Origin: Anaerotruncus sp. G3(2012)
GTDB taxonomy: Bacteria > Bacillota > Clostridia > Oscillospirales > Ruminococcaceae
Length of the DNA: 64,000 nt
Assembly: GCF_000403395.2 (NCBI RefSeq)
Contig: NZ_KE159678.1
Location: forward strand, 142,502-206,501
Direction of reading: 5' to 3'
Under the pieces are notes generated by a model. The model had not been told where the DNA came from and did no database searches. It saw only the letters and a list, made by a program, of their open reading frames with translations. The translations under genes and the position numbers were made by a program. Below, piece by piece: positions 1 to 64,000 of this stretch (the stretch's first letter is position 1; each line of letters starts with the position of its first letter).

Positions 1-140
1 AAAATCCAGAATACACCGTTGATAAACTGCCGCGTATCTCGGGCATTGCCTCCGCGCGTCCCTTTTTCGCCTATTGTGTTTGGTTTGATTTTCTCCCACG
101 CTCTGTCGCTTATATCATGTCGATGCTGTTCCCTCGCCAT
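1..140 (-). CDS. IS5-family transposase N-terminus (partial)
   Basis: Reading leftward from the ATG at 140, the frame gives a protein starting MAREQHRHDISDRAWEKIKP and continuing through GGNARDTRQFINGVFWI. This is the N-terminal DUF4096-type region of IS5-family transposases. The same region, in mutated form, is found in the copy at 59121-59887, which shares the RHDI(S/N)D and RFIN(G/A)VFW motifs. A good Shine-Dalgarno (AGGAGGG) precedes the start by about 6 nt. The catalytic DDE part is beyond the window edge, so it cannot be said whether the copy is intact. Confidence 0.75.
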   Translation of the reverse strand, partial: MAREQHRHDISDRAWEKIKPNTIGEKGTRGGNARDTRQFINGVFWI

Positions 141-200
141 TTTTCTGCCCTCCTGCTACTTTGAGGACTATTATAGCACATTTCTATTGACGACACAACC
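1..200 (-). mobile_element. IS5-family insertion sequence, 5' end only
   Basis: The transposase 5' end reads leftward off the window. The outer end of the element is probably the ACAACC at 195-200, because the intact IS5 copy at 4848-5675 ends the same way and is also followed by TA. A plausible promoter region (CTATAAT on the minus strand) lies between this end and the transposase start. The rest of the element lies outside the window. Confidence 0.7.
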
Positions 201-344
201 TAAGTTAGATAAGCTATAATCAATAATACAGGAGGAAAAATAGTTGCTAGCATTTTAGCACAGTGTAAATATTGATAAGATTAAGTGGCAAGGTTTCCAT
301 GTAGTGATAAAATAATTTTTTAGATGAAAAAAGGAAGTAGAAAA

Positions 345-1127
345 ATGACACAATACAATAGACACAAAAAAGCTGTCAGGATTTTTCGTGACATTACTTC
401 AAATCCAGAAAAATATTTAATCATACACTATTCTTGTGAAAGCTTTATTGATAAAGAGGATGGTAGGACACCAAGAATTACCACTATTGCAATTCGGTAT
501 TTTGAAAGCAGTCAAACAAAAACATTTTCCATACATGAAGTAGCGGAGCAAAAGAATGTTGCTATTGATAAAATAGAGGAAAATTATGATTTGCTTGAAT
601 TAGAAATGTTATCGCAATACTTTGATTTTGTCCAAAAGCATGAAGGGTACAAGTGGATACATTGGAATATGCGTGACAGTAATTATGGGTTCTATGCAAT
701 TGAAAATAGATACAAGGTTTTAGGAGGACAACCGACAATAATACCCGATGACAAGAAAATTGATTTAGCCAGGAATTTGGTTAATTGTTTTGGTCGAGGA
801 TATATTGGAAATCCGCGTATGGAAAAACTTGTTGATAAAAATCACATGACAAAGTTAGGCTTTCTGACAGGTAAAGAAGAAGCTGAAGCTTTTGAACATA
901 AACAGTATATTCGACTTCGTAATTCCACCTTGCGAAAAGTTGATTTATTTTATAGTATTGTTGTTGCTGCCGCCGAAGGAAAGTTACAGACTAATGCTAA
1001 ATGGAAAGAAATCTATGGAGTTTCTATGCAAGGGATTTATGAAATGCTAAAAGAGCGCTGGTGGTTTAATGTCATCATATTTTTTGCTGGTTTATTTATT
1101 GGCGCGCTTATTTCTAAATACATATAA
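345..1127 (+). CDS. Hypothetical C-terminally membrane-anchored protein, possible RNase H/exonuclease-like fold
   Basis: This encodes 260 residues from the ATG at 345. An earlier in-frame ATG at 324 is less likely because the Shine-Dalgarno AAGGAAG lies between the two. The body is soluble and the last ~20 residues (FNVIIFFAGLFIGALI) form one membrane helix, so it is probably tail-anchored. The pattern YLIIHYSCESF, then an aromatic-rich WIHWNMRDSNYGF, then a helix with DLARNLVNCFG, loosely resembles DnaQ/RNase H-fold exonucleases, but the acidic residues are not convincingly aligned and no function is assigned. The gene is much more AT-rich than the chromosomal genes and sits alone between an IS end and a convergent element gene, as expected of transferred cargo. 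Confidence 0.6.
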   Translation: MTQYNRHKKAVRIFRDITSNPEKYLIIHYSCESFIDKEDGRTPRITTIAIRYFESSQTKTFSIHEVAEQKNVAIDKIEENYDLLELEMLSQYFDFVQKHEGYKWIHWNMRDSNYGFYAIENRYKVLGGQPTIIPDDKKIDLARNLVNCFGRGYIGNPRMEKLVDKNHMTKLGFLTGKEEAEAFEHKQYIRLRNSTLRKVDLFYSIVVAAAEGKLQTNAKWKEIYGVSMQGIYEMLKERWWFNVIIFFAGLFIGALISKYI

Positions 1128-1403
1128 TTGCTACGAAGCTTTTGATAAGTATTAAAAGTTTTCAAAAGCACAAAAGCCGAAACTGATTGATGGTGGTAAA
1201 TCATTTTAAAGCCCATCGTTCTTTGTTGTAATGTTCGCAATATTATTATTCATTTTAATGCCAATTATAATGTAACATCTTAAAAATAGCATTTACAGAA
1301 AGCACAAGAGATTCATTAAAAAAAGAGAAGCAAGTAAAATTACACGATGGAATGTGTCCTACAATGATGAAAAATCTATAAATCACAGACAATGAATTAG
1401 GTT
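1128..1403. other. AT-rich intergenic stretch without recognisable gene
   Basis: About 275 bases lie between the tail-anchored protein gene and the terminator hairpin. Short minus-strand frames here have no ribosome binding site and no family resemblance. I see nothing else in it. Confidence 0.5.
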
Positions 1404-1446
1404 AAGCAAGGAAATAGACGTTATTGCTATTTCCTTGCTTGTGCAT
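1404..1446. terminator. Intrinsic terminator, perfect 14-bp stem
   Basis: The arms at 1404-1417 and 1427-1440 are perfectly complementary with a 9-nt loop. A T-rich stretch follows in the plus direction. It lies between convergent genes (345-1127 plus and 1459-2073 minus) and probably insulates both. Confidence 0.7.
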
Positions 1447-1458
1447 TTTTATACGGCC

Positions 1459-2073
1459 TTAATATCCCTTCTTCTCCAACATCTCCACCAGCGACCAGGT
1501 ATCCCTCGCCGTAAACCCCCAGAGGATCCCGCTTAAAGTGTCTATGGCCAGATTACAGCGGCGGTAGAAGGTGCTGCTGGATACCGGCAGGCCCTTTTCC
1601 CGCAGCTTTTCCACCACCTCCCCATCTGTCTGGCAGATGTCCTCGTTGGAGCTGAGATATTTGAAATACAAGATCCAATAGAACTCCTCGCCGTTTTTCG
1701 CGTAGGCCCTCATACTCTTGATAGCCTTGTCAATGTATTGCAGCATGAGCTTGTTGCGCTGCATGGTGCGAAGCCGGCTCTCAATGTAGGTGTTTGAGAG
1801 GTCAATGTCCATCTGCTGGGCAAACTCTCCCATGGCAGAGAAGTGGACGCCGAGAGTCCCCAGGCACTCCTCATCCAAATCGTCCAAGGCGACAGCGATG
1901 CACATAAGTGTGCTTCTGTATCGCTGAAGCAGTTTCTCGGTGTTGTGAAAGCACCAGTTTTTGTTCAGATCCGGCTGCTCCTCAATTCTGGCCGGACGGC
2001 CTGATACCATGCGGTCCAGCATCTTTTCCACTTCCTGGGGCTGCCCATTTGCCTTTTTATCTTTTACAGACAT
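1459..2073 (-). CDS. ArpU/sigma-70 region 4-like regulatory protein of a mobile element (hypothetical)
   Basis: This encodes 204 residues if the start is the ATG at 2073, which has GGAGG 7 nt upstream. An in-frame start at 2124 abuts the upstream gene's stop but has no such site. The N-terminal third is polar. The C-terminal half (about residues 100-190) has the helical layout of ArpU-like or sigma region 4-like proteins: a YIDKAIKSM helix, an ILYFKYL segment, then a helix-turn-helix-like segment through VSSSTFYRRCNLAIDTL. Such proteins regulate genes of phages and conjugative elements. It is downstream of, and probably cotranscribed with, the winged-helix gene at 2125-3201. Family assignment is by pattern only. 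Confidence 0.5.
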   Translation of the reverse strand: MSVKDKKANGQPQEVEKMLDRMVSGRPARIEEQPDLNKNWCFHNTEKLLQRYRSTLMCIAVALDDLDEECLGTLGVHFSAMGEFAQQMDIDLSNTYIESRLRTMQRNKLMLQYIDKAIKSMRAYAKNGEEFYWILYFKYLSSNEDICQTDGEVVEKLREKGLPVSSSTFYRRCNLAIDTLSGILWGFTARDTWSLVEMLEKKGY

Positions 2074-2124
2074 TTCATGTCCTCCTTCAAGTTCGTTGTC
2101 GTTTGTTTTCGTGCCGGAGGGCAA

Positions 2125-3201
2125 TTACCCGGAGCCTTCTGTCACCCGGATCTCGAAACAGTAACGAGATGAATTTTCCACTGAAGCCGTCCTGCTTTTA
2201 CAGGAAACCTCTAACTTCCACCGGTTGCAAGCGGGGGATAAAGGATATAATTTAACGGATTTTTTCTTGCAGGAACAGCAGAAAAAGCCCCATGCCGCAA
2301 GGGATTGCAGCAGTTTCGGCAACAGCTCCAGCATGATGCGTTTTGAAACGCTGATTTTCTCGGATGGAACGCAGCTTTCCTCTTCCGGCCTGCCTGTCTT
2401 CAGCTGAAGCTGGAGGGCCACATCCTCCTTATGGATAGGCAGGTCAGAAATCTGGAACATCACCGAAAGGTAGTTTTCCAGATAAATGACTGTACCGTGC
2501 CGGCCGGAAAAGGTCAGGACATTGAGATACCCCAGCCGGTCCAGCCTTGCCAAAATGCGGCTGGCCGTTGTTTTGGAGACGCCCCAGCGCAAGGCCAGGC
2601 TGCTGCAGCTGGTGAGGGGATCGCCGGAACCATCTCGAAAATACACAACAGGGCCGATCTCAGCTCCTTTTATGCGCCCATCCTTGTAGATGGTATTCAG
2701 CCAAAGGTCCATGATGATGTCCCGTTCGGAACAGCGCGTACCCTCCATCAGCCTTTTTCCAAAGCTGATGGGGAAAAAGAAAAAGCCGCAGTCCTTTTGA
2801 CAGCGGCATTCGTATTCAAGCACGGTATTGAAGGCTCCCCAGTTCAAAATACGGTAACGGACCAGTTTGGTTCCTGGGAGCATCCAAAAGGTAAGAAAGC
2901 CCCCTTGAACGAGTTCCTCTAAAATTGCGGTTGCCTGGTACAGTCGGCTGCATCCAAACCAGCCGGCCATCTCCCGCAGGCTGCATATCCATTCCCCAGG
3001 GCCGATGAGGTGGGAAACGCCATCGATTCGGAGCCTCGAAGATCGGAAATTGGCATAGGAGCAGAGGACCATAAAAGAGAACAGGCGGCAATCTCCCCGC
3101 CTAGATAGGGACTCATCCGCCAGCAGCTTTTGAATCAGCTCCCGGTGGATCCGCACCCGTGGGTAGTCCACGATTTGCTTGATTTCCAAGGTGTATGCCA
3201 T
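2125..3201 (-). CDS. Winged-helix replication-initiator-like protein of an integrated element
   Basis: This encodes 358 residues and is the first gene of the two-gene minus-strand unit. An N-terminal region (residues 1-110) carries a helix-turn-helix-like segment (SLREMAGWFGCSRLYQATAILEELVQGGFL). A second one at about 205-250 (SSLALRWGVSKTTASRILARLDRLGYL) is a typical MarR/DnaD-like winged helix followed by a beta wing. The tail after about residue 305 is unusual: it has seven cysteines, including CCSC, and could bind metal. Two tandem winged helices are typical of plasmid and ICE replication initiators and replisome organisers, but no specific family is recognised. A short GC-rich hairpin (GAGCGC...GCGCTC, 3222-3244) lies in the leader. 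Confidence 0.5.
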   Translation of the reverse strand: MAYTLEIKQIVDYPRVRIHRELIQKLLADESLSRRGDCRLFSFMVLCSYANFRSSRLRIDGVSHLIGPGEWICSLREMAGWFGCSRLYQATAILEELVQGGFLTFWMLPGTKLVRYRILNWGAFNTVLEYECRCQKDCGFFFFPISFGKRLMEGTRCSERDIIMDLWLNTIYKDGRIKGAEIGPVVYFRDGSGDPLTSCSSLALRWGVSKTTASRILARLDRLGYLNVLTFSGRHGTVIYLENYLSVMFQISDLPIHKEDVALQLQLKTGRPEEESCVPSEKISVSKRIMLELLPKLLQSLAAWGFFCCSCKKKSVKLYPLSPACNRWKLEVSCKSRTASVENSSRYCFEIRVTEGSG

Positions 3202-3280
3202 AGTATCCCTCCAAACAAAAAAGAGCGCCCCTCCAGGAAGCGCTCAAAAAATGTTATCAATTTCATGGCGGCCATTGTAC

Positions 3281-3309
3281 TTGCGAACTAGGCTTCGGTC
3301 TGCTATACT
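3281..3309 (+). promoter_or_regulatory. Possible sigma-A promoter pointing at the tRNA remnant
   Basis: TTGCGA (3281-3286), a 17-nt spacer and TATACT (3304-3309) form a fair promoter reading rightward toward the tRNA-Leu remnant. No gene begins directly behind it. Confidence 0.35.
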
Positions 3310-3474
3310 TTATGGTGTTCGAGAAAGATTTTCAGAAAAATGGGGTTTTTCTGAAAATCCAGTAACAATGCGGGTTCATCGTATTCAGTGCCGGGAAACG
3401 GTGTAACCGTGCGGATTTAGGGTGCTCCCAGATGGTATTCAGCTTCCACACCTGGTACTATCGTTATTTTGGGG

Positions 3475-3536
3475 GGCAGCACTTAAAATCTGCCGGGAGA
3501 AATCCCTTACGGGTTCAAGTCCCGTCGGCGGCACCA
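3475..3536 (+). tRNA. 3' remnant of tRNA-Leu(UAA), probable attachment site
   Basis: The sequence carries the anticodon loop CTTAAAA, the 3' anticodon stem TCTGCC, a leucine-type long variable arm, the T arm ACGGG-TTCAAGT-CCCGT, and an acceptor 3' strand ending CGGCGGCACCA. The D arm and 5' acceptor strand (expected GCCGCCG) are absent upstream, and the 5' anticodon stem has an extra C. It is therefore not a functional tRNA. It is the 3' part that tyrosine integrases duplicate when they integrate into tRNA genes. The integrase pseudogene starts 65 bp away. Elements on both sides suggest tandem or successive insertions. Confidence 0.8.
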
Positions 3537-4847
3537 TTTTTGGGCATTGGAGCACTCAGATCCGTTGTTTAGGGGGAAGGAGCTGAGGCTCCTTTTTCCT
3601 TTTATTCCTGCGATGTGGAAGGCTCCAGAGCTAAGCAGCCCGCAATCGTAGCAGCGGAAGCCTGCTTGCTGCTCATATCCAGGTGGGCATAGATATTCGC
3701 TGTGGTTGCAAAATTGCTATGCCCCAACCAAAGCTGGATCTCCTTGAGACTGATGCCATTGGCTAGCAGCGGGCTTGCACAACTATGCCTGAGATCATGG
3801 AACCGGATATAGGGCAGATCCAGCCTTTTGATTTTCTCACTGAATCCGCGGCTTACTCTATCCGGAAAGGGAAGATTCCCCAGATCATCCACACAGATGT
3901 ATTCCAAAAAAGTCAGTGTTGTACTGCTTTTTGCAAGTCTTCTGATTTCGCTTCTGTTTGTCTCGCACCCGCATCAGCATCCGTTTGACCTGGGGGATGA
4001 GTGGAAGGGAGCGGAAACTGGATTTGTTCTTTGTTCGATTCTTCAGGATCAGCTGTGTTTTTCTATCAATTTTTGCTCTGGAAACGGTGTGGCTGACTGT
4101 AATGGTGTTGTTTTTGAAATCAATCGCGCTCCACTTCAGCCCCAGCACTTCACTGCGGCGAAAGCCGTAGAAAGCGGCAAGCGTGACAGGAAGTTCAATC
4201 GAGCTACCTTTGAAAGCCTCCAGCATGATAGCCAACTGCTGTGCATCGTAATAGTTGGACACAAAGTTGTCGATTTTTGGGCGAGTGACATCTGCCGCCG
4301 GATTGTAAGGGATCAGCTTGTACTTTTTTACTGCATCGGCCAGGCTTTTTCGGATGTTTGCGTGGTAGTGCAGGATCGTGTTCCCGCTGTCCCCCTTCTG
4401 CTTTAAGCTGCTGTAAAATTCTAGGTGTTCATCGTTATTAGCTTATCCAGGGGAACCAGCCGTTCCTCAAAGTAAGGCGCTATGACGTGTACAATTACTC
4501 CATAGTAGGCAGCGTAGGTCGTTTCTTCCCAGGTCGTGCGGTTTGCCTGAAGCCAGTATAAAATATACTGGGAAAACAGCATACTGCTCCGCAAATCCCC
4601 AGCAGCAACGACCGGCAGGTAATCCTGGTCGCTTTTACCTGCTTTTGGACGGGGCGGAAGGATCCCCTTCGTTGCCTCCCTTCTGGCCTTCTGCAGCATT
4701 TTGTTGGCCTGCGTCTTGTTCCCCTTCACTTTAAGACCGGTGGGAAACCAAACCGGCTTTTTCTTTCCTGTTACCGAATCGGGCAAAGACAAAACCATAT
4801 AGTAAAGGTCGTGTTGTGTACATAAGTGGCCTGCGACTAACTTGTTA

Positions 4848-5675
4848 GGTCGTGTCCCTAAAGTAGAAAATATGATAAAATAGAGGATATGAAAAGACGG
4901 CATAGTGTAACAAATGAAGAAAGGGCAAGAATAGAGCCACTATTACCAAAACAGGGAAAAATGGGCCGACCGAGAAAAGATGCTCGGGAACAGGTAGATG
5001 CGATGCTATGGATTTTCAAAACGGGAGCCCCATGGAGGGACCTTCCAGAATATTATGGTCCATGGAAAACTTGTTTACAACAATTTCCTGCGTTGGCGGA
5101 ACGCTGGAGTGTGGGAAAATATCCTCAAGAATCTGAATCCCGATTCAGATTCACCGTGGCAAATCATGGTGGATTCGACCAGTGTAAAAGCGCATCAGCA
5201 CAGTGCTGGTGCAAAAAAGGGGCAGATAACGATCGGGCTATTGGTCGATCCAGGGGAGGATTGACAACAAAAGTACACGCAGAGGTAGATGAAAAAGGGC
5301 GACCTGTCAAGCTATTATTGTCAAGAGGCAATTTGAATGATATTACTTTGGCTCCACGGCTTGTAGATGGTCTTACATTAGCAAAGTGCTTTGTTTTGGC
5401 AGATAAGGGATATGACAGCAGTGATTTTGTGCAGTTGATAGAAGATTCTGGAGGAAGCGCTGTGATACCTCCCCGCTCCAATGCTCGTAATCCTCGTGAA
5501 TATGACAAGGGAATGTACAAGCGCAGAAATTTAGTAGAGCGCTTTTTCAACCGCATGAAGCAGTTTCGGCGCTTTGCTACTCGTTATGAGAAAACTGCTA
5601 AATCTTTCCTTTCCCTTGTTCATTTTTTCGCTGTTTTTGTTTGGATTTCTATTTCTTGACTTTAGGGACACAACC
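4848..5675 (+). mobile_element. IS5-family insertion sequence, complete, 828 bp
   Basis: Terminal inverted repeats are GGTCGTGTCCCTAAAGT at 4848-4864 and, at the right end, the complement of GGTTGTGTCCCTAAAGT, with one mismatch. It is flanked by TA on both sides (4846-4847 and 5676-5677), the expected short duplication for this family. The target is the 5' end of the integrase gene. Confidence 0.85.
4889..5659 (+). pseudogene. IS5-family transposase with orfA frameshift and a programmed-frameshift heptamer
   Basis: The family makes a fusion of orfA (DUF4096-type helix-turn-helix) and orfB (DDE domain) by -1 frameshifting. Here the N-terminus (to about 5068: GAPWRDLPEYYGPWKT) is in one frame. 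The following region is sensible only in the +1 frame, 5070-5218 (VYNNFLRWRNAGVW, then VDSTSVKAHQHSAGAKKG), because one T has been inserted near 5071. A slippery A-AAA-AAG heptamer at 5213-5219 then lies exactly in phase to return by -1 to the orfB frame (DRAIGRSRGG, later VLADKGYDS and ERFFNRMKQFRR). By chance the original frame stays open across the gap, giving a continuous 256-residue ORF with about 50 scrambled central residues. Activity is unlikely unless the shift is a sequencing artefact. Confidence 0.75.
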
Positions 5676-5711
5676 TAGCCATTCTGGTCACCGTTTGGGT
5701 CATGGGTTCGG

Positions 5712-6470
5712 GTGTGGAAGGGATTAGGGCAGACAGCGAAAGCCTCTAAGCCTGCGGCGGTGATCCGGCCTTCCCGGAAAGGCGTAATCATCACCATAGC
5801 GCGGGAGCATGGATCTGCCGGGAAACGGATCGGCCAGCTTGTTGCCCAGCGGTTGGGCATTCCCTGTTATTACAAAGAGCTGGTGGCCATCGCCGCCCAG
5901 GAGAGCGGTCTGGCGCAGGAATTTATCTCCAATACCAACTCGGATGAAAACGCTGTCATGCGGGAGCTGTATCTGACCACCGACCCCATACTGCGTGCCA
6001 TCGTGGCGCAGGAACGGGCCATCCGCCACATTGCGGAGGCAGGAGCCTGTGTGCTCATTGGCCGTTCGGCGGACTATGTGCTGCAGAACTATCCGGGAGT
6101 GGTGCGTATTTTTATCCACGCCCCCAGGAACTACCGGGAGAAAAAGGTTATGGAGATGTGCGGGGATACCCTGGAGGTAGCCAGGAAGAGCATCGCCCGC
6201 TACGAGGCGGCCTACCAGCGGCAGCTCTCGCAGTATTCTCTGGACTGCGAGGACGGCATCGAATATTCCGCCTGCCTGCACGAGCCCACCCCGGACGAGG
6301 TTCTGGAGCTCAAGGAGCGGTTCTGCCGTCTGTGGAACGCGCTGAACAGTCTGTCCCCGGCCCAGAGCCACCGGGTGGATGCCTGCATCATCCCCGTGCA
6401 AACGCTTTTCGGAGTAAAAACCGTTGTTAGTATGGTCCCAATGCATCGATTTATGCGGATTATTCTATAA
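5712..6470 (+). CDS. Cytidylate kinase-like protein (P-loop), probably an N-terminally truncated fusion remnant
   Basis: The region TIAREHGSAGKRIGQLVAQRLGIPCYYKEL (about residues 27-56) matches the cytidylate kinase-like family (Cytidylate_kin2), including the REHGSAGKRIG P-loop. GACVLIGRSADYVLQ near residue 115 is also typical. The GTG at 5712 has only a weak ribosome binding site, and the frame is open back to the IS junction at 5676. In related bacteria this kinase domain is often fused behind a membrane domain, so the 5' part may have been lost when the integrase element rearranged. The last ~60 residues do not look like the usual C-terminus and end in an AT-rich stretch. Function as a nucleotide kinase is doubtful. 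Confidence 0.6.
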   Translation: MWKGLGQTAKASKPAAVIRPSRKGVIITIAREHGSAGKRIGQLVAQRLGIPCYYKELVAIAAQESGLAQEFISNTNSDENAVMRELYLTTDPILRAIVAQERAIRHIAEAGACVLIGRSADYVLQNYPGVVRIFIHAPRNYREKKVMEMCGDTLEVARKSIARYEAAYQRQLSQYSLDCEDGIEYSACLHEPTPDEVLELKERFCRLWNALNSLSPAQSHRVDACIIPVQTLFGVKTVVSMVPMHRFMRIIL

Positions 6471-6512
6471 TTATTTTTTGAATATTAAATATATTTTTTT
6501 TAAATAATAAGA

Positions 6513-6541
6513 TTGACAATGTTATCCATATGTGATATGAT
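6513..6541 (+). promoter_or_regulatory. Sigma-A promoter for the secreted peptide gene
   Basis: TTGACA at 6513-6518, a 17-nt spacer and TATGAT at 6536-6541, in a strongly AT-rich region 70 nt before the small ORF at 6613. It is near consensus. Confidence 0.75.
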
Positions 6542-6612
6542 GAAATTGTGATAAACAGATCTGCGCGCAGGGGGTATCACGGCAAAGAAACAGCGAAGGA
6601 AAATGGAATTAT

Positions 6613-6816
6613 ATGTTAAAAAAGAGTGTAAGCATATTTCTGGTTGTCATGCTGTTGCTGACTATGGGCTTGTCGGCCTCTGCCGTAGGCGGTTCTCAAG
6701 ATATCAACTACAATGCCAATTCCTCTAGTACACACTTGGAGGACACAAGTGCAGAAGTAAATAGTGGCGCGAAAATGAGTTCGGGAGTATTTAACTTTTT
6801 CAAAGCGATCTTATAG
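6613..6816 (+). CDS. Small secreted peptide, unknown function
   Basis: This encodes 67 residues. The first ~24 are a clear Sec signal peptide (MLKKSVSIFLVVMLLLTMGL, then SASA before a likely cleavage at AVG). The mature part is about 43 residues, rich in Ser, Asn and small residues, without cysteines, ending in a short hydrophobic segment (VFNFFKAIL). The consensus promoter at 6513 is directly upstream and the lipoprotein gene follows after 33 nt, so both are probably one transcript. It could be a signalling peptide, a cell-wall peptide or a bacteriocin-like precursor. No family is recognised. Confidence 0.65.
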   Translation: MLKKSVSIFLVVMLLLTMGLSASAVGGSQDINYNANSSSTHLEDTSAEVNSGAKMSSGVFNFFKAIL

Positions 6817-6849
6817 AATTGCAACTAGATCATAGAGAGGTGCGCAAAG

Positions 6850-7803
6850 ATGAAAAATAGATTTATCATTTTATGTGCGGCACTCTTCAGTCTGACCGGA
6901 TGTACCGGTCAGACTGAACCTGTTGCTGCATCCAGCGGGGCGGCGTCCTCAAGCGTGGTGGAATCTTCCAGTGTGCCGGAATCTTCCAGCGAGCCGGAGC
7001 CGTCCGATGAGGTGGAATCCTCTAGCGAGCCGGAATCCTCCAGTGAGCCGGAGCCGCTCAACGCAGGCGAATCCTCCAGCCAAACGGAATCCAAGAGTGA
7101 GCCGGAGGTTTCCAGTGCGGCCGAACCTTCCAGCGCGGTTCCCAGTGCGCAGGCCACCTCCAATGCGGCAGAACCCGCCAGTATGCCGCCATCCTCAAGC
7201 GAGCCGGTGGTTTCCAGCGCGGCGGAGGTTCCCGAAAAAGCGGAGCCGCTTTCTTCCGAGCCGGGTAAGATACCGCCCGGAGGACCTCCAGGTCCTCCAC
7301 CGCCCACTCAGGAAGAGCTCGAGAAGCGACCGATAGATGAAAAACAGGCGGAGTGGAACCGGCTGGCCAAGCGGCTTGCTGCGCTTGGGGACACAGCGCA
7401 GCAGGTGCTTCCCCCTGATATTTTCAACGATTCGACGTGGAGAAATGTGCAGGGGGGCACAGTGGATGCGATCATCCTTTATGTGACCGATGAAGCGGTT
7501 GCGCGCGAACTTTTGGAGCCGTACACCGACCCGGAGATACCGTATATTTATCAAGAGGTGAAGTACACCCGGGCGGAAATTGATGCGATTTTTGAGGATG
7601 TGAAGTCTCAGGAGATCATCCAGAAGTATGAGAAGCAGGGAAAAATTTACTCCCTTGACGCAAGGTACAGAGAAATGGATCAAGTCGTAGAAGTCTGTAC
7701 CAATGAGCGGGAACCGGAGCTGGAACGCTGGCTGAAAACTTATAAATATGCGAAATTCGTTTTGCTCAGTACTTCTCATTCCCATAAAATGAATCCGGCT
7801 TGA
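6850..7803 (+). CDS. Lipoprotein with long Ser/Glu/Pro linker, unknown C-terminal domain
   Basis: This encodes 317 residues. A lipoprotein signal peptide ends in the lipobox LTGC (residues 15-18), giving a diacylglyceryl-cysteine anchor. About residues 25-155 are low-complexity SSEPE/ESSS repeats ending in a proline-rich stretch (IPPGGPPGPPPP), a spacer through the wall. The last ~150 residues form a folded-looking mixed domain with no recognised family. A good Shine-Dalgarno (GAGAGG) precedes the ATG. It probably shares a transcript with the secreted peptide just upstream, so the two may act together at the surface. A similar acidic Ser/Glu tail occurs on the protease at 54869-56395. Confidence 0.75.
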   Translation: MKNRFIILCAALFSLTGCTGQTEPVAASSGAASSSVVESSSVPESSSEPEPSDEVESSSEPESSSEPEPLNAGESSSQTESKSEPEVSSAAEPSSAVPSAQATSNAAEPASMPPSSSEPVVSSAAEVPEKAEPLSSEPGKIPPGGPPGPPPPTQEELEKRPIDEKQAEWNRLAKRLAALGDTAQQVLPPDIFNDSTWRNVQGGTVDAIILYVTDEAVARELLEPYTDPEIPYIYQEVKYTRAEIDAIFEDVKSQEIIQKYEKQGKIYSLDARYREMDQVVEVCTNEREPELERWLKTYKYAKFVLLSTSHSHKMNPA

Positions 7804-7868
7804 ATCGCAGTTTTTCCCGATACTGCGCAAAATTTTCATCCGGCCGGTCGAAAATACGGGTTCAGCCC

Positions 7869-7897
7869 TTGCATATCCGGGGAAATTGTGGTACAAT
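7869..7897 (+). promoter_or_regulatory. Sigma-A promoter of secG
   Basis: TTGCAT (7869-7874), 17 nt, TACAAT (7892-7897), ending 43 nt before the secG start. Confidence 0.7.
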
Positions 7898-7940
7898 ATC
7901 ACGAGTTAAATTTGTAATGCGGTTTATCGGAGGTTGAAAA

Positions 7941-8189
7941 ATGAGCGTTATTGAAATTGTCGGCGGCATCATCATCATGCTCTGCGCCGTTATCATCGTG
8001 GTTGCGGTCCTGTTCCAGGAGGGCAAGGGAGGCGGTATGAACGCCCTTTCCGGTGCGAATGAGTCCTCTTATCTGGGCAAAAACAAAAGCCGTACCCTTC
8101 AGGCCACGATGGTCCGGGTCACCAAATACGCGGGGATTGCGTTTGTGGTCGTGACATTGGCGGTCTACTTCATCAGTTCGAAGATGTAA
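7941..8189 (+). CDS. secG: Preprotein translocase subunit SecG
   Basis: This encodes 82 residues, the normal length. It has two membrane helices (about 3-25 and 55-78) separated by the conserved cytoplasmic loop FQEGKGGGMNALSGAN. SecG is the small accessory subunit of the SecYEG channel. The Shine-Dalgarno GGAGG lies 7 nt upstream of the ATG. The gene is monocistronic: its own promoter is upstream and a strong terminator is directly downstream. Confidence 0.92.
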   Translation: MSVIEIVGGIIIMLCAVIIVVAVLFQEGKGGGMNALSGANESSYLGKNKSRTLQATMVRVTKYAGIAFVVVTLAVYFISSKM

Positions 8190-8202
8190 TGTCAGATAGT
8201 CA

Positions 8203-8232
8203 AAAAGCCTGCTTTTCAGCAGGCTTTTTTGT
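8203..8232 (+). terminator. Intrinsic terminator after secG
   Basis: Stem 8203-8212 with 8219-8228, loop TTTTCA, then a T run. Perfect 10-bp stem. It also separates secG from the convergent acetyltransferase gene. Confidence 0.9.
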
Positions 8233-8250
8233 TTCTGGAAACGGGGATCG

Positions 8251-8673
8251 TCACAGGATTTTTTCCATCATTTCATGTTCGCAAAATTCATCCATGAACC
8301 GTTCGCCAGTGCCCCGATATCCGCACCGCTCATAAAATGGGACAGCATAGAGCTGGGCGCCAAGCCGAAGACAGGCTGCGTCCTGTTCACGCGCGATCTT
8401 TTCAAGCTCCTCCATCAGCAACCGTCCGAGCTGTTTTTTGCGGTAGTCTTTCAGTACGGCGATCCGCCCGGGATGGAAGAATCCATCATCCTTGAAGATG
8501 CGGCCGGTTGCGACCGGCTTTTCCGCGTCGTAAATCACCAGATGAACTGCCTGCGGGTCGTACCCGTCAGCATCCGGGAGGGTGAACCCCTGCTCGATCG
8601 TAAAGACCTGTTCCCGTACATAAAATGCATCGGACAGGTCGTCGGTTGCCCCATTGAGCCGTTTGACTTCCAT
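8251..8673 (-). CDS. GNAT-family N-acetyltransferase, ElaA-like
   Basis: This encodes 140 residues. It begins with the ElaA-type YVREQVFTIEQGF segment (about 18-30) and continues with GNAT motif A (RIAVLKDYRKKQLGRLLMEELEKIA), whose RKKQLG loop binds acetyl-CoA pyrophosphate. It ends with the motif B region LYAVPFYERCGYRGTGERFMDEFCEHEMM. It should transfer an acetyl group from acetyl-CoA to an unknown amine. It is convergent with secG. The ~150 bases upstream to the next gene contain nothing recognisable. Confidence 0.85.
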   Translation of the reverse strand: MEVKRLNGATDDLSDAFYVREQVFTIEQGFTLPDADGYDPQAVHLVIYDAEKPVATGRIFKDDGFFHPGRIAVLKDYRKKQLGRLLMEELEKIAREQDAACLRLGAQLYAVPFYERCGYRGTGERFMDEFCEHEMMEKIL

Positions 8674-8820
8674 GCTTTTGTCCTCCTGTCTGACTCTTTG
8701 GATTCTATCCTGGCATCAAGAATCAGAATGATTTTTTGCAAGACTGCCAATGGCAGGCCTGTTTCAGATTGCATAGCCATCCAGCATATCAAATGTGCCG
8801 GATGACTATATCATACCAGA

Positions 8821-9087
8821 TCAGGCCCGAAAAATCAATTTGAAGATCAGCATGGCAATCACACCAGGGATACCAAGCAGGGACGCCACCCCGACTGTGA
8901 ACAGGTTGGGGGAGAATAGAACACCGGTAAATGCGCCGCTCCAGCAGACGGCCAAAAGGGCGAGATTGCCGGTGACCGCAGAAAAAGCCAGTGAACGCAG
9001 AAATCTGCCTGAACGCGCCAGCGCGGCCAATGCGCAGAGTACAGCGAGTGCCGCACCTGCCGCGCCGAGAAAAAACAGAGTTTCCAT
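8821..9087 (-). CDS. bofA: BofA-like pro-sigma-K processing inhibitor
   Basis: This encodes 88 residues from the ATG at 9087, chosen because GGGAGG lies 8 nt upstream; a GTG at 9096 is in frame but overlaps that site. Three hydrophobic segments are visible, ending in NLFTVGVASLLGIPGVIAMLIFKLIF, the conserved signature of the BofA family. In Bacillus BofA holds the protease SpoIVFB inactive in the mother-cell outer forespore membrane, delaying pro-sigma-K cleavage. The sigK gene lies ~660 bp away, divergent, with rnpB between, which fits this role. Confidence 0.75.
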   Translation of the reverse strand: METLFFLGAAGAALAVLCALAALARSGRFLRSLAFSAVTGNLALLAVCWSGAFTGVLFSPNLFTVGVASLLGIPGVIAMLIFKLIFRA

Positions 9088-9198
9088 CTCTGCCACCTCC
9101 CTTCCAAGCCTATGCGGGGAGATAGGGAAAAAGAACCATAACGGCGTAAAAGGAGGTGCAGAAAGCGCGTCCCGGAAAACCGGAACGCGCAGTTGGCA

Positions 9199-9535
9199 GA
9201 AAGGGAATCTATAAGCCGGGTTCTGTCGCGGACAACGATCTTTCTAGGCCGTACGTTGCCATACAGCTCAAGCCACCTTTCGGAACCCGGCGGGCAGCCG
9301 CATTGTTCCAGCTGGTGTTGCTCCGGATAGGGTTTACATGGCAATGCGGTCGCCCGCATCCCGGTGGGCTCTTACCCCGCCTTTCCACCCTTACCATCCG
9401 AGGATGGCGGTATCTCTCTGTTGCACTTTCCCTCGAGTCGCCTCGGCCTGCCGTTAGCAGGTATCCCGCCCTGTGGAGCCCGGACTTTCCTCACGATGCC
9501 GTTTCCGGCATCCCGCCGCTGTCCAATTCGCTTTC
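9199..9535 (-). ncRNA. rnpB: RNase P RNA, bacterial type A
   Basis: On the minus strand the RNA starts at about 9535 with GAAAGCGAAT, which pairs with ATTCCCTTTC at its 3' end (P1). It contains the universal GAGGAAAGTCCGGGCTCC segment (CR-I) and the 3' ACAGAACCCGGCTTATAG (CR-V). Length is about 337 nt. It is the catalytic RNA that removes tRNA 5' leaders. Ends were set from the P1 pairing and may be off by a few bases. Confidence 0.95.
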
Positions 9536-9749
9536 ATACAAATTTTATTGTATCGGAAAATGGTCCATCCGTCAAGTGGCCCTGTGTAATTTCCGATTTA
9601 TGGAATATATGTTGTCCCACTTGTTTTTTTACGATAATTGTTTCCGTTTGCGTTTTTTTCGCTGGTATTTGCCCAGGACTTGCACAAAGCGAGCCTTTTT
9701 GTGTATATATGATAGTACTGCTCATATAAAAGAATGAAGGAGGCTCCCT

Positions 9750-10445
9750 ATGTTTTCTCTGTTCGCGTATCTTTGCGATCTTCTTTATTTTGCTTTGCAC
9801 GTCACCGGGACCGGTTCCTTTCCCCGTCCGCTCACCGCCAAGGAGGAACGGGAATGCCTCGAACAGATCGCCCTCGGGGATGAGGCTGCAAAAGCCCGAC
9901 TGATCGAACATAACCTGCGGCTGGTCGCGCACATCATCAAAAAATATTACAGTACCTTCAAGGATCAGGATGATCTGATCTCAATCGGCACCATCGGTTT
10001 GATCAAGGCAGTTTCGACTTTTAAGCCGGAAAAATCCGTAAGATTTGCCACCTATGCCTCCAGATGTATTGAAAATGAAGTCCTGATGCACTTCCGCAAC
10101 AAGAAGAAGTCTGCGCAGGATGTCTATATCAGTGACCCGATCGACACAGATAAGGATGGCAACAGCCTTACGCTGATGGATGTCATGTCGGAAGAGGACA
10201 ATATTGTTGACTGCATTGACCTGCATATCAAATCGGAGCAGCTTTACCAGTTTATCGGTACAGCGCTGGACGAGCGCGAACGCCAGATCATTGTGATGCG
10301 ATATGGGCTGGGGGGGAACCGTCCGCTCACCCAGCGGGAGGTTGCAAAAAAACTGGATATCTCCCGTTCGTACGTTTCACGCATTGAAAAAAAGGCGATC
10401 TCGGTGCTGCGTGGGCGGTTTGAAAAGGAGGGGGCGTTTCCTTGA
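9750..10445 (+). CDS. sigK: Sporulation sigma factor sigma-K (pro-form), uninterrupted
   Basis: This encodes 231 residues. The first ~20 (MFSLFAYLCDLLYFALHVTG) are the hydrophobic pro-sequence removed by SpoIVFB. Region 2 follows (NLRLVAHIIKKYYSTFKDQDDLISIGTIGLIKAVSTF, RFATYASRCIENEVLMHFR) and region 4 ends the protein (MRYGLGG, LTQREVAKKLDISRSYVSRIEKKAISVLR). Sigma-K directs late mother-cell genes for coat and cortex. The reading frame is continuous, so no skin-type element splits it here. Shine-Dalgarno AAGGAGG is 8 nt upstream. A CATATAAA-like element just upstream may be part of a sigma-E type promoter, but this is weak. Confidence 0.95.
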   Translation: MFSLFAYLCDLLYFALHVTGTGSFPRPLTAKEERECLEQIALGDEAAKARLIEHNLRLVAHIIKKYYSTFKDQDDLISIGTIGLIKAVSTFKPEKSVRFATYASRCIENEVLMHFRNKKKSAQDVYISDPIDTDKDGNSLTLMDVMSEEDNIVDCIDLHIKSEQLYQFIGTALDERERQIIVMRYGLGGNRPLTQREVAKKLDISRSYVSRIEKKAISVLRGRFEKEGAFP

Positions 10446-10535
10446 TGATAGCCGTCTGGTACAAGACGCACAGGACAACGACAACACCCGAAGAGAGGCT
10501 ATAGCAGCAGCTTTCTGTAGAGTTTTTTACGCGGG

Positions 10536-10566
10536 CTTGAAAAGAATCATCCGGATTCTTTTCAAG
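10536..10566 (+). terminator. Hairpin downstream of sigK
   Basis: Perfect 13-bp stem, 10536-10548 with 10554-10566, 5-nt loop. It is not followed by a strong T run, so termination may be incomplete. Confidence 0.55.
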
Positions 10567-10676
10567 TGTTTCCCCTTGAAATGCCCTGTACATTTTCCCG
10601 GGAAAACAGGGCGGGTTGATTTTCCTCTGGAACAGGTGTAAACTGTAAGGAGACATAGAAAGGGGGGTGGTGCGCG

Positions 10677-12068
10677 ATGCAGCTCTTCCGGGTGGACAGG
10701 CTCCTGCGCAATACCCAGATTCTCGGGGATATCCCGGACTACCGCAGCCTTCTGATCTCGACAATTCACATCGCATGGCCTTCGATCCTTGAATCCTTTT
10801 TGATTGCGCTGGTGGCCATGGTTGATACGATCATGGTCGGTACAATCGGCTCGCAGGCGATTGCTTCGGTTGGGCTTACCACCCAGCCTAAATTTATCGG
10901 GCTGGCAGTGTTCATCTCTCTCAATGTGGCGATCTCGGCAATCGTTGCCCGCCGCCGCGGGGAAGGGGACCGGGCGGATGCCAACCGGGTGCTGATGCAG
11001 GCGCTCCTGCTTACCCTGCTGCTCACAGCGGTGGTCAGCACCATCAGCATCCTCTTTGCAAACCAGATCATCCGGTTTGCCGGGTCACATCCCGAAACCC
11101 ACGCGGATGCGGTCGCTTATTTCCGGATCATTATGGGCGGGCTGATCTGCAACACCATTTCCATGGTGATCAACGCCGCACAGCGCGGCTCGGGCAATAC
11201 CAAAATTGCTATGCGCACCAACCTGGTTTCCAACTCGGTAAACGTGGTGTTCAATTATCTGCTGATCGGCGGAAAACTGGGCTTCCCGCGTCTTGGTGTG
11301 ACGGGGGCGGCAATCGCGACAGTGATTGGCTCGGCCTGTGCCTGTGGAATGAGCATCCGCTCGCTGCTGCATCCTGACCATTTTATCTTTCTGCATGGGG
11401 TTCAACATGCGCGGTTTGAGCGCAAGACGCTCTCAGCGATCTTCAAGATCGGTTCAAGCACCCTTGCGGAACAGATTTTTATGAGGATTGGGTTCCTGAC
11501 CTATTCGATCCTTGTCGCGAAACTCGGGACCATCGCGTTTGCCACCCATCAGATCGGCGTCAATCTGTTGACGCTCTCGTTTTCGTTTGGGGACGGGCTT
11601 TCGGTCGCAGCCATTGCAATGGTCGGACGAAGCCTAGGGGAGCAGCGCCCGGATATGGCGCGCCTTTACGGTGGCATCTGCCAGCGGTTTGCGACCCTCT
11701 TCTCGGCCGGGCTGGCGGTCATCTTCCTTTCGCTCGGCCGGCAGATTTTCATGCTCTTTTCGCGTGACCCCCAGATCCTGCAATACAGCCGCACGATCAC
11801 CCTGTTTTTGTCAATCATCACCTTCCTGCAAATCTCGGCAGTGGTCTTTGCGGGCTGCCTGCGCGGTGCGGGGGATACGGTCTATGCCGCGATTGTCTCG
11901 CTTATCAGCGTCACCTTTCTGCGCCCGATTTTTGGATGGCTGTTCTGTTATCCGTTGGGCCTGGGCCTGACCGGTGCATGGCTCGGACTGACTGCCGATC
12001 AGGCGACCCGGTTTACCTTGACCTGGCTGCGGTTCCGAAGCGGGCGATGGACCCGTTATAAAATCTGA
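10677..12068 (+). CDS. MATE-family efflux transporter
   Basis: This encodes 463 residues with about 12 membrane helices in two homologous halves. The opening IAWPSILESFLIALVAMVDTIMVGTIGSQAIASVGLTTQP is the standard MATE N-lobe signature, and VFAGCLRGAGDTVYA near residue 395 is the C-lobe equivalent. Such proteins export drugs or metabolites in exchange for Na+ or H+. The substrate is unknown. Shine-Dalgarno GGGGGG precedes the ATG. The HAD phosphatase gene follows after 18 nt and is probably cotranscribed. Confidence 0.9.
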   Translation: MQLFRVDRLLRNTQILGDIPDYRSLLISTIHIAWPSILESFLIALVAMVDTIMVGTIGSQAIASVGLTTQPKFIGLAVFISLNVAISAIVARRRGEGDRADANRVLMQALLLTLLLTAVVSTISILFANQIIRFAGSHPETHADAVAYFRIIMGGLICNTISMVINAAQRGSGNTKIAMRTNLVSNSVNVVFNYLLIGGKLGFPRLGVTGAAIATVIGSACACGMSIRSLLHPDHFIFLHGVQHARFERKTLSAIFKIGSSTLAEQIFMRIGFLTYSILVAKLGTIAFATHQIGVNLLTLSFSFGDGLSVAAIAMVGRSLGEQRPDMARLYGGICQRFATLFSAGLAVIFLSLGRQIFMLFSRDPQILQYSRTITLFLSIITFLQISAVVFAGCLRGAGDTVYAAIVSLISVTFLRPIFGWLFCYPLGLGLTGAWLGLTADQATRFTLTWLRFRSGRWTRYKI

Positions 12069-12086
12069 CCAAAGGAGGCGGCTGCC

Positions 12087-12734
12087 ATGCTGCGTGCGGC
12101 TATTTTTGATATGGACGGCACCCTGCTGGATTCCATGCACGTCTGGAATACGGTGGGGGAGGATTACCTTCGGACCAAGGGAAAAGTCCCGCCGGACGGT
12201 TTTGTTGAGCGTGTCCGCGCGCTGGGGATGCGGGAAACTGCGGATTATCTGCGTTCCGAGCTTGGAGTGGAGGACCCGCCGGAACAGATTATCCGGGAGA
12301 TTTTGCAGTTTGTCAACGAACAGTACCTCCATGTACTTCCGCTCAAGCCGGGTGTGAAGGAGTTCCTACAGAAACTGCATGGAATGGGGGTGCGGCTCTG
12401 TGTTGCGACCGCCTCGGACCGGAGTGTAGCCGAAGCCGCGCTGGCCCGTACAGGCGTGCTTGGACTGTTCGATTTTTTGATGACCTGCGATGAGGCCGGT
12501 TCAGGCAAACAGCAGCCGCTTATCTTTGAGCGGGCGATTGAGAGGCTGGGCAGTTCAAAGATGGATACCGTCGTTTTTGAGGATGCTGCCCATGCGGTGC
12601 AGACTGCTGCGCAGGCCGGATTCCGGGTCGCGGCAATTTATGATGAGAGTGCCGCGGCAGAACAGGAACAAATCCGCTCTTTTTCGGAAGTTTATCTGGA
12701 AAGTTTTATCGGATTGGACCCGGAAATCTTTTGA
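12087..12734 (+). CDS. HAD-superfamily phosphatase, beta-phosphoglucomutase-like
   Basis: This encodes 215 residues. Motif I is FDMDGTLLDS (residues 7-16, nucleophile Asp and acid Asp). Motif II is VATASD (about 110-115), a lysine is present near GSGKQQP, and motif III is VVFEDAAHAVQTAAQAG. The cap is the small helical C1 type inserted after motif I, as in sugar-phosphate phosphatases and phosphoglucomutases of this superfamily. Substrate is unknown. Strong Shine-Dalgarno AAAGGAGG. It follows the MATE gene closely. Confidence 0.88.
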   Translation: MLRAAIFDMDGTLLDSMHVWNTVGEDYLRTKGKVPPDGFVERVRALGMRETADYLRSELGVEDPPEQIIREILQFVNEQYLHVLPLKPGVKEFLQKLHGMGVRLCVATASDRSVAEAALARTGVLGLFDFLMTCDEAGSGKQQPLIFERAIERLGSSKMDTVVFEDAAHAVQTAAQAGFRVAAIYDESAAAEQEQIRSFSEVYLESFIGLDPEIF

Positions 12735-12871
12735 GGGTTTCTGCTTTTCCTGCATAAAAATCTGTATGGATACCCGCCAGCAGCCTTCCGGTTATGCTGT
12801 CAAAGCGCTGCCTGCGTTTTTTGATCTTGCAGTACAGCGCGTTTTCTTGTTCATTTGGTGCATATCGGTTG

Positions 12872-12903
12872 AAAACGCCCGCTCTTTAGAAAAAGAGCGG
12901 GCG
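12872..12903 (-). terminator. Intrinsic terminator of the minus-strand gene cluster
   Basis: Perfect 12-bp GC-rich stem, 12876-12887 with 12892-12903. On the minus strand it is followed by TTTTC. It ends the three-gene cluster 13004-14593. Confidence 0.8.
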
Positions 12904-13003
12904 TAGAAGCATTCATGGACAGTGGAAAGGTTTTGACGCAACCGATACTCACAGCTTATCCATGTTGTGCCGCACAAGTGACCGGCTGTTGACGAACATT
13001 CGG

Positions 13004-13351
13004 TCAATCAAAAAATTTTCCTTTGAAGAAATTTTCGTTTCCAAGGTTTTCTGCTGTCAGCCGGAACAGAACACAGCCATCCGGGCAGACAATATCCTTG
13101 CAGTATCTGCTGCTGCCGCCGATGTTTTCCAGATCACCACCACTTCTGATCGCTTCCATGATTGGAAACAGCATCATCATGGTCTTGGAGCAGATTCCCT
13201 GCCCATCTGCGTTGACAGGGCAACCATAGGTGCAGGTATACCGATCCCCGACCTCTTCGCCGTTTCGGCAGTACCGCTCGGTATGGTCGCCGCGGAGAAA
13301 CCCGATGACTTCAATCGTAAATGCATACTCTTCATCATACCATTTTTTCAT
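13004..13351 (-). CDS. TIGR04076 family protein, cysteine-rich, unknown function
   Basis: This encodes 115 residues. Conserved parts are RGDHTERYCRNGEEVGDRYTC, YGCPVNADGQGICSKTMMMLFPIMEAIRSGGDL and VCPDGCVLFRL, with six or seven cysteines. This pattern is typical of a small clostridial family (TIGR04076) of unknown role that may bind metal. It is the last gene of a minus-strand cluster and is separated by 23 nt from the acetyltransferase upstream. Confidence 0.8.
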   Translation of the reverse strand: MKKWYDEEYAFTIEVIGFLRGDHTERYCRNGEEVGDRYTCTYGCPVNADGQGICSKTMMMLFPIMEAIRSGGDLENIGGSSRYCKDIVCPDGCVLFRLTAENLGNENFFKGKFFD

Positions 13352-13374
13352 GATAGACCTCCTGTTTTTTGTAA

Positions 13375-13902
13375 TTATGGGGAGACGTGCATTACAACGG
13401 TTTTCAGAAACCGGTCAAACGCATCATAACCCGCTTCGGACAGGGGTTCCGGGCAGGACATCACGACCAGGTGGTGCCCCTCATAGCCTGCGTGATAGGC
13501 AGGATGGCAATGCGTATAGCTGTTTGCCTGAAAACTCACCCGTTCATAGAACGATTTCCGACGGATGGAAACTTCATCAACCGGCGGGTCAATTTCCAAA
13601 ATAACAGTTTTTCCCCTCTGGTTCAGGAGTTCCAAGGCTTTTTGTCCGTATTTTCGATTTCGCATGGCGGGCAGGATGCAGAAATGTTCGACATAGATAA
13701 ACTGCTCGGTTTCCCAGCATAAAATCAGGCCGACAAACTGGCTTTCGTCATAAATCAGAAGGAACTGGTAGTCCTTGTGGCTCATAATCTGTGACTGGGA
13801 GTCCGGCTCCCTCTGTTCATGGAATGGAAAACTGATGCGGTATAGTTCCATTGCTTCTGTGTATCTGGGGTCCTTTGTTGTGGTTAAACGTTCAAATCTC
13901 AT
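13375..13902 (-). CDS. GNAT-family N-acetyltransferase
   Basis: This encodes 175 residues. Motif A is VEHFCILPAMRNRKYGQKALELL (about 72-94), with the acetyl-CoA pyrophosphate loop RNRKYG. Motif B is near FYERVSFQAN. The substrate is unknown. Its start overlaps the end of the HAD phosphatase gene by 11 nt, so the two are translationally coupled. Confidence 0.85.
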   Translation of the reverse strand: MRFERLTTTKDPRYTEAMELYRISFPFHEQREPDSQSQIMSHKDYQFLLIYDESQFVGLILCWETEQFIYVEHFCILPAMRNRKYGQKALELLNQRGKTVILEIDPPVDEVSIRRKSFYERVSFQANSYTHCHPAYHAGYEGHHLVVMSCPEPLSEAGYDAFDRFLKTVVMHVSP

Positions 13903-14593
13903 GTTGCAGCTCCTTTTCGTCAGATTCTATACCTATCATTTTCAATAATAGTGCCAGGTTGGAATAATCGTGGATGATGTCAGAAACAATCTCATTTGAC
14001 AGGTGGTTCTTCCGCATGGATGCCACCCCGATTGTTTTCAGGGCGCTGGCACGTTTGGCGGACTCGACACCGGACACAGAATCTTCAAACACGATACAGC
14101 TATGGATATCCACGCCCAGGCGTTTTGCCGCTTTCAGATACAGGTCGGGTTCAGGCTTTCCGGGCAGTGCCCCATCGTTGTAAACGACCTTGTCGATATC
14201 AAACCATCTGTCCAGATCGAGATGCTCGAAAAAGAATTTGACGTTGTTCCATCCCGAAGCGGTTGCAATCGTAATCGGAACCTTTCGAGCGACCAGTTCG
14301 TCTAAAAATGCGGGCAGTCCATCCGCGAGTTGAAACGATTCGCTCTCCAAACAGAGTTTTCTGTAGATGGATTCTTTCTCTTCCTCTAACAGTTCGATCT
14401 CCCCCCTTGACATTGGACGCCCTAAAAAATAGGGCAGGGAAAAGTCGGAATTTCTGCCATGGATATATTTCTGAAGCTCTTTGTCTGTGACAGCGCGCCC
14501 TGTTTTTTTCATGAGGAACGATTTCCAGGATTCCTCCTGAAAGCTCTCGTCAAAAAACATGGTTCCATTAAAATCAAAGAGAATGCCAATCAT
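13892..14593 (-). CDS. HAD-superfamily phosphatase, beta-phosphoglucomutase-like
   Basis: This encodes 233 residues. Motif I is LFDFNGTMFFD (residues 5-15; DxN instead of the commoner DxD, which is known in this subgroup). Motif II is TIATASGWNN, then GKPEPDLYLKAAKRLG and motif III VFEDSVSGVESAKRA. It is first in a minus-strand cluster with an acetyltransferase and the TIGR04076 protein. The overlap with the next gene indicates an operon. Substrate is unknown. Confidence 0.87.
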   Translation of the reverse strand: MIGILFDFNGTMFFDESFQEESWKSFLMKKTGRAVTDKELQKYIHGRNSDFSLPYFLGRPMSRGEIELLEEEKESIYRKLCLESESFQLADGLPAFLDELVARKVPITIATASGWNNVKFFFEHLDLDRWFDIDKVVYNDGALPGKPEPDLYLKAAKRLGVDIHSCIVFEDSVSGVESAKRASALKTIGVASMRKNHLSNEIVSDIIHDYSNLALLLKMIGIESDEKELQHEI

Positions 14594-14731
14594 TGTACGT
14601 CCTTCCTTCTGGCCATCACTCCGGTATAATAGCTGCTTGTCAGCTATTATACCACATACACTAGAGGGATGACAAACAATTGTTTAGTAGTGATCTGATT
14701 TTTTCTATAGGAACAGAGACAGTACAATCTC

Positions 14732-14760
14732 TTGACAAATAGACTGTATTGGTATAAAAT
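14732..14760 (+). promoter_or_regulatory. Sigma-A promoter of the copper operon
   Basis: TTGACA at 14732-14737, a 17-nt spacer and TAAAAT at 14755-14760. A TATAAA overlaps at 14753. Transcription would begin just before the GC-rich palindrome at 14776. Confidence 0.75.
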
Positions 14761-14775
14761 AGCCTTATAGACCCA

Positions 14776-14794
14776 CACCCCCTGTGAGGGGGTG
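14776..14794 (+). promoter_or_regulatory. Probable CsoR operator
   Basis: The palindrome CACCCCCTGTGAGGGGGTG has 8-bp arms around GTG. It sits just downstream of the promoter and 17 nt before copA. G/C-tract palindromes of this form are the usual binding sites of CsoR-type copper repressors, and csoR is the last gene of the same operon. Copper binding to CsoR would release the site. Confidence 0.7.
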
Positions 14795-14810
14795 AGAAGG
14801 AGGAATAAGG

Positions 14811-17372
14811 GTGAAACAGAAATTCGATGTGACGGGTATGACCTGCTCGGCTTGTTCGGCGCATGTGGAGAAAGCGGTGTCGAAGGTGGAGGGAGTCCGC
14901 GCAGTCACGGTGAACCTGCTTTCCAACAATATGGCGGTTGAGTATGACGAAGCCGCGGTGGATGCCCCACAGATCATCCATGCGGTGGAGGACGCAGGCT
15001 ATGGAGCGTCGGTACACAGTGCGCAGCCGGTCCGGCAGGCGCAGAAGCCGGTCGATCATGTTCAGGAAGAAATCTCCAATATGAAGTTTCGTCTGGTGGT
15101 TTCGTTCCTGTTTATGATCCCGCTGATGTATGTCTCGATGGGACATATGGCCGGACTGCCGCTCCCGCACTGGCTCCATGGGAATGCGAATGCGGTTTCA
15201 TTTGCGTTTACCCAGTTCCTGCTCGCGCTGCCGATCCTGTATGTGAACCGGAAATACTATAAGGTTGGCTTTAAGACGCTGTTCAAAGGCTCCCCCAATA
15301 TGGATTCCCTGATTGCGATTGGTTCGACTGCGGCGATGGTCTATGGGATTATTGCAATCTATATGATCGGTTACGGGCTGGGGCATGGTGACAGTGAGAT
15401 GGTCAGCCGGTACTCGATGGACCTTTACTTCGAGTCTGCCGCAATGATCCTTGCGCTGATTACGCTGGGAAAATATCTGGAGACCCGCTCCAAAGGCAAG
15501 ACAAGCGAAGCAATCACCAAGCTGATGGATCTCGCGCCTAAGACCGCGCTGGTGGAACGGGGCGGCACTGAAATCGAAATCCCGGTGGAAGAGGTCGCTG
15601 TGGGGGACATGGTGATCGTGAAACCGGGGCAGAGCATCCCGGTTGACGGCGAGATCGCCGAGGGCAGTTCCGCGGTGGACGAATCCGCTCTGACCGGTGA
15701 GAGCATCCCGGTTGAGAAGCATCCGGGCGACCGGGTGATCGCGGCCACCATCAACAAATCCGGCTGGTTTAAGTTCCAGGCGACCAAGGTTGGCGGGGAC
15801 ACGACCCTGGCACAGATCATTGCCCTGGTTGAGGATGCCGCCAATTCCAAGGCGCCGATTGCCAAGCTGGCGGATAAGGTCAGCGGCATCTTTGTCCCGG
15901 TGGTCATCGGGATCGCAGTGCTGGCTGCGGTGGCCTGGCTGGTAGCTGGCTATTCGGTCGAGTTCGCCCTCTCAACCGGGATCGCGGTTTTGGTGATCTC
16001 CTGCCCCTGTGCACTGGGGCTTGCGACCCCGGTTGCAATCATGGTCGGGACCGGAAAAGGGGCGGAAAACGGTATCCTGATCAAATCGGCGGAAGCACTT
16101 GAAACAGCACACACCATCAACACGGTTGTGCTGGATAAGACCGGCACGATTACCGAAGGCAAGCCCCGGGTGACCGATCTGGTAACCGCGCCCGGCGTGG
16201 AAGAGGATTTGCTGATTTCGGCTGCGGCTTCGATTGAAAAGCCTTCCGAGCATCCGCTCGCCGAGGCGATCGTTGAGGAGGCATCTGCCCGTGGGCTTCT
16301 GCTCCGCGGTGTGACCGGCTTTTCGGCGGTTGCAGGGCAGGGGATCGAGGCCCGGATTGACGGGAAGCGGTTCCTGGCGGGCAATCTGAAGATGATGCGG
16401 GAAAATGGTGTCCCAACGGATGGATTCGAACAGAAAGGGGAGACACTCTCCGAGCAGGGGAAAACACCGCTCTATTTTGCGGCGGAAGGGCGGATGCTCG
16501 GGCTGGTTGCGGTGGCGGATACGGTCAAGCCGACCAGCAGGGCAGCGATTGACGCTTTTAAGTCGATGGGGATTGATGTGGTGATGCTGACCGGCGACAA
16601 CCGGCGGACGGCCGAAGCGATCCGGCGGCAGCTCGGAATCGACCGGGTGGTCGCGGAGGTGCTTCCGCAGGATAAGGAGCGGGAGGTCAGTGCGATCCAG
16701 CAGACCGGCAAAAAGGTTGCGATGGTCGGGGATGGGATCAACGATGCGCCCGCGCTCACCCGCGCGGATGTCGGAATCGCGATTGGTGCGGGAACCGATG
16801 TTGCGATCGAGTCGGCGGATGTGGTGCTGATGAAAAGCGACCTGCTCGACGCGGTGACCGCAATCGAACTTTCCCGCGCGGTGATCCGCAATATCAAACA
16901 GAACCTCTTCTGGGCGTTCTTCTACAACACGATTGGTATTCCGCTGGCGGCAGGGATTTTCTTCCCGCTCTTCGGACTCAGGCTGAATCCGATGTTTGGT
17001 GCGGCGGCGATGAGCCTCAGTTCGGTCTGTGTTGTTTCCAATGCGCTCCGCCTCAAGCTGTTCCAGCCCCGCCGCAAGGCGGTTGCAGATACCTCCGCGC
17101 CCATTCCGGCCACAACGCCGGAACGGGTTGGAGAAACCAAATCAGAGAACAAAGGAGAAAATGGTATGGAAAAGAAAATGATGATCGAAGGCATGTCCTG
17201 CGGACATTGCAGTGCGCGGGTGGAGAAGGCACTGAATGCGCTCGAAGGGGTTTCCGCAAAAGTGGATCTCGAGGCGAAATGCGCGGCGATTTCGACCCAA
17301 GGCAAAGTCAGTGACGAACAGCTCAAGGCGGCGGTGGTCGATGCGGGCTATGAAGTCGTCTCCCTTTCCTGA
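14811..17372 (+). CDS. copA: Copper-exporting P1B-type ATPase CopA with fused C-terminal CopZ-like domain
   Basis: This encodes 853 residues from a GTG with AGGAGG upstream. Order: HMA metal-binding domain (GMTCSACS, Cys12 and Cys15), membrane helices, actuator domain with TGES, the CPC ion-binding motif (residues 398-400), the phosphorylation motif DKTGT (Asp442), SEHPLAE, MLTGDN and GDGINDAP, and two final helices. It exports Cu(I). A linker then leads to an extra HMA domain (GMSCGHC, Cys797 and Cys800), which is normally the separate chaperone CopZ. A ribosome binding site inside the linker may also allow CopZ to be made alone. The gene is followed by csoR with overlapping stop and start. 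Confidence 0.93.
17166..17372 (+). CDS. copZ: Possible internally initiated CopZ-like copper chaperone
   Basis: An in-frame ATG at 17166 inside copA is preceded by AAAGGAG (17151-17157) at 8-nt spacing, as good as any start in the window. Initiation here would give a 68-residue HMA protein starting [15 protein letters not shown], which is the size and sequence type of free CopZ. The upstream linker (rich in Ala, Pro, Thr, Glu) looks like a former intergenic or spacer region. Whether both products are made is not shown by the sequence. Confidence 0.5.
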
Positions 17373-17635
17373 TGCAGGCGGATAAAAAGCAGGTGAGCCG
17401 CCTGCTGAAAACGGCCCGCGGACAGATCGACGGTATCCTCAGGATGATCGAGGAGGACCGCTACTGCATGGATATTTCAAACCAGATCATGGCGACCGGT
17501 TCGGTGCTCGCCCGCGCCAACAAAGAGGTGTTGCGCGGGCATATGGAGAGCTGTGTACGGCAGGCGTTTGAAACAGGCAGCGCGGATGAAAAGATCGAAG
17601 AGCTGCTTGTCCTGTTAGATAAGCTGATGAAATAA
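17372..17635 (+). CDS. csoR: Copper-sensing repressor CsoR
   Basis: This encodes 87 residues, an all-helical DUF156 protein. The copper ligands Cys-His-Cys are present in RYCMDISNQI and in GHMESCV. In the apo state it binds the operator and represses; Cu(I) releases it. The ATG overlaps the copA stop (TGATG), so translation is coupled. Autoregulation through the palindrome at 14776 is expected. A terminator lies directly downstream. Confidence 0.9.
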   Translation: MQADKKQVSRLLKTARGQIDGILRMIEEDRYCMDISNQIMATGSVLARANKEVLRGHMESCVRQAFETGSADEKIEELLVLLDKLMK

Positions 17636-17644
17636 GCCGAATGA

Positions 17645-17677
17645 AAAAGCTGGATGTGCGTTGCACATCCAGCTTTT
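17645..17677. terminator. Bidirectional terminator after csoR
   Basis: Perfect 15-bp stem, 17645-17659 with 17663-17677, 3-nt loop, A run before and T run after. It serves csoR and the convergent gene at 17698. Confidence 0.9.
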
Positions 17678-17697
17678 CTACAGGGTCAGTATTTCTG

Positions 17698-18228
17698 TCA
17701 GTCAATCCGCTCGGTCAGAGCCAGGAACAGTTTCATGTTTCCATCATTGAGCGGGGCGATATAGGGGGCAATCGCATCCAGATAGTCTGCTGAGATCGCC
17801 AGAATGTCATAAAGCTGCTCATCAGAAATGGGGAAATTGGGCAGCGCATAAAATTCCTGCCCAGTGAGCGCAGCAAGTTCCTTGAGCTTTGCGGATTTTT
17901 CGGCGAGCAGGTTGTCTGGGTCGGCCCACGACCAAAGCCACATGCCAATGGGGGCGGCCAGCATCCCAACAGGAATATAGGAAAACTTTACGATATTGCT
18001 GCCATCCGACCGCCGGAACCACGCAGTACCAACATCGTGGTCGAGCTGTATGCTGGTGCACTCCTCAAGGTTATAGTTCTCGAACAGCCGTTTTAACTTG
18101 GGCTGGGCACGACTGCGGCAGGCCAGCACATAAGATGCGTATCCTTCCGGGCTGCTGACCGGAAGGGTCGCGGGCTGAGGCGGCTCGGTAAATTCATCCG
18201 GGCGCCTGCGGCCGAATAGATGGAACAA
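17698..18228 (-). CDS. DUF6882-like hypothetical protein
   Basis: This encodes 176 residues, soluble. The most characteristic part is GMWLWSWADPDNLL (about 95-110), flanked by a mixed fold; it recalls DUF6882 proteins, which often sit beside immunity-like or accessory genes. The role is unknown. It follows the YbjN-like gene with a 45-nt gap, so the two probably share a transcript. The family name is from memory of the pattern and needs a profile search. Confidence 0.55.
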   Translation of the reverse strand: MFHLFGRRRPDEFTEPPQPATLPVSSPEGYASYVLACRSRAQPKLKRLFENYNLEECTSIQLDHDVGTAWFRRSDGSNIVKFSYIPVGMLAAPIGMWLWSWADPDNLLAEKSAKLKELAALTGQEFYALPNFPISDEQLYDILAISADYLDAIAPYIAPLNDGNMKLFLALTERID

Positions 18229-18273
18229 TCGGTATGCCTCCTTCTGTTGATCCCCCTTGCGCGGGAATGGTGG

Positions 18274-18735
18274 TCAGTCTTCGCTGTTTTCGATCTTGTC
18301 GATCGCCTCTTTTGGGGCAACATTGCCGTACAGGACCGAGAGCAGACCAGGCGCGTAGCGGTCGACCATACAGAAGCCAATGTTGACAATCCGGTCGATC
18401 AGCGCAGGGTCCACCGGCGTGTCCTTCCAAGGGGCGGTCGCTTTGTAGCGCAGCTCGCCATCGTCGAAATCCAGTTCAAAATTGCCGATTGTCAAGCCGT
18501 AGTTGGCGCGCGCAATGTATTCCGCCGCTGCCGCAAGCTTGTCCTGCGCGACCTTGAGCGGGAAAATAGAATAAACGGTGAAGTCATCGTTCTCTTTGAG
18601 CTGGATGATGCAGGTGCAGCTGTCAACGCTCTGCATGTTCATCCGCATAATGAAATATTCATCCTCTTCGCGGTAGTCATATCTCCATTCCTGATCGTCC
18701 AGATATTGTTTAATTGCTTCATAACTTTTAGACAT
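18274..18735 (-). CDS. YbjN-domain protein (type III chaperone-like fold)
   Basis: This encodes 153 residues from the ATG at 18735, which has GGAGGC 7 nt upstream; an ATG at 18774 lacks this. The alpha/beta pattern (YEAIKQYLDDQEWRYDYREEDEYFIMRMNM, then TVYSIFPLKVAQDKLAAAAEYIARANYGLTIGNFELDFDDGELRYKATAPW) fits the YbjN family, whose members have a type III secretion chaperone-like fold. Molecular role is unknown. It heads a two-gene minus-strand unit with the DUF6882-like gene. Confidence 0.7.
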   Translation of the reverse strand: MSKSYEAIKQYLDDQEWRYDYREEDEYFIMRMNMQSVDSCTCIIQLKENDDFTVYSIFPLKVAQDKLAAAAEYIARANYGLTIGNFELDFDDGELRYKATAPWKDTPVDPALIDRIVNIGFCMVDRYAPGLLSVLYGNVAPKEAIDKIENSED

Positions 18736-18854
18736 GAAACACGCCTCCAATCCAGCGTAATGATTTTCTCTCATTATAATGCAATTTCTTCAAAAAAACA
18801 ATCGTTTATTCCCGATAATTCTGCAAAATTTTTGAAAGGAGTGCGGGAAGCGAT

Positions 18855-19688
18855 TCAGGCTTTTTTACCGACCTCTATCATTCGTTCGCAGCTTTTGGTA
18901 ACCGCATTGATCGCTGCAGCGCGGAACCCGCCATCCTCGAGCGCGTGCACGCCGGCAATCGTGCTGCCGCCAGGCGAGCAGACGCTGTCCTTGAGTGCGG
19001 CGGGATGACGTCCGGTCTGTAGGACCATTTCAGCAGAGCCTGTAAGCGTTTGAGCGGCGAGCTGAATTGCCATCTCCCGGGGCAGGCCGTTTTCCACACC
19101 GCCGTCTGCCATCGCTTCGATCATCAGATACGCAAACGCAGGCCCACAGCCGCTGATGCTGGTGAGCGGGTCAATCAAACGCTCGGGCAGCAGATAGGAG
19201 ATCCCCACCAGATCAAACAACTCTTTGACAAGGTCACAATGCTCCTGCTGCGCATTTTTTCCTGCGGCGATTCCCGCAACCCCTTTTCTCACCAGCATCG
19301 GTGTATTGGGCATCACCCGTACCACCGGGTTTTCCGGGAAGAATCCCTCGAGAAAGTCCAGCGTCACGCCGCCCATGATCGACAGGATCAGCTGGTCAGG
19401 ACGAAGCTCATCCCGCAGCGCCTCAAGCACTGCGCGTGCAAACTGCGGCTTGATCGCGAGTACCAGAATGTCCCCCTGCCGTGCCGCCTCCTTTGCCCCC
19501 TCATTCTGCGGGTCGTTGGGGAGTGTTGCGAAGCCATACCGGGTCGCAAGGTCCACCAGCCGCTCCTCATTCAGATCGGTAATCGTCACCATCTCAGGGC
19601 GTACGACGCCGCTTGCGACCGCACCGCTGAAGATCGCTTCACACATCTGCCCACCGCCGATGACACTAATCCGTTTTTGTTCTAACAT
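18855..19688 (-). CDS. proC: Pyrroline-5-carboxylate reductase
   Basis: This encodes 277 residues. N-terminal Rossmann fold with the NAD(P)H loop ISVIGGGQMCEAIFSGA (residues 8-24; the family usually has GxGxMA), then VLAIKPQ, VVRVMPNTPMLVRKGV and the C-terminal signature LKDSVCSPGGSTIAGVHALEDGGFRAA, where PGG(S/T)T is the proline-binding signature. It makes the last reduction to L-proline. Length is typical. Its promoter lies at 19740-19768. Confidence 0.93.
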   Translation of the reverse strand: MLEQKRISVIGGGQMCEAIFSGAVASGVVRPEMVTITDLNEERLVDLATRYGFATLPNDPQNEGAKEAARQGDILVLAIKPQFARAVLEALRDELRPDQLILSIMGGVTLDFLEGFFPENPVVRVMPNTPMLVRKGVAGIAAGKNAQQEHCDLVKELFDLVGISYLLPERLIDPLTSISGCGPAFAYLMIEAMADGGVENGLPREMAIQLAAQTLTGSAEMVLQTGRHPAALKDSVCSPGGSTIAGVHALEDGGFRAAAINAVTKSCERMIEVGKKA

Positions 19689-19739
19689 GCGTTTTTCTCT
19701 CCTGTCTGTTTCGTAAAGATGCCTTGTTTTCCTGCTCTT

Positions 19740-19768
19740 ATTGTACGCAAAATCCCTCCGTTTGTAAA
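19740..19768 (-). promoter_or_regulatory. Sigma-A promoter of proC
   Basis: On the minus strand TTTACA (19768-19763), 17 nt, TACAAT (19745-19740), about 50 nt before the proC start. Confidence 0.65.
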
Positions 19769-20109
19769 CCCTTCTGCATCATTTTCGATTTCGTCACAAT
19801 TTGGACATATTATCCTGTTATGCTTATTCTATAATCGAAGCATTTGAAGAGAAGTGGTCTGTTTCTTTTCAGATCCGCGGCAGGACTGCCGCCTTCAGAT
19901 TCCACGGCCACCCAGCACGCGAAGCGTGCTTGCGGGTTTTGCCCGACAGTTAAAATAAGCGATTGTCTTAACTGTTTGGACGATAAAGTCTGTTTGAAAT
20001 TGGACAAATCAATAGTAGGTACCGTTTCCTGGAAAAAACCGATGGGTCCGATCTTTTCAGACAGTCTGTGATGTACACATGATTTCCATTTGATTGGAGG
20101 GTTTCCCCG
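19769..20109. other. Intergenic region with a GC hairpin and an 8-bp inverted repeat
   Basis: Between proC and the secreted protein there is no gene. A GC-rich hairpin (AGCACGC...GCGTGCT, about 19913-19931) precedes a GCGGGTTTTG stretch. An inverted repeat, ACAGTTAA at 19946-19953 and TTAACTGT at 19978-19985, lies further on. A TATAAT occurs near 19829 but no matching -35 is seen. The leader may be regulatory; no known riboswitch is recognised. Confidence 0.4.
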
Positions 20110-20706
20110 ATGCGTCAAAAACTGCTTTCCGTCCTGCTTGCTGTCCTGGTTGTCTGCGGGATTGCGATTCCCGCGTATGCTGCTGAAAGCCCGGTGCTTT
20201 CCAAAGAATGTAAGGTTTTGTCCAATACGGTGATCTATAATTATGTGATGCTGGCCGCCCCGTACAGCCGTGGGGTCAAGGGGGATGCGGTTTACTGCCG
20301 TATCGTTGACCGGGTCCGGGACGATGATGGGAATGCTTATCAGGTGGCAGACAGTGCACAATTGCGGGACACTACCCAATTCAGCAAGCGTATCCGTACC
20401 ACGACCGGTGGAGGACTGGTCTGGACGATCACCCGCGAAAACTACGATAAAGATGGGTTCCAGGGCAGCAGCTTCTGTGTCAAACTGCGCCCCGAGGCGA
20501 CCGATGGACAGTCGGTGATCGAATTCGAGTCGATCTATACCGCCCGGCAGGATACCGTCCTTGATGTGATCCCTACTGGCGGGGATGCCGAACACCCGGT
20601 ACAGCTGACCGTGAAAAAGGGTGCGAAGATTACCACCGCCTGTCGGCTGAATATCAATGAGGAGACGATGAAAGTCACAAACTATCCAGAGTCTATCCAG
20701 CGGTAA
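20110..20706 (+). CDS. Secreted protein, unknown function
   Basis: This encodes 198 residues. A signal peptide (MRQKLLSVLLAVLVVCGIAI, then PAYAAE with likely cleavage after AYA) is followed by a ~170-residue beta-rich exported domain with three cysteines and no membrane anchor. No family is recognised. Strong Shine-Dalgarno TTGGAGG. It is a single gene bounded by a strong terminator. Confidence 0.7.
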   Translation: MRQKLLSVLLAVLVVCGIAIPAYAAESPVLSKECKVLSNTVIYNYVMLAAPYSRGVKGDAVYCRIVDRVRDDDGNAYQVADSAQLRDTTQFSKRIRTTTGGGLVWTITRENYDKDGFQGSSFCVKLRPEATDGQSVIEFESIYTARQDTVLDVIPTGGDAEHPVQLTVKKGAKITTACRLNINEETMKVTNYPESIQR

Positions 20707-20712
20707 AAATCT

Positions 20713-20755
20713 AAGGCACCCCGCCCGATATATCCGGGCGGGGTGCCTTTTTTTC
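20713..20755. terminator. Bidirectional terminator
   Basis: Perfect 15-bp GC-rich stem, 20713-20727 with 20735-20749, then a T run. It separates the secreted protein from the 3' end of the phosphonate operon. Confidence 0.92.
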
Positions 20756-20769
20756 TATTTGGCAGGTCC

Positions 20770-22074
20770 TTATTCTTCTGGTATCAGGGAAAGGATACTC
20801 TTGATCGGCATACAATACTGCTCGTCCGCTTCTTTGGCGCGGTGGCAGCGCAGGATGGTTTCAGCCGTCTTTTGCATAGCCGGATAACTGCTGCGGATCA
20901 GGTGGTTGGCGTAGATCACCACGTTGACCCCCCGACGTTTAAACTCCTCTTCGTATACAGCATTATAGGAGGTCGGTACGACGACAAGAACCGCGCGTTG
21001 GTTTTCCTCACGGAACTGCTGGACAAATGTAAATACTTCATCCGGTTCCTTGCGTCGGGAATGGATCATAATGCCATCCGCGCCGGCTGCTACATAAGCT
21101 CGTGCACGTGTCAGGGCATCGTCAATCCCCTTTTCCAGAATGAGGCTTTCAATGCGGGCGATAATCATAAAATCTTTGGTCTTTTGCGCCCGCTTTCCTT
21201 CGGCTATTTTATAACAGAAATTTTCAATGGTGTCCTGCTGCTGAGGGACTTCTGTACCAAAAAGAGAATTTTTCTTCAAGCCGGTTTTATCTTCTATGAT
21301 GATCGCGGAGACACCCACCCGTTCCAGACTGCGTACGGTATAGACAAAATGCTCTGTCAGACCGCCTGTATCGCCGTCAAGGATGATCGGCTTGGTCGTC
21401 ACCTCCATGATGTCGTTAATCGTGTTCATCCGGGAAGAGAAGTCGACAAGCTCTGTATCAGGCTTTCCCTTGATGGTGGAGTCACAAAGGGAGGAAACCC
21501 ACATACCGTCAAACTGCCGGATTGCCCCTTCTTCCATGATGACTGTTTTTTCAGCGATCAAACCGGTGAGACCGGTGTGCGCTTCCATGCAGGTAATCAT
21601 GCTCTTCTTTTCAATCAGCCATTTCAAGCGGCCCCGACGGATATCCGGGATGGAAAGCTGAGATCTGGCGGCGGCCTCCAAACGGTCGTACTGGGTATTG
21701 ATGGAGTAAGGATATTCAATCAATTCCCCGCCATATTCCGCAAGAAGCTGGATGCATTCATCCCGCACCGGCTTTTGAAACCCAGTGACCCAGTCGTCGC
21801 CATGCACCACATAGTCGGGGCGCATCCTGCGCAGTGGTTCCCGATAACTGATGTCCTCCTGTTTGACAACCGCGGAAACACCTTTGATCCCGGCTACAAT
21901 TTTCATGCGTTCCTCGCAGGAAAGGAGCGGGTAACGTTTATAGGTGGCTACGATTTCATCGGTGAGGACACCAACTGTCAACTCCCCAAGTTCTGCGGCA
22001 CGTTTTATGATTTCGATGTGACCACCATGGATCACATCGGTGCTCATACACATAAATACTTTTTTGTCTGACAT
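20770..22074 (-). CDS. pepM: Phosphoenolpyruvate mutase fused to an N-terminal cytidylyltransferase-like domain
   Basis: This encodes 434 residues. About 1-130 is a nucleotidyltransferase fold with the HxGH-type motif HGGH (16-19), like glycerol-3-phosphate cytidylyltransferase. About 145-434 is PEP mutase: DGDTGG (234-239) and the diagnostic EDKTGLKKNS (261-270), which separates the mutase from isocitrate lyases. It rearranges phosphoenolpyruvate to phosphonopyruvate, the first committed step of almost all phosphonate synthesis. It is the last gene of the minus-strand operon 27098-20770. The N-terminal domain could activate the phosphonate with CTP, alongside the separate NTP transferase at 24442-25167. 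Confidence 0.9.
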   Translation of the reverse strand: MSDKKVFMCMSTDVIHGGHIEIIKRAAELGELTVGVLTDEIVATYKRYPLLSCEERMKIVAGIKGVSAVVKQEDISYREPLRRMRPDYVVHGDDWVTGFQKPVRDECIQLLAEYGGELIEYPYSINTQYDRLEAAARSQLSIPDIRRGRLKWLIEKKSMITCMEAHTGLTGLIAEKTVIMEEGAIRQFDGMWVSSLCDSTIKGKPDTELVDFSSRMNTINDIMEVTTKPIILDGDTGGLTEHFVYTVRSLERVGVSAIIIEDKTGLKKNSLFGTEVPQQQDTIENFCYKIAEGKRAQKTKDFMIIARIESLILEKGIDDALTRARAYVAAGADGIMIHSRRKEPDEVFTFVQQFREENQRAVLVVVPTSYNAVYEEEFKRRGVNVVIYANHLIRSSYPAMQKTAETILRCHRAKEADEQYCMPIKSILSLIPEE

Positions 22075-22162
22075 AAGCTCTGTTCACCATCTTTTCTCTT
22101 TCTATGAATGTTTTTCCTTCCTCTGCAGGCTTCGGACGCGGTTGGGGCCTGCAAAGAGACCG

Positions 22163-23284
22163 TTATTTCCCTGCTAAAAAATTCATAAAAGAGATTTTAT
22201 TTTCAATAGGGGAGGTTGTGGGCCTTCCCAAATTCTTTCGTGTGCCAGTCGCCGCCTTCACTTCCAGAAAAGACAGTGTTTCGGCTTGTTTCAATCGTTG
22301 CAAGGCATCATCCAATGCATCAAAATCAGCGGCGCACGCAACATATGTATAGCCACATGTCTTCGCAATCTGGGAAAGCTCCAGATTTCCTGCCACAGTG
22401 GGCATCCCGCCTACCGATTCGTGGGAGCCGTTGTTGATAGCGACGTGGATGAACCGTTTTGGGGCGTTCGCACCTACTACCGACAGAGCACCCATGTGCA
22501 TCAGAATGCTGCCATCGCCATCAATGCACCAGACTCTGCGTTCCGGCTTTTGAAGTGCGATCCCCAGCGCAATAGAAGAACAATGCCCCATCGAACCAAC
22601 AGTCAGGAAATCACGGGCGTGATCTTGCCCGCGGGCTTCACGGAGCTCAAACAGCTCACGGGAGGCCATCCCTGTAGTGGAAACAAACAGATCGTTCTCG
22701 TCTGCGGCGTCCAGAATATGGGACAAAATCTCCTCCCGGCGCATGATGCCATGGCTGGAAAATGAGGTCTGCTGTGTATATTCCAACGCATTTTTCCGGA
22801 CAACAAAAGCTGCCTGTCCGCCTTTATGAAATACCTCCCGGTATTCCTCAAGTTTGGAGCGGACTTCCGCCTCAGTTGTATGCTGGCCAATAACAAAAGC
22901 GGGAATCTGCATCTGTTCGAGCAGTTCGATTGTCCGTTCGCCTTGAAAAATATGCTGCGGTTCGTCGTGCACACCGGGTTCCCCACGCCAGCCAACAATA
23001 AAGAGACAAGGAATCCCGTATACCTTCTGATGGAGCAGAGAAGCGACAGGGTTGATGATATTTCCAAGTCCGCTGTTTTGCAGATAAACGACAGGGACTT
23101 TTCCGGTTGCCAGATGGTACCCGGCGGCTAGTGCAACCGCATTTCCCTCATTCGCGGCAATGACATGCTGGGAGGAGATACCATAACGATCGAACAGAAA
23201 TGCTGTCAGAGCTTTTAATTGAGAATCCGGCACCCCGGCAAAAAAATCTGCATCAAGAGCATCTACAAAATTTTCGATATTCAT
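22163..23284 (-). CDS. ppd: Phosphonopyruvate decarboxylase
   Basis: This encodes 373 residues, thiamine diphosphate-dependent. The N-terminal part has FFAGVPDSQLKAL and the cofactor-activating glutamate region AANEGNAVALAAGYHLATG. The C-terminal part has the ThDP/Mg motif region WCIDGDGSILMHMGALSVVG, then ending in NNGSHESVGGMPT. These are features of phosphonopyruvate decarboxylases. The reaction yields phosphonoacetaldehyde and makes the unfavourable mutase step irreversible. Shine-Dalgarno GGGGGG. It lies between the reductase and the mutase in the operon. Confidence 0.9.
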   Translation of the reverse strand: MNIENFVDALDADFFAGVPDSQLKALTAFLFDRYGISSQHVIAANEGNAVALAAGYHLATGKVPVVYLQNSGLGNIINPVASLLHQKVYGIPCLFIVGWRGEPGVHDEPQHIFQGERTIELLEQMQIPAFVIGQHTTEAEVRSKLEEYREVFHKGGQAAFVVRKNALEYTQQTSFSSHGIMRREEILSHILDAADENDLFVSTTGMASRELFELREARGQDHARDFLTVGSMGHCSSIALGIALQKPERRVWCIDGDGSILMHMGALSVVGANAPKRFIHVAINNGSHESVGGMPTVAGNLELSQIAKTCGYTYVACAADFDALDDALQRLKQAETLSFLEVKAATGTRKNLGRPTTSPIENKISFMNFLAGK

Positions 23285-23303
23285 ATTATTTTACCCCCCC
23301 TTG

Positions 23304-24425
23304 CTAAGTATTTAATAAAATTTCTCCATACAATTCCATTAATACTTGTGAGTCTAGCATTATAGGATTATTTTTTAGGCGAACGGGATTTACCGAATTT
23401 GCAAGGATAAGAATATCTTCCCTTTTCCAAGATTGCGGTGCAGTTAATTTCAACTTCCGAAGGATATTCATCAAATATTGTTCAACAGATATTGTATCAG
23501 GGCATCCCAGTGCTTCTGCCAATTTTATAAGGCTCTGCTCTACATGCTTATATCCTCTGGGATCGATGCATTTCGTTTTTAGATGCGTCCTCATGTATTT
23601 CCATAGATGGGGAAGGCATATTGCTACAGCATGTCCATGCGAGATACCATAAAGAGAAGTCAATTTGTAACTCATCGCATGACTGGCAGTTGTCTGCGTG
23701 ATATTGATTGCTTTCCCTGCAAGGTTTGCAGATGTCAACATTTCATTTGCAGCCTCGGGATTTCCCTCCAGATAATCTGGCATCCATTTCATAATCTTTT
23801 TGATTACACTTAATGAGTACTCCATGCTTTCAACATTTGAATGAATGGACCATCCAGACTCAATTCCATGACATAAAGCGTCCATCATAGCTGATTTTTT
23901 TTGATAATCTGGTAAAGTTTTTAAAAGAGAAGGGTCAAGGATGACAACTGATGGAATACAGCTTTCATGTGTAATAGACTGTTTTTCTCCATGCTGATAA
24001 ATTACAGCATAGCGAGTCGCCTCGCTGCCGGTTCCTGCAGTCGTTGGGATAGCAATTAGCATAATTTTATTTGGAATAATTTTTTGCTCTAAATAGCAGG
24101 TATTTGAATCCATGGTACTATACAACTTAATGCATTTTGCTACATCAATTGTACTACCGCCACCGATTGCAATAATTGCTTGACTTTTTGATTGCAGGAA
24201 GCATTCTACTCCGTCAACAATGGATTCATAGCGGGGATTTACACAGAAATTATTAAAACGTGTAATAGTGATTCCTAACTGTTCCAATTGAGTAAAAAAG
24301 TGATCTAAAGGTAAATGGGCGATAGCTTGATCACACACTAAAAATAGCTTTTTGATTTCTTTTTGTTTTAAATAGGTTGTTAAATAAAAATATCCTTCAT
24401 TCCCCATCCATATCAGTTGAGGCAT
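23304..24425 (-). CDS. Iron-type alcohol dehydrogenase, probable phosphonoacetaldehyde reductase
   Basis: This encodes 373 residues from ATG 24425, chosen because GAGGGGG lies 6 nt upstream. Fe-ADH fold: NAD(P)-binding GGGSTIDVAKC (about 86-96), PTTAGTGSEATRYAV (about 128-142), and metal-ligand histidines in DALCHGIESGWS and ISHGHAVAICLPHLW. Its place between decarboxylase and cytidylyltransferase genes predicts reduction of phosphonoacetaldehyde to 2-hydroxyethylphosphonate, as by PhpC-type enzymes. No aminotransferase gene is present, so 2-aminoethylphosphonate is the less likely product. AT-rich compared with the chromosome. Confidence 0.82.
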   Translation of the reverse strand: MPQLIWMGNEGYFYLTTYLKQKEIKKLFLVCDQAIAHLPLDHFFTQLEQLGITITRFNNFCVNPRYESIVDGVECFLQSKSQAIIAIGGGSTIDVAKCIKLYSTMDSNTCYLEQKIIPNKIMLIAIPTTAGTGSEATRYAVIYQHGEKQSITHESCIPSVVILDPSLLKTLPDYQKKSAMMDALCHGIESGWSIHSNVESMEYSLSVIKKIMKWMPDYLEGNPEAANEMLTSANLAGKAINITQTTASHAMSYKLTSLYGISHGHAVAICLPHLWKYMRTHLKTKCIDPRGYKHVEQSLIKLAEALGCPDTISVEQYLMNILRKLKLTAPQSWKREDILILANSVNPVRLKNNPIMLDSQVLMELYGEILLNT

Positions 24426-24441
24426 ATTCATCCCCCTCTTC

Positions 24442-25167
24442 TTAATTTTTACTTGAAATTTTTTCAAGGGCAGACGAAATTACCTCTCTATCTTCTGGAG
24501 TATCAATTTCTCTGCAAAGGGCATTTTTTATATCAAACGGATAAATCAAGCATTCAGATGAAATACAATTAAAAGCATTTTCACTGTAGCAGGTGATATC
24601 TCCTTTTTCGCAGAAGCTCTCTATTTCATCTAACCATAATTCCCAATCTTTCTTTAGCAATTTATACAAAGGTTGTGCTGAGACAGCATTATCAAAGAAC
24701 TCTATGCCTATTTTTTGTATCCGCCCTTCTGAAACAACAGCTTTGAAATCTTTTTCAGGAAGATTCACAGTAGAACTGACAGCCATAACGCTGGTTGAAG
24801 CTGTCTTTATTTTTTCTAAAACAGATGGTTCAAAGACCAAATCTCCATGCATTAGGAGTGTGTCGTCTCCACGTAGATGTTTACGCGCAAGATAAATAGA
24901 ATAAATATAATTGCTTTCATGATAGCGGGGATTATTTACAAATATATACTTCAATGGAAGCTTTAGCGAGTAACAGTAATCCACCAGAATATCAGAAAAC
25001 GGACCAGTTGTGATAACCACCTTGTCGGCCCCAGACTGAGATAATAATCTAAGCTGATGACTGATGATAGTTTCATTTTTTTGTATTTCTGTCATGCACT
25101 TTGGATGTTGAGAGGTGAGCTCTCCCATACGGGTACCTGCTCCAGAGTTTAAAATTAAAGTATTCAT
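24442..25167 (-). CDS. Sugar-nucleotidyltransferase-like phosphonate cytidylyltransferase (PntC/LicC-like)
   Basis: This encodes 241 residues with an N-terminal nucleotide-binding loop, LNSGAGTRMGELTSQHPKCM (residues 6-25, the GxGTRM...PK signature), and LLMHGDLVF as the metal-binding Asp region. LicC/PntC-type enzymes couple CTP to phosphocholine or to alkylphosphonates. In this operon the substrate is probably 2-hydroxyethylphosphonate, giving a CMP-activated donor for the phosphotransferase gene immediately upstream. The start codon has only a weak Shine-Dalgarno. AT-rich, like the reductase, suggesting transfer as a unit. Confidence 0.78.
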   Translation of the reverse strand: MNTLILNSGAGTRMGELTSQHPKCMTEIQKNETIISHQLRLLSQSGADKVVITTGPFSDILVDYCYSLKLPLKYIFVNNPRYHESNYIYSIYLARKHLRGDDTLLMHGDLVFEPSVLEKIKTASTSVMAVSSTVNLPEKDFKAVVSEGRIQKIGIEFFDNAVSAQPLYKLLKKDWELWLDEIESFCEKGDITCYSENAFNCISSECLIYPFDIKNALCREIDTPEDREVISSALEKISSKN

Positions 25168-25202
25168 ATGAAATTCATTCCATCTTTCGATTATTTATTA
25201 GC

Positions 25203-27098
25203 CTAATGGAGATTTTGCGGTTTATTTTTTGCTTTTTTCTGAAGACTTGAAAGTATATAGCGACCACCGATCTCACCGCTATGCCCCATATGATAAAGAT
25301 ACTCATCCGTTAGCTCGGCAATTTTTTGAGAATAGTCTGCTGCATGCTCCAATAAATATTCCAGGGATTTTCCCACTTGATTTGTCTGTTCCGGTTTTAG
25401 CTGAATTCCTATTTTTCCTCTTAGTGTCAGGTTTAATGGTTCTGCAACTGTATCAGCATAATTGGGATTTGCTACCTTCATTGGAGTGTCAATAAATAGC
25501 ACCGGCTTTCTAGTTGAGAAAGCATATTCAAAAGCAATACCGGACCAGTCACTGATAAGAACATCTGCGCTGTATACCGTTTCATTAGAGGAAAAATCGC
25601 TTTGTAAGATCAATTTATCTTTGGATATATTTTTATATTGATCTTGTAACTTCTTCCAACGAGCTCCATATCTTTTGACGTATTCAGGATGAGGTCTGAC
25701 AATAATCTGCCAGCCGTCTCGTAGAGACGAACTCAAAAGGGGGTCTAAACAAAGATCCAGAATATTATCCTCTTGCCAAGATGGGGCTACTAGTATTTTT
25801 TTTATAGTTTGATTTCTGTAGTTTTCCTCATTCTCTAAGTAGTGTCGCCTCATGTTTTCAATGACACTATATCCGCATTCAATTAAATTTTTTTCTGCAA
25901 GTGAATATTGACATTCTATTTTACGAATTTCTTCTACTTGTCCTTTCCCAGTACAAAAGATCGTGTCGTAATGATCAAGGGCCCCGTCACGCAATGTCAT
26001 GATAAAACTAAGAGGGGCATGGAAAACATAGATATATTCAATATTTTTTCGTACATAGCTACGTTTGATGTGAAAATTTTCTAAGTCGGTCATGGTCATG
26101 ACCACCATATCGGCATCCATTTTCATCATCAAGGTAATCAGCCGCTTTTCCCCAATATAATAGGGCCTGATTCGAGGTTCCTTCTGTGCCTTTTGAAAGA
26201 TTGCGTCATCAGGATCGCTGGTAATGTAATGTATAATAATGTTTGAATGGGTAAGTAAATACTCAATAATATTCTCAAAATACTTATAAAATCCGCTGCT
26301 CTCCGAGTAAAAGACCAGATGTTTGTTTGCGATCGAAAAGAACCGCTTATAATCGGCCTTTTCCCGCTGTCTGTCCTCTTTGGAGACACGCGACGAAAGG
26401 GAGTCAATACCTGCAAGCTCCTGTTTACTTTGTTCCAGAGCCTCATAGTCGACATAGTTTCGGGCCGGCATAACCGCATTTAACACCAACTGCTGTCCGA
26501 TCGTCAAAAGATTGCTGGCGATCCAGTAAACGCCTACGCCAACCGGTACAAATGCCCCCAGGAGCAAGGATATGCCGATTGAGACGCCGTTTGTGGCCCA
26601 CTGGCTTGCCCGAGCCTGCTCCCGCTGAAGCGGATTGAATTGGTTCTGTGCGAGCCCCAGCAGAAGTGCAGAGCCGCCCGCGGCCAGCGGCATCAGCAAT
26701 GTCATCCCTCCCGCTTGAGCAGGAGGGACGGAAAGTACACTTTCCGTCCCTGCAAGAAGGGCCTGCACCGCACCAATCACCCCGATCAGCAGTGCAAGCT
26801 GGATAAACATGGGGACTGTGCTGGCCAGTGGATGGTATCCGCGCTGTTTATACAACGCCTGTGTTTCTTCCGCAATGGTATCTTTATCTCCGTAGTACTT
26901 CACTTTCAGCCGGTTCAGCTCGGGCATCAGACGGATCATCGTGATCCCGTTTCTATGTGTCCACAGGGAAACCGGGAACAGAATCACCTTGGTGAGCAGC
27001 GTAAAAATAAGAATCGCCGCGAGATAATGCCCCACCATGCGATAACAAATCATCATTAACGCATTTAGTGGGACTGCCAACTGTTCTGTCAAACTCAT
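25203..27098 (-). CDS. YidC/Oxa1-like membrane domain fused to CDP-glycerol-type phosphotransferase (copy A, phosphonate operon)
   Basis: This encodes 631 residues. Residues ~1-225 are a YidC/Oxa1 insertase fold (LTKVILFPVSLW, LMPELNRLKVKYYGD, ALYKQRGYHPLASTVPMFIQLALL, then three more helices). A linker to ~270 leads to a Glyphos_transf domain: a His in VFHAPLSF, LVAPSWQEDN, IIVRPHPEY (TagF-type RPHP) and DVLISDWSGIAFEYAFSTRKPVLFIDTP. The predicted job is transfer of a CMP- or CDP-activated group, here probably hydroxyethylphosphonate, to a membrane-attached polymer. The first ~830 bp, with leader, are nearly identical to the opposite-facing gene at 28414; the last ~280 residues differ. It is first in the phosphonate operon. 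Confidence 0.88.
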   Translation of the reverse strand: MSLTEQLAVPLNALMMICYRMVGHYLAAILIFTLLTKVILFPVSLWTHRNGITMIRLMPELNRLKVKYYGDKDTIAEETQALYKQRGYHPLASTVPMFIQLALLIGVIGAVQALLAGTESVLSVPPAQAGGMTLLMPLAAGGSALLLGLAQNQFNPLQREQARASQWATNGVSIGISLLLGAFVPVGVGVYWIASNLLTIGQQLVLNAVMPARNYVDYEALEQSKQELAGIDSLSSRVSKEDRQREKADYKRFFSIANKHLVFYSESSGFYKYFENIIEYLLTHSNIIIHYITSDPDDAIFQKAQKEPRIRPYYIGEKRLITLMMKMDADMVVMTMTDLENFHIKRSYVRKNIEYIYVFHAPLSFIMTLRDGALDHYDTIFCTGKGQVEEIRKIECQYSLAEKNLIECGYSVIENMRRHYLENEENYRNQTIKKILVAPSWQEDNILDLCLDPLLSSSLRDGWQIIVRPHPEYVKRYGARWKKLQDQYKNISKDKLILQSDFSSNETVYSADVLISDWSGIAFEYAFSTRKPVLFIDTPMKVANPNYADTVAEPLNLTLRGKIGIQLKPEQTNQVGKSLEYLLEHAADYSQKIAELTDEYLYHMGHSGEIGGRYILSSLQKKAKNKPQNLH

Positions 27099-27164
27099 CT
27101 TTTTCTCCTAAACTCCCTCTTTTTATCTTTCATAACCAGATCAGCCGATAATTTCTGATTATCT
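26332..27164 (-). repeat. Left arm of 833-bp inverted repeat
   Basis: Aligned without gaps to 28348-29180 in opposite orientation. I counted about four mismatches: one in the leader, an E/K codon, a T/A codon, and one synonymous. The arm covers the leader and the YidC-like part of copy A. Identity falls off abruptly at 26331. Confidence 0.92.
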
Positions 27165-27200
27165 AGTCTATAGTTTACAGGATTTTTTGACAAACTGCAA
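27165..27200 (-). promoter_or_regulatory. Outward promoter at the edge of the invertible segment
   Basis: On the minus strand TTGTCA (27193-27188), 17 nt, TAGACT (27170-27165). The -10 abuts the first base of the repeat arm. An overlapping alternative is TTGCAG (27200-27195), 17 nt, TAAACT (27177-27172). Both read toward copy A. No comparable promoter is seen at the other edge. Confidence 0.55.
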
Positions 27201-27393
27201 TACCCTATTTGGTAGAAACAGAGTGTATTCAAGAAGTTTTTATTTGGCGTAATCAGGAAGTCTATAGTAGAAAACAGCGGAAGAGAGACCATATTTAGCA
27301 AAAGATGGATGTTTTCATATCCTCCAATTGTAGACATGGCAGTTAAGAACGGCCATAATAAAAATAAATTTTTTAGAAAGCGGAGGACGGATT

Positions 27394-28302
27394 ATGCAGC
27401 AGCTATTATCGCAGATTATGGATTATCTTGAAACAGGAAAAGCTGAGAAACGATTGTCACCGAATACCATAAAAGCTTATCGCATTGATTTACAGCAGTT
27501 TTGGGTCTTTACAGGGGGCGTTTGGGCAGACCAGGATATGTTGGGTCAGTATATCAAATATCTGAATCAGCAGTTCGCCCCGCGTTCGGTGAAACGAAAA
27601 TTGGCAAGCATCCGGGCTTTTTATCATGAGATGAAGGTGAAAGGAGAACTTGAGGAAAATCCTTTTGACAGGCTCCAGATTAGGATTCATTCCCCGAGAC
27701 AACTGCCGCGCATCATTCCCAGCCAGATCGTGCATGACCTTTTACAAAGCGCCTATGACAACTATAGGCCAGGGAGCCGATGGGTGTTGCGTGATATAGT
27801 CGTTTTGGAGCTTCTGTTTAGTACAGGGCTTAGGGTATCAGAATTATGTGCATTATCCAAGGAAACGTTCCTGTTGACTGATAGCGGACTTCGGCTTTTG
27901 GTAAATGGGAAGGGCAGAAAGGAGCGGATCATACAAATCACGACACCTGAACTGGTTCATCTTACTAAAATTTATGACAATGAATTTTCAAAGGAGATAC
28001 AAAATCAGGGCGCTATCCTGTTCAACCAAAAGGGGCGTCCCCTCTCTCCGCAATCGGTCAGACGGATTATCAATAAATATTTGAAGCGGATTGGTGTATC
28101 CAGCCATGTGACCCCGCATATGTTCCGCCATACTTTTGCAACTTCGTTGCTGGAAGCTGGGCTGGATATCCGATATATCCAATCTCTGTTGGGACACAGC
28201 TCCATCTCAACCACGCAAATCTATACCCATGTGACTGTCAATCGGCTTACCTCACTTCTGGCAGAAAAGCATCCAAGAGGAAAGATGACCTTTTCACTTT
28301 AA
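27394..28302 (+). CDS. XerC/D-like tyrosine recombinase, probable DNA invertase
   Basis: This encodes 302 residues, complete. An N-terminal SAM-like core-binding domain (RLSPNTIKAYRIDLQQFW, about 20-37) precedes the catalytic domain. Residues: Arg in STGLRVSEL, Lys in NGKGRKERII, H-x-x-R in HMFRHTFATSL, His in LLGHSSISTT and Tyr in IYTHV. All six catalytic positions are intact. Xer chromosome-dimer resolvases do not sit inside inverted repeats, whereas invertases of phase-variable loci do. Shine-Dalgarno GCGGAGG. The gene lies wholly within the segment bounded by the 833-bp arms and ends just before a perfect terminator. Confidence 0.88.
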   Translation: MQQLLSQIMDYLETGKAEKRLSPNTIKAYRIDLQQFWVFTGGVWADQDMLGQYIKYLNQQFAPRSVKRKLASIRAFYHEMKVKGELEENPFDRLQIRIHSPRQLPRIIPSQIVHDLLQSAYDNYRPGSRWVLRDIVVLELLFSTGLRVSELCALSKETFLLTDSGLRLLVNGKGRKERIIQITTPELVHLTKIYDNEFSKEIQNQGAILFNQKGRPLSPQSVRRIINKYLKRIGVSSHVTPHMFRHTFATSLLEAGLDIRYIQSLLGHSSISTTQIYTHVTVNRLTSLLAEKHPRGKMTFSL

Positions 28303-28312
28303 TTTTGCACGC

Positions 28313-28342
28313 AACACCGCTGAATATTCAGCGGTGTTTTTT
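28313..28342 (+). terminator. Terminator between recombinase and copy B
   Basis: Perfect palindrome with 13-bp arms (28313-28325 and 28326-28338), followed by a T run. Rightward transcription from the recombinase would stop here, 70 nt before copy B. Confidence 0.9.
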
Positions 28343-28347
28343 CTGTA

Positions 28348-29180
28348 AGATAATCAGAAATTATCGGCTGATCTGGTTATGGAAGATAAAAAGAGGGAGT
28401 TTAGGAGAAAAAGATGAGTTTGACAGAACAGTTGGCAGTCCCACTAAATGCGTTAATGATGATTTGTTATCGCATGGTGGGGCATTATCTCGCGGCGATT
28501 CTTATTTTTACGCTGCTCACCAAGGTGATTCTGTTCCCGGTTTCCCTGTGGACACATAGAAACGGGATCACGATGATCCGTCTGATGCCCGAGCTGAACC
28601 GGCTGAAAGTGAAGTACTACGGAGATAAAGATACCATTGCGGAAAAAACACAGGCGTTGTATAAACAGCGCGGATACCATCCACTGGCCAGCACAGTCCC
28701 CATGTTTATCCAGCTTGCACTGCTGATCGGGGTGATTGGTGCGGTGCAGGCCCTTCTTGCAGGGACGGAAAGTGTACTTTCCGTCCCTCCCGCTCAAGCG
28801 GGAGGGATGACATTGCTGATGCCGCTGGCCGCGGGCGGCTCTGCACTTCTGCTGGGGCTCGCACAGAACCAATTCAATCCGCTTCAGCGGGAGCAGGCTC
28901 GGGCAAGCCAGTGGGCCGCAAACGGCGTCTCAATCGGCATATCCTTGCTCCTGGGGGCATTTGTACCGGTTGGCGTAGGCGTTTACTGGATCGCCAGCAA
29001 TCTTTTGACGATCGGACAGCAGTTGGTGTTAAATGCGGTTATGCCGGCCCGAAACTATGTCGACTATGAGGCTCTGGAACAAAGTAAGCAGGAGCTTGCA
29101 GGTATTGACTCCCTTTCGTCGCGTGTCTCCAAAGAGGACAGACAGCGGGAAAAGGCCGATTATAAGCGGTTCTTTTCGAT
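28348..29180 (+). repeat. Right arm of 833-bp inverted repeat
   Basis: Mirror copy of 26332-27164. The inner edge starts AGATAATCAGAAATTATCGG, which itself contains a GATAAT/ATTATC dyad and could be a recombinase core. The outer edge at 29180 is followed by accumulating differences inside the coding sequence of copy B. Confidence 0.92.
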
Positions 29181-30300
29181 TGCGAACAAGCATCTGGTTT
29201 TTTACTCGGAGAGCAGCGGATTTTACAAGTATTTTGCCGACGTGATTGACTACCTACTGCAGCATTCCAATCTTTCTATACACTATATCACCAGTGACCC
29301 CAATGATGCAATCTTTCAAAAGGCACAGAAGGAACCTCGAATCAGGCCCTATTATATTGGGGAAAAGCGGCTGATTACCTTGATGATGAAAATGGATGCC
29401 GATATGGTGGTCATGACAACTCCAGACCTAGATAATTTTTACCTCAAAAAAAGTTATGTAAAAAAAGATGTGGAGTATATTTATACCGCCCATGGAGTGG
29501 GAAGCACAAACCTTTTGCTGAGAAATTGCGCCCTTGCCCATTTTGATACCATTTTTTGTATTGGCCCATATCAGATTGAGGAATTGCGGGAAGAAGAATA
29601 TGTTTATAACCTCCCGTCAAAGACACTTGTGCCCTGTGGCTATGGACTTTTAGATTCGGTTATGACCGCATATGATAGCAGTTTATCAAAGCGGTTAAAG
29701 GAGAAACCGCAGGTTTTGATTGCTCCGTCTTGGCAGCCTGATAATATTTTGGATACCTGTATTGATCCGCTCTTGGATTCTTTGCTGTGTGGGAAATATC
29801 ATATTATTCTGCGTCCACATCCAGAGTATTGTAAGCGGTATCCTCAAAAAATTGCTATCTTGAAAAGCCGTTATAAGGATAAGCTCGGCCAATCCAGCAG
29901 TGGATTTGAACTTCAGACGGACTTTTCTTCCAATGAGACTGTATTTGAATCTGATATTGTGATTACAGACTGGTCAACCATTTGTTACGAATTTTCTTTT
30001 GCTACCAAGCGCCCTACGCTTTTTGTAAATACGCCAATGAAGGTTATGAATCCAGATTATCAACGGCTGAAAAGGATACCGCTGGATATAGAAATCCGGG
30101 AAAAAATCGGAAGGTCAATCTCTCCTGATACAGCTGGAGAGATTGAAAGAGTGGTTGAAAAGCTGCTTATGCAGGCTGACGCATACGCACAGTCTATCGA
30201 AAAGCTGTTGGGAGAATGTCTTTTTAATCCAGGACAAAGTGGAATGGCTGGCGGAAAATACATCATAGATAGATTACTCAATAAGCAGTCGATAGATTAG
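28414..30300 (+). CDS. YidC/Oxa1-like membrane domain fused to CDP-glycerol-type phosphotransferase (copy B, glycerol-phosphate operon)
   Basis: This encodes 628 residues. Residues 1-~256 are almost identical to copy A (YidC-like). The phosphotransferase domain (about 270-625) is clearly related but diverged, with HG in TAHGVGSTN, IILRPHPEY and DIVITDWSTICYEFSFATKRPTLFVNTP. The different C-terminus suggests a different donor. The next gene is a glycerol-3-phosphate cytidylyltransferase, so CDP-glycerol is the likely one. Shine-Dalgarno TAGGAG. No promoter is visible upstream in the present orientation, only the terminator at 28313, so this operon may be silent until the segment inverts. Confidence 0.88.
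   Translation: MSLTEQLAVPLNALMMICYRMVGHYLAAILIFTLLTKVILFPVSLWTHRNGITMIRLMPELNRLKVKYYGDKDTIAEKTQALYKQRGYHPLASTVPMFIQLALLIGVIGAVQALLAGTESVLSVPPAQAGGMTLLMPLAAGGSALLLGLAQNQFNPLQREQARASQWAANGVSIGISLLLGAFVPVGVGVYWIASNLLTIGQQLVLNAVMPARNYVDYEALEQSKQELAGIDSLSSRVSKEDRQREKADYKRFFSIANKHLVFYSESSGFYKYFADVIDYLLQHSNLSIHYITSDPNDAIFQKAQKEPRIRPYYIGEKRLITLMMKMDADMVVMTTPDLDNFYLKKSYVKKDVEYIYTAHGVGSTNLLLRNCALAHFDTIFCIGPYQIEELREEEYVYNLPSKTLVPCGYGLLDSVMTAYDSSLSKRLKEKPQVLIAPSWQPDNILDTCIDPLLDSLLCGKYHIILRPHPEYCKRYPQKIAILKSRYKDKLGQSSSGFELQTDFSSNETVFESDIVITDWSTICYEFSFATKRPTLFVNTPMKVMNPDYQRLKRIPLDIEIREKIGRSISPDTAGEIERVVEKLLMQADAYAQSIEKLLGECLFNPGQSGMAGGKYIIDRLLNKQSID
28762..28809 (+). repeat. Two adjacent hairpins inside the YidC-like coding region
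   Basis: GGGACGGAAAGT / ACTTTCCGTCCC (12-bp arms) is followed at once by CCCTCCCGCT / AGCGGGAGGG (10-bp arms). They encode the loop AGTESVLSVPPAQAGG between two helices. Copy A has the same pair with one synonymous change that weakens the second hairpin. Confidence 0.7.
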
Positions 30301-30460
30301 GGCTTGTTTGAAAATAGAGAAATAGACGGATGGTTCGTAAAAAGTGAGCGGCCGCAAGGAAAAAAGCACAGGAATACTTGCTGTATTCCGCGCATTTTTG
30401 ACGCGGCAGCCGCCGCTTTTTGTAGAAAAAGACGGCTATTTCGATTTTTCAAACAGCCCC
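30300..30460 (+). repeat. MITE-like repeat, family 1
   Basis: About 161 bp with imperfect ~28-bp terminal inverted repeats: GGGCTTGTTTGAAAATAGAG at the left, the complement of GGGGCTGTTTGAAAAATCGA at the right. A second member is at 53475-53583. It begins on the last base of the copy B stop codon and separates copy B from tagD. Confidence 0.75.
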
Positions 30461-30489
30461 TAGATAAAACAAAAGGAAGATGTGATAAA

Positions 30490-30879
30490 ATGAAGCGAAT
30501 TATAACATATGGTACATATGACCTTTTACATTATGGGCATATCAATTTGCTGAAACGGGCAAAGGAGTTTGGTGAATACCTTATTGTGGCGCTTTCTACG
30601 GATGCATTTAATTGGAATGAAAAGGAAAAAAGATGTTATTTTTCTTACGAAGAGCGTAAACAGCTTTTAGAATCTATCCGATATGTGGATTTGGTTATCC
30701 CGGAAGAAAATTGGGAACAAAAAATCAACGATATACAATTATATAAAATAGATACATTTGTTATGGGAGATGATTGGCGGGGAAAGTTTGATTTTTTAAA
30801 AGATTATTGTGAAGTGGTCTATTTGCCAAGGACCCCTGAAATATCTACAACACAGATAAAAAAAGATTTGAGGCGATGA
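30490..30879 (+). CDS. tagD: Glycerol-3-phosphate cytidylyltransferase (TagD-like)
   Basis: This encodes 129 residues from ATG 30490; the frame is open further upstream through the repeat element, but GGAAGATG before this ATG and the family's normal length support it. It opens KRIITYGTYDLLHYGHINLLKRAKEFG with HxGH as HYGH (residues 14-17) and ends with RTPEISTTQIKKDL, the second CTP-binding signature (R-x-x-x-I-S-T-T). The product CDP-glycerol is the usual donor for Glyphos_transf enzymes such as copy B just upstream. Confidence 0.92.
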   Translation: MKRIITYGTYDLLHYGHINLLKRAKEFGEYLIVALSTDAFNWNEKEKRCYFSYEERKQLLESIRYVDLVIPEENWEQKINDIQLYKIDTFVMGDDWRGKFDFLKDYCEVVYLPRTPEISTTQIKKDLRR

Positions 30880-30957
30880 TTGAGCCTATGAATGGCAAGA
30901 TACCGATGAGGCTGATTTGCCAAGGATCCAAGTTTAAAACAATAAGGAGGAATTCGT

Positions 30958-31806
30958 ATGCAGGTGATTATGTTTGGAGCTGGTACAACTGGTCGTATAT
31001 TGTACAGTGAAATTGCTTCAAAAGATGAGGTGATTGCATTCGCGGACAATAATCATGAGAGATGGGGGGAGTTGCTGTTCGACATTCCAATCTGCAATCC
31101 TGAGGAATGTCTGGTCAATATGACATATGATGCAGTTATTATTTCAGCATTTGGAGGATTTGACGAGATTCATCAGCAATGCTTGAAATTGGGAATACCA
31201 GAGGAAAAAATTATTACATCTCACATTGGGGTATCGTTAGCAGCGCGCAAAGTGTTTTTGGGGAATTTATCCTTCTTATTGAATGAATATGAACAGGAAG
31301 CGGATGTGGCAGAAGCCGGTGTATATTGCGGGGACTATGCGAAATGGATAAATGCCTTCTTTCCGAAAAGGATTCTTCACTTATTTGACACATTTGAAGG
31401 GTTTGACGAAAGAGATGTTGCTGTAGAAACGAAAAATACCTTCTCAGATGAAAAGGCGGGACATCTTAATGAATCGTCTGTTGAGATTGTTATGAAAAAA
31501 ATGCAACACCCGGAACAGTGCCGTATTCATAAAGGATATTTTCCGGATACAGCGATAGGAATAGAAAGTAAATTCTGCTTTGTAAATCTGGATATGGATT
31601 TATATTTACCTACATACAATGGGCTGTGTTTCTTCAGGGATAAAATGACGGAACAGGGTGTCATTTTAGTCCATGATTATTATTCAGCGGGATACAAGGG
31701 GGTCAAGGCTGCGGTAGAAGAATTTCTGAAAGAATACGGAGAGGGCGTCAACAAGTATCCAATAGGGGATGGTGTCAGCATTATGTTGGCAGGAAAATGG
31801 AATTAA
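30958..31806 (+). CDS. TylF/MycF-like O-methyltransferase with N-terminal Rossmann-like domain
   Basis: This encodes 282 residues. About 1-75 resembles the nucleotide-binding modules found in surface-sugar enzymes (MFGAGTTGRILYSEI, IAFADNNHERWG). About 95-282 is a TylF-type SAM methyltransferase (VAEAGVYCGDYAKWINAFFP, LFDTFEGFDERD, FVNLDMDLYLPTYNGLCFF, LVHDYYSAGYKGVKAAVEEF), including the metal-ligand aspartates DMD and HDY. It probably methylates a sugar hydroxyl of the polymer made by this operon. Shine-Dalgarno AAGGAGG. A terminator follows. Confidence 0.82.
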   Translation: MQVIMFGAGTTGRILYSEIASKDEVIAFADNNHERWGELLFDIPICNPEECLVNMTYDAVIISAFGGFDEIHQQCLKLGIPEEKIITSHIGVSLAARKVFLGNLSFLLNEYEQEADVAEAGVYCGDYAKWINAFFPKRILHLFDTFEGFDERDVAVETKNTFSDEKAGHLNESSVEIVMKKMQHPEQCRIHKGYFPDTAIGIESKFCFVNLDMDLYLPTYNGLCFFRDKMTEQGVILVHDYYSAGYKGVKAAVEEFLKEYGEGVNKYPIGDGVSIMLAGKWN

Positions 31807-31824
31807 ATTTTGTGCCAAAAGAGA

Positions 31825-31868
31825 AATGCACACAGACGGATATACAAATCCAGTCTGTGCGCATTTTT
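31825..31868. terminator. Terminator after the glycerol-phosphate operon
   Basis: 13-bp stem with one mismatch, 31825-31837 with 31853-31865, followed by a T run. It is convergent with the end of trpS. Confidence 0.85.
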
Positions 31869-31887
31869 TTACGCGCCCCCGCCGCAC

Positions 31888-32892
31888 TTATTTAGGCAGG
31901 AACCCAATTTTTTTATAGACCTTATCCAGCGTCCGCTGGGAGAACTTTTCGGCTTTCTCCGCGCCCGCCTTATAGCAATCCTCTAGGTAAGCCTTTTCCT
32001 TCATATAGCTGCCATACTGCTCCTGGATTGGGCGCAGCTCCTCGCAGACTGCTTCGCCTACCGCCTGCTTGAAATCGCCATACCCTTTGCCCGCGAATGC
32101 CTGCTCGATCTGCTCAAAGCTCTGCCCAGTGACTGCGCTGTAAATCGAGATCAGGTTGTTGATTCCATCCTTCCCCTCACGCCAACAGACGCATCCTTCC
32201 GAATCAGTGACTGCACTTTTGAACTTTTTCATAATTGTTTCAGGGCGGTCGAGGATGCTGATAAACGCCTTGGGATTGCCATCGCTCTTGGACATCTTTT
32301 TCGTCGGTTCCTGGAGCGACATCACCTTTGCTGCGAGTTTGGGGATATACGGTTCGGGGATGGTAAACACATTCCCATAGATCCCGTTGAACCGCTGCGC
32401 GACATTGCGGGCCAGCTCGACATGCTGCTTCTGGTCGGTCCCAACAGGAACGAGGTCAGCCTGATAGAGCAGGATGTCCGCCACCATCAGCACTGGATAG
32501 GTGAACAGTCCGGCATTCACATTCTCGGGATGGCGGGCGCTCTTGTCTTTGAACTGGGTCATCCGGCTCAACTCTCCAAACTGGGTATAGCAGGCCAGGA
32601 CCCAGTTCAGTTCAGCGTGGGTTTTGACATGGCTCTGGATAAATGCGATCGACTTTTCCGGGTCAATCCCGCAGGCGAGCAGCAGCGCATAGGCAGAGAG
32701 GGTATTTTCCCGTAGGGCTTTGGGATCCTGCCGGACGGTGATCGCGTGCTGGTTAACGATCGAATAGCAGCAGTTGTATTCTTCCTGCATCAGCTTCCAG
32801 TTGCGAACCGCACCCAGGTAGTTGCCCAGAGTGAAGATTCCGGTCGGCTGGATGCCGGAAAAGGTGATTTTTTTGTGATTGTTCTGTTCCAT
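31888..32892 (-). CDS. trpS: Tryptophanyl-tRNA synthetase
   Basis: This encodes 334 residues from ATG 32892 (AAAGGAAAG upstream). Class I synthetase: the HIGH-type motif is GNYLGA (TFSGIQPTGIFTLGNYLGAV) and the KMSKS motif is exact (KKMSKSDGNPKAFI). It charges tRNA-Trp. Length is typical of bacterial TrpRS. No T-box leader is visible: the gene begins 30 nt after the aminotransferase stop and is probably cotranscribed with it. Confidence 0.95.
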   Translation of the reverse strand: MEQNNHKKITFSGIQPTGIFTLGNYLGAVRNWKLMQEEYNCCYSIVNQHAITVRQDPKALRENTLSAYALLLACGIDPEKSIAFIQSHVKTHAELNWVLACYTQFGELSRMTQFKDKSARHPENVNAGLFTYPVLMVADILLYQADLVPVGTDQKQHVELARNVAQRFNGIYGNVFTIPEPYIPKLAAKVMSLQEPTKKMSKSDGNPKAFISILDRPETIMKKFKSAVTDSEGCVCWREGKDGINNLISIYSAVTGQSFEQIEQAFAGKGYGDFKQAVGEAVCEELRPIQEQYGSYMKEKAYLEDCYKAGAEKAEKFSQRTLDKVYKKIGFLPK

Positions 32893-32921
32893 GGCAATCT
32901 TTCCTTTCAAATTAGAATCGG

Positions 32922-34115
32922 TCAGGCGGGATACCATTCACGGGTAAGCTGTCCGAGAATCTCGATCCCCTTGACGATTGCCTGATCGGTGGGGGTGGAG
33001 AAGTTGAGGCGGAACGCACGACAAGGGGCGGTCTGGTCGGCGAGGAAGGCCGAGCCTGGCACGATCGCGACCTTTTTTTCGACTGCCCGGTTGCAGAATG
33101 CCATCATGTCGGCGCCCTCGGGCAGGGTGCACCAAACGAACAGGCCGCCCTCTGGTACGGTGTAGGAAACCGCCGGGGAAAACTCCTTTTTGATGCAGTC
33201 GAGCATCAGGCTGCACTTGCGCTTGTAGATTTCCTGGATTTTGTGGATATGCGCTTCAACATCGCAGGTGGTGAGCCAGCGCTCACAGATCATCTGAGCA
33301 AGCATATTGGTATGCACATCGGAACACTGCTTTCCGACCGTCATTTTGGCGATCAGCGGTTTGGGAGCGGCGACAAACCCGACCCGGATACCGGGTGCAA
33401 GCAGTTTGGAGAAGCTGCCGACATAGATCACAGCGCCGCTTTCATCGAACGACTTGATGCTGGGAACCGGCTCACCGGAGCAGCGCAGATCGCCGTATGG
33501 GTTGTCCTCCAATATAAGGACGTTATATTTTTCGGCGAGGCGGAGAACCGCTTTCCGCTTTTCGAGGGAGGTGGTGATACCCGACGGATTTTGGAAGTTG
33601 GGTATCATATAGAAGAGTTTGACATTGGGCTGCTCCCTCATCGCCTGCTCGAACTTTTCCAGATTGACCCCGTCAGGCTCCATCTCGACCCCGACCAGGT
33701 TGCAGTTGTAGGAGCGGAAGCAGTTCAGACATCCAATAAACGACGGGTCCTCGCAGAGAACAGTATCCCCCTCATTGACCAATGCCTTGGCGGTGAGGTC
33801 GGCGCCCTGCTGTGCCCCTGAAATGATAATCAGCTCGTTGTCCCGCATCGGGATGCCGTAATGGGTTTCGAGCAGTTTTTTACAGGCATCACGCAGGGGC
33901 ATGTATCCCTCGGTAACCGAATATTGCAGGGCCATGATCGGCTGTTCAGCGAGTATTTCCGCCGCGATCCGCTGTACATCCGCGACCGGGAAGGCATCCG
34001 GAGCCGGATTGCCTGCGGCGAACGAGATGACCGATGGGTCGGAGGTGGATTTTAAAATCTCCCGGATCAGGGAGGGTTGAAGGGTGGCCATCCTGTCGGA
34101 AAATTGATAAACCAT
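32922..34115 (-). CDS. PLP-dependent aminotransferase, 2-aminoadipate/aromatic type
   Basis: This encodes 397 residues from ATG 34115 (AAAGG upstream); the frame is open for another 21 residues. Fold type I class I/II: ISFAAGNPAPDAFP at the N-terminus, PNFQNPSGITTSLEKRKAVL (substrate region), LEDNPYGDLRCSG, and the PLP lysine in YVGSFSKLLAPGIRVGFVA. It belongs to the group that includes LysN-like 2-aminoadipate aminotransferases and the catalytic half of MocR regulators, without the helix-turn-helix. Substrate is not predictable. It precedes trpS closely. Confidence 0.88.
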   Translation of the reverse strand: MVYQFSDRMATLQPSLIREILKSTSDPSVISFAAGNPAPDAFPVADVQRIAAEILAEQPIMALQYSVTEGYMPLRDACKKLLETHYGIPMRDNELIIISGAQQGADLTAKALVNEGDTVLCEDPSFIGCLNCFRSYNCNLVGVEMEPDGVNLEKFEQAMREQPNVKLFYMIPNFQNPSGITTSLEKRKAVLRLAEKYNVLILEDNPYGDLRCSGEPVPSIKSFDESGAVIYVGSFSKLLAPGIRVGFVAAPKPLIAKMTVGKQCSDVHTNMLAQMICERWLTTCDVEAHIHKIQEIYKRKCSLMLDCIKKEFSPAVSYTVPEGGLFVWCTLPEGADMMAFCNRAVEKKVAIVPGSAFLADQTAPCRAFRLNFSTPTDQAIVKGIEILGQLTREWYPA

Positions 34116-34274
34116 GGTTATGTACGACCTTTCTGCCAAATGGCTGAACGATATAAAAATGATCCTGCATGTTTTCAAAAGCTCCCAAGCAGCGCGGGCA
34201 GCGTACGTATGGAATTTATTTTAGCATAAATCCCATTTGTTTTCAATCCTTTTACGCGGATGCAGGTCCGCAAA

Positions 34275-34322
34275 ATCCGACACCCGCTTTAGACAACTTC
34301 TGCGCCCCACCCTCTTTACAAT
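34275..34322 (+). promoter_or_regulatory. spoIIE promoter with 21-bp spacer and 0A-like box
   Basis: TAGACA (34290-34295), a 21-nt spacer and TACAAT (34317-34322). On the minus strand TGTCGGA, one mismatch from the Spo0A box TGNCGAA, lies just upstream. Bacillus spoIIE and spoIIG have sigma-A promoters with the same unusually long spacer, activated by phosphorylated Spo0A. The assignment is by analogy. Confidence 0.5.
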
Positions 34323-34361
34323 AGGTAGAAACAGATAAACTTTTCAGTATATGAGGAATGG

Positions 34362-36698
34362 GTGAATTTTATGCAGAACAGAACAGGAGCAGCCGGAGCG
34401 GCATTGGGGGCGCGGGCGCGGCAGACGCTGCGTGCACACCGGCTGGAGATGGAGTATCTTGTATGTGCGGTAACCGGCTTCCTTTCGGCGAATGCGTTTG
34501 TACTGGGTGGCCTGGCGCCTTTTGGGGTTGCGTTTGCGGCTGCGGCCAAAAAGAAGGATTATGCAGCAGCCGTTTTGGGAGCGACGCTTGGATATCTCGC
34601 CTCGTTCCGTCTGGTAACCAATATTAAATATGTGGCGGCGATGCTCCTGCTCTTTCTGCTGCGCTGGGGAGGGGAGAGCGGGTCGTTTGCCAGGAGCCTG
34701 CGCATTCCGCGTCTGGCATTCTGCGCTGCTGCTCTGGGAATCCCGTCCCTTGCGCTGATGGTGATTTCAGGCGGAGGAATCTACGACCTGCTGCTTGCGG
34801 TCTCGGAGGTCCTTCTTGCCTGCTGTGCAGGATATTTTTTCTCCCGTACGATCCACGCGATGGAGGAAGGGCTTGAAAATGCCCGTCAGTCGGACATCAC
34901 CAGTGTGATGATTACCTTTTGCATCGCGATTCTTGCACTGGTCAACCTGCACCTTTTCGGACTTTCGGTTGGTCGGGTGCTCGCCTGCCTGACCATCCTG
35001 CTCGCCGCACAGGCTGCACGCGAAGCAGGCGGTGCTATTGCAGGGGTCGCGGCAGGGGTGTCCGCAGGATTGCTCGGCGGCGGACAGGCGTTCCTGATGG
35101 GCACCTATGGATTTGGCGGGCTGCTCGCAGGGGTGTTTGCCCCGCTTGGCAGGTTTGCATCGGCGGGGGTGTTCATCCTCATCAACCTGTTTGCGATGCT
35201 CGCTTCCCGTTCGGGTGCGGACTACCATCTGCTTGCGGAAATCTTTGTCGCCAGCGCTTTTTCGATGCTGATTTCGACCGAACGGATGCAGCGTCTGGCA
35301 ATGCGTGGGACACAGGGTGACGCGGTACAGGAGGATACCTATCGGGAGATGCTCACCGGGCGGATCGAAAATATTTCGGGCGCGCTGCGGGATGTCGCAG
35401 AGACCACCCGCAGGGTGAACGAGAAGCTGGCAGGGATGGTCAGCGGGGATGTCTCTTCGGTCTACCATTGCGCGGCGGACGAGGTCTGCCGCCGGTGCCG
35501 CAACAGGACGGTCTGCTGGCAGCTTCGATACAGCGATACCAGCAATGTGATGAACGATATGCTCGGGGTGCTCCGCAGAACCGGCCGGCTTTCCGAGCTG
35601 GATTTCCCGGACTATTTTGCGCGGGCCTGCCCCAGCCTTGCCGTACTTTCCGAGCAGATCAGCCGGAAATTTGCAGAATTCACTGCGCGGGAGACGATGC
35701 GCCGGAAGGTCGCACAGGTGCGCGGGGTGGTCACCGACCAGTTTGAAGGGATGGCCCTGATGATTGATTCGATGGGGCGGGAACTGGGCGCGCTTGCCGC
35801 GCAGGACAGCCAGACCGCCGCACAGGTCAGGACATATCTGGAATCTCTCTCGGTGTTTCCGGACCGGGTTTCCTGCACCCTAGACAGCGGCGCCAATATG
35901 ACCCTCGAGCTGGTCATTCCAGTCTATAAATTCAACCGCCTGGGCGCGGAAGAGCTGACCTGCGGGCTTTCCGAGCTGTGCGGACGGGAATTTGAGCTGC
36001 CAGCCAGGCGGGACTCGCTCGACAAAACCATCTGCACCCTGACCTTCACCGAAAAGGCATTTTACACGGTGCGGTGGGGCGCTTCCCAGGCAGGCAGCGG
36101 GGAGTCCCGTCTCTGCGGCGACAGTTACAGCTACGCAGACCCGCAGGTGGGGCGGGTCAACATCATCCTCTCGGATGGGATGGGGAGCGGCGGCGCGGCG
36201 GCAGTTGATTCGACAATGACCGCTGAACTGCTCAAACGGCTGATCGAAGCGGGAGTGAGTCTGGACGCAGCGCTGAAGCTGGTCAATTCGGCCCTGTTGG
36301 TCAAGTCGGGGGAGGAGTCGCTCGCCACCATCGATATCACCGGGGTGGATCTTTACACCGGCTGTGCCGAGTTCTATAAGGCGGGCGCTGCACCGACCTT
36401 CCTGCGCAAGTCGGGCAAGGGGGGATATGTCGAATCGAGCTCGCTGCCGGTGGGCATCTTGGGCGGGGTCAGCTTTGAGAAAAACGCGGTTACCCTGCGC
36501 GAAGGGGATGTGATCCTGATGGTCTCGGACGGGGCGGTCACCAGCGGATATGGATGGATTGTCAGCGAATTGGAGCACTTCTCCGGGGACGATCCCAAAG
36601 AATTGAGCGAACGGATTGTCACCGAGGCGAAACGCCGCCGCAACGACGGCCACGAGGACGATGTGACGGCGATCGCTGTCATTCTGGAGCGCTGCTGA
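34362..36698 (+). CDS. spoIIE: Stage II sporulation protein E
   Basis: This encodes 778 residues. About 20-330 is a multi-pass membrane region (around ten helices), followed by a cytoplasmic linker with a cysteine cluster (CRRCRNRTVCWQL). The C-terminal PP2C-type phosphatase has GDSYSYADPQVGRVNIILSDGMGSGGAAAVDS and MVSDGAV, and ends GHEDDVTAIAVIL; the aspartates bind Mn. SpoIIE dephosphorylates the anti-anti-sigma factor SpoIIAA to activate sigma-F in the forespore and acts at the asymmetric septum. The GTG at 34362 has GAGG 5 nt upstream; an ATG three codons on is an alternative. Confidence 0.95.
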   Translation: MNFMQNRTGAAGAALGARARQTLRAHRLEMEYLVCAVTGFLSANAFVLGGLAPFGVAFAAAAKKKDYAAAVLGATLGYLASFRLVTNIKYVAAMLLLFLLRWGGESGSFARSLRIPRLAFCAAALGIPSLALMVISGGGIYDLLLAVSEVLLACCAGYFFSRTIHAMEEGLENARQSDITSVMITFCIAILALVNLHLFGLSVGRVLACLTILLAAQAAREAGGAIAGVAAGVSAGLLGGGQAFLMGTYGFGGLLAGVFAPLGRFASAGVFILINLFAMLASRSGADYHLLAEIFVASAFSMLISTERMQRLAMRGTQGDAVQEDTYREMLTGRIENISGALRDVAETTRRVNEKLAGMVSGDVSSVYHCAADEVCRRCRNRTVCWQLRYSDTSNVMNDMLGVLRRTGRLSELDFPDYFARACPSLAVLSEQISRKFAEFTARETMRRKVAQVRGVVTDQFEGMALMIDSMGRELGALAAQDSQTAAQVRTYLESLSVFPDRVSCTLDSGANMTLELVIPVYKFNRLGAEELTCGLSELCGREFELPARRDSLDKTICTLTFTEKAFYTVRWGASQAGSGESRLCGDSYSYADPQVGRVNIILSDGMGSGGAAAVDSTMTAELLKRLIEAGVSLDAALKLVNSALLVKSGEESLATIDITGVDLYTGCAEFYKAGAAPTFLRKSGKGGYVESSSLPVGILGGVSFEKNAVTLREGDVILMVSDGAVTSGYGWIVSELEHFSGDDPKELSERIVTEAKRRRNDGHEDDVTAIAVILERC

Positions 36699-37125
36699 GC
36701 CTTACTTTTCCAGAGGCTCTGATCTCCAACATGCGTTTGACATCCTCATACAGGACGTCGTGATTCTCCAATTCGATCATCAGCCATTTTTGTCCATTGC
36801 CTTCTTGGGTATCCCGATAGATCTGCTGGATTTCGGGGCGGAAGGAGGGAAGCGCTGCTTCGAAACGCTCCTTTTCCTTTCTGCCGATGACAACCATTAC
36901 AGCAAAGGTATTTTCTCTCGGGTATACCGTACATAAAGACCGGCCCCCTTTTTGGAACCTGATGTTCCATCCAGGCTCCCAACTGCATTTGCTGAAGGCA
37001 AGCGCTGGTTTTACGCGGTAGTTTTTTTCCAGATATGCGCAAAAGGTATCCCACAAAGGGTTATGGATATAATCACTGATTTCAGCCATGGAAGGGGGAT
37101 AGGCGTGGTTTTCTCTGCAAATCAT
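36679..37125 (-). CDS. DUF3788-family protein
   Basis: This encodes 148 residues from ATG 37125 (GAGG upstream). Features: PLWDTFCAYLEKNYRVKPALAFSKCSWEPGWNIRFQKGGRSLCTVYP and then VMVVIGRKEKERFE, which match the small DUF3788 family of soluble proteins, ending in the motif QKWLMIELENHDVLYEDVKRMLEIR. Function unknown. Its 3' end overlaps the 3' end of spoIIE by 20 nt on the opposite strand. Confidence 0.75.
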   Translation of the reverse strand: MICRENHAYPPSMAEISDYIHNPLWDTFCAYLEKNYRVKPALAFSKCSWEPGWNIRFQKGGRSLCTVYPRENTFAVMVVIGRKEKERFEAALPSFRPEIQQIYRDTQEGNGQKWLMIELENHDVLYEDVKRMLEIRASGKVRLSSAPE

Positions 37126-37317
37126 AAAACGGAACCTCATCTTTCAAATTTTGGGGAGTTTGACGCAGGAGGCTTTTTCACCTGCAAAAAGCCTTCGGTG
37201 GGTTGGAAGAATCGGGTGAAATTTTGAGAACGCTCTGGTGGATTGGACAGAGCAAAAACCAGCGCCCCGGCCCGGAGGCGGGAACGCTGGAACATTTTCT
37301 CAGTCACAGGGAGGAGA

Positions 37318-38115
37318 TCAAAGGAAGTTGCCGACCTCAAACATCATCACGAACCGGAACGATTCCTCTTCAAGGACGGTTTTTTTCGTGGTGGAACGGT
37401 CTTCATTGACCTCCTGCACCGATACCTTGGTTGGCGCGTACCGGTTATAGAGGGAAAACTCATTCGCAATCTTCGAAACCGCCCCGAGGCTCGAGACGAG
37501 CACAAGCGGGGTATCCTCGGTGACAAAACGCTCATAGGCGGGATCCTGATTGTTGTCAAAATCGTCTACAAAATGGTACAGTCCGTTTTCACCGACCGGT
37601 GCATTTTCAAGCAGGAAGGGCATCGCGCTCGTAACACGGGAGAGCGCGGGAAAATAACTGTTGAACGGCACCTTTCTCATACTGAGTGCGGTCATATTTT
37701 CCCGGCGGGTTTCGGTCTTTTGCAGGGTAGCCCGCTTTTCGTTGGCGGTGACCGTCCAGTACTCCGCCTGGTTGTTCGAGACAAGATTGACCATATGGAT
37801 GGTCAGATTGGTTACAATCCCGCTGCTGGTGCCGTTGTCCTGCACAGTCATGGTGCTGTCGAGGGTCAACAGTTTGGAGGCGTTGTCCTGTCCGATAATC
37901 CGGATGATCTCCTGCATGGTATCCTTCTGAAGGACCGATGCGGCTGTGGTATCCTGTAACCTGGTGGTATTCATCTGAAGCTGGACGAATGAGATCAGGC
38001 GGGAGATGCCGAGAAGGAGCAGCACAAAGAGTGCAAACCCGATGACCCCCACCATGATGATTCTGCGTTTATAGACCGGCTTGAGCCGTTTGAATTGTGC
38101 GTAAGTCAGACCCAT
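37318..38115 (-). CDS. Single-pass membrane protein with extracytoplasmic domain, unknown
   Basis: This encodes 265 residues if translation starts at ATG 38115. The frame is open to 38172, but that ATG lies upstream of the -10 element of the best promoter (38161-38188), so the shorter form is favoured although its ribosome binding site is weak. Residues ~20-45 are one helix (IIMVGVIGFALFVLLLLGI) after a basic cytoplasmic stretch (KRLKPVYKRR), giving an outside C-terminus of ~215 residues. No family is recognised. It could be a sporulation or envelope protein given the neighbours, but nothing proves it. Confidence 0.6.
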   Translation of the reverse strand: MGLTYAQFKRLKPVYKRRIIMVGVIGFALFVLLLLGISRLISFVQLQMNTTRLQDTTAASVLQKDTMQEIIRIIGQDNASKLLTLDSTMTVQDNGTSSGIVTNLTIHMVNLVSNNQAEYWTVTANEKRATLQKTETRRENMTALSMRKVPFNSYFPALSRVTSAMPFLLENAPVGENGLYHFVDDFDNNQDPAYERFVTEDTPLVLVSSLGAVSKIANEFSLYNRYAPTKVSVQEVNEDRSTTKKTVLEEESFRFVMMFEVGNFL

Positions 38116-38160
38116 TTTTCCATACACCGCCTGCATTGAAAGATAAAACTGTCTATCCCT

Positions 38161-38188
38161 ATTATAATGCATCTGAAAAGAATGTCAA
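38161..38188 (-). promoter_or_regulatory. Consensus sigma-A promoter
   Basis: On the minus strand TTGACA (38188-38183), 16 nt, TATAAT (38166-38161). Both hexamers are perfect. It drives the membrane protein at 37318-38115. Confidence 0.8.
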
Positions 38189-38251
38189 ATCCCGTCGAAC
38201 GGGAATTTTAACCGCCCGGAATCTGTCGAAAAGATGCAGTGATCCCATTTT

Positions 38252-39106
38252 TCAGACAGTCCCCAGGCCGGTGGTGCGCGCATAGTGGAAGAGGTATTGC
38301 TGGGCGATCCCCTCGTATCCTCTGGCACAGTCAGGGAGGCCATCCGGATAGAGGAGCTCCATCACCCGCCGCATCCAGACGTCGATTGGGAAACACTCCA
38401 CCCTGCCGCACCCGTAAAGCAAGGCGCAGTCCGCGACCTTGACCCCCACGCCAGTGATCCGGGTGAGCATCGCGCGGGCTTCGGGAAGCGGCAGGGAGCA
38501 GCAGGCTTCCAGATCTACCTGCCCGGAAACGACCTTTTGTGCCGCATCCACCAGATAGCGGGCGCGAAATCCCGCACGCAGCGGGGCGAGGTCGGCAGGG
38601 GAACAGGAGGCGACCGCTTCAGGCGAGGGGAACGCGAACCCGCCGCCCTCGGCAGGCTCCCCCAATAGTTCGCAGAACCGGGAGACAATCCCCTTAATTC
38701 GTTTGACATGGTTGTTCTGGCTGATGATGAACGAGCAGAGCGCCTCCCACGGTTCCTGACGCAGCACCCGGATGCCAGGCGCATACTCGACAGCCCGGGC
38801 AAGAGCGGGATCGGAGGAAAACCGGCGTTTGAGAGCAGCGTAATCCCGTCCAAGATCGAAATAGGGGTGCCAGACCTGCTCGAAGGAGGCGCGGCTGATC
38901 CCCCAAAGCCGCACCGCATCCCCTTCCCGGGAGATGCGGCAGCGTTTTTTGTGCGCAATGCCGATAAAACTGCCGTCCATTTGTTCTTCCCAACGAAAAG
39001 CCTGTCCGCAGTCGAGGGTCTGTGCAAGATCAAAATCAGGCATATCCGGCAGGAGAACGCCCGATTCGTCGAAAGTCGCGGGGATTTGCAGCGCAGATTT
39101 CAGCAA
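38252..39106 (-). CDS. ogg: 8-oxoguanine DNA glycosylase (OGG1-type, HhH-GPD)
   Basis: This encodes 284 residues. The N-terminal domain (DLAQTLDCGQAFRWEE) is of the OGG/AlkA type, followed by the helix-hairpin-helix region: IISQNNHVKRIKGIVSRFCE, then ITGVGVKVADCALLYGCGRVECFPIDVWMRRVM with the catalytic Lys in GVGVKVADC and Asp in FPIDVW. It removes oxidised guanine and nicks the strand (bifunctional). Length is normal. It is transcribed alone. Confidence 0.9.
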   Translation of the reverse strand: MLKSALQIPATFDESGVLLPDMPDFDLAQTLDCGQAFRWEEQMDGSFIGIAHKKRCRISREGDAVRLWGISRASFEQVWHPYFDLGRDYAALKRRFSSDPALARAVEYAPGIRVLRQEPWEALCSFIISQNNHVKRIKGIVSRFCELLGEPAEGGGFAFPSPEAVASCSPADLAPLRAGFRARYLVDAAQKVVSGQVDLEACCSLPLPEARAMLTRITGVGVKVADCALLYGCGRVECFPIDVWMRRVMELLYPDGLPDCARGYEGIAQQYLFHYARTTGLGTV

Positions 39107-39287
39107 GATTTTCCCTCCTTGTGCAAAAGTGGAATGCCATCAGTATACCAGATTGCAGCGCAAAAGAAAATAAAAATTTCTCAGAAAATTTTATGGAATT
39201 CTACGAAAATATACGGACATATCCGGCTGGTTGATTACAGATGGTAATCAGCCGCCGGCTTTTTTGGAATGCTGGGAAAAATGGGAT

Positions 39288-39421
39288 GTGCAAAACTTTG
39301 TGGAATCTGTGAAAACTTTTCCTGGTGGAAAACCGCTTGAAATCGAATGGTTTTCTACAGTTTCCACTGACTTTTCCACTGGTTTGGGGAAATTCAGAAG
39401 GTTTTCCACTACGTTTTCAAC
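39288..39421. repeat. Cluster of eight GTGGAAAAC-like 9-mers
   Basis: Copies, in both orientations, at about 39288, 39309, 39325, 39350, 39360, 39371, 39401 and 39413. Members are GTGCAAAAC, GTGAAAAC, GTGGAAAAC, GTAGAAAAC, GTGGAAAC, GTGGAAAAG, GTGGAAAAC and GTTGAAAAC. They resemble DnaA boxes (TGTGGATAA) without matching fully. No gene occupies this 450-bp gap. Confidence 0.6.
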
Positions 39422-39557
39422 GGTATGTTAATACTTTCGGTGTATTCAGCCTGATACAGGCGGTTTTTGTTTTTGTATAAAATGACGCTTGACAAGGGAA
39501 TAATTCCATTAGGGCGGTAAAAAATAGATTGGACAAATCCGGAAAGGGGAGAAGCCT

Positions 39558-39821
39558 ATGTTGAAAGGGGTCAGTCAGAAGGTAATCGAGGTAGTCCACA
39601 CCGATAACCGCTATTTTGAGAAGGCAATCCTGTTCCTGCGGCCTGCCGCACAGGGGGAGGATAAAGCAAAACTGAAACTGCATGCAGGGGAGTATCTGGG
39701 GCAGATCGACTTTGCTCCCCAGAATCACGCCAAAAAGAAGCTGTCTGCGGGCGACCTGATACGTATAGCCGTTGCCGCGCTGGCTGGTGCGGCGGTCGCC
39801 TGCCTGTTTTTCCTGCTGTAA
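39558..39821 (+). CDS. Small tail-anchored hypothetical protein
   Basis: This encodes 87 residues. The N-terminal ~60 residues are basic and soluble (VSQKVIEVVHTDNRYFEKAILFLRP). The last ~22 (IRIAVAALAGAAVACLFFLL) form one membrane helix. Shine-Dalgarno AAAGGGGAG. A GC-rich hairpin with a T run follows at 39823-39855. It is a common type of small clostridial protein next to rlmB; no function is known. Confidence 0.65.
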   Translation: MLKGVSQKVIEVVHTDNRYFEKAILFLRPAAQGEDKAKLKLHAGEYLGQIDFAPQNHAKKKLSAGDLIRIAVAALAGAAVACLFFLL

Positions 39822-39822
39822 C

Positions 39823-39855
39823 GCCGGGTGCGCCCTTGGGTCAGGGCGCCCTTTT
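39823..39855 (+). terminator. Terminator after the small membrane protein
   Basis: GGGTGCGCCCT pairs with AGGGCGCCC with a small bulge; TTTT follows. Confidence 0.7.
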
Positions 39856-39888
39856 GCGTTCCGAACAAAAAAATATTGCGCCCACCGG

Positions 39889-39917
39889 TTGGAATTCGGT
39901 CCGAAATATGCTATGCT
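39889..39917 (+). promoter_or_regulatory. Probable promoter of rlmB
   Basis: TTGGAA (39889-39894), 17 nt, TATGCT (39912-39917), 130 nt before the gene. Confidence 0.5.
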
Positions 39918-40049
39918 AATATACGTATCGAAAAAAGAAAACTTTTTCGAAAGATTAAGGGCGCGGCATAGACGGTTGCCGGACAGCTCTGTATAGGACG
40001 GATTTGCGTGCCGGAACCCCCGGCACGATTTGCAGGAGGTTACTGTTTT

Positions 40050-40814
40050 ATGGGAAATTCCAACCCCAAACACGACCGGGAAGACGATACGCTGGTTCTC
40101 GGGCGCAATGCGGTGGTTGAGCTGCTGCGCGGAGGACGGGAGGTCGAATGCGTCTATCTCTGCGACGATGTACCCGCCAGAGGGCAGCCGCTCTCACGGA
40201 TCGCCGGGCTGGCGAAGGAAGCGGGGGTACCGGTCAAGCGGGTGGATTCCCGCAAGCTGGACCAGCTCGCCGGCGGGCTGAACCATCAGGGGGCTGTGGC
40301 GGTAGCCGCAGCGTTCCGATACAGCACGATCGACGAGATCTTCGCACGTGCAGGAGAGGAGCCCCCTTTTCTTCTGATCGCAGATTCGATCGAGGACCCG
40401 CACAACCTCGGTGCGATTATCCGCACCGCAGAAGCCGCGGGTGCGCATGGGATTATCATTCCCAAGCGGGGCAGCGCCGGGCTGACGCCGATTGTCGGGC
40501 GTACAAGCGCAGGTGCGGTCGAGCATCTGCCGGTTGCGCGGGTGACCAACCTTGTCGCAGCTATCCGGCAGCTCAAGGAACGCGGCGTCTGGATATTTGG
40601 TGCAGACATGAATGGAGGACGGTGGGAATCTACCGATCTGACCGGCAGTATCGGGCTGGTGATCGGTTCGGAGGGGTTCGGCCTCTCCCGATTGGTGCGG
40701 GAACACTGCGACGGAATCCTCTCTCTTCCAATGTGTGGGAAGATCAATTCGCTGAATGCCTCAGTTGCGGCTGGTATTCTGCTTTATGAGGTGGTTCGCC
40801 AGCGTACAAAATGA
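40050..40814 (+). CDS. rlmB: 23S rRNA (guanosine-2'-O-)-methyltransferase, SpoU/TrmH family
   Basis: This encodes 254 residues from ATG 40050 (AGGAGG upstream). N-terminal substrate-binding domain (LVLGRNAVVELLRGGREVECVYL), then the SPOUT knotted fold with motif 1 LIADSIEDPHNLGAIIRTAEAAGAHGII, motif 2 GLVIGSEGFGLSRLVREHCDGILSLPMCG, and motif 3 INSLNASVAAGILLYEVVRQR. It methylates the 2'-OH of a guanosine in the 23S peptidyl-transferase region (G2251 in E. coli numbering) or a related site. Confidence 0.93.
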   Translation: MGNSNPKHDREDDTLVLGRNAVVELLRGGREVECVYLCDDVPARGQPLSRIAGLAKEAGVPVKRVDSRKLDQLAGGLNHQGAVAVAAAFRYSTIDEIFARAGEEPPFLLIADSIEDPHNLGAIIRTAEAAGAHGIIIPKRGSAGLTPIVGRTSAGAVEHLPVARVTNLVAAIRQLKERGVWIFGADMNGGRWESTDLTGSIGLVIGSEGFGLSRLVREHCDGILSLPMCGKINSLNASVAAGILLYEVVRQRTK

Positions 40815-40876
40815 GCGTCCGCTTTGCAGCCTGGATGTTTTGCCAGGTTGCAGGAATTTGTTCAGTATTTATGCAA

Positions 40877-40904
40877 GGGGGCTTTTTCTCTTGCCAAAGC
40901 CCCC
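40877..40904 (+). terminator. Hairpin after rlmB
   Basis: GGGGGCTTT at 40877-40885 pairs with AAAGCCCCC at 40896-40904. A long T run does not follow. Confidence 0.6.
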
Positions 40905-40994
40905 TCTTGCCGCTTCGCGGCAATTCACCCGAAAAAAGCGCTTCACAGGATAAAGCGTTCCGCCGCGTGCGCGCGGCGGCGGGGGCTCCGCCCC

Positions 40995-41036
40995 TCGACC
41001 CCGCAATTTTTTGAAAAAAATTGAGTAAAACTTTAG
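40995..41036 (+). repeat. 42-bp direct repeat, copy 1
   Basis: Identical to 41242-41283, in the same orientation. It starts TCGACCCCGC and continues through an A/T tract to CTTTAG. Confidence 0.95.
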
Positions 41037-41241
41037 TTTTAGGAAAAAAGCGGTACCCGGCCCGGAAGGGAGGGGCCTACGGGGAGGGGTCGCCGACCCC
41101 TCGCCCGTAAGGCAAACTGAGGGGGCGTCGCGGCGGATACCGCCGCGCTTCGGGCTGAAAGCCCGAGAAGCCCCCCGAAGAAGGGCGCTTGCGCCCCGGA
41201 AGTTTGGGCTGGAACCCAAACTTCCGTTGCCTCACTGCCCT
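41037..41241. repeat. Array of GC-rich hairpins between the 42-bp repeats
   Basis: Consecutive perfect or near-perfect hairpins are visible: GAGGGGTCG/CGACCCCTC, GCGGCGG/CCGCCGC, GCTTCGGGCT/AGCCCGAGAAGC, GGGCGC/GCGCCC and GGAAGTTTGGG/CCCAAACTTCC. No ribosome binding site or coding frame is convincing. It fills most of the 680-bp gene-free gap after rlmB. Confidence 0.65.
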
Positions 41242-41283
41242 TCGACCCCGCAATTTTTTGAAAAAAATTGAGTAAAACTTTAG
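41242..41283 (+). repeat. 42-bp direct repeat, copy 2
   Basis: Perfect copy of 40995-41036, 247 bp away. Confidence 0.95.
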
Positions 41284-41497
41284 GTGTTGAACAGGTTTTG
41301 AGATTTTGTCCGTTTTTGCTCCGTTCAAGGAGATATCGCTGCGCGTCGGTTGGCCTATGTGCGCCGTTCGGCAGTTTTTATGGTAAGCTGCCGCCCGGAG
41401 AGCGGCAGGAAGGGGATTGTGAAAGTCCCTCTGTTTCAAGAGATCAACCACCGGCACAGACCGGCAGATTCCAGTTAGAAGGAGGGAACTGTTTGAT

Positions 41498-44110
41498 ATG
41501 GCGCCAGACTATAATGTAGATGATATTTTGGAGGAAATCCGCAGAAAAAAACAGCGGGAAGCGCAGCAGGCGGGCGGGGATACATATTCCGCGCCCTCTG
41601 CGCCGCGTCAGACCTCTGTGCCCCGCCAGCCCTCTGCGGCGCCCCGTCCGCGTCCCGCGCAGCAGCCGCCACAGACGGATGCTGCCTCCGGACGCCAGCC
41701 GGCGCGCCCTTCCTCCACGAGGCAGCAGGCGGGAGCCCCTTATTATGCGCCGCGCGCCCACAGCAGCGGGGCAGGAAAGGCGCAGACGCCACCTTCTGCG
41801 GCAAGGCCGCGCCGCCCACAGGAACCGGGACAGACGCCGTCCCATCCGGCAGGGCAGGTGCGCCGCTCGCAGCAGCGCGCGGAGGATGGTGGATACCCTC
41901 CCGCCGGCCGGCGCGCTCCGGCATCCCGGCGTACGCCCGACCCAACCGCCGCGCAGGGGGAGACTTACGGCGAGGGGTTCAGTTTTCGTGCTTCCGAGCC
42001 GTCCGCGGCAGAACCTCAGCAGCAGGAGCGGACGAAAACAGGCGGACAGAAGTTTGGCGGTGAGGAAGAACCGTTTCAGCTCAATTTTTCGCTCGACGAT
42101 GGGCCTTCCGCCGGCGCACCCCGCCCCGCTGACGCAACCCGCATGGATATCCCGATCTCCAAACGCAGGAAGGAAGCGGTTGATTCCACACAGGAGATGG
42201 AACCGCCGGTTCCATCCAAACGTTCCCGCCGCTCCCGCCGGGAGCGCCCCGAAAGCATCGTCCAGTCCCAATGGAAGGACAGCTATGCCGAACAGGAGCG
42301 CTATGAACAGGAGGAGGCATCCGACGATGATTTTGCTTCCCCTGCCGATGCCCCCTATGTCGCAAAGGACCTCAAGTCGATCCGGATCGGCCTGATGGTC
42401 AAATTCCTGCTCACCCTGATTCTTGGGGCGGTTTCAGCCTATCTGGCTTTTTCACTGCGGATGCTGCCGTTTGGGAAACTGCTTGGGCTGAAGGACGACT
42501 ATCGGCTGGCGCTTCCGCCGTTCATGTGGCCGGAAGAGGATATGCGAGTCTTTCTGATTGTCAACCTCGTGGTGATGGTGCTGGCGGCGATTGTTGCCAG
42601 CAATGTGGTCGGCAGCGGTTTTTCCGCCTTTTTCCGTCTGCGTGCCGACTCGGATTCCCCTGCCGCCCTCGCAACGCTGGGAGCGCTTGTGCAGGGGATT
42701 GTGCTGACCATCTTCCCGGATACGGTGCTTGAGAGCGAGCACATCAGCCTCTATTTTCCGGTCGCGATCTTCGCCCTTGCCTGTAACCTGGCAGGCAGGC
42801 TGGTGATGATGCGCCGGGTCGAGCGGAACTTCCGGTTCCTCACCTCCAACAAGGAGAAGTATGCGCTGGCGCAGATCCAAAGCCGCGATTTTGCCCGCGA
42901 GTTTTCACGCGGGCTTGGCCCGGATGTCGATAAGGTTGCCTACAGCGCGCCCGCGGGTTTCTTCTCCGGCTTCCTGGATAAAAGCTACGCGCCCGATTAC
43001 AGTGACTCGTTCAGCCGGCTCTCGGTGCCGATCGTATTTGTCCTCAGCATCGTGGTCGGGGTAGGCACCGCGCTCTTCGCCAAAAGCGGGGATATCGATG
43101 TCGCAAATACTGCGGTCTCGGCATTCGCGGCGGTGCTCTGCATCACGGCGCCGTTCGCGGGCGCGATATTCCCCAATCTCATGCTCGGCAGGGTTTCCAA
43201 ACAGCTGATCCGCCGCGGTGCGATGCTGACCGGCTATGAATCCGCGGAGGATTTTGCTGACACCAGTGCAGTGGTGGTCAGTGATAAAGATCTTTTCTCG
43301 TCCGAGAGCGTTATGCTTCACGGCATGAAGGTTTTCGCCGAAAAGCGGATTGACGAGGCGATCCTTGACGCGGCGAGCGTTATCCTTTCGTGCGACGGGA
43401 TCATGTCTGCGGCATTCATCAACATGATCGGCGGCAAACGCTCGATGCTCAAAAAGGTTGACAGTGTGGTATACGAGGATGGGATGGGGATTTCAGCCTG
43501 GGTGGACGGAAAACGGGTGCTGATCGGCAGCCGTGAGCTGATGCAGAACCACGACATTGCCGCCCCTTCCAAAGATTTTGAAAGCCGTTATGCTCGTGAT
43601 GGGCGGCGGGTCCTGTATATCTCCAACTCCGGGGAGCTTTCCGCGATGTTTGTAGTCAGCTATAACGCCGATCCTGCCGCAATCGAGTCGATCCGGGAGA
43701 TGGAGCGCAATGGGATCGCAATTATCGTTTATACCACCGATCCCAATATCACCAACGATCTGGTTGCGATGGAATTCGGGATCAAGCGGACCCGCGTCCG
43801 GGTGCTGCCCGCAAAGCTGCATGGCGAATATGCGTTTCTCGTGCGTCCGAAAGAGCGGATTGCGGCCAATGGCGTGCATTCGGGCGGCCTGCGCGGGGTC
43901 AGCCTGCTGATGCGTGCGTCCAATGCGGTGAGAAAATCGGTGATGACTGCAACGATCGTGCAGGTCGTTGGGATCATTGTCGGCTATGGGCTGGTTACGC
44001 TCATGTCATTCACCGGCTCGCTGGCGTCGGCTTCGTTCTGGGTGATCCTGCTCTTTAACCTCGCATGGATGCTGGTGACACTGGTCACTGCGTCGATCCA
44101 GAAATCCTGA
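41498..44110 (+). CDS. Degenerate P-type ATPase-like membrane protein with disordered N-terminus
   Basis: This encodes 870 residues. Residues ~1-270 are low complexity (Ala, Pro, Arg, Gln, Ser, later acidic) and probably disordered and cytoplasmic. From ~290 on, about six helices alternate with cytoplasmic domains in P-type ATPase order. Where DKTGT should be there is DKDLF (596-600). A nucleotide-domain-like segment (DGKRVLIGSRELMQNHDI) and the P-domain stretch AIESIREMERNGIAIIVYTTDP correspond to GKRFLAGN and the MLTGDN region of CopA, but MLTGDN and GDGINDAP are absent. It cannot be a normal transport ATPase. It may be a structural or sensory pseudoenzyme. Shine-Dalgarno AAGGAGGG. Confidence 0.72.
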   Translation: MAPDYNVDDILEEIRRKKQREAQQAGGDTYSAPSAPRQTSVPRQPSAAPRPRPAQQPPQTDAASGRQPARPSSTRQQAGAPYYAPRAHSSGAGKAQTPPSAARPRRPQEPGQTPSHPAGQVRRSQQRAEDGGYPPAGRRAPASRRTPDPTAAQGETYGEGFSFRASEPSAAEPQQQERTKTGGQKFGGEEEPFQLNFSLDDGPSAGAPRPADATRMDIPISKRRKEAVDSTQEMEPPVPSKRSRRSRRERPESIVQSQWKDSYAEQERYEQEEASDDDFASPADAPYVAKDLKSIRIGLMVKFLLTLILGAVSAYLAFSLRMLPFGKLLGLKDDYRLALPPFMWPEEDMRVFLIVNLVVMVLAAIVASNVVGSGFSAFFRLRADSDSPAALATLGALVQGIVLTIFPDTVLESEHISLYFPVAIFALACNLAGRLVMMRRVERNFRFLTSNKEKYALAQIQSRDFAREFSRGLGPDVDKVAYSAPAGFFSGFLDKSYAPDYSDSFSRLSVPIVFVLSIVVGVGTALFAKSGDIDVANTAVSAFAAVLCITAPFAGAIFPNLMLGRVSKQLIRRGAMLTGYESAEDFADTSAVVVSDKDLFSSESVMLHGMKVFAEKRIDEAILDAASVILSCDGIMSAAFINMIGGKRSMLKKVDSVVYEDGMGISAWVDGKRVLIGSRELMQNHDIAAPSKDFESRYARDGRRVLYISNSGELSAMFVVSYNADPAAIESIREMERNGIAIIVYTTDPNITNDLVAMEFGIKRTRVRVLPAKLHGEYAFLVRPKERIAANGVHSGGLRGVSLLMRASNAVRKSVMTATIVQVVGIIVGYGLVTLMSFTGSLASASFWVILLFNLAWMLVTLVTASIQKS

Positions 44111-44153
44111 GAGGCTGTTTCAGAATTGTCGGAAAGACGAAGGGGATTTTTGG

Positions 44154-44243
44154 GAATCCGTATTCAGAATCGGAGAATGCCAGATGGGCAAGGTGGTTTA
44201 TCAACCTGTCCGGGTGGCATCGAACGGTTGTGAATACGGGTTC
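44154..44243. repeat. MITE-like repeat, family 2 (short copy)
   Basis: Ends GAATCCGTATTCAGAATC and, inverted, GAACCCGTATTCACAACC. Related to 60726-60888. The piece before it (44111-44132, GAGGCTGTTTCAGAA) resembles a family 1 end. This gap (44111-44428) has no gene. Confidence 0.65.
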
Positions 44244-44428
44244 TTTCCTTGTAAAAGGCGTTCTTTTATCATCAGGCTTGCGGCAGTTTATCCGGCTGTG
44301 TTCCGTTGTGGAAACCGTAGCTGGTGATTCCGACGTAAGCGCTGATCGGACAATGTGCGCGGCAGGAGGCGGTAAGAAATGAGAAAATGTCCGATGAGAA
44401 ACAAACTTTAAAGGAAGGAGGAACAAGG

Positions 44429-45223
44429 ATGGACAGACGGCGCAGGCTGCTCCAAAAGCAGTTGGATGCAGCAGTCCGGGAGGAAACCCGGCTGCTTTCC
44501 CCCAAGGCTCCGGGACGTCTGGAACAGACGGTCCGCAAGGCGGAAGAAAGATTCCCGCCGGGTGCGGTCTCAGCGCTGCAAAAGGCGTTTGGGCTGGGGT
44601 TCGAAAAGGTGTTTGCATCAGGGACAGGGGTGATTGAATGGACGATCCAACCCGAAAAAAGCCGGAAAGCGGCGCAGCATGCGGCCGCCCCCCTAAAGAC
44701 CGGGCGCGTCAGATCCGGCCTGCGCGGAATCGAGCGGCAGGCGAGGCGGCGTGTCCGGGGGAACCGGGCACTGACTGCGGCGGAGGGTGCCGCACTTGGC
44801 CTGCTTGGAATCGGGCTTCCGGATATCCCGATTTTTGTCGGGATGCTCCTGAAGACCGTTTATGAAGTGGCGGTTGCCTACGGATTTTCGTATGAACCGG
44901 AGGAGGAACGTCTATACATCCTTCAGCTGCTTTGTGCCGCACTCGCTGGGGACGGGCGGATGTACAGCGCACAGGCCGACCGTACTGCCTTCCGGCTCGG
45001 GAATGGGAAGTCCCCGGACGGGGATCTGGATACCTGGATTGCAGCCGCTTCACAGCAGCTTTGTCTGCGTCTGCTGGCGGTGAAGGCGGTGCAGGGCCTG
45101 CCGCTTGTTGGTGTGGTGGGCGGCGGATTCAATTGGGCGGTGCTTGGGCGGACCGGACGGTTGGCCCGGATCAAGTACCGCAAGCGGATGTTGTCCAGGA
45201 TGCTTGATGTTGTGCAAAATTAA
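44429..45223 (+). CDS. EcsC-family protein
   Basis: This encodes 264 residues from ATG 44429 (AAGGAGG upstream). The conserved core is ALTAAEGAALGLLGIGLPDIPIFVGMLLKTVYEVAVAYGFSYEPEEERLYILQLL, typical of the EcsC family, with hydrophobic segments that may associate with the membrane. The family's biochemical role is unclear; in Bacillus EcsC is encoded with the EcsAB ABC transporter, which is absent here. The N-terminal ~90 residues are basic. Confidence 0.82.
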   Translation: MDRRRRLLQKQLDAAVREETRLLSPKAPGRLEQTVRKAEERFPPGAVSALQKAFGLGFEKVFASGTGVIEWTIQPEKSRKAAQHAAAPLKTGRVRSGLRGIERQARRRVRGNRALTAAEGAALGLLGIGLPDIPIFVGMLLKTVYEVAVAYGFSYEPEEERLYILQLLCAALAGDGRMYSAQADRTAFRLGNGKSPDGDLDTWIAAASQQLCLRLLAVKAVQGLPLVGVVGGGFNWAVLGRTGRLARIKYRKRMLSRMLDVVQN

Positions 45224-45268
45224 CAGGAATTTTGGTTTTATTTATACGTGCAATCTGCTCGGTTTTAC

Positions 45269-45297
45269 TTGCTTAAATCATCGGTAAACTGTATAAT
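45269..45297 (+). promoter_or_regulatory. Promoter of the EF-G-like gene
   Basis: TTGCTT (45269-45274), 17 nt, TATAAT (45292-45297), about 100 nt before the start. Confidence 0.7.
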
Positions 45298-45399
45298 ATG
45301 GTTATCATGTCGTAAATATCGCGGGGGCATCGAGGGGATTCTGTCCAGAATTACCAGTTTCAACCGCCCCGAGGCGGATAAAAAGGAGTGTATTACTTT

Positions 45400-47475
45400 A
45401 TGAGACAATACTTAGCGGGTAAGATCAGGAACGTTGCGATTGCCGGTCACGGCGGGTGCGGAAAGACCTCTCTGGCAGAGGCTCTGCTGTTCAAGGCCGG
45501 TGCGACCGACCGTCTGGGCAAAACCAATGACGGGAATACGGTCTGTGATTTTGACCCGGAGGAGATCAAACGCAAGGTATCGGTCTCGAGTGCGGTCGCT
45601 CCGTTCGCGTGGGGAAGCGTCAAGATCAACCTGATCGACACCCCCGGACTTTTTGATTTTGCCGCTGGCTTTTATGAGGGCGTGCGCGCGGCGGAAAACG
45701 TCCTGATCTGCGTTTCTGCGCGGTCGGGCGTGTCGGTGGGCACCCAGAAGGCGTACAAGCTCGCGGAAAAACTCGGCAAATCCAAGATGTTTTTTGTCAA
45801 CAAGATGGACGCTGACCACGCGGATTTCTACAAGGTGCTCGAGGAGCTGAAAACTGATTTCGGTCCGTCGGTCTGCCCGATCGTCGTGCCGGTCGTCGAG
45901 GACCACAAGGTCCAGTGTTATGTCAACCTGGTTGACAATAAGGCATACCAGTACAATGCCAAAGGCGAGCCATCTGAAGTTGCAATGCCGGATCTGGAGC
46001 ACCGTCTGGAAGGTCTGATTGCCGCGATCAGCGAGGCGGTCGCCGAGACCGACGAAACCCTCTTTGAAAAATATTTTTCGGGCGAAGCGTTCACCCGGGA
46101 TGAGATCATCAAAGGCATCCATGATGGTGTGCATAGCGGTGCGATCACCCCGGTGCTCTGCGGTTCGGCAGTCACCCTGGAGGGGATTGACATGCTGCTC
46201 GATTCGCTGGTGGATCATCTGCCGTCCGCATGGGAAGCGGGCTCCGAGATGGCGACCGACGCGAACGGCGAGCCGGTCGAGATCGACTGCACCGACGAAG
46301 CTCCCCTTGCGGCCTACATCTTTAAAACGGTCGCAGACCCGTTTGTTGGCAAGCTCTCCTATTTCAAAGTCGTTTCGGGCAAACTGTCCGGGGAGTTCAC
46401 CCCGGTCAACTCCCGCACCGGTGCGCAGGAACGGATGGGCAAGCTGGTCTACATGACCGGTAAAAAGCAGGAGGACACCGCGTTCATCACTGCGGGCGAC
46501 ATTGGCGCTGTCACCAAGCTGAGCGGCGCCGTCACCGGCGACACCCTTTGCGATCCCAAGCGGGTGGTTTCGTTCGAGCGGGTTGCGTTCCCGGAGGCGT
46601 GCCTTTCGATGGCGGTCAAGATCAAGCAGAAGGGCGACGAGGGCAAGGTCGCACAGGGGATGGCGCGTCTGATCGAAGAGGACCCAACCATCGGATTCGA
46701 GCAGAACAACGAAACCAAGCAGCAGTTGATTTCCGGTCTGGGAGAGCAGCATATTGATGTGATTGTTTCCAAACTGAAAGCGAAGTTTGGCGTAGATATT
46801 GGCCTGGATAAAGTTCGTGTTGCATATCGCGAGACGATCCGCAAAACGGTCAAGGTACAGGGCAAACACAAGAAACAGTCGGGCGGCCATGGACAGTATG
46901 GAGATGTCTGGATCGAGTTCTCCCCCTGTGATGATGAAGGGCTGGTGTTTGAAGAGAACGTGTTCGGCGGATCGGTGCCGAAGAACTTCTTCCCGGCGGT
47001 GGAAAAGGGCTTGCAGGACTGTGTCAAACACGGTGTTCTGGCGGGCTATCCGATGGTTGGCCTGAAGGCGGTTCTGCTCGACGGTTCCTACCATCCGGTC
47101 GATTCCTCCGAAATGGCGTTCAAGATGGCGGCTTCGCTTGCGTACAAGGCAGGTATGCCGCAGGCTTCTCCCGCGCTGCTCGAGCCGATCGGCAACCTCA
47201 AGGTCTATGTTCCGGACAGCAATACCGGCGATATGATCAGCGAGCTGAACAAGCGCCGCGGTCGTGTGCTGGGGATGAACCCGTCGGATGATGGTTTGCA
47301 GATGGTCGAAGGAGAGGTTCCGATGAGCGAGATGGATGATTTCGCGACGGTGCTTCGTTCCACCACCCAGGGCAGAGGCTGGTTCACCTTCAAGTTCGAG
47401 CGGTATGAGCTGCTGCCCGCAAACCTCGAAGCAGCTGTCATTGAGGAAGCAAAGAAGCGCAGCGAAGCAGAATAA
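45400..47475 (+). CDS. EF-G paralogue (translation factor GTPase, EF-G II type)
   Basis: This encodes 691 residues from ATG 45400 (AAAGGAG upstream). Full EF-G layout: G1 AGHGGCGKTS, G3 DTPGLFDF (80-87), G4 NKMD, then domains II-V with GLGEQHIDVI, SGGHGQYGDVWIEFSP and the C-terminal RRGRVLGMNP. Canonical EF-G has DTPGHVDF with a catalytic histidine; here it is Leu84. Clostridia often carry such paralogues. The role may be ribosome recycling, stress or a non-canonical step rather than normal elongation. Own promoter and own terminator. Confidence 0.88.
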   Translation: MRQYLAGKIRNVAIAGHGGCGKTSLAEALLFKAGATDRLGKTNDGNTVCDFDPEEIKRKVSVSSAVAPFAWGSVKINLIDTPGLFDFAAGFYEGVRAAENVLICVSARSGVSVGTQKAYKLAEKLGKSKMFFVNKMDADHADFYKVLEELKTDFGPSVCPIVVPVVEDHKVQCYVNLVDNKAYQYNAKGEPSEVAMPDLEHRLEGLIAAISEAVAETDETLFEKYFSGEAFTRDEIIKGIHDGVHSGAITPVLCGSAVTLEGIDMLLDSLVDHLPSAWEAGSEMATDANGEPVEIDCTDEAPLAAYIFKTVADPFVGKLSYFKVVSGKLSGEFTPVNSRTGAQERMGKLVYMTGKKQEDTAFITAGDIGAVTKLSGAVTGDTLCDPKRVVSFERVAFPEACLSMAVKIKQKGDEGKVAQGMARLIEEDPTIGFEQNNETKQQLISGLGEQHIDVIVSKLKAKFGVDIGLDKVRVAYRETIRKTVKVQGKHKKQSGGHGQYGDVWIEFSPCDDEGLVFEENVFGGSVPKNFFPAVEKGLQDCVKHGVLAGYPMVGLKAVLLDGSYHPVDSSEMAFKMAASLAYKAGMPQASPALLEPIGNLKVYVPDSNTGDMISELNKRRGRVLGMNPSDDGLQMVEGEVPMSEMDDFATVLRSTTQGRGWFTFKFERYELLPANLEAAVIEEAKKRSEAE

Positions 47476-47501
47476 AGAACTGTAAAGGCTGGCTGAATTG
47501 G

Positions 47502-47528
47502 AGGCCGGGGCAAAGTCCCCGGCCTTTT
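47502..47528 (+). terminator. Terminator after the EF-G-like gene
   Basis: AGGCCGGGG (47502-47510) pairs with CCCCGGCCT (47517-47525), then TTTT. Confidence 0.9.
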
Positions 47529-47626
47529 TGCATTTCGTTGTGTAAAAATTCAAATAATTTCCCCGCCAAGGACATATATATGGAAATAAGATTTCTTATT
47601 ATGGAGCTGTTGGGGAGGTAACATTG

Positions 47627-48121
47627 ATGTTTACAATCACATTCCGGGTAACCAAAAAGCAGCTTGCGGCGGCTGCCGCAGCGCTGGTGCTTGCATTTGC
47701 AGGGGGGCTATGGGCAAAGTCTGCGCTGTCTGAGCTTGCGGGGGACGTGGCGCAGGCTCCTGCCGAGGTCAAGATCGAAAAGACAGCCGCTAAGACCAAC
47801 GAACAGCGGGTCTCGTTTTTGGAGTCGTTCGGCTGGGAGGTCGAGCCGGAGGCGGAGGAGATCCTCGACGTGCTGATCCCCAAGGAGATGGACGACGTTT
47901 TCTCGAATTACAACGAGATTCAGAAAGCACAGGGCTGTGATCTTACCAAGTATGCAGGAAAACGCTGCAAACGGTACACTTATATTGTGAACAACTATCC
48001 GGACCAGCCCGAAAACATCCGCGCCAATATTGTGACCTATAAAAACAAGATTATCGGCGGGGATGTCTGTTCCATCGAGCTGAATGGGTTTATGCATGGT
48101 TTTGCAGCGGAAACAGATTGA
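47627..48121 (+). CDS. DUF4830-family membrane-anchored protein
   Basis: This encodes 164 residues from ATG 47627 (GGAGG 8 nt upstream). An N-terminal helix (QLAAAAAALVLAFAGGLWA) anchors it. The rest is the DUF4830 domain: NEQRVSFLESFGWEVEPEAEEILDVLIPKEMDDVFSNYNEIQKAQGCDL and VRTYK-like KNKIIGGDVCSIELNGFMHGF at the end. The domain is widespread in Clostridia and of unknown function. It probably faces the outside. Confidence 0.82.
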   Translation: MFTITFRVTKKQLAAAAAALVLAFAGGLWAKSALSELAGDVAQAPAEVKIEKTAAKTNEQRVSFLESFGWEVEPEAEEILDVLIPKEMDDVFSNYNEIQKAQGCDLTKYAGKRCKRYTYIVNNYPDQPENIRANIVTYKNKIIGGDVCSIELNGFMHGFAAETD

Positions 48122-48183
48122 ACCCGGATGCAGGATGTGATACAATATCCCCAGGTGCAAAACAGGGTGTGCTGTTTTGCACC
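48118..48183 (+). promoter_or_regulatory. Promoter and leader hairpin of the pseudouridine synthase gene
   Basis: TTGAAC (48118-48123), 17 nt, TACAAT (48141-48146), overlapping the previous gene's stop. A perfect 12-bp hairpin (48154-48165 with 48172-48183) then starts within ten bases of the expected start of transcription. Confidence 0.6.
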
Positions 48184-48251
48184 CGCCGGGGTGATGCGTC
48201 AAATCTCAGGGAAGCTACAGTATACAGGAAAGACAGCGTGAGCGGGGATGG

Positions 48252-49058
48252 ATGAAATTGGCATATCAAAAAGGAAGTATGCGTCTGGACAAGGCAATCG
48301 CTGCACAAACGCGATTTTCGCGTAAGGATGTGCATAAAATGCTCAGCCGTGGGCAGATTCTGGTAAATGGGCAGCCTGTGCGCAATTTTGACAGCAGGGT
48401 TGACCTGGAGCATGACGAGGTTCTGGTCGACGGCCAGCCGCTGGCACTCACACGTCACAGTTATCTGATGCTGCACAAGTCGCGTGGGGTGGTCTGTGCG
48501 ACTGCGGATGCCGCTCTGCCTACCGTCCTCGATCTCGTGCCGGAGGAATTGCGGCGTTCCGGGCTGGCCCCTGCCGGGAGACTCGACAAGGATACCACTG
48601 GTTTTGTGCTATTGACCAATGATGGGGATTTTTCCCATCGCATCCTTTCCCCCCGCAGCCATGTCCCCAAGACTTATCTCGCTCTGTTGGACAGGCCACC
48701 CGACCATCTGGTGGTGGAAGCGTTTGCTGCGGGAGTTGCACTCTCTCCGGACAAGCATGACAATCTTGGCCCTGGGGGCGGGGCTGCCCGCCAAGAAAAA
48801 GAAAGGACCATCTGTCTGCCGGCCAGGCTGGAGCTGGTGGAAGGCGCCCCCTGTGCTGCAAGAGTGGTGATCCGGCAGGGGATGTACCACCAGGTCAAAC
48901 GGATGTTTGCGGCTTTCGGGATTATGGTGACCGGCTTGCACCGGGAGAAGATTGGCGGGCTTTCGCTGGACCCATCCTTGCCGGAAGGGGGCTGCCGGCC
49001 GCTTTCTGTGGAGGAGATTGCGCAGATTGAGACAGAGTGCCAGGCGGAAATTTTTTAA
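48252..49058 (+). CDS. rsuA: 16S rRNA pseudouridine synthase, RsuA-like
   Basis: This encodes 268 residues. N-terminal S4 RNA-binding domain (MRLDKAIAAQTRFSRKDVHKMLSRGQILVNGQ), then the catalytic domain with LAPAGRLDKDTTGFVLLTNDG, where the Asp of GRLDKDT is the nucleophile, and the C-terminal motif GMYHQVKRMFAAFG. It converts a uridine in rRNA (U516 of 16S in E. coli) to pseudouridine. RluB/RluE specificity cannot be excluded. Confidence 0.85.
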   Translation: MKLAYQKGSMRLDKAIAAQTRFSRKDVHKMLSRGQILVNGQPVRNFDSRVDLEHDEVLVDGQPLALTRHSYLMLHKSRGVVCATADAALPTVLDLVPEELRRSGLAPAGRLDKDTTGFVLLTNDGDFSHRILSPRSHVPKTYLALLDRPPDHLVVEAFAAGVALSPDKHDNLGPGGGAARQEKERTICLPARLELVEGAPCAARVVIRQGMYHQVKRMFAAFGIMVTGLHREKIGGLSLDPSLPEGGCRPLSVEEIAQIETECQAEIF

Positions 49059-49264
49059 AATACACCGGGTTATCTAACAACCGTTCAAAGTTGCGTTAAA
49101 TTTTCTTCATATTTTTTGGGGAAATTTGTTGTATAATGTGTCTGCGAAATGATCAACTATATGGCACAATCGAGTCAATACGTTCCCAAAAGGCATTATT
49201 CCCTCGTAAAACCTCAAAAAAGATGAAAATAATGGCTCTTTTCAGAGGAAAATAGGAAAGTGTG
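49059..49264. other. AT-rich intergenic region before the PucR regulator
   Basis: The 370-bp gap to the next gene holds a TATAAT at 49132-49137 without a convincing -35, and the better promoter at 49265. No gene is seen. Confidence 0.5.
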
Positions 49265-49293
49265 TTGCAAATTACACAAATTTGTTGTAAAAT
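49265..49293 (+). promoter_or_regulatory. Promoter of the PucR-type regulator
   Basis: TTGCAA (49265-49270), 17 nt, TAAAAT (49288-49293), giving a ~130-nt leader. Confidence 0.6.
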
Positions 49294-49428
49294 ATTCGTG
49301 ATGGCTTGTCAGAATAAAGTTCTCAAAATTTTCTGTGTCCGAAATGCCGGAGTAGATGGAAGAGTTCCGGCGCGGGGCAGGTGGGCCGGTGACGCATGGA
49401 CCTATTACGAATAGAAGAGGGGATTGAA

Positions 49429-50514
49429 ATGTCAAACAGGCTTTTTCAGGGGATCGTTCATCAGATGCGGGACTGTATTGACCGGGTGATCGGGGTCGTG
49501 GATGACAGTGCGGCAATTATCTCTTGCAGCGATCTGACCAAAATCGGAGAGACCAGCGATTTTTTTGCCATAGATCCCGGTGAGGTGAGCGAGGTATTCG
49601 TCCGGGATGGGTATACCTATAAACCGTTCGGCAGTAAAATGAAGCCTGAATTTGCAGTATTTGTCGAAGGCGTCGATGACCTTGCCGCAAAATACTGCAA
49701 CCTGCTTGCGATTTCACTTTCATCGATCAAGCAGTATTACGACGAAAAATATGACCGCAGCAACTTTATTAAAAACGTGATCCTTGATAATATCCTGCCG
49801 GGTGATATTTATGTCAAAGCCCGCGAGCTGCATTTCAACACCGATTCCACCCGGGTAGTCCTGCTGATCCGGATCATTGCTTCCAACGATATTTCCGCAT
49901 TCGATGTGATCCAGAACCTCTTCCCGGACAAGCAGAAGGATTTCGTTTTCAACATCTCGGAAAGTGACATCGTGCTGGTCAAGGAGACCAAGCCGGGCAT
50001 CGAGAGCAAAGACCTCGAGAAGCTCGCCCGCTCGATTGTAGATACGCTGGGCAGCGAGTTTTACACCAAGGTGGTGGTTGGGATCGGGACCTCGATCGTC
50101 GGGGTCAAGGACCTTGCGCGCAGCTTCAAGGAGGCGCAGGTCGCGCTGGAGGTCGGCAAGGTGTTCGATACCGAAAAAGCGATCGTCAGCTATGACAACC
50201 TGGGGATTGCCCGTTTGATCTATCAGCTCCCGACCACCCTCTGCGACATGTTCCTGCGGGAGGTCTTTAAAAGAGGGTCGATTGAGTCGCTCGACCATGA
50301 AACCCTCTTCACCATCCAGAAGTTCTTTGAAAACAATCTCAACGTTTCGGAAACCTCGCGCAAGCTGTTTGTGCACAGGAATACGCTGGTTTACCGGCTT
50401 GAGAAGATCAAAAAACTCACCGGGCTGGACCTGCGCGAGTTCGACCATGCAATCATCTTCAAGGTTGCCCTGATGGTCAAACGTTACCTTCAGGCCAATC
50501 CCGTGAAATATTAA
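49429..50514 (+). CDS. PucR/CdaR-family transcriptional regulator
   Basis: This encodes 361 residues from ATG 49429 (AGAGGGG upstream). An N-terminal sensory part contains a small alpha/beta region. The middle (KVVVGIGTSIVGVKDLARSFKEAQVALEVGK) is the GGDEF-like domain of PucR/CdaR proteins. The C-terminus is the PucR helix-turn-helix (ETLFTIQKFFENNLNVSETSRKLFVHRNTLVYRLEKIKKLTGLDLREF). The regulated genes are unknown. It stands alone between its promoter and a terminator, just before ftsE. Confidence 0.88.
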   Translation: MSNRLFQGIVHQMRDCIDRVIGVVDDSAAIISCSDLTKIGETSDFFAIDPGEVSEVFVRDGYTYKPFGSKMKPEFAVFVEGVDDLAAKYCNLLAISLSSIKQYYDEKYDRSNFIKNVILDNILPGDIYVKARELHFNTDSTRVVLLIRIIASNDISAFDVIQNLFPDKQKDFVFNISESDIVLVKETKPGIESKDLEKLARSIVDTLGSEFYTKVVVGIGTSIVGVKDLARSFKEAQVALEVGKVFDTEKAIVSYDNLGIARLIYQLPTTLCDMFLREVFKRGSIESLDHETLFTIQKFFENNLNVSETSRKLFVHRNTLVYRLEKIKKLTGLDLREFDHAIIFKVALMVKRYLQANPVKY

Positions 50515-50525
50515 CGAAACAAACG

Positions 50526-50554
50526 AAAAGCCTGTTGCGAACAACAGGCTTTTT
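50526..50554 (+). terminator. Terminator after the PucR-type gene
   Basis: Perfect 12-bp stem, 50526-50537 with 50542-50553, loop CGAA, T run. Confidence 0.92.
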
Positions 50555-50575
50555 CAAAGGCGGTGTACCATTCGA

Positions 50576-51262
50576 TTGATCGAGTTTATCAATGTTTCCA
50601 AAGTCTATAAGACCGGGACGCATGCGCTCAACAATTTCAGCATCCGTATCGACCGAGGGGAATTTGTATTCATCGTCGGGCCATCGGGTGCGGGCAAAAG
50701 CACCTTTATCAAGCTGCTGATGCGGGAGGAAAAGCCCACCTCTGGGGAGATCTATGTCAACGGACAGGATCTTATCAAGCTCAAGCGGCGCAAGGTCCCG
50801 TATTTCCGGCGGACGCTGGGGGTGGTCTTTCAGGATTTCCGGCTGATCCCCAATATGAACGTTTACAATAACGTTGCGTTTGCCCTGCGGGTCACCAATG
50901 TCTCAGGCAGGGAAATCCGCAACCGGGTCCCGTATGTGCTCGGTCTGGTTGGCCTGGCCAACAAATCCAAGAGTATGCCGGAGCATCTCTCGGGCGGTGA
51001 GCAGCAGCGTGTTGCGTTGGCGCGGGCGCTGGTGGCCAATCCGTCGCTCATCATCGCGGACGAGCCGACCGGCAACATCGACCCCGACCTCAGCTTTGAG
51101 ATCGTCGACCTGTTGTCCGAGATCAACAAGTGCGGTACCACTGTCGTGATGGTCACCCATGAGCATACGCTGGTCAACGAGTTCAACCACCGGGTGGTCA
51201 CGATCGACGAAGGCCAGGTGGTTTCGGACGACCGGCTGGATGGGGGGTACTACATCGAATGA
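50576..51262 (+). CDS. ftsE: Cell-division ATP-binding protein FtsE
   Basis: This encodes 228 residues from a TTG start, with a weak GGCGGTG site. ABC ATPase motifs: Walker A GPSGAGKST, Q-loop VFQDFRLIP, signature LSGGEQQRVALARAL, Walker B LIIADEPTGNID and the His switch VMVTHEH. With FtsX it forms a membrane machine that activates peptidoglycan hydrolases outside rather than transporting. The start overlaps nothing but the terminator at 50526 lies only 22 nt away, so its promoter may be inside or upstream of that region. The stop overlaps ftsX by 4 nt. Confidence 0.93.
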   Translation: MIEFINVSKVYKTGTHALNNFSIRIDRGEFVFIVGPSGAGKSTFIKLLMREEKPTSGEIYVNGQDLIKLKRRKVPYFRRTLGVVFQDFRLIPNMNVYNNVAFALRVTNVSGREIRNRVPYVLGLVGLANKSKSMPEHLSGGEQQRVALARALVANPSLIIADEPTGNIDPDLSFEIVDLLSEINKCGTTVVMVTHEHTLVNEFNHRVVTIDEGQVVSDDRLDGGYYIE

Positions 51263-52167
51263 GAGGAAGCAGTTTTGGATACCTCGTCAAGGAGGGCGTC
51301 AAGAATATCTATGCCAACCGGTTGATGTCATTTGCTTCAATCGGTACGCTGGTCGCCTGTATGCTGCTGATCGGCAGTTCTCTGCTGCTCTCGATGAATG
51401 TCAATGTGGTGGTCGGGCATTTTGAAACCCAGAACGAGATCGTCGCCTACCTCTATGACGATGTGACCCAGGAGCAGGTGTTCCAAATCGACCAGCAGAT
51501 TGCAATGATCGACAATATTTACGACACTATTTATCTGGACAAGGACGCGGTGCTTCAGGAGCAGCAGGCGATGCTGGGTGACCTGGGGCCGTTGCTTGAT
51601 TCGCTTGAAGGGGACGAAAACCCGCTCCCTGCGACCTACCGGATGAAGGTGACCGACCTTGCGCAGCTTTCCAGTACGGTGATGCGGGTCGAAGCGATCG
51701 ACGGGGTCGAGATGGTGCATTCTCCCGATCAGGTTGCAGAGGTGTTTGTCAGCCTGAAAAACGCGATTTCGACCGGCGGGATGTTCATCGTCGCCATCCT
51801 GATCGTCGTTTCGCTGGTCATTATTGGAAATACGATCAAGGTGACCGTCTTTAACCGGCGCAAAGAGATCAACATTATGAAGTACGTCGGCGCGACCGAT
51901 GGGTTTATCCGTCTGCCGTTTTTCGTGGAAGGGTTCCTGCTTGGCCTGCTTTCCGCGTTGATTTCGTTCGGCCTGCTCTGGGCCGGGTATAACTATATTA
52001 TGGAGATTATCGCCGAAAACCCGTCCATCTGGATCGAGCAGGCGTATGCCAACGTCATCCAGTTTAAAGATATTTCGGTCCGGATGCTCGGTTGGTTTGC
52101 CGGCGGCGGCATCGGGATCGGGGTCTTTGGAAGTATGTTCTTTGTCAACAAATACCTGAAGGTCTGA
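51259..52167 (+). CDS. ftsX: Cell-division protein FtsX
   Basis: This encodes 302 residues. Helix 1 at ~22-45, a large extracellular domain to ~170 (the part that contacts the hydrolase), then three helices with the FtsX signature VTVFNRRKEINIMKYVGATDGFIRLPFFVEG. It couples FtsE ATPase activity to hydrolase activation. Overlaps ftsE by ATGA, so translation is coupled. The two M23 hydrolase genes downstream are its probable partners. Confidence 0.93.
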   Translation: MRGSSFGYLVKEGVKNIYANRLMSFASIGTLVACMLLIGSSLLLSMNVNVVVGHFETQNEIVAYLYDDVTQEQVFQIDQQIAMIDNIYDTIYLDKDAVLQEQQAMLGDLGPLLDSLEGDENPLPATYRMKVTDLAQLSSTVMRVEAIDGVEMVHSPDQVAEVFVSLKNAISTGGMFIVAILIVVSLVIIGNTIKVTVFNRRKEINIMKYVGATDGFIRLPFFVEGFLLGLLSALISFGLLWAGYNYIMEIIAENPSIWIEQAYANVIQFKDISVRMLGWFAGGGIGIGVFGSMFFVNKYLKV

Positions 52168-52216
52168 TTCCTTTCGGGATGCTGCCGCTCACTGGGGCGT
52201 GAAAGGGGGATTCCAC

Positions 52217-53437
52217 ATGTCAAAATGCAGGCGTCTGCTCGCAGCCCTGCTTGCCTTGATGCTTGTTCTGCCGCTGTCTGTACACGCGGACGAGGGGGAG
52301 GAACTGGACAACAGCGCTGCACAGGACCGGCTTGCTGAGCTGAACGACAGCTATAAAGAGCTGGAAGACCAGAAAAAAAAGGTGGATTCCCAGATTAACA
52401 GCGCGCGGACTGAACGTAAAAAGCAGGAGATCATCAGCGCCGAGATCGATGGGCAGATCAATACGACCACTAAGCAGATCGAACTGCTCAACGAGAGGAT
52501 CGGACTGCTGACCCAGCAGATCGGGCAGCTCAACGGCAGCATCGCACAGAAGCAGATCGAGATGGAAGCCAAAGAGGAAGAGATCTCGGAGGCAATGGAG
52601 CTGTTCAAAAAGCGGATGCGGGCGATCTATATGTCGGGAGGTGGGAACAACACCGCGATCGGCATGATGCTTGGGGCGGAGAGCTATTCGCAGATGGTGA
52701 TACGCGCCGAGGTGGTCGGGCGGGTCGCGAAGCACGACCGGGAGCTGCTCTCCAAGCTCGATCAGGATCTAAAGGAGCTGAACGAGCTGAAAAACGGGAT
52801 CGAGCAGGACAAGCAGGAGATCGAGCAGAACAAGAGCGCGGTCGAGGGCGACAAGACTGAGATGGCGGTCAAAAAGGAGGAGCTGGACAGCCAGTACCAG
52901 ATGGCGCGGGACAAGGTGGAGGATATCGCCGCACAGGAGCAGGAATATCTCGCGAATAAGGCCGAAATCCAGAAAAAGCTGAACATGCTCGAGGCAGAGA
53001 TGAAAGCGATCTACGACGAGATCAACAAAGAGTCGGTCAATGTGCCGTACACCGGCGGTACCATGCGCTGGCCATCCCCCAGCCTTTCGCAGATTACCAC
53101 CCACTTTGGCGAAGGAGGACACACCGGTATCGACATCACCGGCGGTGGTGCCTACGGTACCCCAGTCCTCGCTTCGGGGGATGGGGTTGTCAAGGTGGCG
53201 AGTGTTCAGAACCCGGACAGCGGCTACGGCAAGTATATCATCATCGACCACGGAGGCGGAATCCAGACCCTTTACGCACATTGCAGTCTGCTTAGTGTCA
53301 GTGTGGGGCAGACGGTTTCGGCAGGCCAGCAGATCGCGCAGGTCGGCTCCACAGGATGGTCTACCGGCCCGCACATCCATTTCGAGGTGCGCAAAAACAG
53401 CCAGGCGGTCAACCCGCTTGCCTATGTAGGCGGCTGA
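52217..53437 (+). CDS. Murein hydrolase activator/peptidase, coiled coil plus M23 domain (copy 1)
   Basis: This encodes 406 residues from ATG 52217 (AAGGGGG upstream). Signal peptide to ~27, a long coiled coil (~35-265: repeated QIELLNERIGLLTQQIGQLNGSI, ...), and a C-terminal LytM/M23 domain with HTGIDITGG, YAHCS and HIHFEV, so the Zn ligands H-x(3)-D and H-x-H are present. Coiled coil-M23 proteins (EnvC, CwlO-like) are the usual FtsEX partners that cut peptidoglycan at division or sporulation. It is followed by a close paralogue, probably from tandem duplication. Confidence 0.88.
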   Translation: MSKCRRLLAALLALMLVLPLSVHADEGEELDNSAAQDRLAELNDSYKELEDQKKKVDSQINSARTERKKQEIISAEIDGQINTTTKQIELLNERIGLLTQQIGQLNGSIAQKQIEMEAKEEEISEAMELFKKRMRAIYMSGGGNNTAIGMMLGAESYSQMVIRAEVVGRVAKHDRELLSKLDQDLKELNELKNGIEQDKQEIEQNKSAVEGDKTEMAVKKEELDSQYQMARDKVEDIAAQEQEYLANKAEIQKKLNMLEAEMKAIYDEINKESVNVPYTGGTMRWPSPSLSQITTHFGEGGHTGIDITGGGAYGTPVLASGDGVVKVASVQNPDSGYGKYIIIDHGGGIQTLYAHCSLLSVSVGQTVSAGQQIAQVGSTGWSTGPHIHFEVRKNSQAVNPLAYVGG

Positions 53438-53474
53438 CCGCATAGGCTGTGATAGATGGAGCATATGCCTTGGA

Positions 53475-53583
53475 GGGGTCTGTCTGAGAAATCGAAATGG
53501 CCGTTTTTTCTGCAAGAAGCTGCGTCAAAAATGCTCGCCTCTTTGCGAAAAATCCGTCTATTTCTCTATTTTCAAACAAGCCC
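53475..53583 (-). repeat. MITE-like repeat, family 1 (short copy)
   Basis: About 109 bp. In reverse orientation it matches 30300-30460 at both ends (GGGCTTGTTTGAAAATAGAG...; the other end GGGGTCTGTCTGAGAAATCG). It lies between the two tandem M23 genes. Confidence 0.75.
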
Positions 53584-53606
53584 TGGATGGGCGGAAAGGG
53601 GTATCC

Positions 53607-54839
53607 ATGTCAAAGGGGAAACGGATTTTTGCGCTGGCGTTGGCGGCGCTGATGACCCTTATGGTCATTCTGCCAACTCTCTCGATGCTGGTGCATGCCA
53701 CAAATACAGGCAGTGAGGAGCCAACGGAACAGCGGGATTTCACCGCCGAACGGAATAAGATCGCCGAGCTGAACGACAGCTATAAGGAACTCGAGGCCCA
53801 ACAGAAGAAGATCGACTCGCAGATCAGCAATGCCAAAAGCGAGAAGCAGAAGCAGGAGGCGATCAAGGAGCAGATTGACGGACAGATCAACACGACCACC
53901 AAGCAGATCGAGCTGCTCAGCGAGCGGATCGACCTGCTAAACGGCAATATTGAGCAGAAACAGGTCGAGATGGAGCAGAAGCAGACCCAAATCGACGGCA
54001 CGATGGAGCTGTTCAAAAAGCGGATGCGCGCGATGTACATTGCGGGGAACAACACCAGCACGATCGGCCTGGTGCTTGGGGCGGAAAGCTATTCGCAGAT
54101 GCTCATGCGCGCCGAGGTGGTGGGCCGGGTTGCGGAGCACGACCGGGAGCTGCTCGCGAAGCTGGATCAGGATTTCAGGGAATTGAACGAGATCAAAAGC
54201 GAGATTGAGGAGGATAAGAGCGCGGTCGAAGGCGACAAGGCGGAGATGGCGGAGAAAAAGGAGGAGCTGGACGACCAGTTCAAGCTCGCACAGGATAAGA
54301 TCCACGACATCGACGCGATGGAAAAGGCGTTCATGGCCAACAAGGCCGAGCTGCAAAAGCAGATGAAACAGGTGCAGGCACAGATGCAGGCGATCTATGA
54401 TGAGATCAACCGGGAGTCCATGAATGTGCCGTACACCGGCGGCGTGATGCAGTGGCCATCCCGCTCCCTTTCACAGATTACCTCGAGTTACGGCTCACGG
54501 TTCGGCGGAAGCGACTTCCATACCGGTATCGACATCGCGGGCAGCGGCGCTTACGGCACCCCGGTTCTTGCCGCGGCAACCGGCACTGTCAAGGTGGCGA
54601 ACACCGCAGTTACCCCCGGATATGGCTACGGTAAATATGTCATCATTGACCACGGCGGCGGAATCCAGACCCTCTATGCGCATTGCAGCGCGCTCAATGT
54701 CAGCGTGGGGCAGACGGTTGCGGTCGGGCAGCAGATCGCGCAGGTCGGCTCCACCGGATGGTCCACCGGCCCGCATATCCACTTCGAGGTGCGTAAAAAC
54801 GGTCAGTCGGTCAACCCGCTCTCCTATGTGGGCGGCTGA
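53607..54839 (+). CDS. Murein hydrolase activator/peptidase, coiled coil plus M23 domain (copy 2)
   Basis: This encodes 410 residues, the same architecture as the previous gene: signal peptide, coiled coil (~35-265), M23 domain with HTGIDIAGSG, YAHCS and HIHFEV. Identity is high in the coiled-coil start (AELNDSYKEL) and the catalytic domain; it differs in the middle, suggesting a duplication followed by divergence, perhaps one for vegetative division and one for sporulation. The active-site Zn ligands are intact. Shine-Dalgarno GAAAGGGG. Confidence 0.88.
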   Translation: MSKGKRIFALALAALMTLMVILPTLSMLVHATNTGSEEPTEQRDFTAERNKIAELNDSYKELEAQQKKIDSQISNAKSEKQKQEAIKEQIDGQINTTTKQIELLSERIDLLNGNIEQKQVEMEQKQTQIDGTMELFKKRMRAMYIAGNNTSTIGLVLGAESYSQMLMRAEVVGRVAEHDRELLAKLDQDFRELNEIKSEIEEDKSAVEGDKAEMAEKKEELDDQFKLAQDKIHDIDAMEKAFMANKAELQKQMKQVQAQMQAIYDEINRESMNVPYTGGVMQWPSRSLSQITSSYGSRFGGSDFHTGIDIAGSGAYGTPVLAAATGTVKVANTAVTPGYGYGKYVIIDHGGGIQTLYAHCSALNVSVGQTVAVGQQIAQVGSTGWSTGPHIHFEVRKNGQSVNPLSYVGG

Positions 54840-54868
54840 CCTATCCCCATCCTGAAGGAGATTTACTT

Positions 54869-56395
54869 ATGAACAAGAAGATTTCGCTCGGTGCGGCGAT
54901 CGCCTTCATGCTGATCGTCGCGGCCGCAACCTTTTCGATGAGCATGCTTTATGCAATGAGTACCTTCAACGAGAAGGTCTACAGCGTCAAAGAGCGCGAA
55001 AGTACCTACAGCAAGATTGCCGAGATCGACAGCTATGTACGGCAGAACTATATCGGCTCAATCACCGAAACGCGTCTCACCGATGCAACCGCGGAGGGCT
55101 TCCTCGCAGGTACCGGGGACCCATACGCAAAATATTATGATGCGTCGAGCTATGCCCGTCTGCTCGATGACTACTCAAACAAATCGGTACAGATCGGCAT
55201 TGTGACCACCATGGACGAGAGCGGTTATATCCGGATTTTAGAGGTCTATCCGGATTCGCCGGCACAGGCGGTGGGCCTGGAGGTGGATGACCTGATCGTC
55301 AACATTGATGAGACCGACGTGAGCAAGGATAACTATACCGAAGCGGTCGGGATGCTCCGCGGTGAGCCGGGTACCAAGATGACCATTGTGCTCCGCAAGG
55401 GGGTGGAGGATACCACACTCGAGATAACCCGCCGGTTTGTTGAGGTACCGTCGGTCAACTCCTCGCTGTTGGATAACTACATCGGCCTGGTGACTTTTAA
55501 AGAGTTCAACGACAATACCCCCGACCAGTTCAACAAACAGGTCAATAGCCTGATCGACCAGGGGGCGGCTGGGCTGATTTTTGATGTGCGGGGGGTGAAT
55601 ACCGGGACCTTGCGCTCGGTCGCACAGGTTCTGGACAAGCTGCTGCCCGAAGGGGTGATCGTCTCTTCGACCAACAAGAACGGTGAAACGACGGTGCTCG
55701 AGACCTCGGATGCGCGGGAGGTCGCACTTCCGATGCAGGTGCTGGTCAACGAGAAAACCTCGGGAGAAGCAGAGCTGTTCGCGCAGGCGATCCGGGATTA
55801 TAACAAAGGCGGCATCGTTGGGACGACCACCGCGGGCAAAGGCACCATGCAGACCACCTTCCCGCTCACCGATGGCAGCGCGATCCGCTTAACCACTGCC
55901 AGGTATAATCCGCCGGTCAGCCCGAGTTATGACGGCGTTGGCGTGCAGCCTGATTTTGAGGTAAAGATGACCGAAGAACAGGCAGCTCTCGCGTCGGCAA
56001 TTGGCGGTGTGGACAACGACCCGCAGCTTAAAAAGGCGGTAGAGGCGATTACAGTCGTTATCAAGAGCGGCGGCAACCTCGAGACGCTGGAACCTGTGGC
56101 CCCATCAGACCAGACTTCGTCTTCCAGCTCGGGGGACAATAGTTCGGAGGATGAGAACAGCAGCCCGGACGATGCGGAGGGAGACGAGGACAGCGAGGAC
56201 AGCGAGGATAGTTCTTCGGAGGACGAGGAAGAATCTTCCTCCGAAGAGGAGGAAACCAGCTCGGAGGAAACCAGCTCGGAGGAGGACAGCTCCTCAGAGG
56301 ATGCGGAAAGCAGTTCGGACGATGAAGACGAGATCAGTTCTTCGGAGGATGAGGATGCTGGTTCCGAGGAGGAATCCAGTTCGGATGGTCAGTGA
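54869..56395 (+). CDS. ctpA: S41-family C-terminal processing protease (CtpA-like) with acidic Ser/Glu tail
   Basis: This encodes 508 residues. One N-terminal helix (~8-30), a PDZ domain (~105-200: IRILEVYPDSPAQAVGLEVDDLIVNID), the S41 protease domain (~210-385: GLIFDVRGVNTGTL, then GTTTAGKGTMQTTFPLTDGSAIRLTTARY) and a ~95-residue tail rich in Ser, Glu and Asp. The usual catalytic motif is T/S-x-S-A-x-E; here it reads TSGEAELFAQA, so the serine is shifted by one, and the catalytic lysine GKG is present. Activity is uncertain. CtpA-like proteases often cleave or degrade hydrolases such as those encoded upstream. Good Shine-Dalgarno AAGGAG. Confidence 0.85.
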   Translation: MNKKISLGAAIAFMLIVAAATFSMSMLYAMSTFNEKVYSVKERESTYSKIAEIDSYVRQNYIGSITETRLTDATAEGFLAGTGDPYAKYYDASSYARLLDDYSNKSVQIGIVTTMDESGYIRILEVYPDSPAQAVGLEVDDLIVNIDETDVSKDNYTEAVGMLRGEPGTKMTIVLRKGVEDTTLEITRRFVEVPSVNSSLLDNYIGLVTFKEFNDNTPDQFNKQVNSLIDQGAAGLIFDVRGVNTGTLRSVAQVLDKLLPEGVIVSSTNKNGETTVLETSDAREVALPMQVLVNEKTSGEAELFAQAIRDYNKGGIVGTTTAGKGTMQTTFPLTDGSAIRLTTARYNPPVSPSYDGVGVQPDFEVKMTEEQAALASAIGGVDNDPQLKKAVEAITVVIKSGGNLETLEPVAPSDQTSSSSSGDNSSEDENSSPDDAEGDEDSEDSEDSSSEDEEESSSEEEETSSEETSSEEDSSSEDAESSSDDEDEISSSEDEDAGSEEESSSDGQ

Positions 56396-56518
56396 TTTTA
56401 GCGGATTCCTGTTTTTTCTGGGCATACCGGAGGGATTTCCTTCATAAACTGGACAGGTAAGACGACAGAGAGCGCTATCCGTTTTTTGTGAATATTTCAT
56501 GAAATTCGTCCCACATGC

Positions 56519-56547
56519 TTGACAGATTTCGAACGTTTGAATATAAT
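56519..56547 (+). promoter_or_regulatory. Perfect consensus sigma-A promoter of greA
   Basis: TTGACA (56519-56524), 17 nt, TATAAT (56542-56547). Confidence 0.85.
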
Positions 56548-56554
56548 ATGTGCT

Positions 56555-56763
56555 ATTGGCTGAGCCTTCTCCGGTTTGGCTAGGTGGCGGTCGCAGAATT
56601 TGTTTTGCCGTGTCGCCAGAAATCGACCAGGGAATCCTGCTGATTCGATTATAATGGCCGATGGCATTTGTCGCCGTAATGCTGCGGTGAAGTCCGGGGA
56701 GTGGGGGAGCGTATGCCCGGACAGTGGCCGCCGGCATCAGAAATGTATCTTTAAAAGGAGAAA
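56555..56763 (+). promoter_or_regulatory. Long structured leader of greA
   Basis: About 210 nt of untranslated leader with inverted repeats, such as TGGCGG...TCGCCA and GTCCGGG...CCCGGAC, before a strong Shine-Dalgarno. No known riboswitch is recognised. It might be a regulated leader (attenuation by GreA is known in other species). Confidence 0.45.
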
Positions 56764-56769
56764 ATGAAA

Positions 56770-57243
56770 ATGGCAACAGAACTGGTAATGACTACCGAGG
56801 GCTATGAAGCGCTCAAAGCGGAACTCAATGAGTTGAAAAGCGTTACCCGTGGCGAAATTTCCGAGAAGATTCGGATTGCACGCGGATTCGGCGATCTTTC
56901 GGAGAACAGCGAGTATGACGAGGCCAAAAATGAACAGGCAGTCGTGGAAGCGCGGATCAAGAAGCTGGAGGACCAGCTAAAGTCGGTCAAGGTGATCAGC
57001 CGCGACCAGCTTTCAACCGAGACAGTCGGGATCGGCTGCCGGGTAAAAATTCTTGATCTCGAGTTTGATGAGGAGATGGAATATGTGATCGCAAGTTCGG
57101 TCGAGTCCCATTCCGACCTCAACAGCATCTCGGATGAATCCCCTGTAGGTAAGGGCCTGATGGGCCATAAGGTCGGGGATGTGGTGGAGATTCACGCTCC
57201 TGCTGCGGTCCTCAAGCTCAAAATTCTGGAGATCGGCCTATAA
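56770..57243 (+). CDS. greA: Transcript-cleavage factor GreA
   Basis: This encodes 157 residues from ATG 56770; an ATG two codons earlier is closer to AAGGAG. N-terminal coiled coil ([18 protein letters not shown], through [14 protein letters not shown]) with the tip acidic pair region of Gre factors ([20 protein letters not shown]), and a C-terminal FKBP-like domain. It rescues stalled RNA polymerase by stimulating RNA cleavage. Own promoter with a long leader; terminator at 57272. Confidence 0.94.
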
Positions 57244-57271
57244 TTCCCGGCGGAAATGTCGAAAATTTTGT

Positions 57272-57304
57272 AAAAAAGCGGGCTATGCAGATGCCTGCTT
57301 TTTT
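57272..57304 (+). terminator. Terminator after greA
   Basis: 12-bp stem with one G-T pair, 57272-57283 with 57293-57304, ending in a T run. Confidence 0.85.
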
Positions 57305-57312
57305 GCTATAAT
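57304..57312 (+). promoter_or_regulatory. Extended -10 promoter of lysS
   Basis: TGCTATAAT directly overlaps the end of the greA terminator. No good -35 is present, as is usual for extended -10 promoters. Confidence 0.55.
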
Positions 57313-57406
57313 ATGCCCAGAACAAAAACAGATCTGCCGGTGTTGTGACGGGATAACGGCGGCGGTCAAAACCGTATCATTATCATTGTTAAGGATGTGT
57401 CATATT

Positions 57407-58921
57407 GTGAGTGAGAACCAGAACAATCCTGCGGTCGAGCTGACCGCGGAGGAAGAACAGCAGAAGCGCTCGGAGATTTTGCAGATCCGCCGGGACAAGC
57501 TCTCCGCCCTGCAAGAAGAGGGGAAAGACCCGTTCCAGATCACGACCTATGCGCGCACTGCCTATGCGGACCAGATTGTGGAAAAGTTTGACGAGATGGA
57601 GGGCAGGACCGTTTCGATCGCTGGGCGGATCATGAGCAAACGTGGGATGGGTAAGGCTTCCTTTATCGATCTGCGGGACAGTTCGGGCCGGGTGCAGAGT
57701 TATGTCCGGCAGGATCATGTCGGTCCGGAGGTTTATGCAGATTTCAAGAAATGGGACATTGGGGACATCATCGGGATCGAAGGGGAGGTGTTCCGCACCC
57801 AGAAGGGCGAGATTTCGGTCAAGGCGGACAAAGCGGTTCTGCTTTCCAAATCCCTGCTGCCGCTCCCGGAAAAGTGGCATGGACTCAAGGACACCGAGCT
57901 GCGTTACCGTCAGCGGTATGTCGATCTGATCGTCAACCCGGATGTTAAGGATACCTTCGTCAAGCGTTCGCGGATTGTCAGCGCAATCCGCAGTGTCCTC
58001 GACCGGAAGGGTTTCCTCGAGGTCGAAACCCCGGTGCTGCATATGCAGGCGGGCGGTGCGAATGCGCGTCCGTTCATCACCCACCACAACACGCTCGATC
58101 TGGATATGTACCTGCGCATTGCGCTCGAGCTGCACCTTAAGCGGTTGATTGTGGGTGGGTTTGATAAGGTTTATGAGATCGGACGCACCTTCCGCAACGA
58201 GGGGATGGACCCCCGCCACAATCCCGAGTTTACCCTCTTGGAGCTATACGAAGCATACACCGATTATCGGGGCATGATGGACATTACGGAGGAACTGATC
58301 CGGTATTGTGCACAGACGGTGCTCGGCACCAGCGTGATCCGGTATGGGGATGTTGAGATTGATCTGGACAAACCGTTCGAGCGGCTTTCTATGCTTGATG
58401 CGGTCAAAAAATACAGTGGGGTGGACTTCCGGACTGTGGAGACGCTGGAACAGGCGCGTGCACTGGCAAAGGAGCACCACATTGAATATGAGGAGCGGCA
58501 TGGAAAGGGCGATATTCTCAGCCTCTTCTTTGAGGAATACTGCGAGGAACACTTGATTCAGCCGGTCTTTATCACCGAGCATCCGGTTGACATCTCCCCG
58601 CTCTCCAAGCGCAAACCGGATGACCCGGAGTATACCGAGCGGTTCGAGCTGTTCATTCTGGGCCGCGAGCACGCCAACGGGTTCAGCGAACTGAATGACC
58701 CGATTGACCAGCGTGCGCGGTTTGAGCATCAGGCGGCGCTGAAAGCAGCCGGGGATGAGGAAGCGACCGATGTGGATGAGGACTTCCTCACCGCGCTTGA
58801 ATACGGTATGCCTCCGACAGGCGGCGTCGGCATCGGTGTCGATCGGCTGGTTATGCTGCTGACCAATAGTGTTTCGATCCGTGACGTCCTGCTGTTTCCA
58901 GCGATGAAGCCGTTGGGCTGA
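57407..58921 (+). CDS. lysS: Lysyl-tRNA synthetase, class II
   Basis: This encodes 504 residues. The GTG at 57407 is chosen because AAGGATG lies ~10 nt before it, and the upstream open frame is not protein-like. N-terminal OB fold ([32 protein letters not shown]), then class II motifs 1 ([27 protein letters not shown]), 2 ([33 protein letters not shown]) and 3 ([30 protein letters not shown]). It charges tRNA-Lys. No T-box is visible. Confidence 0.96.
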
Positions 58922-59054
58922 GAAAACTCAGGAATCATGCGGGTTTGCAGCACTTCAAATCTGTGTTGACAACAATTTTTCGTAGAAATACGAAGGATTG
59001 TGATGCAGAATGAATTGTTGAAGGCGGATTGCACAATATAGCGCTTACGCTTGG

Positions 59055-59099
59055 GGGAACACTTTTTGAAAGAAATTTCGGAAAGTGTTCTCCTTTTTT
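59055..59099 (+). terminator. Terminator before the IS
   Basis: GGGAACACTTT (59055-59065) pairs with AAAGTGTTC-TCC (59082-59093), followed by T6. It probably ends lysS transcription, 130 bp after its stop. Confidence 0.75.
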
Positions 59100-59107
59100 G
59101 TTAGATA

Positions 59108-59952
59108 GCATCTACACGTGTTAAGCACGCATAGCAGCCCAAATAGCGATACAACGAATATGTACTGTGGCGATAAAAGCATCAGAGGTCTTGGCATAGC
59201 GGGCGGCAATGCCTCTCCAGCGTTTCAAAGACAGAAAGCAGTTTTCTGCCAAGCGGCGCAGTTTATAGAGATATTTATCATAGCCGCGCTGTTCTTTACG
59301 GTTCTTCTTCGGTGGAATTACGGGTTCCACCCCCGCTGAAACCGCATAGGACAGGATATCATTTGTGTCATAACCCCGGTCTGCCAACAGGGTTTCTGCG
59401 GAAATGCCTTCTATCAGGTGGACAGCTTCTTTACAATCCGCTCGGGTACCCTCTGTAATAAGGATTCGGACTGGCATACCATGCGCATCCACGGCCAGAT
59501 GTATTTTGGTGTTAAGCCCCCTTTTGTCTTGGACATATCCTGATTGCCGCCTTTTGCTCCCGCTGCGTGGGGATGTACCTTGATGTGGCTGGCGTCGATC
59601 ATCAGCCATTCATAATCCGGCTCATCGATCAGAATTTCCAAGAGTTTTTCCCAAACACCTTTTCTACGCCAACGGATGAACCTCTGATGAACACTGCCCC
59701 ACTTCCCGTAATCGGGAGGCAGGTCACGCCGGGGCGCCCCAGTTCGCAATACCCAAAACACCGCATTGATAAAACGGCGGTTATCCTGAGCAATCCCGCC
59801 CCACTGGCCTCGTTGTCCCAGCAAATGTGGTTCGAGCAACCCTCATACTTTATCGTTTATGTCGTGTCTATGATAGGATGCATCCATCTTTCTGCCCCCG
59901 GTCTTTTAAGATAGTTCCATTCTATCACAATCCCCGCCTCTTGTGTAGACGC
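59108..59952 (-). mobile_element. IS5-family insertion sequence, 845 bp, degenerate
   Basis: Inverted ends GCATCTACAC and (complement) GCGTCTACAC; TA duplicated at 59106-59107 and 59953-59954. It is inserted into a conserved zinc-ribbon gene that is itself broken (59953-60669). Confidence 0.7.
59121..59887 (-). pseudogene. IS5-family transposase with nonsense mutation and frameshift
   Basis: From ATG 59887 the protein begins MDASYHRHDINDKV and then hits TGA at 59845-59843 where the related copy at window position 1-140 has a tryptophan (RHDISDRAW). The frame continues with GLLEPHLLGQRGQWGG, RRFINAVFWVLRTGAP, and IDASHIKVHPHAAGAKGGNQ, then changes frame in a run of G after SKTKGG (about 59518) into LNTKIHLAVDAHGMPV, LLADRGYDTND and ENCFLSLKRWRGIAARYAKT. 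Either the shift is programmed or a G has been lost. With the stop codon the copy is inactive. Confidence 0.8.
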
Positions 59953-60669
59953 TATCCAGGAAACGATTTCCTGCGCGGTATGATTTGTGTATTCTATCTG
60001 CATCCGCCAGCAGATTTCTCCCTCTGGCATATCTTCATCCGAAAAATCCTTATCAGCTTCTTCATCCTCATCTGCCCAATATTCTGGTAGCAAATCAAAA
60101 TATGGCAGGACGCTGTTTCGGGAGGGGGCAAGATTATAGTCCTCCGGCCACATGAAAGATTCCAGACTATGTACGGCCCAGCGCAGGAGCGTGGACATCT
60201 TTTTGCCGTCCAGCGTCATGGACTGCTCTGCCCCGTCACCATCGAAGTCGGTCATAGTGAGGATGCGGCTGATCCTGTTGGCGGTAAAGCGTCCGTTGAC
60301 CGGCAATTCATCGCCATACTCGTCAAAGACCTCTGTATGGATTTCAAAAACTAATGTGTTGATGATAAGCTGTTTTTTCCTGCGTTGCGCTCGGCATAGG
60401 GGAAATGGATGTTGTAGACCTCCTGCGCCAATTCTGCAACCTCCGGGCGGTGATCGTGCATCCGGTTCCCCAGCCACACTTAGTCACTGGCGATCAACCG
60501 GCCCATTGGAAATAGTCTGTGCCTCAGCTTTCTTTACGGCGGAGAGCCGGGAGCAGGCTTTGCAGATATGCGCGGCGAGGCCCTTGCCGGAAAACTTTTC
60601 GTTAGCTTTGTATTTGCCGCAGATTTTACAGTAATGTCCATGCGGGAGGCCTGATTCCTTTTTGGACAT
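59953..60669 (-). pseudogene. Conserved zinc-ribbon protein, broken by frameshifts and an IS
   Basis: The 5' part (60669-60484) encodes MSKKESGLPHGHYCKICGKYKANEKFSGKG, then HICKACSRLS, a four-cysteine zinc ribbon (CxxC...CxxC). The frame is then lost and resumes as WLGNRMHDHRPEVAELAQEVYNIHFPYAERN, is lost again in an A run near 60382, and resumes as KKQLIINTLVFEIHTEVFDEYGDELPVNGRF, ending at the IS. A TAA lies where a lysine is expected near 60480. The product would have been one ~200-residue protein, of unknown role, of a kind common on clostridial mobile elements. The IS cut off its last residues. Confidence 0.7.
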
Positions 60670-60725
60670 GGGATAGCCCTCTCTTTATTTTGCATTTCCT
60701 CTATGATAGTACAACGTTTCTTTTA

Positions 60726-60888
60726 GAACCTGTATTCATAATCAGAGGATGCCGGATGGGCGAGGGATTTTGCTGCCCTGCAAGGCGAAAAAACGCAGAC
60801 AATACTTTGTGTATTGCAAGATTTTTCAACGCGGCAGGCCGGCAAAAGACCCGCTCAGACGGTGTCGAATGGTTGTGAATACGGGTTC
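60726..60888. repeat. MITE-like repeat, family 2 (long copy)
   Basis: About 163 bp with ends GAACCTGTATTCATAATC and (complement) GAACCCGTATTCACAACC. The internal part contains a stem similar to that of family 1 (GCAAGG, AATAC...GTATT, ACGCGGCAG), so the two families may share an ancestor. Confidence 0.7.
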
Positions 60889-60983
60889 TTATTCCTACCG
60901 AAGCTATAAAATATGCCGATGCTATCTTCTCTTGACAAAGGGAAACAGAAAACTAACAACATAATGGGCTGTCAACCTTACGC

Positions 60984-61020
60984 AAAACACCGCTTTCGCT
61001 AAAAACGAAGCGGTGTTTTT
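60984..61020 (+). terminator. Terminator-like hairpin
   Basis: AACACCGCTT..CG pairs with CGAAGCGGTGTT with one bulged T, followed by T5. No clear gene reads into it; it may be the end of a lost gene. Confidence 0.6.
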
Positions 61021-61083
61021 GTATGTGTTCTGGACATCGTGACCAGAAGCGCCCCCGCCCGTTTTCACCGTTCCGTCCACGGA

Positions 61084-61246
61084 GGCTCTGCCGGATATAT
61101 CCCCCGTCGCCGCGCCACCCATAGCACAACCGGGGCTACCTGTCAAGGGCAAAGCCGCCGCTGCGCGGCGGTGCTCCGCACCCTTGACTGGCTGTCCCGG
61201 CTGTGCTACCTCCCAAGGCGCGACGGGGAATATATCCTCCAGAGCC
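61084..61246. repeat. Large GC-rich inverted repeat, candidate oriT region
   Basis: GGCTCTG..GGATATATCCCC..GTCGC..TAGCACA..CCGGG..GTCAAGGG..GCCGCCGC mirrors GCGGCGG..CCCTTGAC..CCCGG..TGTGCTA..GCGAC..GGGG..ATATATCC..CAGAGCC, centred near 61167. The folded stem would be ~75 bp with small loops. A second perfect hairpin follows at 61250-61273 (CCCTTTCCCT/AGGGAAAGGG). Both lie in a ~800-bp gene-free gap just upstream of a MobC-like gene. Confidence 0.65.
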
Positions 61247-61465
61247 GCCCCCTTTCCCTGGATAGGGAAAGGGCGGGGGGATAGGGTCGAACCGCTTCCC
61301 CTCAAATCGCTTTCTTTTCCAAAGCTGATGTGTGGACAATTAGCAATTTCAATTCCTTGCCCCGCAAGGGTTTCCGGCCCCGGTTCTTTGAGGGGTGGTA
61401 TAGTATCATTCCCCAGGCCCAATTCACTAAAATACTGTCAACATCTGAATTTACAGGAGGTATCT

Positions 61466-61867
61466 ATGAGCGGTAAAAAATCAGCGTCTTACGGCCCCCA
61501 AAACCAGTCAACGCTGGTCGCTGGGAAAAAACGTGTTCGGAGCACGTCCGTCTGTGTCTGGCTGTCCCCGGACGAACAGGCAAAAATCCGGGAGCGCATG
61601 GCGGATGTTGGAATCCGCAACCTTTCGGCCTATATGCGGAAAATGGCGCTCAATGGCTACGTACTTCATGTTGACCTTGCGCCCGTTAAGGAGATCGTTT
61701 CTTTGCAACGGCGTTGTGCGAATAACCTCAATCAAATAGCTGTCCTGGCAAATACCTATGGCGGAGTTTACCCCGAAGAAATCAAGACCCTGCAAAAAGA
61801 CTATGCGGATTTATGGGGGCCTCTCTCTGAACTGCTGGAGAAACTTTCGGAGGTGGTGGCGCTGTAA
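61466..61867 (+). CDS. mobC: MobC-like relaxosome accessory protein
   Basis: This encodes 133 residues from ATG 61466 (AGGAGG upstream). A basic N-terminus precedes a ribbon-helix-helix region (SVCVWLSPDEQAKIRERMADVGIRNLSAYMRKMALNGYV), then the MobC-type helix (LQRRCANNLNQIAVLANTYG). MobC binds oriT DNA and helps a relaxase nick it for conjugative transfer. The relaxase gene normally downstream is absent; instead there is a BlaI/BlaR1-type pair. This looks like the edge of a mobilisable element, truncated or rearranged. Confidence 0.85.
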   Translation: MSGKKSASYGPQNQSTLVAGKKRVRSTSVCVWLSPDEQAKIRERMADVGIRNLSAYMRKMALNGYVLHVDLAPVKEIVSLQRRCANNLNQIAVLANTYGGVYPEEIKTLQKDYADLWGPLSELLEKLSEVVAL

Positions 61868-62091
61868 GCGCATAAGGCCCATGAGCGTCAGCGACGGGGC
61901 CGCAGACAGGGAAGCCTCTGGACACGGTGTCCAGAGGTTTCCGGCGGGTTTGGGGGCACCCCAACAAGCATTTTCGCAAAGCGAGAATTGCAAGTGTTAT
62001 ACACTTGCCCTGCTTGCTGTTAGTGCGCTCCCCCAGAATTGCGTAATAGTAGAGACTGCGTATTCCTAATCTCTTTTGTAAAATTATGGAC
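61868..62091. other. Palindrome-bearing gap between MobC and BlaI genes
   Basis: A perfect 10-bp hairpin (CCTCTGGACA at 61915-61924 with TGTCCAGAGG at 61928-61937) is followed by a GGGGGCACCCCAACAAGC segment and AGTGTTATACACTT. The layout is what is found at oriT regions between mobC and a relaxase gene, but the relaxase is missing. Confidence 0.5.
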
Positions 62092-62120
62092 TTGACAGAA
62101 GGACGACAACGTGTTATATT
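62092..62120 (+). promoter_or_regulatory. Promoter of the BlaI/BlaR1-type operon
   Basis: TTGACA (62092-62097), 17 nt, TATATT (62115-62120). Confidence 0.8.
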
Positions 62121-62135
62121 TTAAATATCAACACG
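62110..62135 (+). promoter_or_regulatory. Probable BlaI-type operator
   Basis: CGTGTT-ATATTT / AAATAT-C-AACACG is a dyad with one bulged base, lying over the -10 and the start of transcription. Binding of the repressor encoded next would block the promoter. Confidence 0.65.
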
Positions 62136-62162
62136 ATGTTATACATTAAGGAGGATAAAAAC

Positions 62163-62546
62163 GTGGTACAGCAAATTTCCGATGCCGAACTTGAAATTAT
62201 GAAAATCGTATGGGGAAACCCGGAGGATGTGACACTGTTTCCTTATATCATGGACGGGCTGGCAGCAAGAGGCAAGCCGTGTCAAAAGAACACCCTGATT
62301 GTACTCCTGTCGCGGCTGATGAATAAAGGCTTTTTGAGCGCAAAAAAAATCGGACGCCGCAACGAATATACCACGCTTGTTTCGGAAGCGGAGTACCAGA
62401 CGGCGCAGACGAAAAATTTCCTGGATAAGATTTATGAGGGAAGCGCAAAAGGTCTTGTTTCCAATCTGATTATGGGCGATTTGCTGGCAGACGAGGAATA
62501 TGAGGAATTGAAACGGCTGCTGGAGAAAGGAAAAGGGCAGCAATGA
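62163..62546 (+). CDS. blaI: BlaI/MecI/CopY-family transcriptional repressor
   Basis: This encodes 127 residues from GTG 62163 (AAGGAGG 8 nt upstream). Winged helix: ISDAELEIMKIVWGNPEDV, QKNTLIVLLSRLMNKGFLSAKKIGRRNEYTTLVSEAEYQ, and a C-terminal dimerisation helix (FLDKIYEGSAKGLVSNLIMGDLLADEEYEELKRLLEK). Family members dimerise on dyads and are cleaved when the partner BlaR1/MecR1 protease senses an inducer. The stop overlaps the next gene's start (ATGA). Confidence 0.92.
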   Translation: MVQQISDAELEIMKIVWGNPEDVTLFPYIMDGLAARGKPCQKNTLIVLLSRLMNKGFLSAKKIGRRNEYTTLVSEAEYQTAQTKNFLDKIYEGSAKGLVSNLIMGDLLADEEYEELKRLLEKGKGQQ

Positions 62547-64000
62547 ACGCAGTTTTGAAGATTTTCCTATCCATGTCTTTTTCCGGCAGTTTACTTATTC
62601 TGGCTTTACTTTTTGGAAAACAGTTTTTGAAAAACAAAATCAGTCGGCAATGGCAGTATTACATTTGGCTGGTTGTTGTTTTGCGGCTGCTGCTCCCGTT
62701 CGGGACGGAAGTAAGCCTGATGGGGAAGGCATATCAGGCTGTCGATCAGGCAATATCCCAGACCGCTCCTTTACCGCCGCAGCAACAGCCCCCATTAAAC
62801 GCTCCGGAAAGCAATCTTGCTCCCGCTGTTGGGGCGGAACATCACAATGAAACGGTAAATAGTCCGGCAGATGATGTAACAACTGCCCACCCACTTCAAG
62901 ATATTGGAGTGTTGTTAATCAGTCAGATATGGCTGGTGTGGCTGGTGGCCGCGCTGGGCTTGTTGATACGAAAAATAACAATCTATCAGGGCTTTATGCG
63001 GTATATCAAGGCTGGATTAACCCCGGTTTCTGACATTGAGCGGTTAGACGAACTTTCTATTGTTGCGGAGCAGTCGGGCATCAAAAAGCCCATTGAATTA
63101 TGCGTCAACCCGTTGGTTTCTTCCCCTCTGCTGATTGGCTTTTTCCGTCCGTGTATCGTACTGCCCAGCGCAGATATTCCTGAAAAAGATTTTCGCTATA
63201 TTATCCTGCATGAACTGACGCATTACAAACGGCGGGATATGTTCTATAAATGGCTGGTGCAGATTACAGTCTGCCTGCATTGGTTTAACCCGCTTGTATA
63301 TCTTATGAGCCGGGAAATTACCAAGGCTTGTGAATTTTCCTGCGATGAAGCGGTTCTCGCAAAAATGGGATGCAATCATGCGCAGGACTACGGGAAAACC
63401 TTGCTTGACGCGATGGCCGCAGTTGGGAGATACAAAGAAAATCTCGGCGCTGTTACTTTAAGCGAAAATAAACAACTGTTAAGAGAAAGGATAGGAGCAA
63501 TAATGAGTTTTAAGAAAACATCAAAAGCAATTCGGCTTTTGACTGGTATGCTGACGTTGTGTATTATTTTCAGTGCCGCTTTCGTTGGGATTTATTCTAC
63601 TGCCGCCGCCGCAGATGTGCCAAATTCGATAAATACAGAGAAATTCGTGCCACCAATGTTTGATAATTCGCAAGCAGCCGATAATTCGTTAGAAATGGAA
63701 ACATTGGAGTTTAAGGGAACATCATATTATTTAGTTTGCAATGAAGCCCAGCTCAGAGCGATTGGCACAGGCAAGTACGGCATGAACCTGAATTATATGC
63801 AGCAAGCGGATATTTCCTTATCCGCAGGTGATTGGGTTCCCATCGGAACATGGGATGTCCCTTTTACAGGAACCTATAACGGCAATGGCTTTGAAATCAC
63901 GGGCCTTACCATGACTGACCCGGACGCAGAGATTATAGGACTGTTTGGGGTTGCGAAAAATGCACATATTTACAACATTACCCTGCGGGACTATGACATC
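62543..64000 (+). CDS. blaR1: BlaR1-type M56 metallopeptidase with GLUG-like C-terminal region (partial)
   Basis: The frame is open from ATG 62543 to the window edge (486 residues). Helices at ~5-30, ~35-55, ~125-145 and ~325-350. The M56 peptidase has HELTHYKRRD (zinc HExxH, about residue 223) and a downstream CEFSCDEAVLAKMG. In true BlaR1 a penicillin-binding domain follows the last helix. Here the extracellular part begins VPPMFDNSQA and runs into GTWDVPFTGTYNGNGFEITGL and GLFGVAKNAHIYNITL, which resembles GLUG-motif repeats of surface adhesins. The signal sensed is therefore probably not a beta-lactam. Ends outside the window. Confidence 0.88.
   Translation, partial: MNAVLKIFLSMSFSGSLLILALLFGKQFLKNKISRQWQYYIWLVVVLRLLLPFGTEVSLMGKAYQAVDQAISQTAPLPPQQQPPLNAPESNLAPAVGAEHHNETVNSPADDVTTAHPLQDIGVLLISQIWLVWLVAALGLLIRKITIYQGFMRYIKAGLTPVSDIERLDELSIVAEQSGIKKPIELCVNPLVSSPLLIGFFRPCIVLPSADIPEKDFRYIILHELTHYKRRDMFYKWLVQITVCLHWFNPLVYLMSREITKACEFSCDEAVLAKMGCNHAQDYGKTLLDAMAAVGRYKENLGAVTLSENKQLLRERIGAIMSFKKTSKAIRLLTGMLTLCIIFSAAFVGIYSTAAAADVPNSINTEKFVPPMFDNSQAADNSLEMETLEFKGTSYYLVCNEAQLRAIGTGKYGMNLNYMQQADISLSAGDWVPIGTWDVPFTGTYNGNGFEITGLTMTDPDAEIIGLFGVAKNAHIYNITLRDYDI

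Follow-up and report, generated by a model that had tools for sequence, protein, structure and literature searches.

A putative two-state inversion switch between a phosphonate and a CDP-glycerol operon in Anaerotruncus sp. G3(2012)

Results

Two Opposed Operons Are Headed by Fusion Genes

The locus lies within a 64,000-nt stretch of Anaerotruncus sp. G3(2012) (assembly GCF_000403395.2, contig NZ_KE159678.1, positions 142,502-206,501 of the forward strand), here called the window, whose numbering is used throughout. It is flanked by a phosphonate operon on the left and a CDP-glycerol operon on the right, each headed by a gene for a YidC-glycerophosphotransferase fusion (Pfam 60KD_IMP and Glyphos_transf) of 631 aa on the left (25203-27098, minus strand) and 628 aa on the right (28414-30300, plus strand). 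These two open reading frames, as well as a third between them (27394-28302, plus strand), are exactly those reported in the initial annotation.

On the minus strand, the left operon comprises a nucleotidyltransferase of the MobA/LicC type (24442-25167; PF12804), an iron-containing alcohol dehydrogenase (23304-24467; Pfam Fe-ADH), a phosphonopyruvate decarboxylase (22163-23284; TIGR03297, 460.5 bits against a cut-off of 312.5) and a cytidylyltransferase-PEP mutase fusion (20770-22074; TIGR02320, 404.3 bits against 319.55, with PF01467 at the N terminus), and it ends in a terminator with a 16-pair stem (20713-20749). The dehydrogenase scores below every NCBIfam cut-off and is probably a phosphonoacetaldehyde reductase. 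On the plus strand, the right fusion gene is followed by a TagD-like glycerol-3-phosphate cytidylyltransferase (30490-30879; TIGR01518, 205.4 bits against 165.4; start codon set by the match position) and a TylF-like methyltransferase (30958-31806; PF05711). A MITE-like hairpin (about 30297-30465, plus strand; fold z -7.9) separates the right fusion gene from the cytidylyltransferase, so that this operon is less surely continuous than its left counterpart; the hairpin has 27 matches in the genome, 10 of which, itself included, are at least 85% identical over at least 165 bases. In both operons the key enzymes score above curated cut-offs, in line with the phosphonate and glycerol-phosphate identities first proposed for them.

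Long Inverted Arms End in Candidate Crossover Sites

The two fusion genes share an inverted repeat with arms at 26332-27164 (minus strand) and 28348-29180 (plus strand), each including a candidate site, the leader, the start codon and the YidC-like half. The arms are identical at 828 of 833 positions, i.e., with five mismatches rather than the four or so counted originally, and a repeat of this length at 99.4% identity is far beyond chance. A mechanical repeat search extended them to 26028-27164 and 28348-29484 (1137 nt, 95%, spacer 1183 nt); 253 of the outer 304 bp match, and beyond this identity drops to background. The downstream halves of the fusion genes, like the operons themselves, differ.

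At its inner end each arm has a 17-bp sequence with the pattern GATAAY-N5-RTTATC, which is very probably the crossover site. The left candidate (27147-27163) reads GATAATCAGAAATTATC on the minus strand and the right one (28349-28365, plus strand) is its inverted copy, 46 bp past the recombinase stop codon. In a genome-wide search, exact matches to the pattern were found only at the two arms. Both sites lie 48 bp upstream of the respective start codons, so inversion would alter no protein, which differs from the hsdS type of rearrangement where crossover within coding sequence gives chimeric proteins; homologous exchange inside the arms would still give nearly the same proteins. As expected of an inverton, the inverted sites bound the segment, and it contains an intact tyrosine recombinase with its catalytic residues. 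The opposed genes are surface related and have identical 5' parts around one promoter, itself a predicted element, and both encode YidC-glycerophosphotransferase fusions rather than S-layer proteins.

The Segment Carries a Recombinase, a Promoter-like Sequence and a Terminator

The gene between the arms (27394-28302, plus strand) encodes a complete Xer-like tyrosine recombinase of 302 aa (Phage_integrase, 1.6e-40), as had been claimed. Its residues are identical to the R, K, H, R, H and Y of XerD at all of what we take to be the catalytic positions. The protein scores below the curated model cut-offs for both XerC (245.5 against 335.15 bits) and XerD (234.2 against 329.6 bits), the recombinases of chromosome dimer resolution.

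The proposed outward promoter, TTGTCA-17-TAGACT, was located on the minus strand at 27165-27193, 1 nt from the left site. It matches the consensus at 9 of 12 positions and is weak by itself: 28 such matches occur in 12.5 kb where 23.8 are expected, so that the sequence counts mainly for its position, and we rejected the hexamer match as sole evidence for a promoter. A possible promoter of the recombinase gene, TAGACA-17-CATAAT (27331-27359, plus strand; 10 of 12), is likewise weak alone. The terminator described next to the right arm was confirmed (28313-28338, plus strand): it combines an 11-bp stem with a T run, and the surrounding 49 nt fold at -19.3 kcal/mol (z -5.8), a value equalled by no shuffle. 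It closes the recombinase gene and would shield the right fusion gene. The segment thus ends in a weak promoter-like match toward the left flank and a strong terminator toward the right flank.

A Second Species Has the Same Two Genes

The same two fusion genes in the same neighborhoods are found in an independent assembly of a second species (G007), which is the only other genome in the searches described below with two fusion genes sharing a half. Its recombinase and segment are not in the assembly. Both contigs end within the shared half, hence we accepted neither a real loss of the recombinase nor its presence and consider the segment simply unassembled. Two further genomes, RUG12379 (L057, L068) and RGIG4454 (L055, L070), have two fusion genes each, on separate contigs; these are about 72-73% alike from end to end, neither half being identical, and were not accepted as further holders.

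We looked for the opposite orientation, which the initial annotation had suggested seeking in relatives. None was seen with the segment DNA and the recombinase in 11 genomes of the genus, or with the fusion protein in 396 genomes of the family and in genome contigs, and no second assembly spanning the segment was found among the genomes searched. The fusion protein had no relative in viral contigs. In one genome (G188), the first bases of a contig fall inside a site, and two further contigs have an edge about 23 bp past copies of a single site; these edges are ambiguous because the genome has two similar copies of the stretch, and they were not counted as a sign of mixed orientation.

Relatives of the Recombinase Share the Site

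Among 33 fetched loci with a relative of the recombinase, 15 have an inverted pair of GATAAY-N5-RTTATC, which is exact at 11, compared with none in 60 shuffling rounds and none at 76 control loci. The pair is absent from 18 of the 33 loci, and 9 of the 33 have no site within 1.2 kb; the siteless loci include three with full-length recombinases of 66-71% identity (L217, L219, L221). At seven of the eight loci with a site and a recombinase of at least 53% identity, the site lies 43-64 nt beyond the point where the recombinase match stops (17 nt at the eighth), and the same measure gives 50 nt in Anaerotruncus sp. G3(2012). One relative (L192) has a terminator, a site and a gene downstream of the recombinase in the same order as here. 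In the pair L178/L185, alignable DNA spans the recombinase and the site and ends at the inner edge of the site, and in L187/L189 it ends 12-13 bp past it; in both pairs the cargo beyond differs.

Unlike in our locus, the recombinase lies outside the segment at the other loci with a site pair. Of 14 relative loci, five (L175, L180, L192, L218 and L223) have a clear promoter outside the segment (p ≤ 0.01 in 200 letter shuffles), and at the other nine it is unclear; that of L180 sits on the recombinase side. A further locus, L193, was excluded from this count, having its pair 133 bp apart and a partial recombinase. In the four clearest close relatives the promoter lies 8-12 nt from the site, versus 1 nt here, and has an extended -10 that the promoter-like sequence of our locus lacks.

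In the relatives, both strands of the segment carry genes unrelated to those here; some of them resemble defense proteins and lie opposite biosynthetic enzymes. These recombinases thus seem to operate comparable inversion switches on cargo of very different kinds. We give an even chance to a broader proposal, namely that an Xer-like clade in this bacterial order and its GATAAY-N5-RTTATC site form a general either/or module able to make any pair of genes or operons mutually exclusive, with two designs, cargo swapped at the site and often a choice between defense-like and biosynthetic genes. In one design the segment would hold the genes, with the promoter beyond its ends; in the other, that of our locus, promoter, recombinase and terminator would lie inside and the operons outside. 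The defense-like side would be an NTPase, TIR or SIR2 protein and the other side a biosynthetic enzyme.

Discussion

Taken together, the locus is in all likelihood a two-state, site-specific inversion switch that chooses between two surface-decoration operons, a reading already put forward in the initial annotation and now supported by the inverted 17-bp sites across the recombinase family and the two-gene arrangement in a second species. The recombinase would act on the inverted sites at 27147-27163 and 28349-28365 and invert the stretch of approximately 1.2 kb that separates them and contains its own gene; we infer both catalysis at these sites and its reversibility. With the outward promoter at one end of the segment and the terminator closing the recombinase gene at the other, the fusion gene facing the promoter would be transcribed with its operon and the other would stay behind the terminator. 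As sequenced, the segment would have its promoter facing the left, phosphonate operon, and after inversion the right, CDP-glycerol operon; which of them is on is predicted from a modest promoter match, and the flipping itself, the on or off states and the transcription are likewise deduced from the DNA sequence. The alternative products are probably a hydroxyethylphosphonate-type group and glycerol phosphate, and the benefit of switching may be variation of a phage receptor or antigen.

Gene conversion or homologous recombination probably maintains the near identity of the arms, and this process could also provide a second route of inversion. Their identity implies exchange between them, and such long, nearly identical arms are good RecA substrates. 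The segment might invert by RecA-type recombination between the 833-bp arms, with the recombinase as a passenger or acting elsewhere; in pneumococcal hsdS switches, only inversion at the 15-bp repeat is described as needing PsrA (PMC4948785). We consider this unlikely, given that the recombinase is intact and the family site pattern lies exactly at the inner edges of both arms with no other exact match, and the two routes are compatible with each other.

It is more improbable still that the recombinase is a mobile-element gene and the arms a by-product of duplication, with no flipping in normal life. Relatives with alike recombinases do carry different cargo past the site, and L217 and L218, from different species of a single genus, share a 3.1-kb stretch holding the recombinase at 99.9% identity and have different DNA toward the segment. 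However, recombinase and arms are single copy in the genome, only one of 30 viral loci with a relative matched near full length (at 46%), and the inverted orientation of the sites favors inversion over excision. That only one orientation is known would also fit a frozen, dead switch or an inverted repeat created by an assembly joining error, but we give this very little credence: all open reading frames are intact, the downstream halves and operons differ, and the independent assembly of the second species has the same two genes in the same neighborhoods.

If the switch operates as proposed, the cell would toggle cleanly, by genetic means, between decorating its surface with phosphonate and with glycerol phosphate, which would probably affect how phages adsorb and how the immune system recognizes the cell. 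Because the site is defined and the recombinase small, a plasmid test is feasible, and the shared site would allow a family of two-way switches to be discovered from sequence alone. Several of these apparently pit defense-like proteins against metabolic enzymes, and this pairing calls for an explanation.

The initial annotation knew of no description of this layout. This seems to hold for the pairing of operons: a literature search by word matching in titles and the beginnings of abstracts, with most subscription journals outside its scope, found neither an inversion switch between phosphonate and glycerol phosphate nor a YidC-glycerophosphotransferase fusion. It does not hold for inversion switches with opposed genes. 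In Campylobacter fetus (sapA) and Lactobacillus acidophilus (slp), two opposed S-layer genes are alternately expressed by inversion around one promoter or expression site; inversion in C. fetus is RecA-dependent. Our locus resembles these systems in that two opposed surface-related genes would alternate by inversion around a single promoter, and it is thus not a wholly new layout. The S-layer systems concern S-layer proteins, in contrast to glycan-decorating operons with their own Xer-like recombinase inside the segment.

Inverton group 139 (invertase group 35) of hCom2, with 33 invertons, 32 from Clostridia, is described as having a newly reported repeat motif and a tyrosine recombinase near nearly all members (PMC11892184); it is a possible counterpart of our site family. 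In the mba and UU172 elements of Ureaplasma, two opposed surface genes are reported to alternate in expression by DNA inversion, and a repeat region printed there includes GATAATTTAAATTATC, which is shorter than our pattern by one base (PMC3047005). The likeness may be chance, and Ureaplasma differs in its genes and organism and in having one repeat inside coding sequence. The hsdS genes inverted by PsrA in Streptococcus pneumoniae are described as opposed genes sharing sequence, with a tyrosine recombinase and repeats of 15 to 298 bp (PMC4948785); crossover within their coding sequence makes new protein variants, whereas here it would fall upstream of the start codons. A recombinase gene inside the invertible segment, as in our locus, is described for the Salmonella Hin switch and for the switch controlling fimbriae in Providencia stuartii, the latter with 14-bp repeats (PMC5903667), Hin being given as a serine recombinase (PMC3798978). 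In contrast to these short repeats, the arms in Anaerotruncus sp. G3(2012) carry half a gene, and two operons would alternate.

Results

In the window, which lies within contig C22 of a 3.6-Mb genome, the initial annotation had described two opposed genes sharing a long inverted repeat. The repeat is borne out: the inner 833 bp of its arms (26332-27164 and 28348-29180) are identical at 828 of 833 positions. Each arm carries, one base from its inner edge, a near-palindrome of 17 bp, GATAATCAGAAATTATC (27147-27163, minus strand; 28349-28365, plus strand), a candidate crossover site of the pattern GATAAY-N5-RTTATC. Outward of it come a leader of 48 bp and then a fusion gene (25203-27098, minus strand, on the left; 28414-30300, plus strand, on the right), whose start codon and YidC-like half lie within the arm. 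The outer half of each fusion gene encodes a glycerophosphotransferase domain, and these two halves are 54% identical. Reading rightward, the DNA between the arms holds a leftward promoter-like sequence, a possible rightward promoter for the recombinase, the gene for an Xer-like tyrosine recombinase (27394-28302, plus strand) and a terminator.

The sequence supports an inversion switch as the most likely working of this locus. The recombinase would invert the DNA between the two sites, so that the operon facing the promoter would be on and the other would sit behind the terminator, with both fusion proteins remaining intact in either state. We infer the inversion itself, its catalysis and reversibility, the expression of the operons, their products and the benefit of switching.

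The left operon comprises a nucleotidyltransferase, an iron alcohol dehydrogenase, a phosphonopyruvate decarboxylase and a cytidylyltransferase-PEP mutase fusion, and ends in a terminator. The decarboxylase and mutase score above curated cut-offs, and the alcohol dehydrogenase reached none. Since Fom1, a mutase described as carrying a cytidylyltransferase at its N terminus, forms CMP-hydroxyethylphosphonate (PMC6697681), the left operon probably produces, by analogy, a hydroxyethylphosphonate-type decoration. Relatives of all four left-operon genes follow a single fusion gene in 5 of 10 compared loci (L007, L008, L009, L017 and L061), which ties the fusion gene to phosphonates. The right operon encodes a glycerol-3-phosphate cytidylyltransferase, whose score exceeds the curated cut-off, and a TylF-like methyltransferase. 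Ahead of the cytidylyltransferase is a MITE-like hairpin of ~170 bp (30297-30465), which may weaken the operon; the genome contains 27 matches to it, of which 10, counting the element itself, are at least 85% identical over 165 bases or more. YidC-glycerophosphotransferase fusions are widespread (76 loci, L007-L082, mostly deposited as Clostridia, Oscillospiraceae or Lachnospiraceae, with a few under other phyla), and no paper describing them was found in the literature searched.

Within the stretches covered for these 76 loci (flanks of at most 8 kb, many contigs being shorter), neither a second fusion gene nor a match to the recombinase appeared. When up to three candidates were scored in each of 396 family genomes, only this genome and G007 (its contigs are deposited under the name Anaerotruncus sp. 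S30_Bin7) gave two fusion-gene matches at E ≤1e-100. One G007 fusion gene has tyrS further downstream, as on the right side of the window, and the other is followed by a decarboxylase and mutase, as on the left. The companion genes in G007 are unlike those of the window: the phosphonate side has a radical SAM-cytidylyltransferase fusion, and the other side has DUF2284 and a nucleotidyltransferase. The shared half and neighbourhood have thus persisted through an exchange of the decorating genes. Both G007 contigs begin at one and the same position in the shared half and are mutually identical at 116/116 bases, although, where contigs end at a repeat, the assembly method itself produces agreement over about one assembly word. 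Over the same bases the two copies in this genome differ at 3 positions, and the two genomes differ at 16-17, with 13 of 15 changed codons synonymous. That copies differ less within each genome than between genomes points to concerted evolution of the shared halves. Two other genomes carry two fusion genes on separate contigs (L057 and L068; L055 and L070), ~72-73% alike along the gene.

We screened 396 genomes of the family and 394 of the order for recombinase relatives, finding a match at E ≤1e-30 in 35 of the former and at E ≤1e-60 in 17 of the latter; 33 stretches were retrieved. The site pattern, with at most one mismatch, appeared in 10 of the 15 short inverted repeats listed for the first 20 stretches. 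Inverted pairs (at most one mismatch, spacers matching) occur in 15 of the 33 loci, which are partly kin and hence not independent counts, and are exact in 11; 60 rounds of first-order shuffling gave none, and neither did the 76 fusion-gene control loci. In 24 of 33 loci a site with at most one mismatch is found no more than 1.2 kb from the recombinase, compared with ~1 such site per 87 kb in the controls (13 in 1,135,947 bases). In the 8 loci that combine a recombinase at least 53% identical with a site, the site is located 17-64 nt beyond the 3' end (50 in the window by the same measure); for less similar recombinases it is 125-287 nt ahead of the 5' end in 13 of 16. No site was found within 1.2 kb in nine loci (L182, L190, L191, L194, L217, L219, L221, L224 and L229); L182 begins inside a site, and L190 and L194 have truncated recombinases. 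Exact matches in this genome are confined to the two arms, and among ten other genomes of the genus three have single places and none a pair.

The recombinase lies outside the segment in all 14 relative loci with a usable pair, and 12 of these segments carry genes on both strands (one strand only in L177 and L223). In L192, with a recombinase fragment of ~83 residues and 86% identity, the promoter is followed by a site, a gene, opposed genes, the other site, a terminator and the recombinase. The window is this circuit inside out, with promoter, recombinase and terminator inside and the operons outside. In four of six close-relative loci (L175, L192, L218 and L223) a clear promoter with an extended -10 is located 8-12 nt from the site, on the side away from the recombinase; no clear one was seen at the corresponding position in L176 and L220. 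The promoter-like sequence of the window is on the corresponding side of its site, but nearer (1 nt) and weaker.

The cargo of the relatives' segments varies. In L175 (10062-12285), a ThsA-like SIR2-STALD protein and a TIR protein converge in an invertible-looking segment; as Thoeris needs both protein kinds, a strict one-or-the-other reading would be odd here. Six segments encode a protein of ~790-990 aa (L178, 4349-8881; L180, 4719-9079; L185, 10155-13624; L189, 5470-9150; L192, 469-7349; L220, 10696-15316). In five, this protein has NTPase, TPR, KAP or Mrr-like matches or resembles such a protein, and none was found for that of L220; opposite lie enzymes such as ATP-grasp/D-Ala ligase-like, SHMT, PALP and glycosyltransferase proteins. 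A defence role for the large proteins is our guess; PADLOC matches to them in these six segments were absent or weak. Further segments carry a TIR protein (L181, 10656-12525) or a SEFIR-like protein (L223, 4158-9330). L217 (1077-4224) and L218 (9012-12159), from two species of one genus, are 99.9% identical over 3.1 kb of recombinase and flank and differ in segment-side DNA, L217 having no site, which raises the question of recent transfer or loss of cargo. Three contigs of genome G188 (L182, L183 and G188:C17) begin or end within, or ~23 bp past, site copies, possibly reflecting a mixed population or a repeat.

Discussion

As in the proposed switch, opposed surface genes are alternated by inversion in S-layer systems. 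Opposed surface genes are likewise described as alternating through inversion in Ureaplasma (PMC3047005). A recombinase gene inside the invertible segment, as in the window, is described for Hin and for Providencia (PMC5903667). What is new is the combination of glycan-decorating operons, a recombinase inside, half-gene arms and a site pattern common to many two-way arrangements. For the hCom2 community, a published study connects a clostridial inverton group with a tyrosine recombinase group (PMC11892184); if that group is the site family of the window, the novelty is partly gone. The recombinase family with its site is a more general lead than the window switch.
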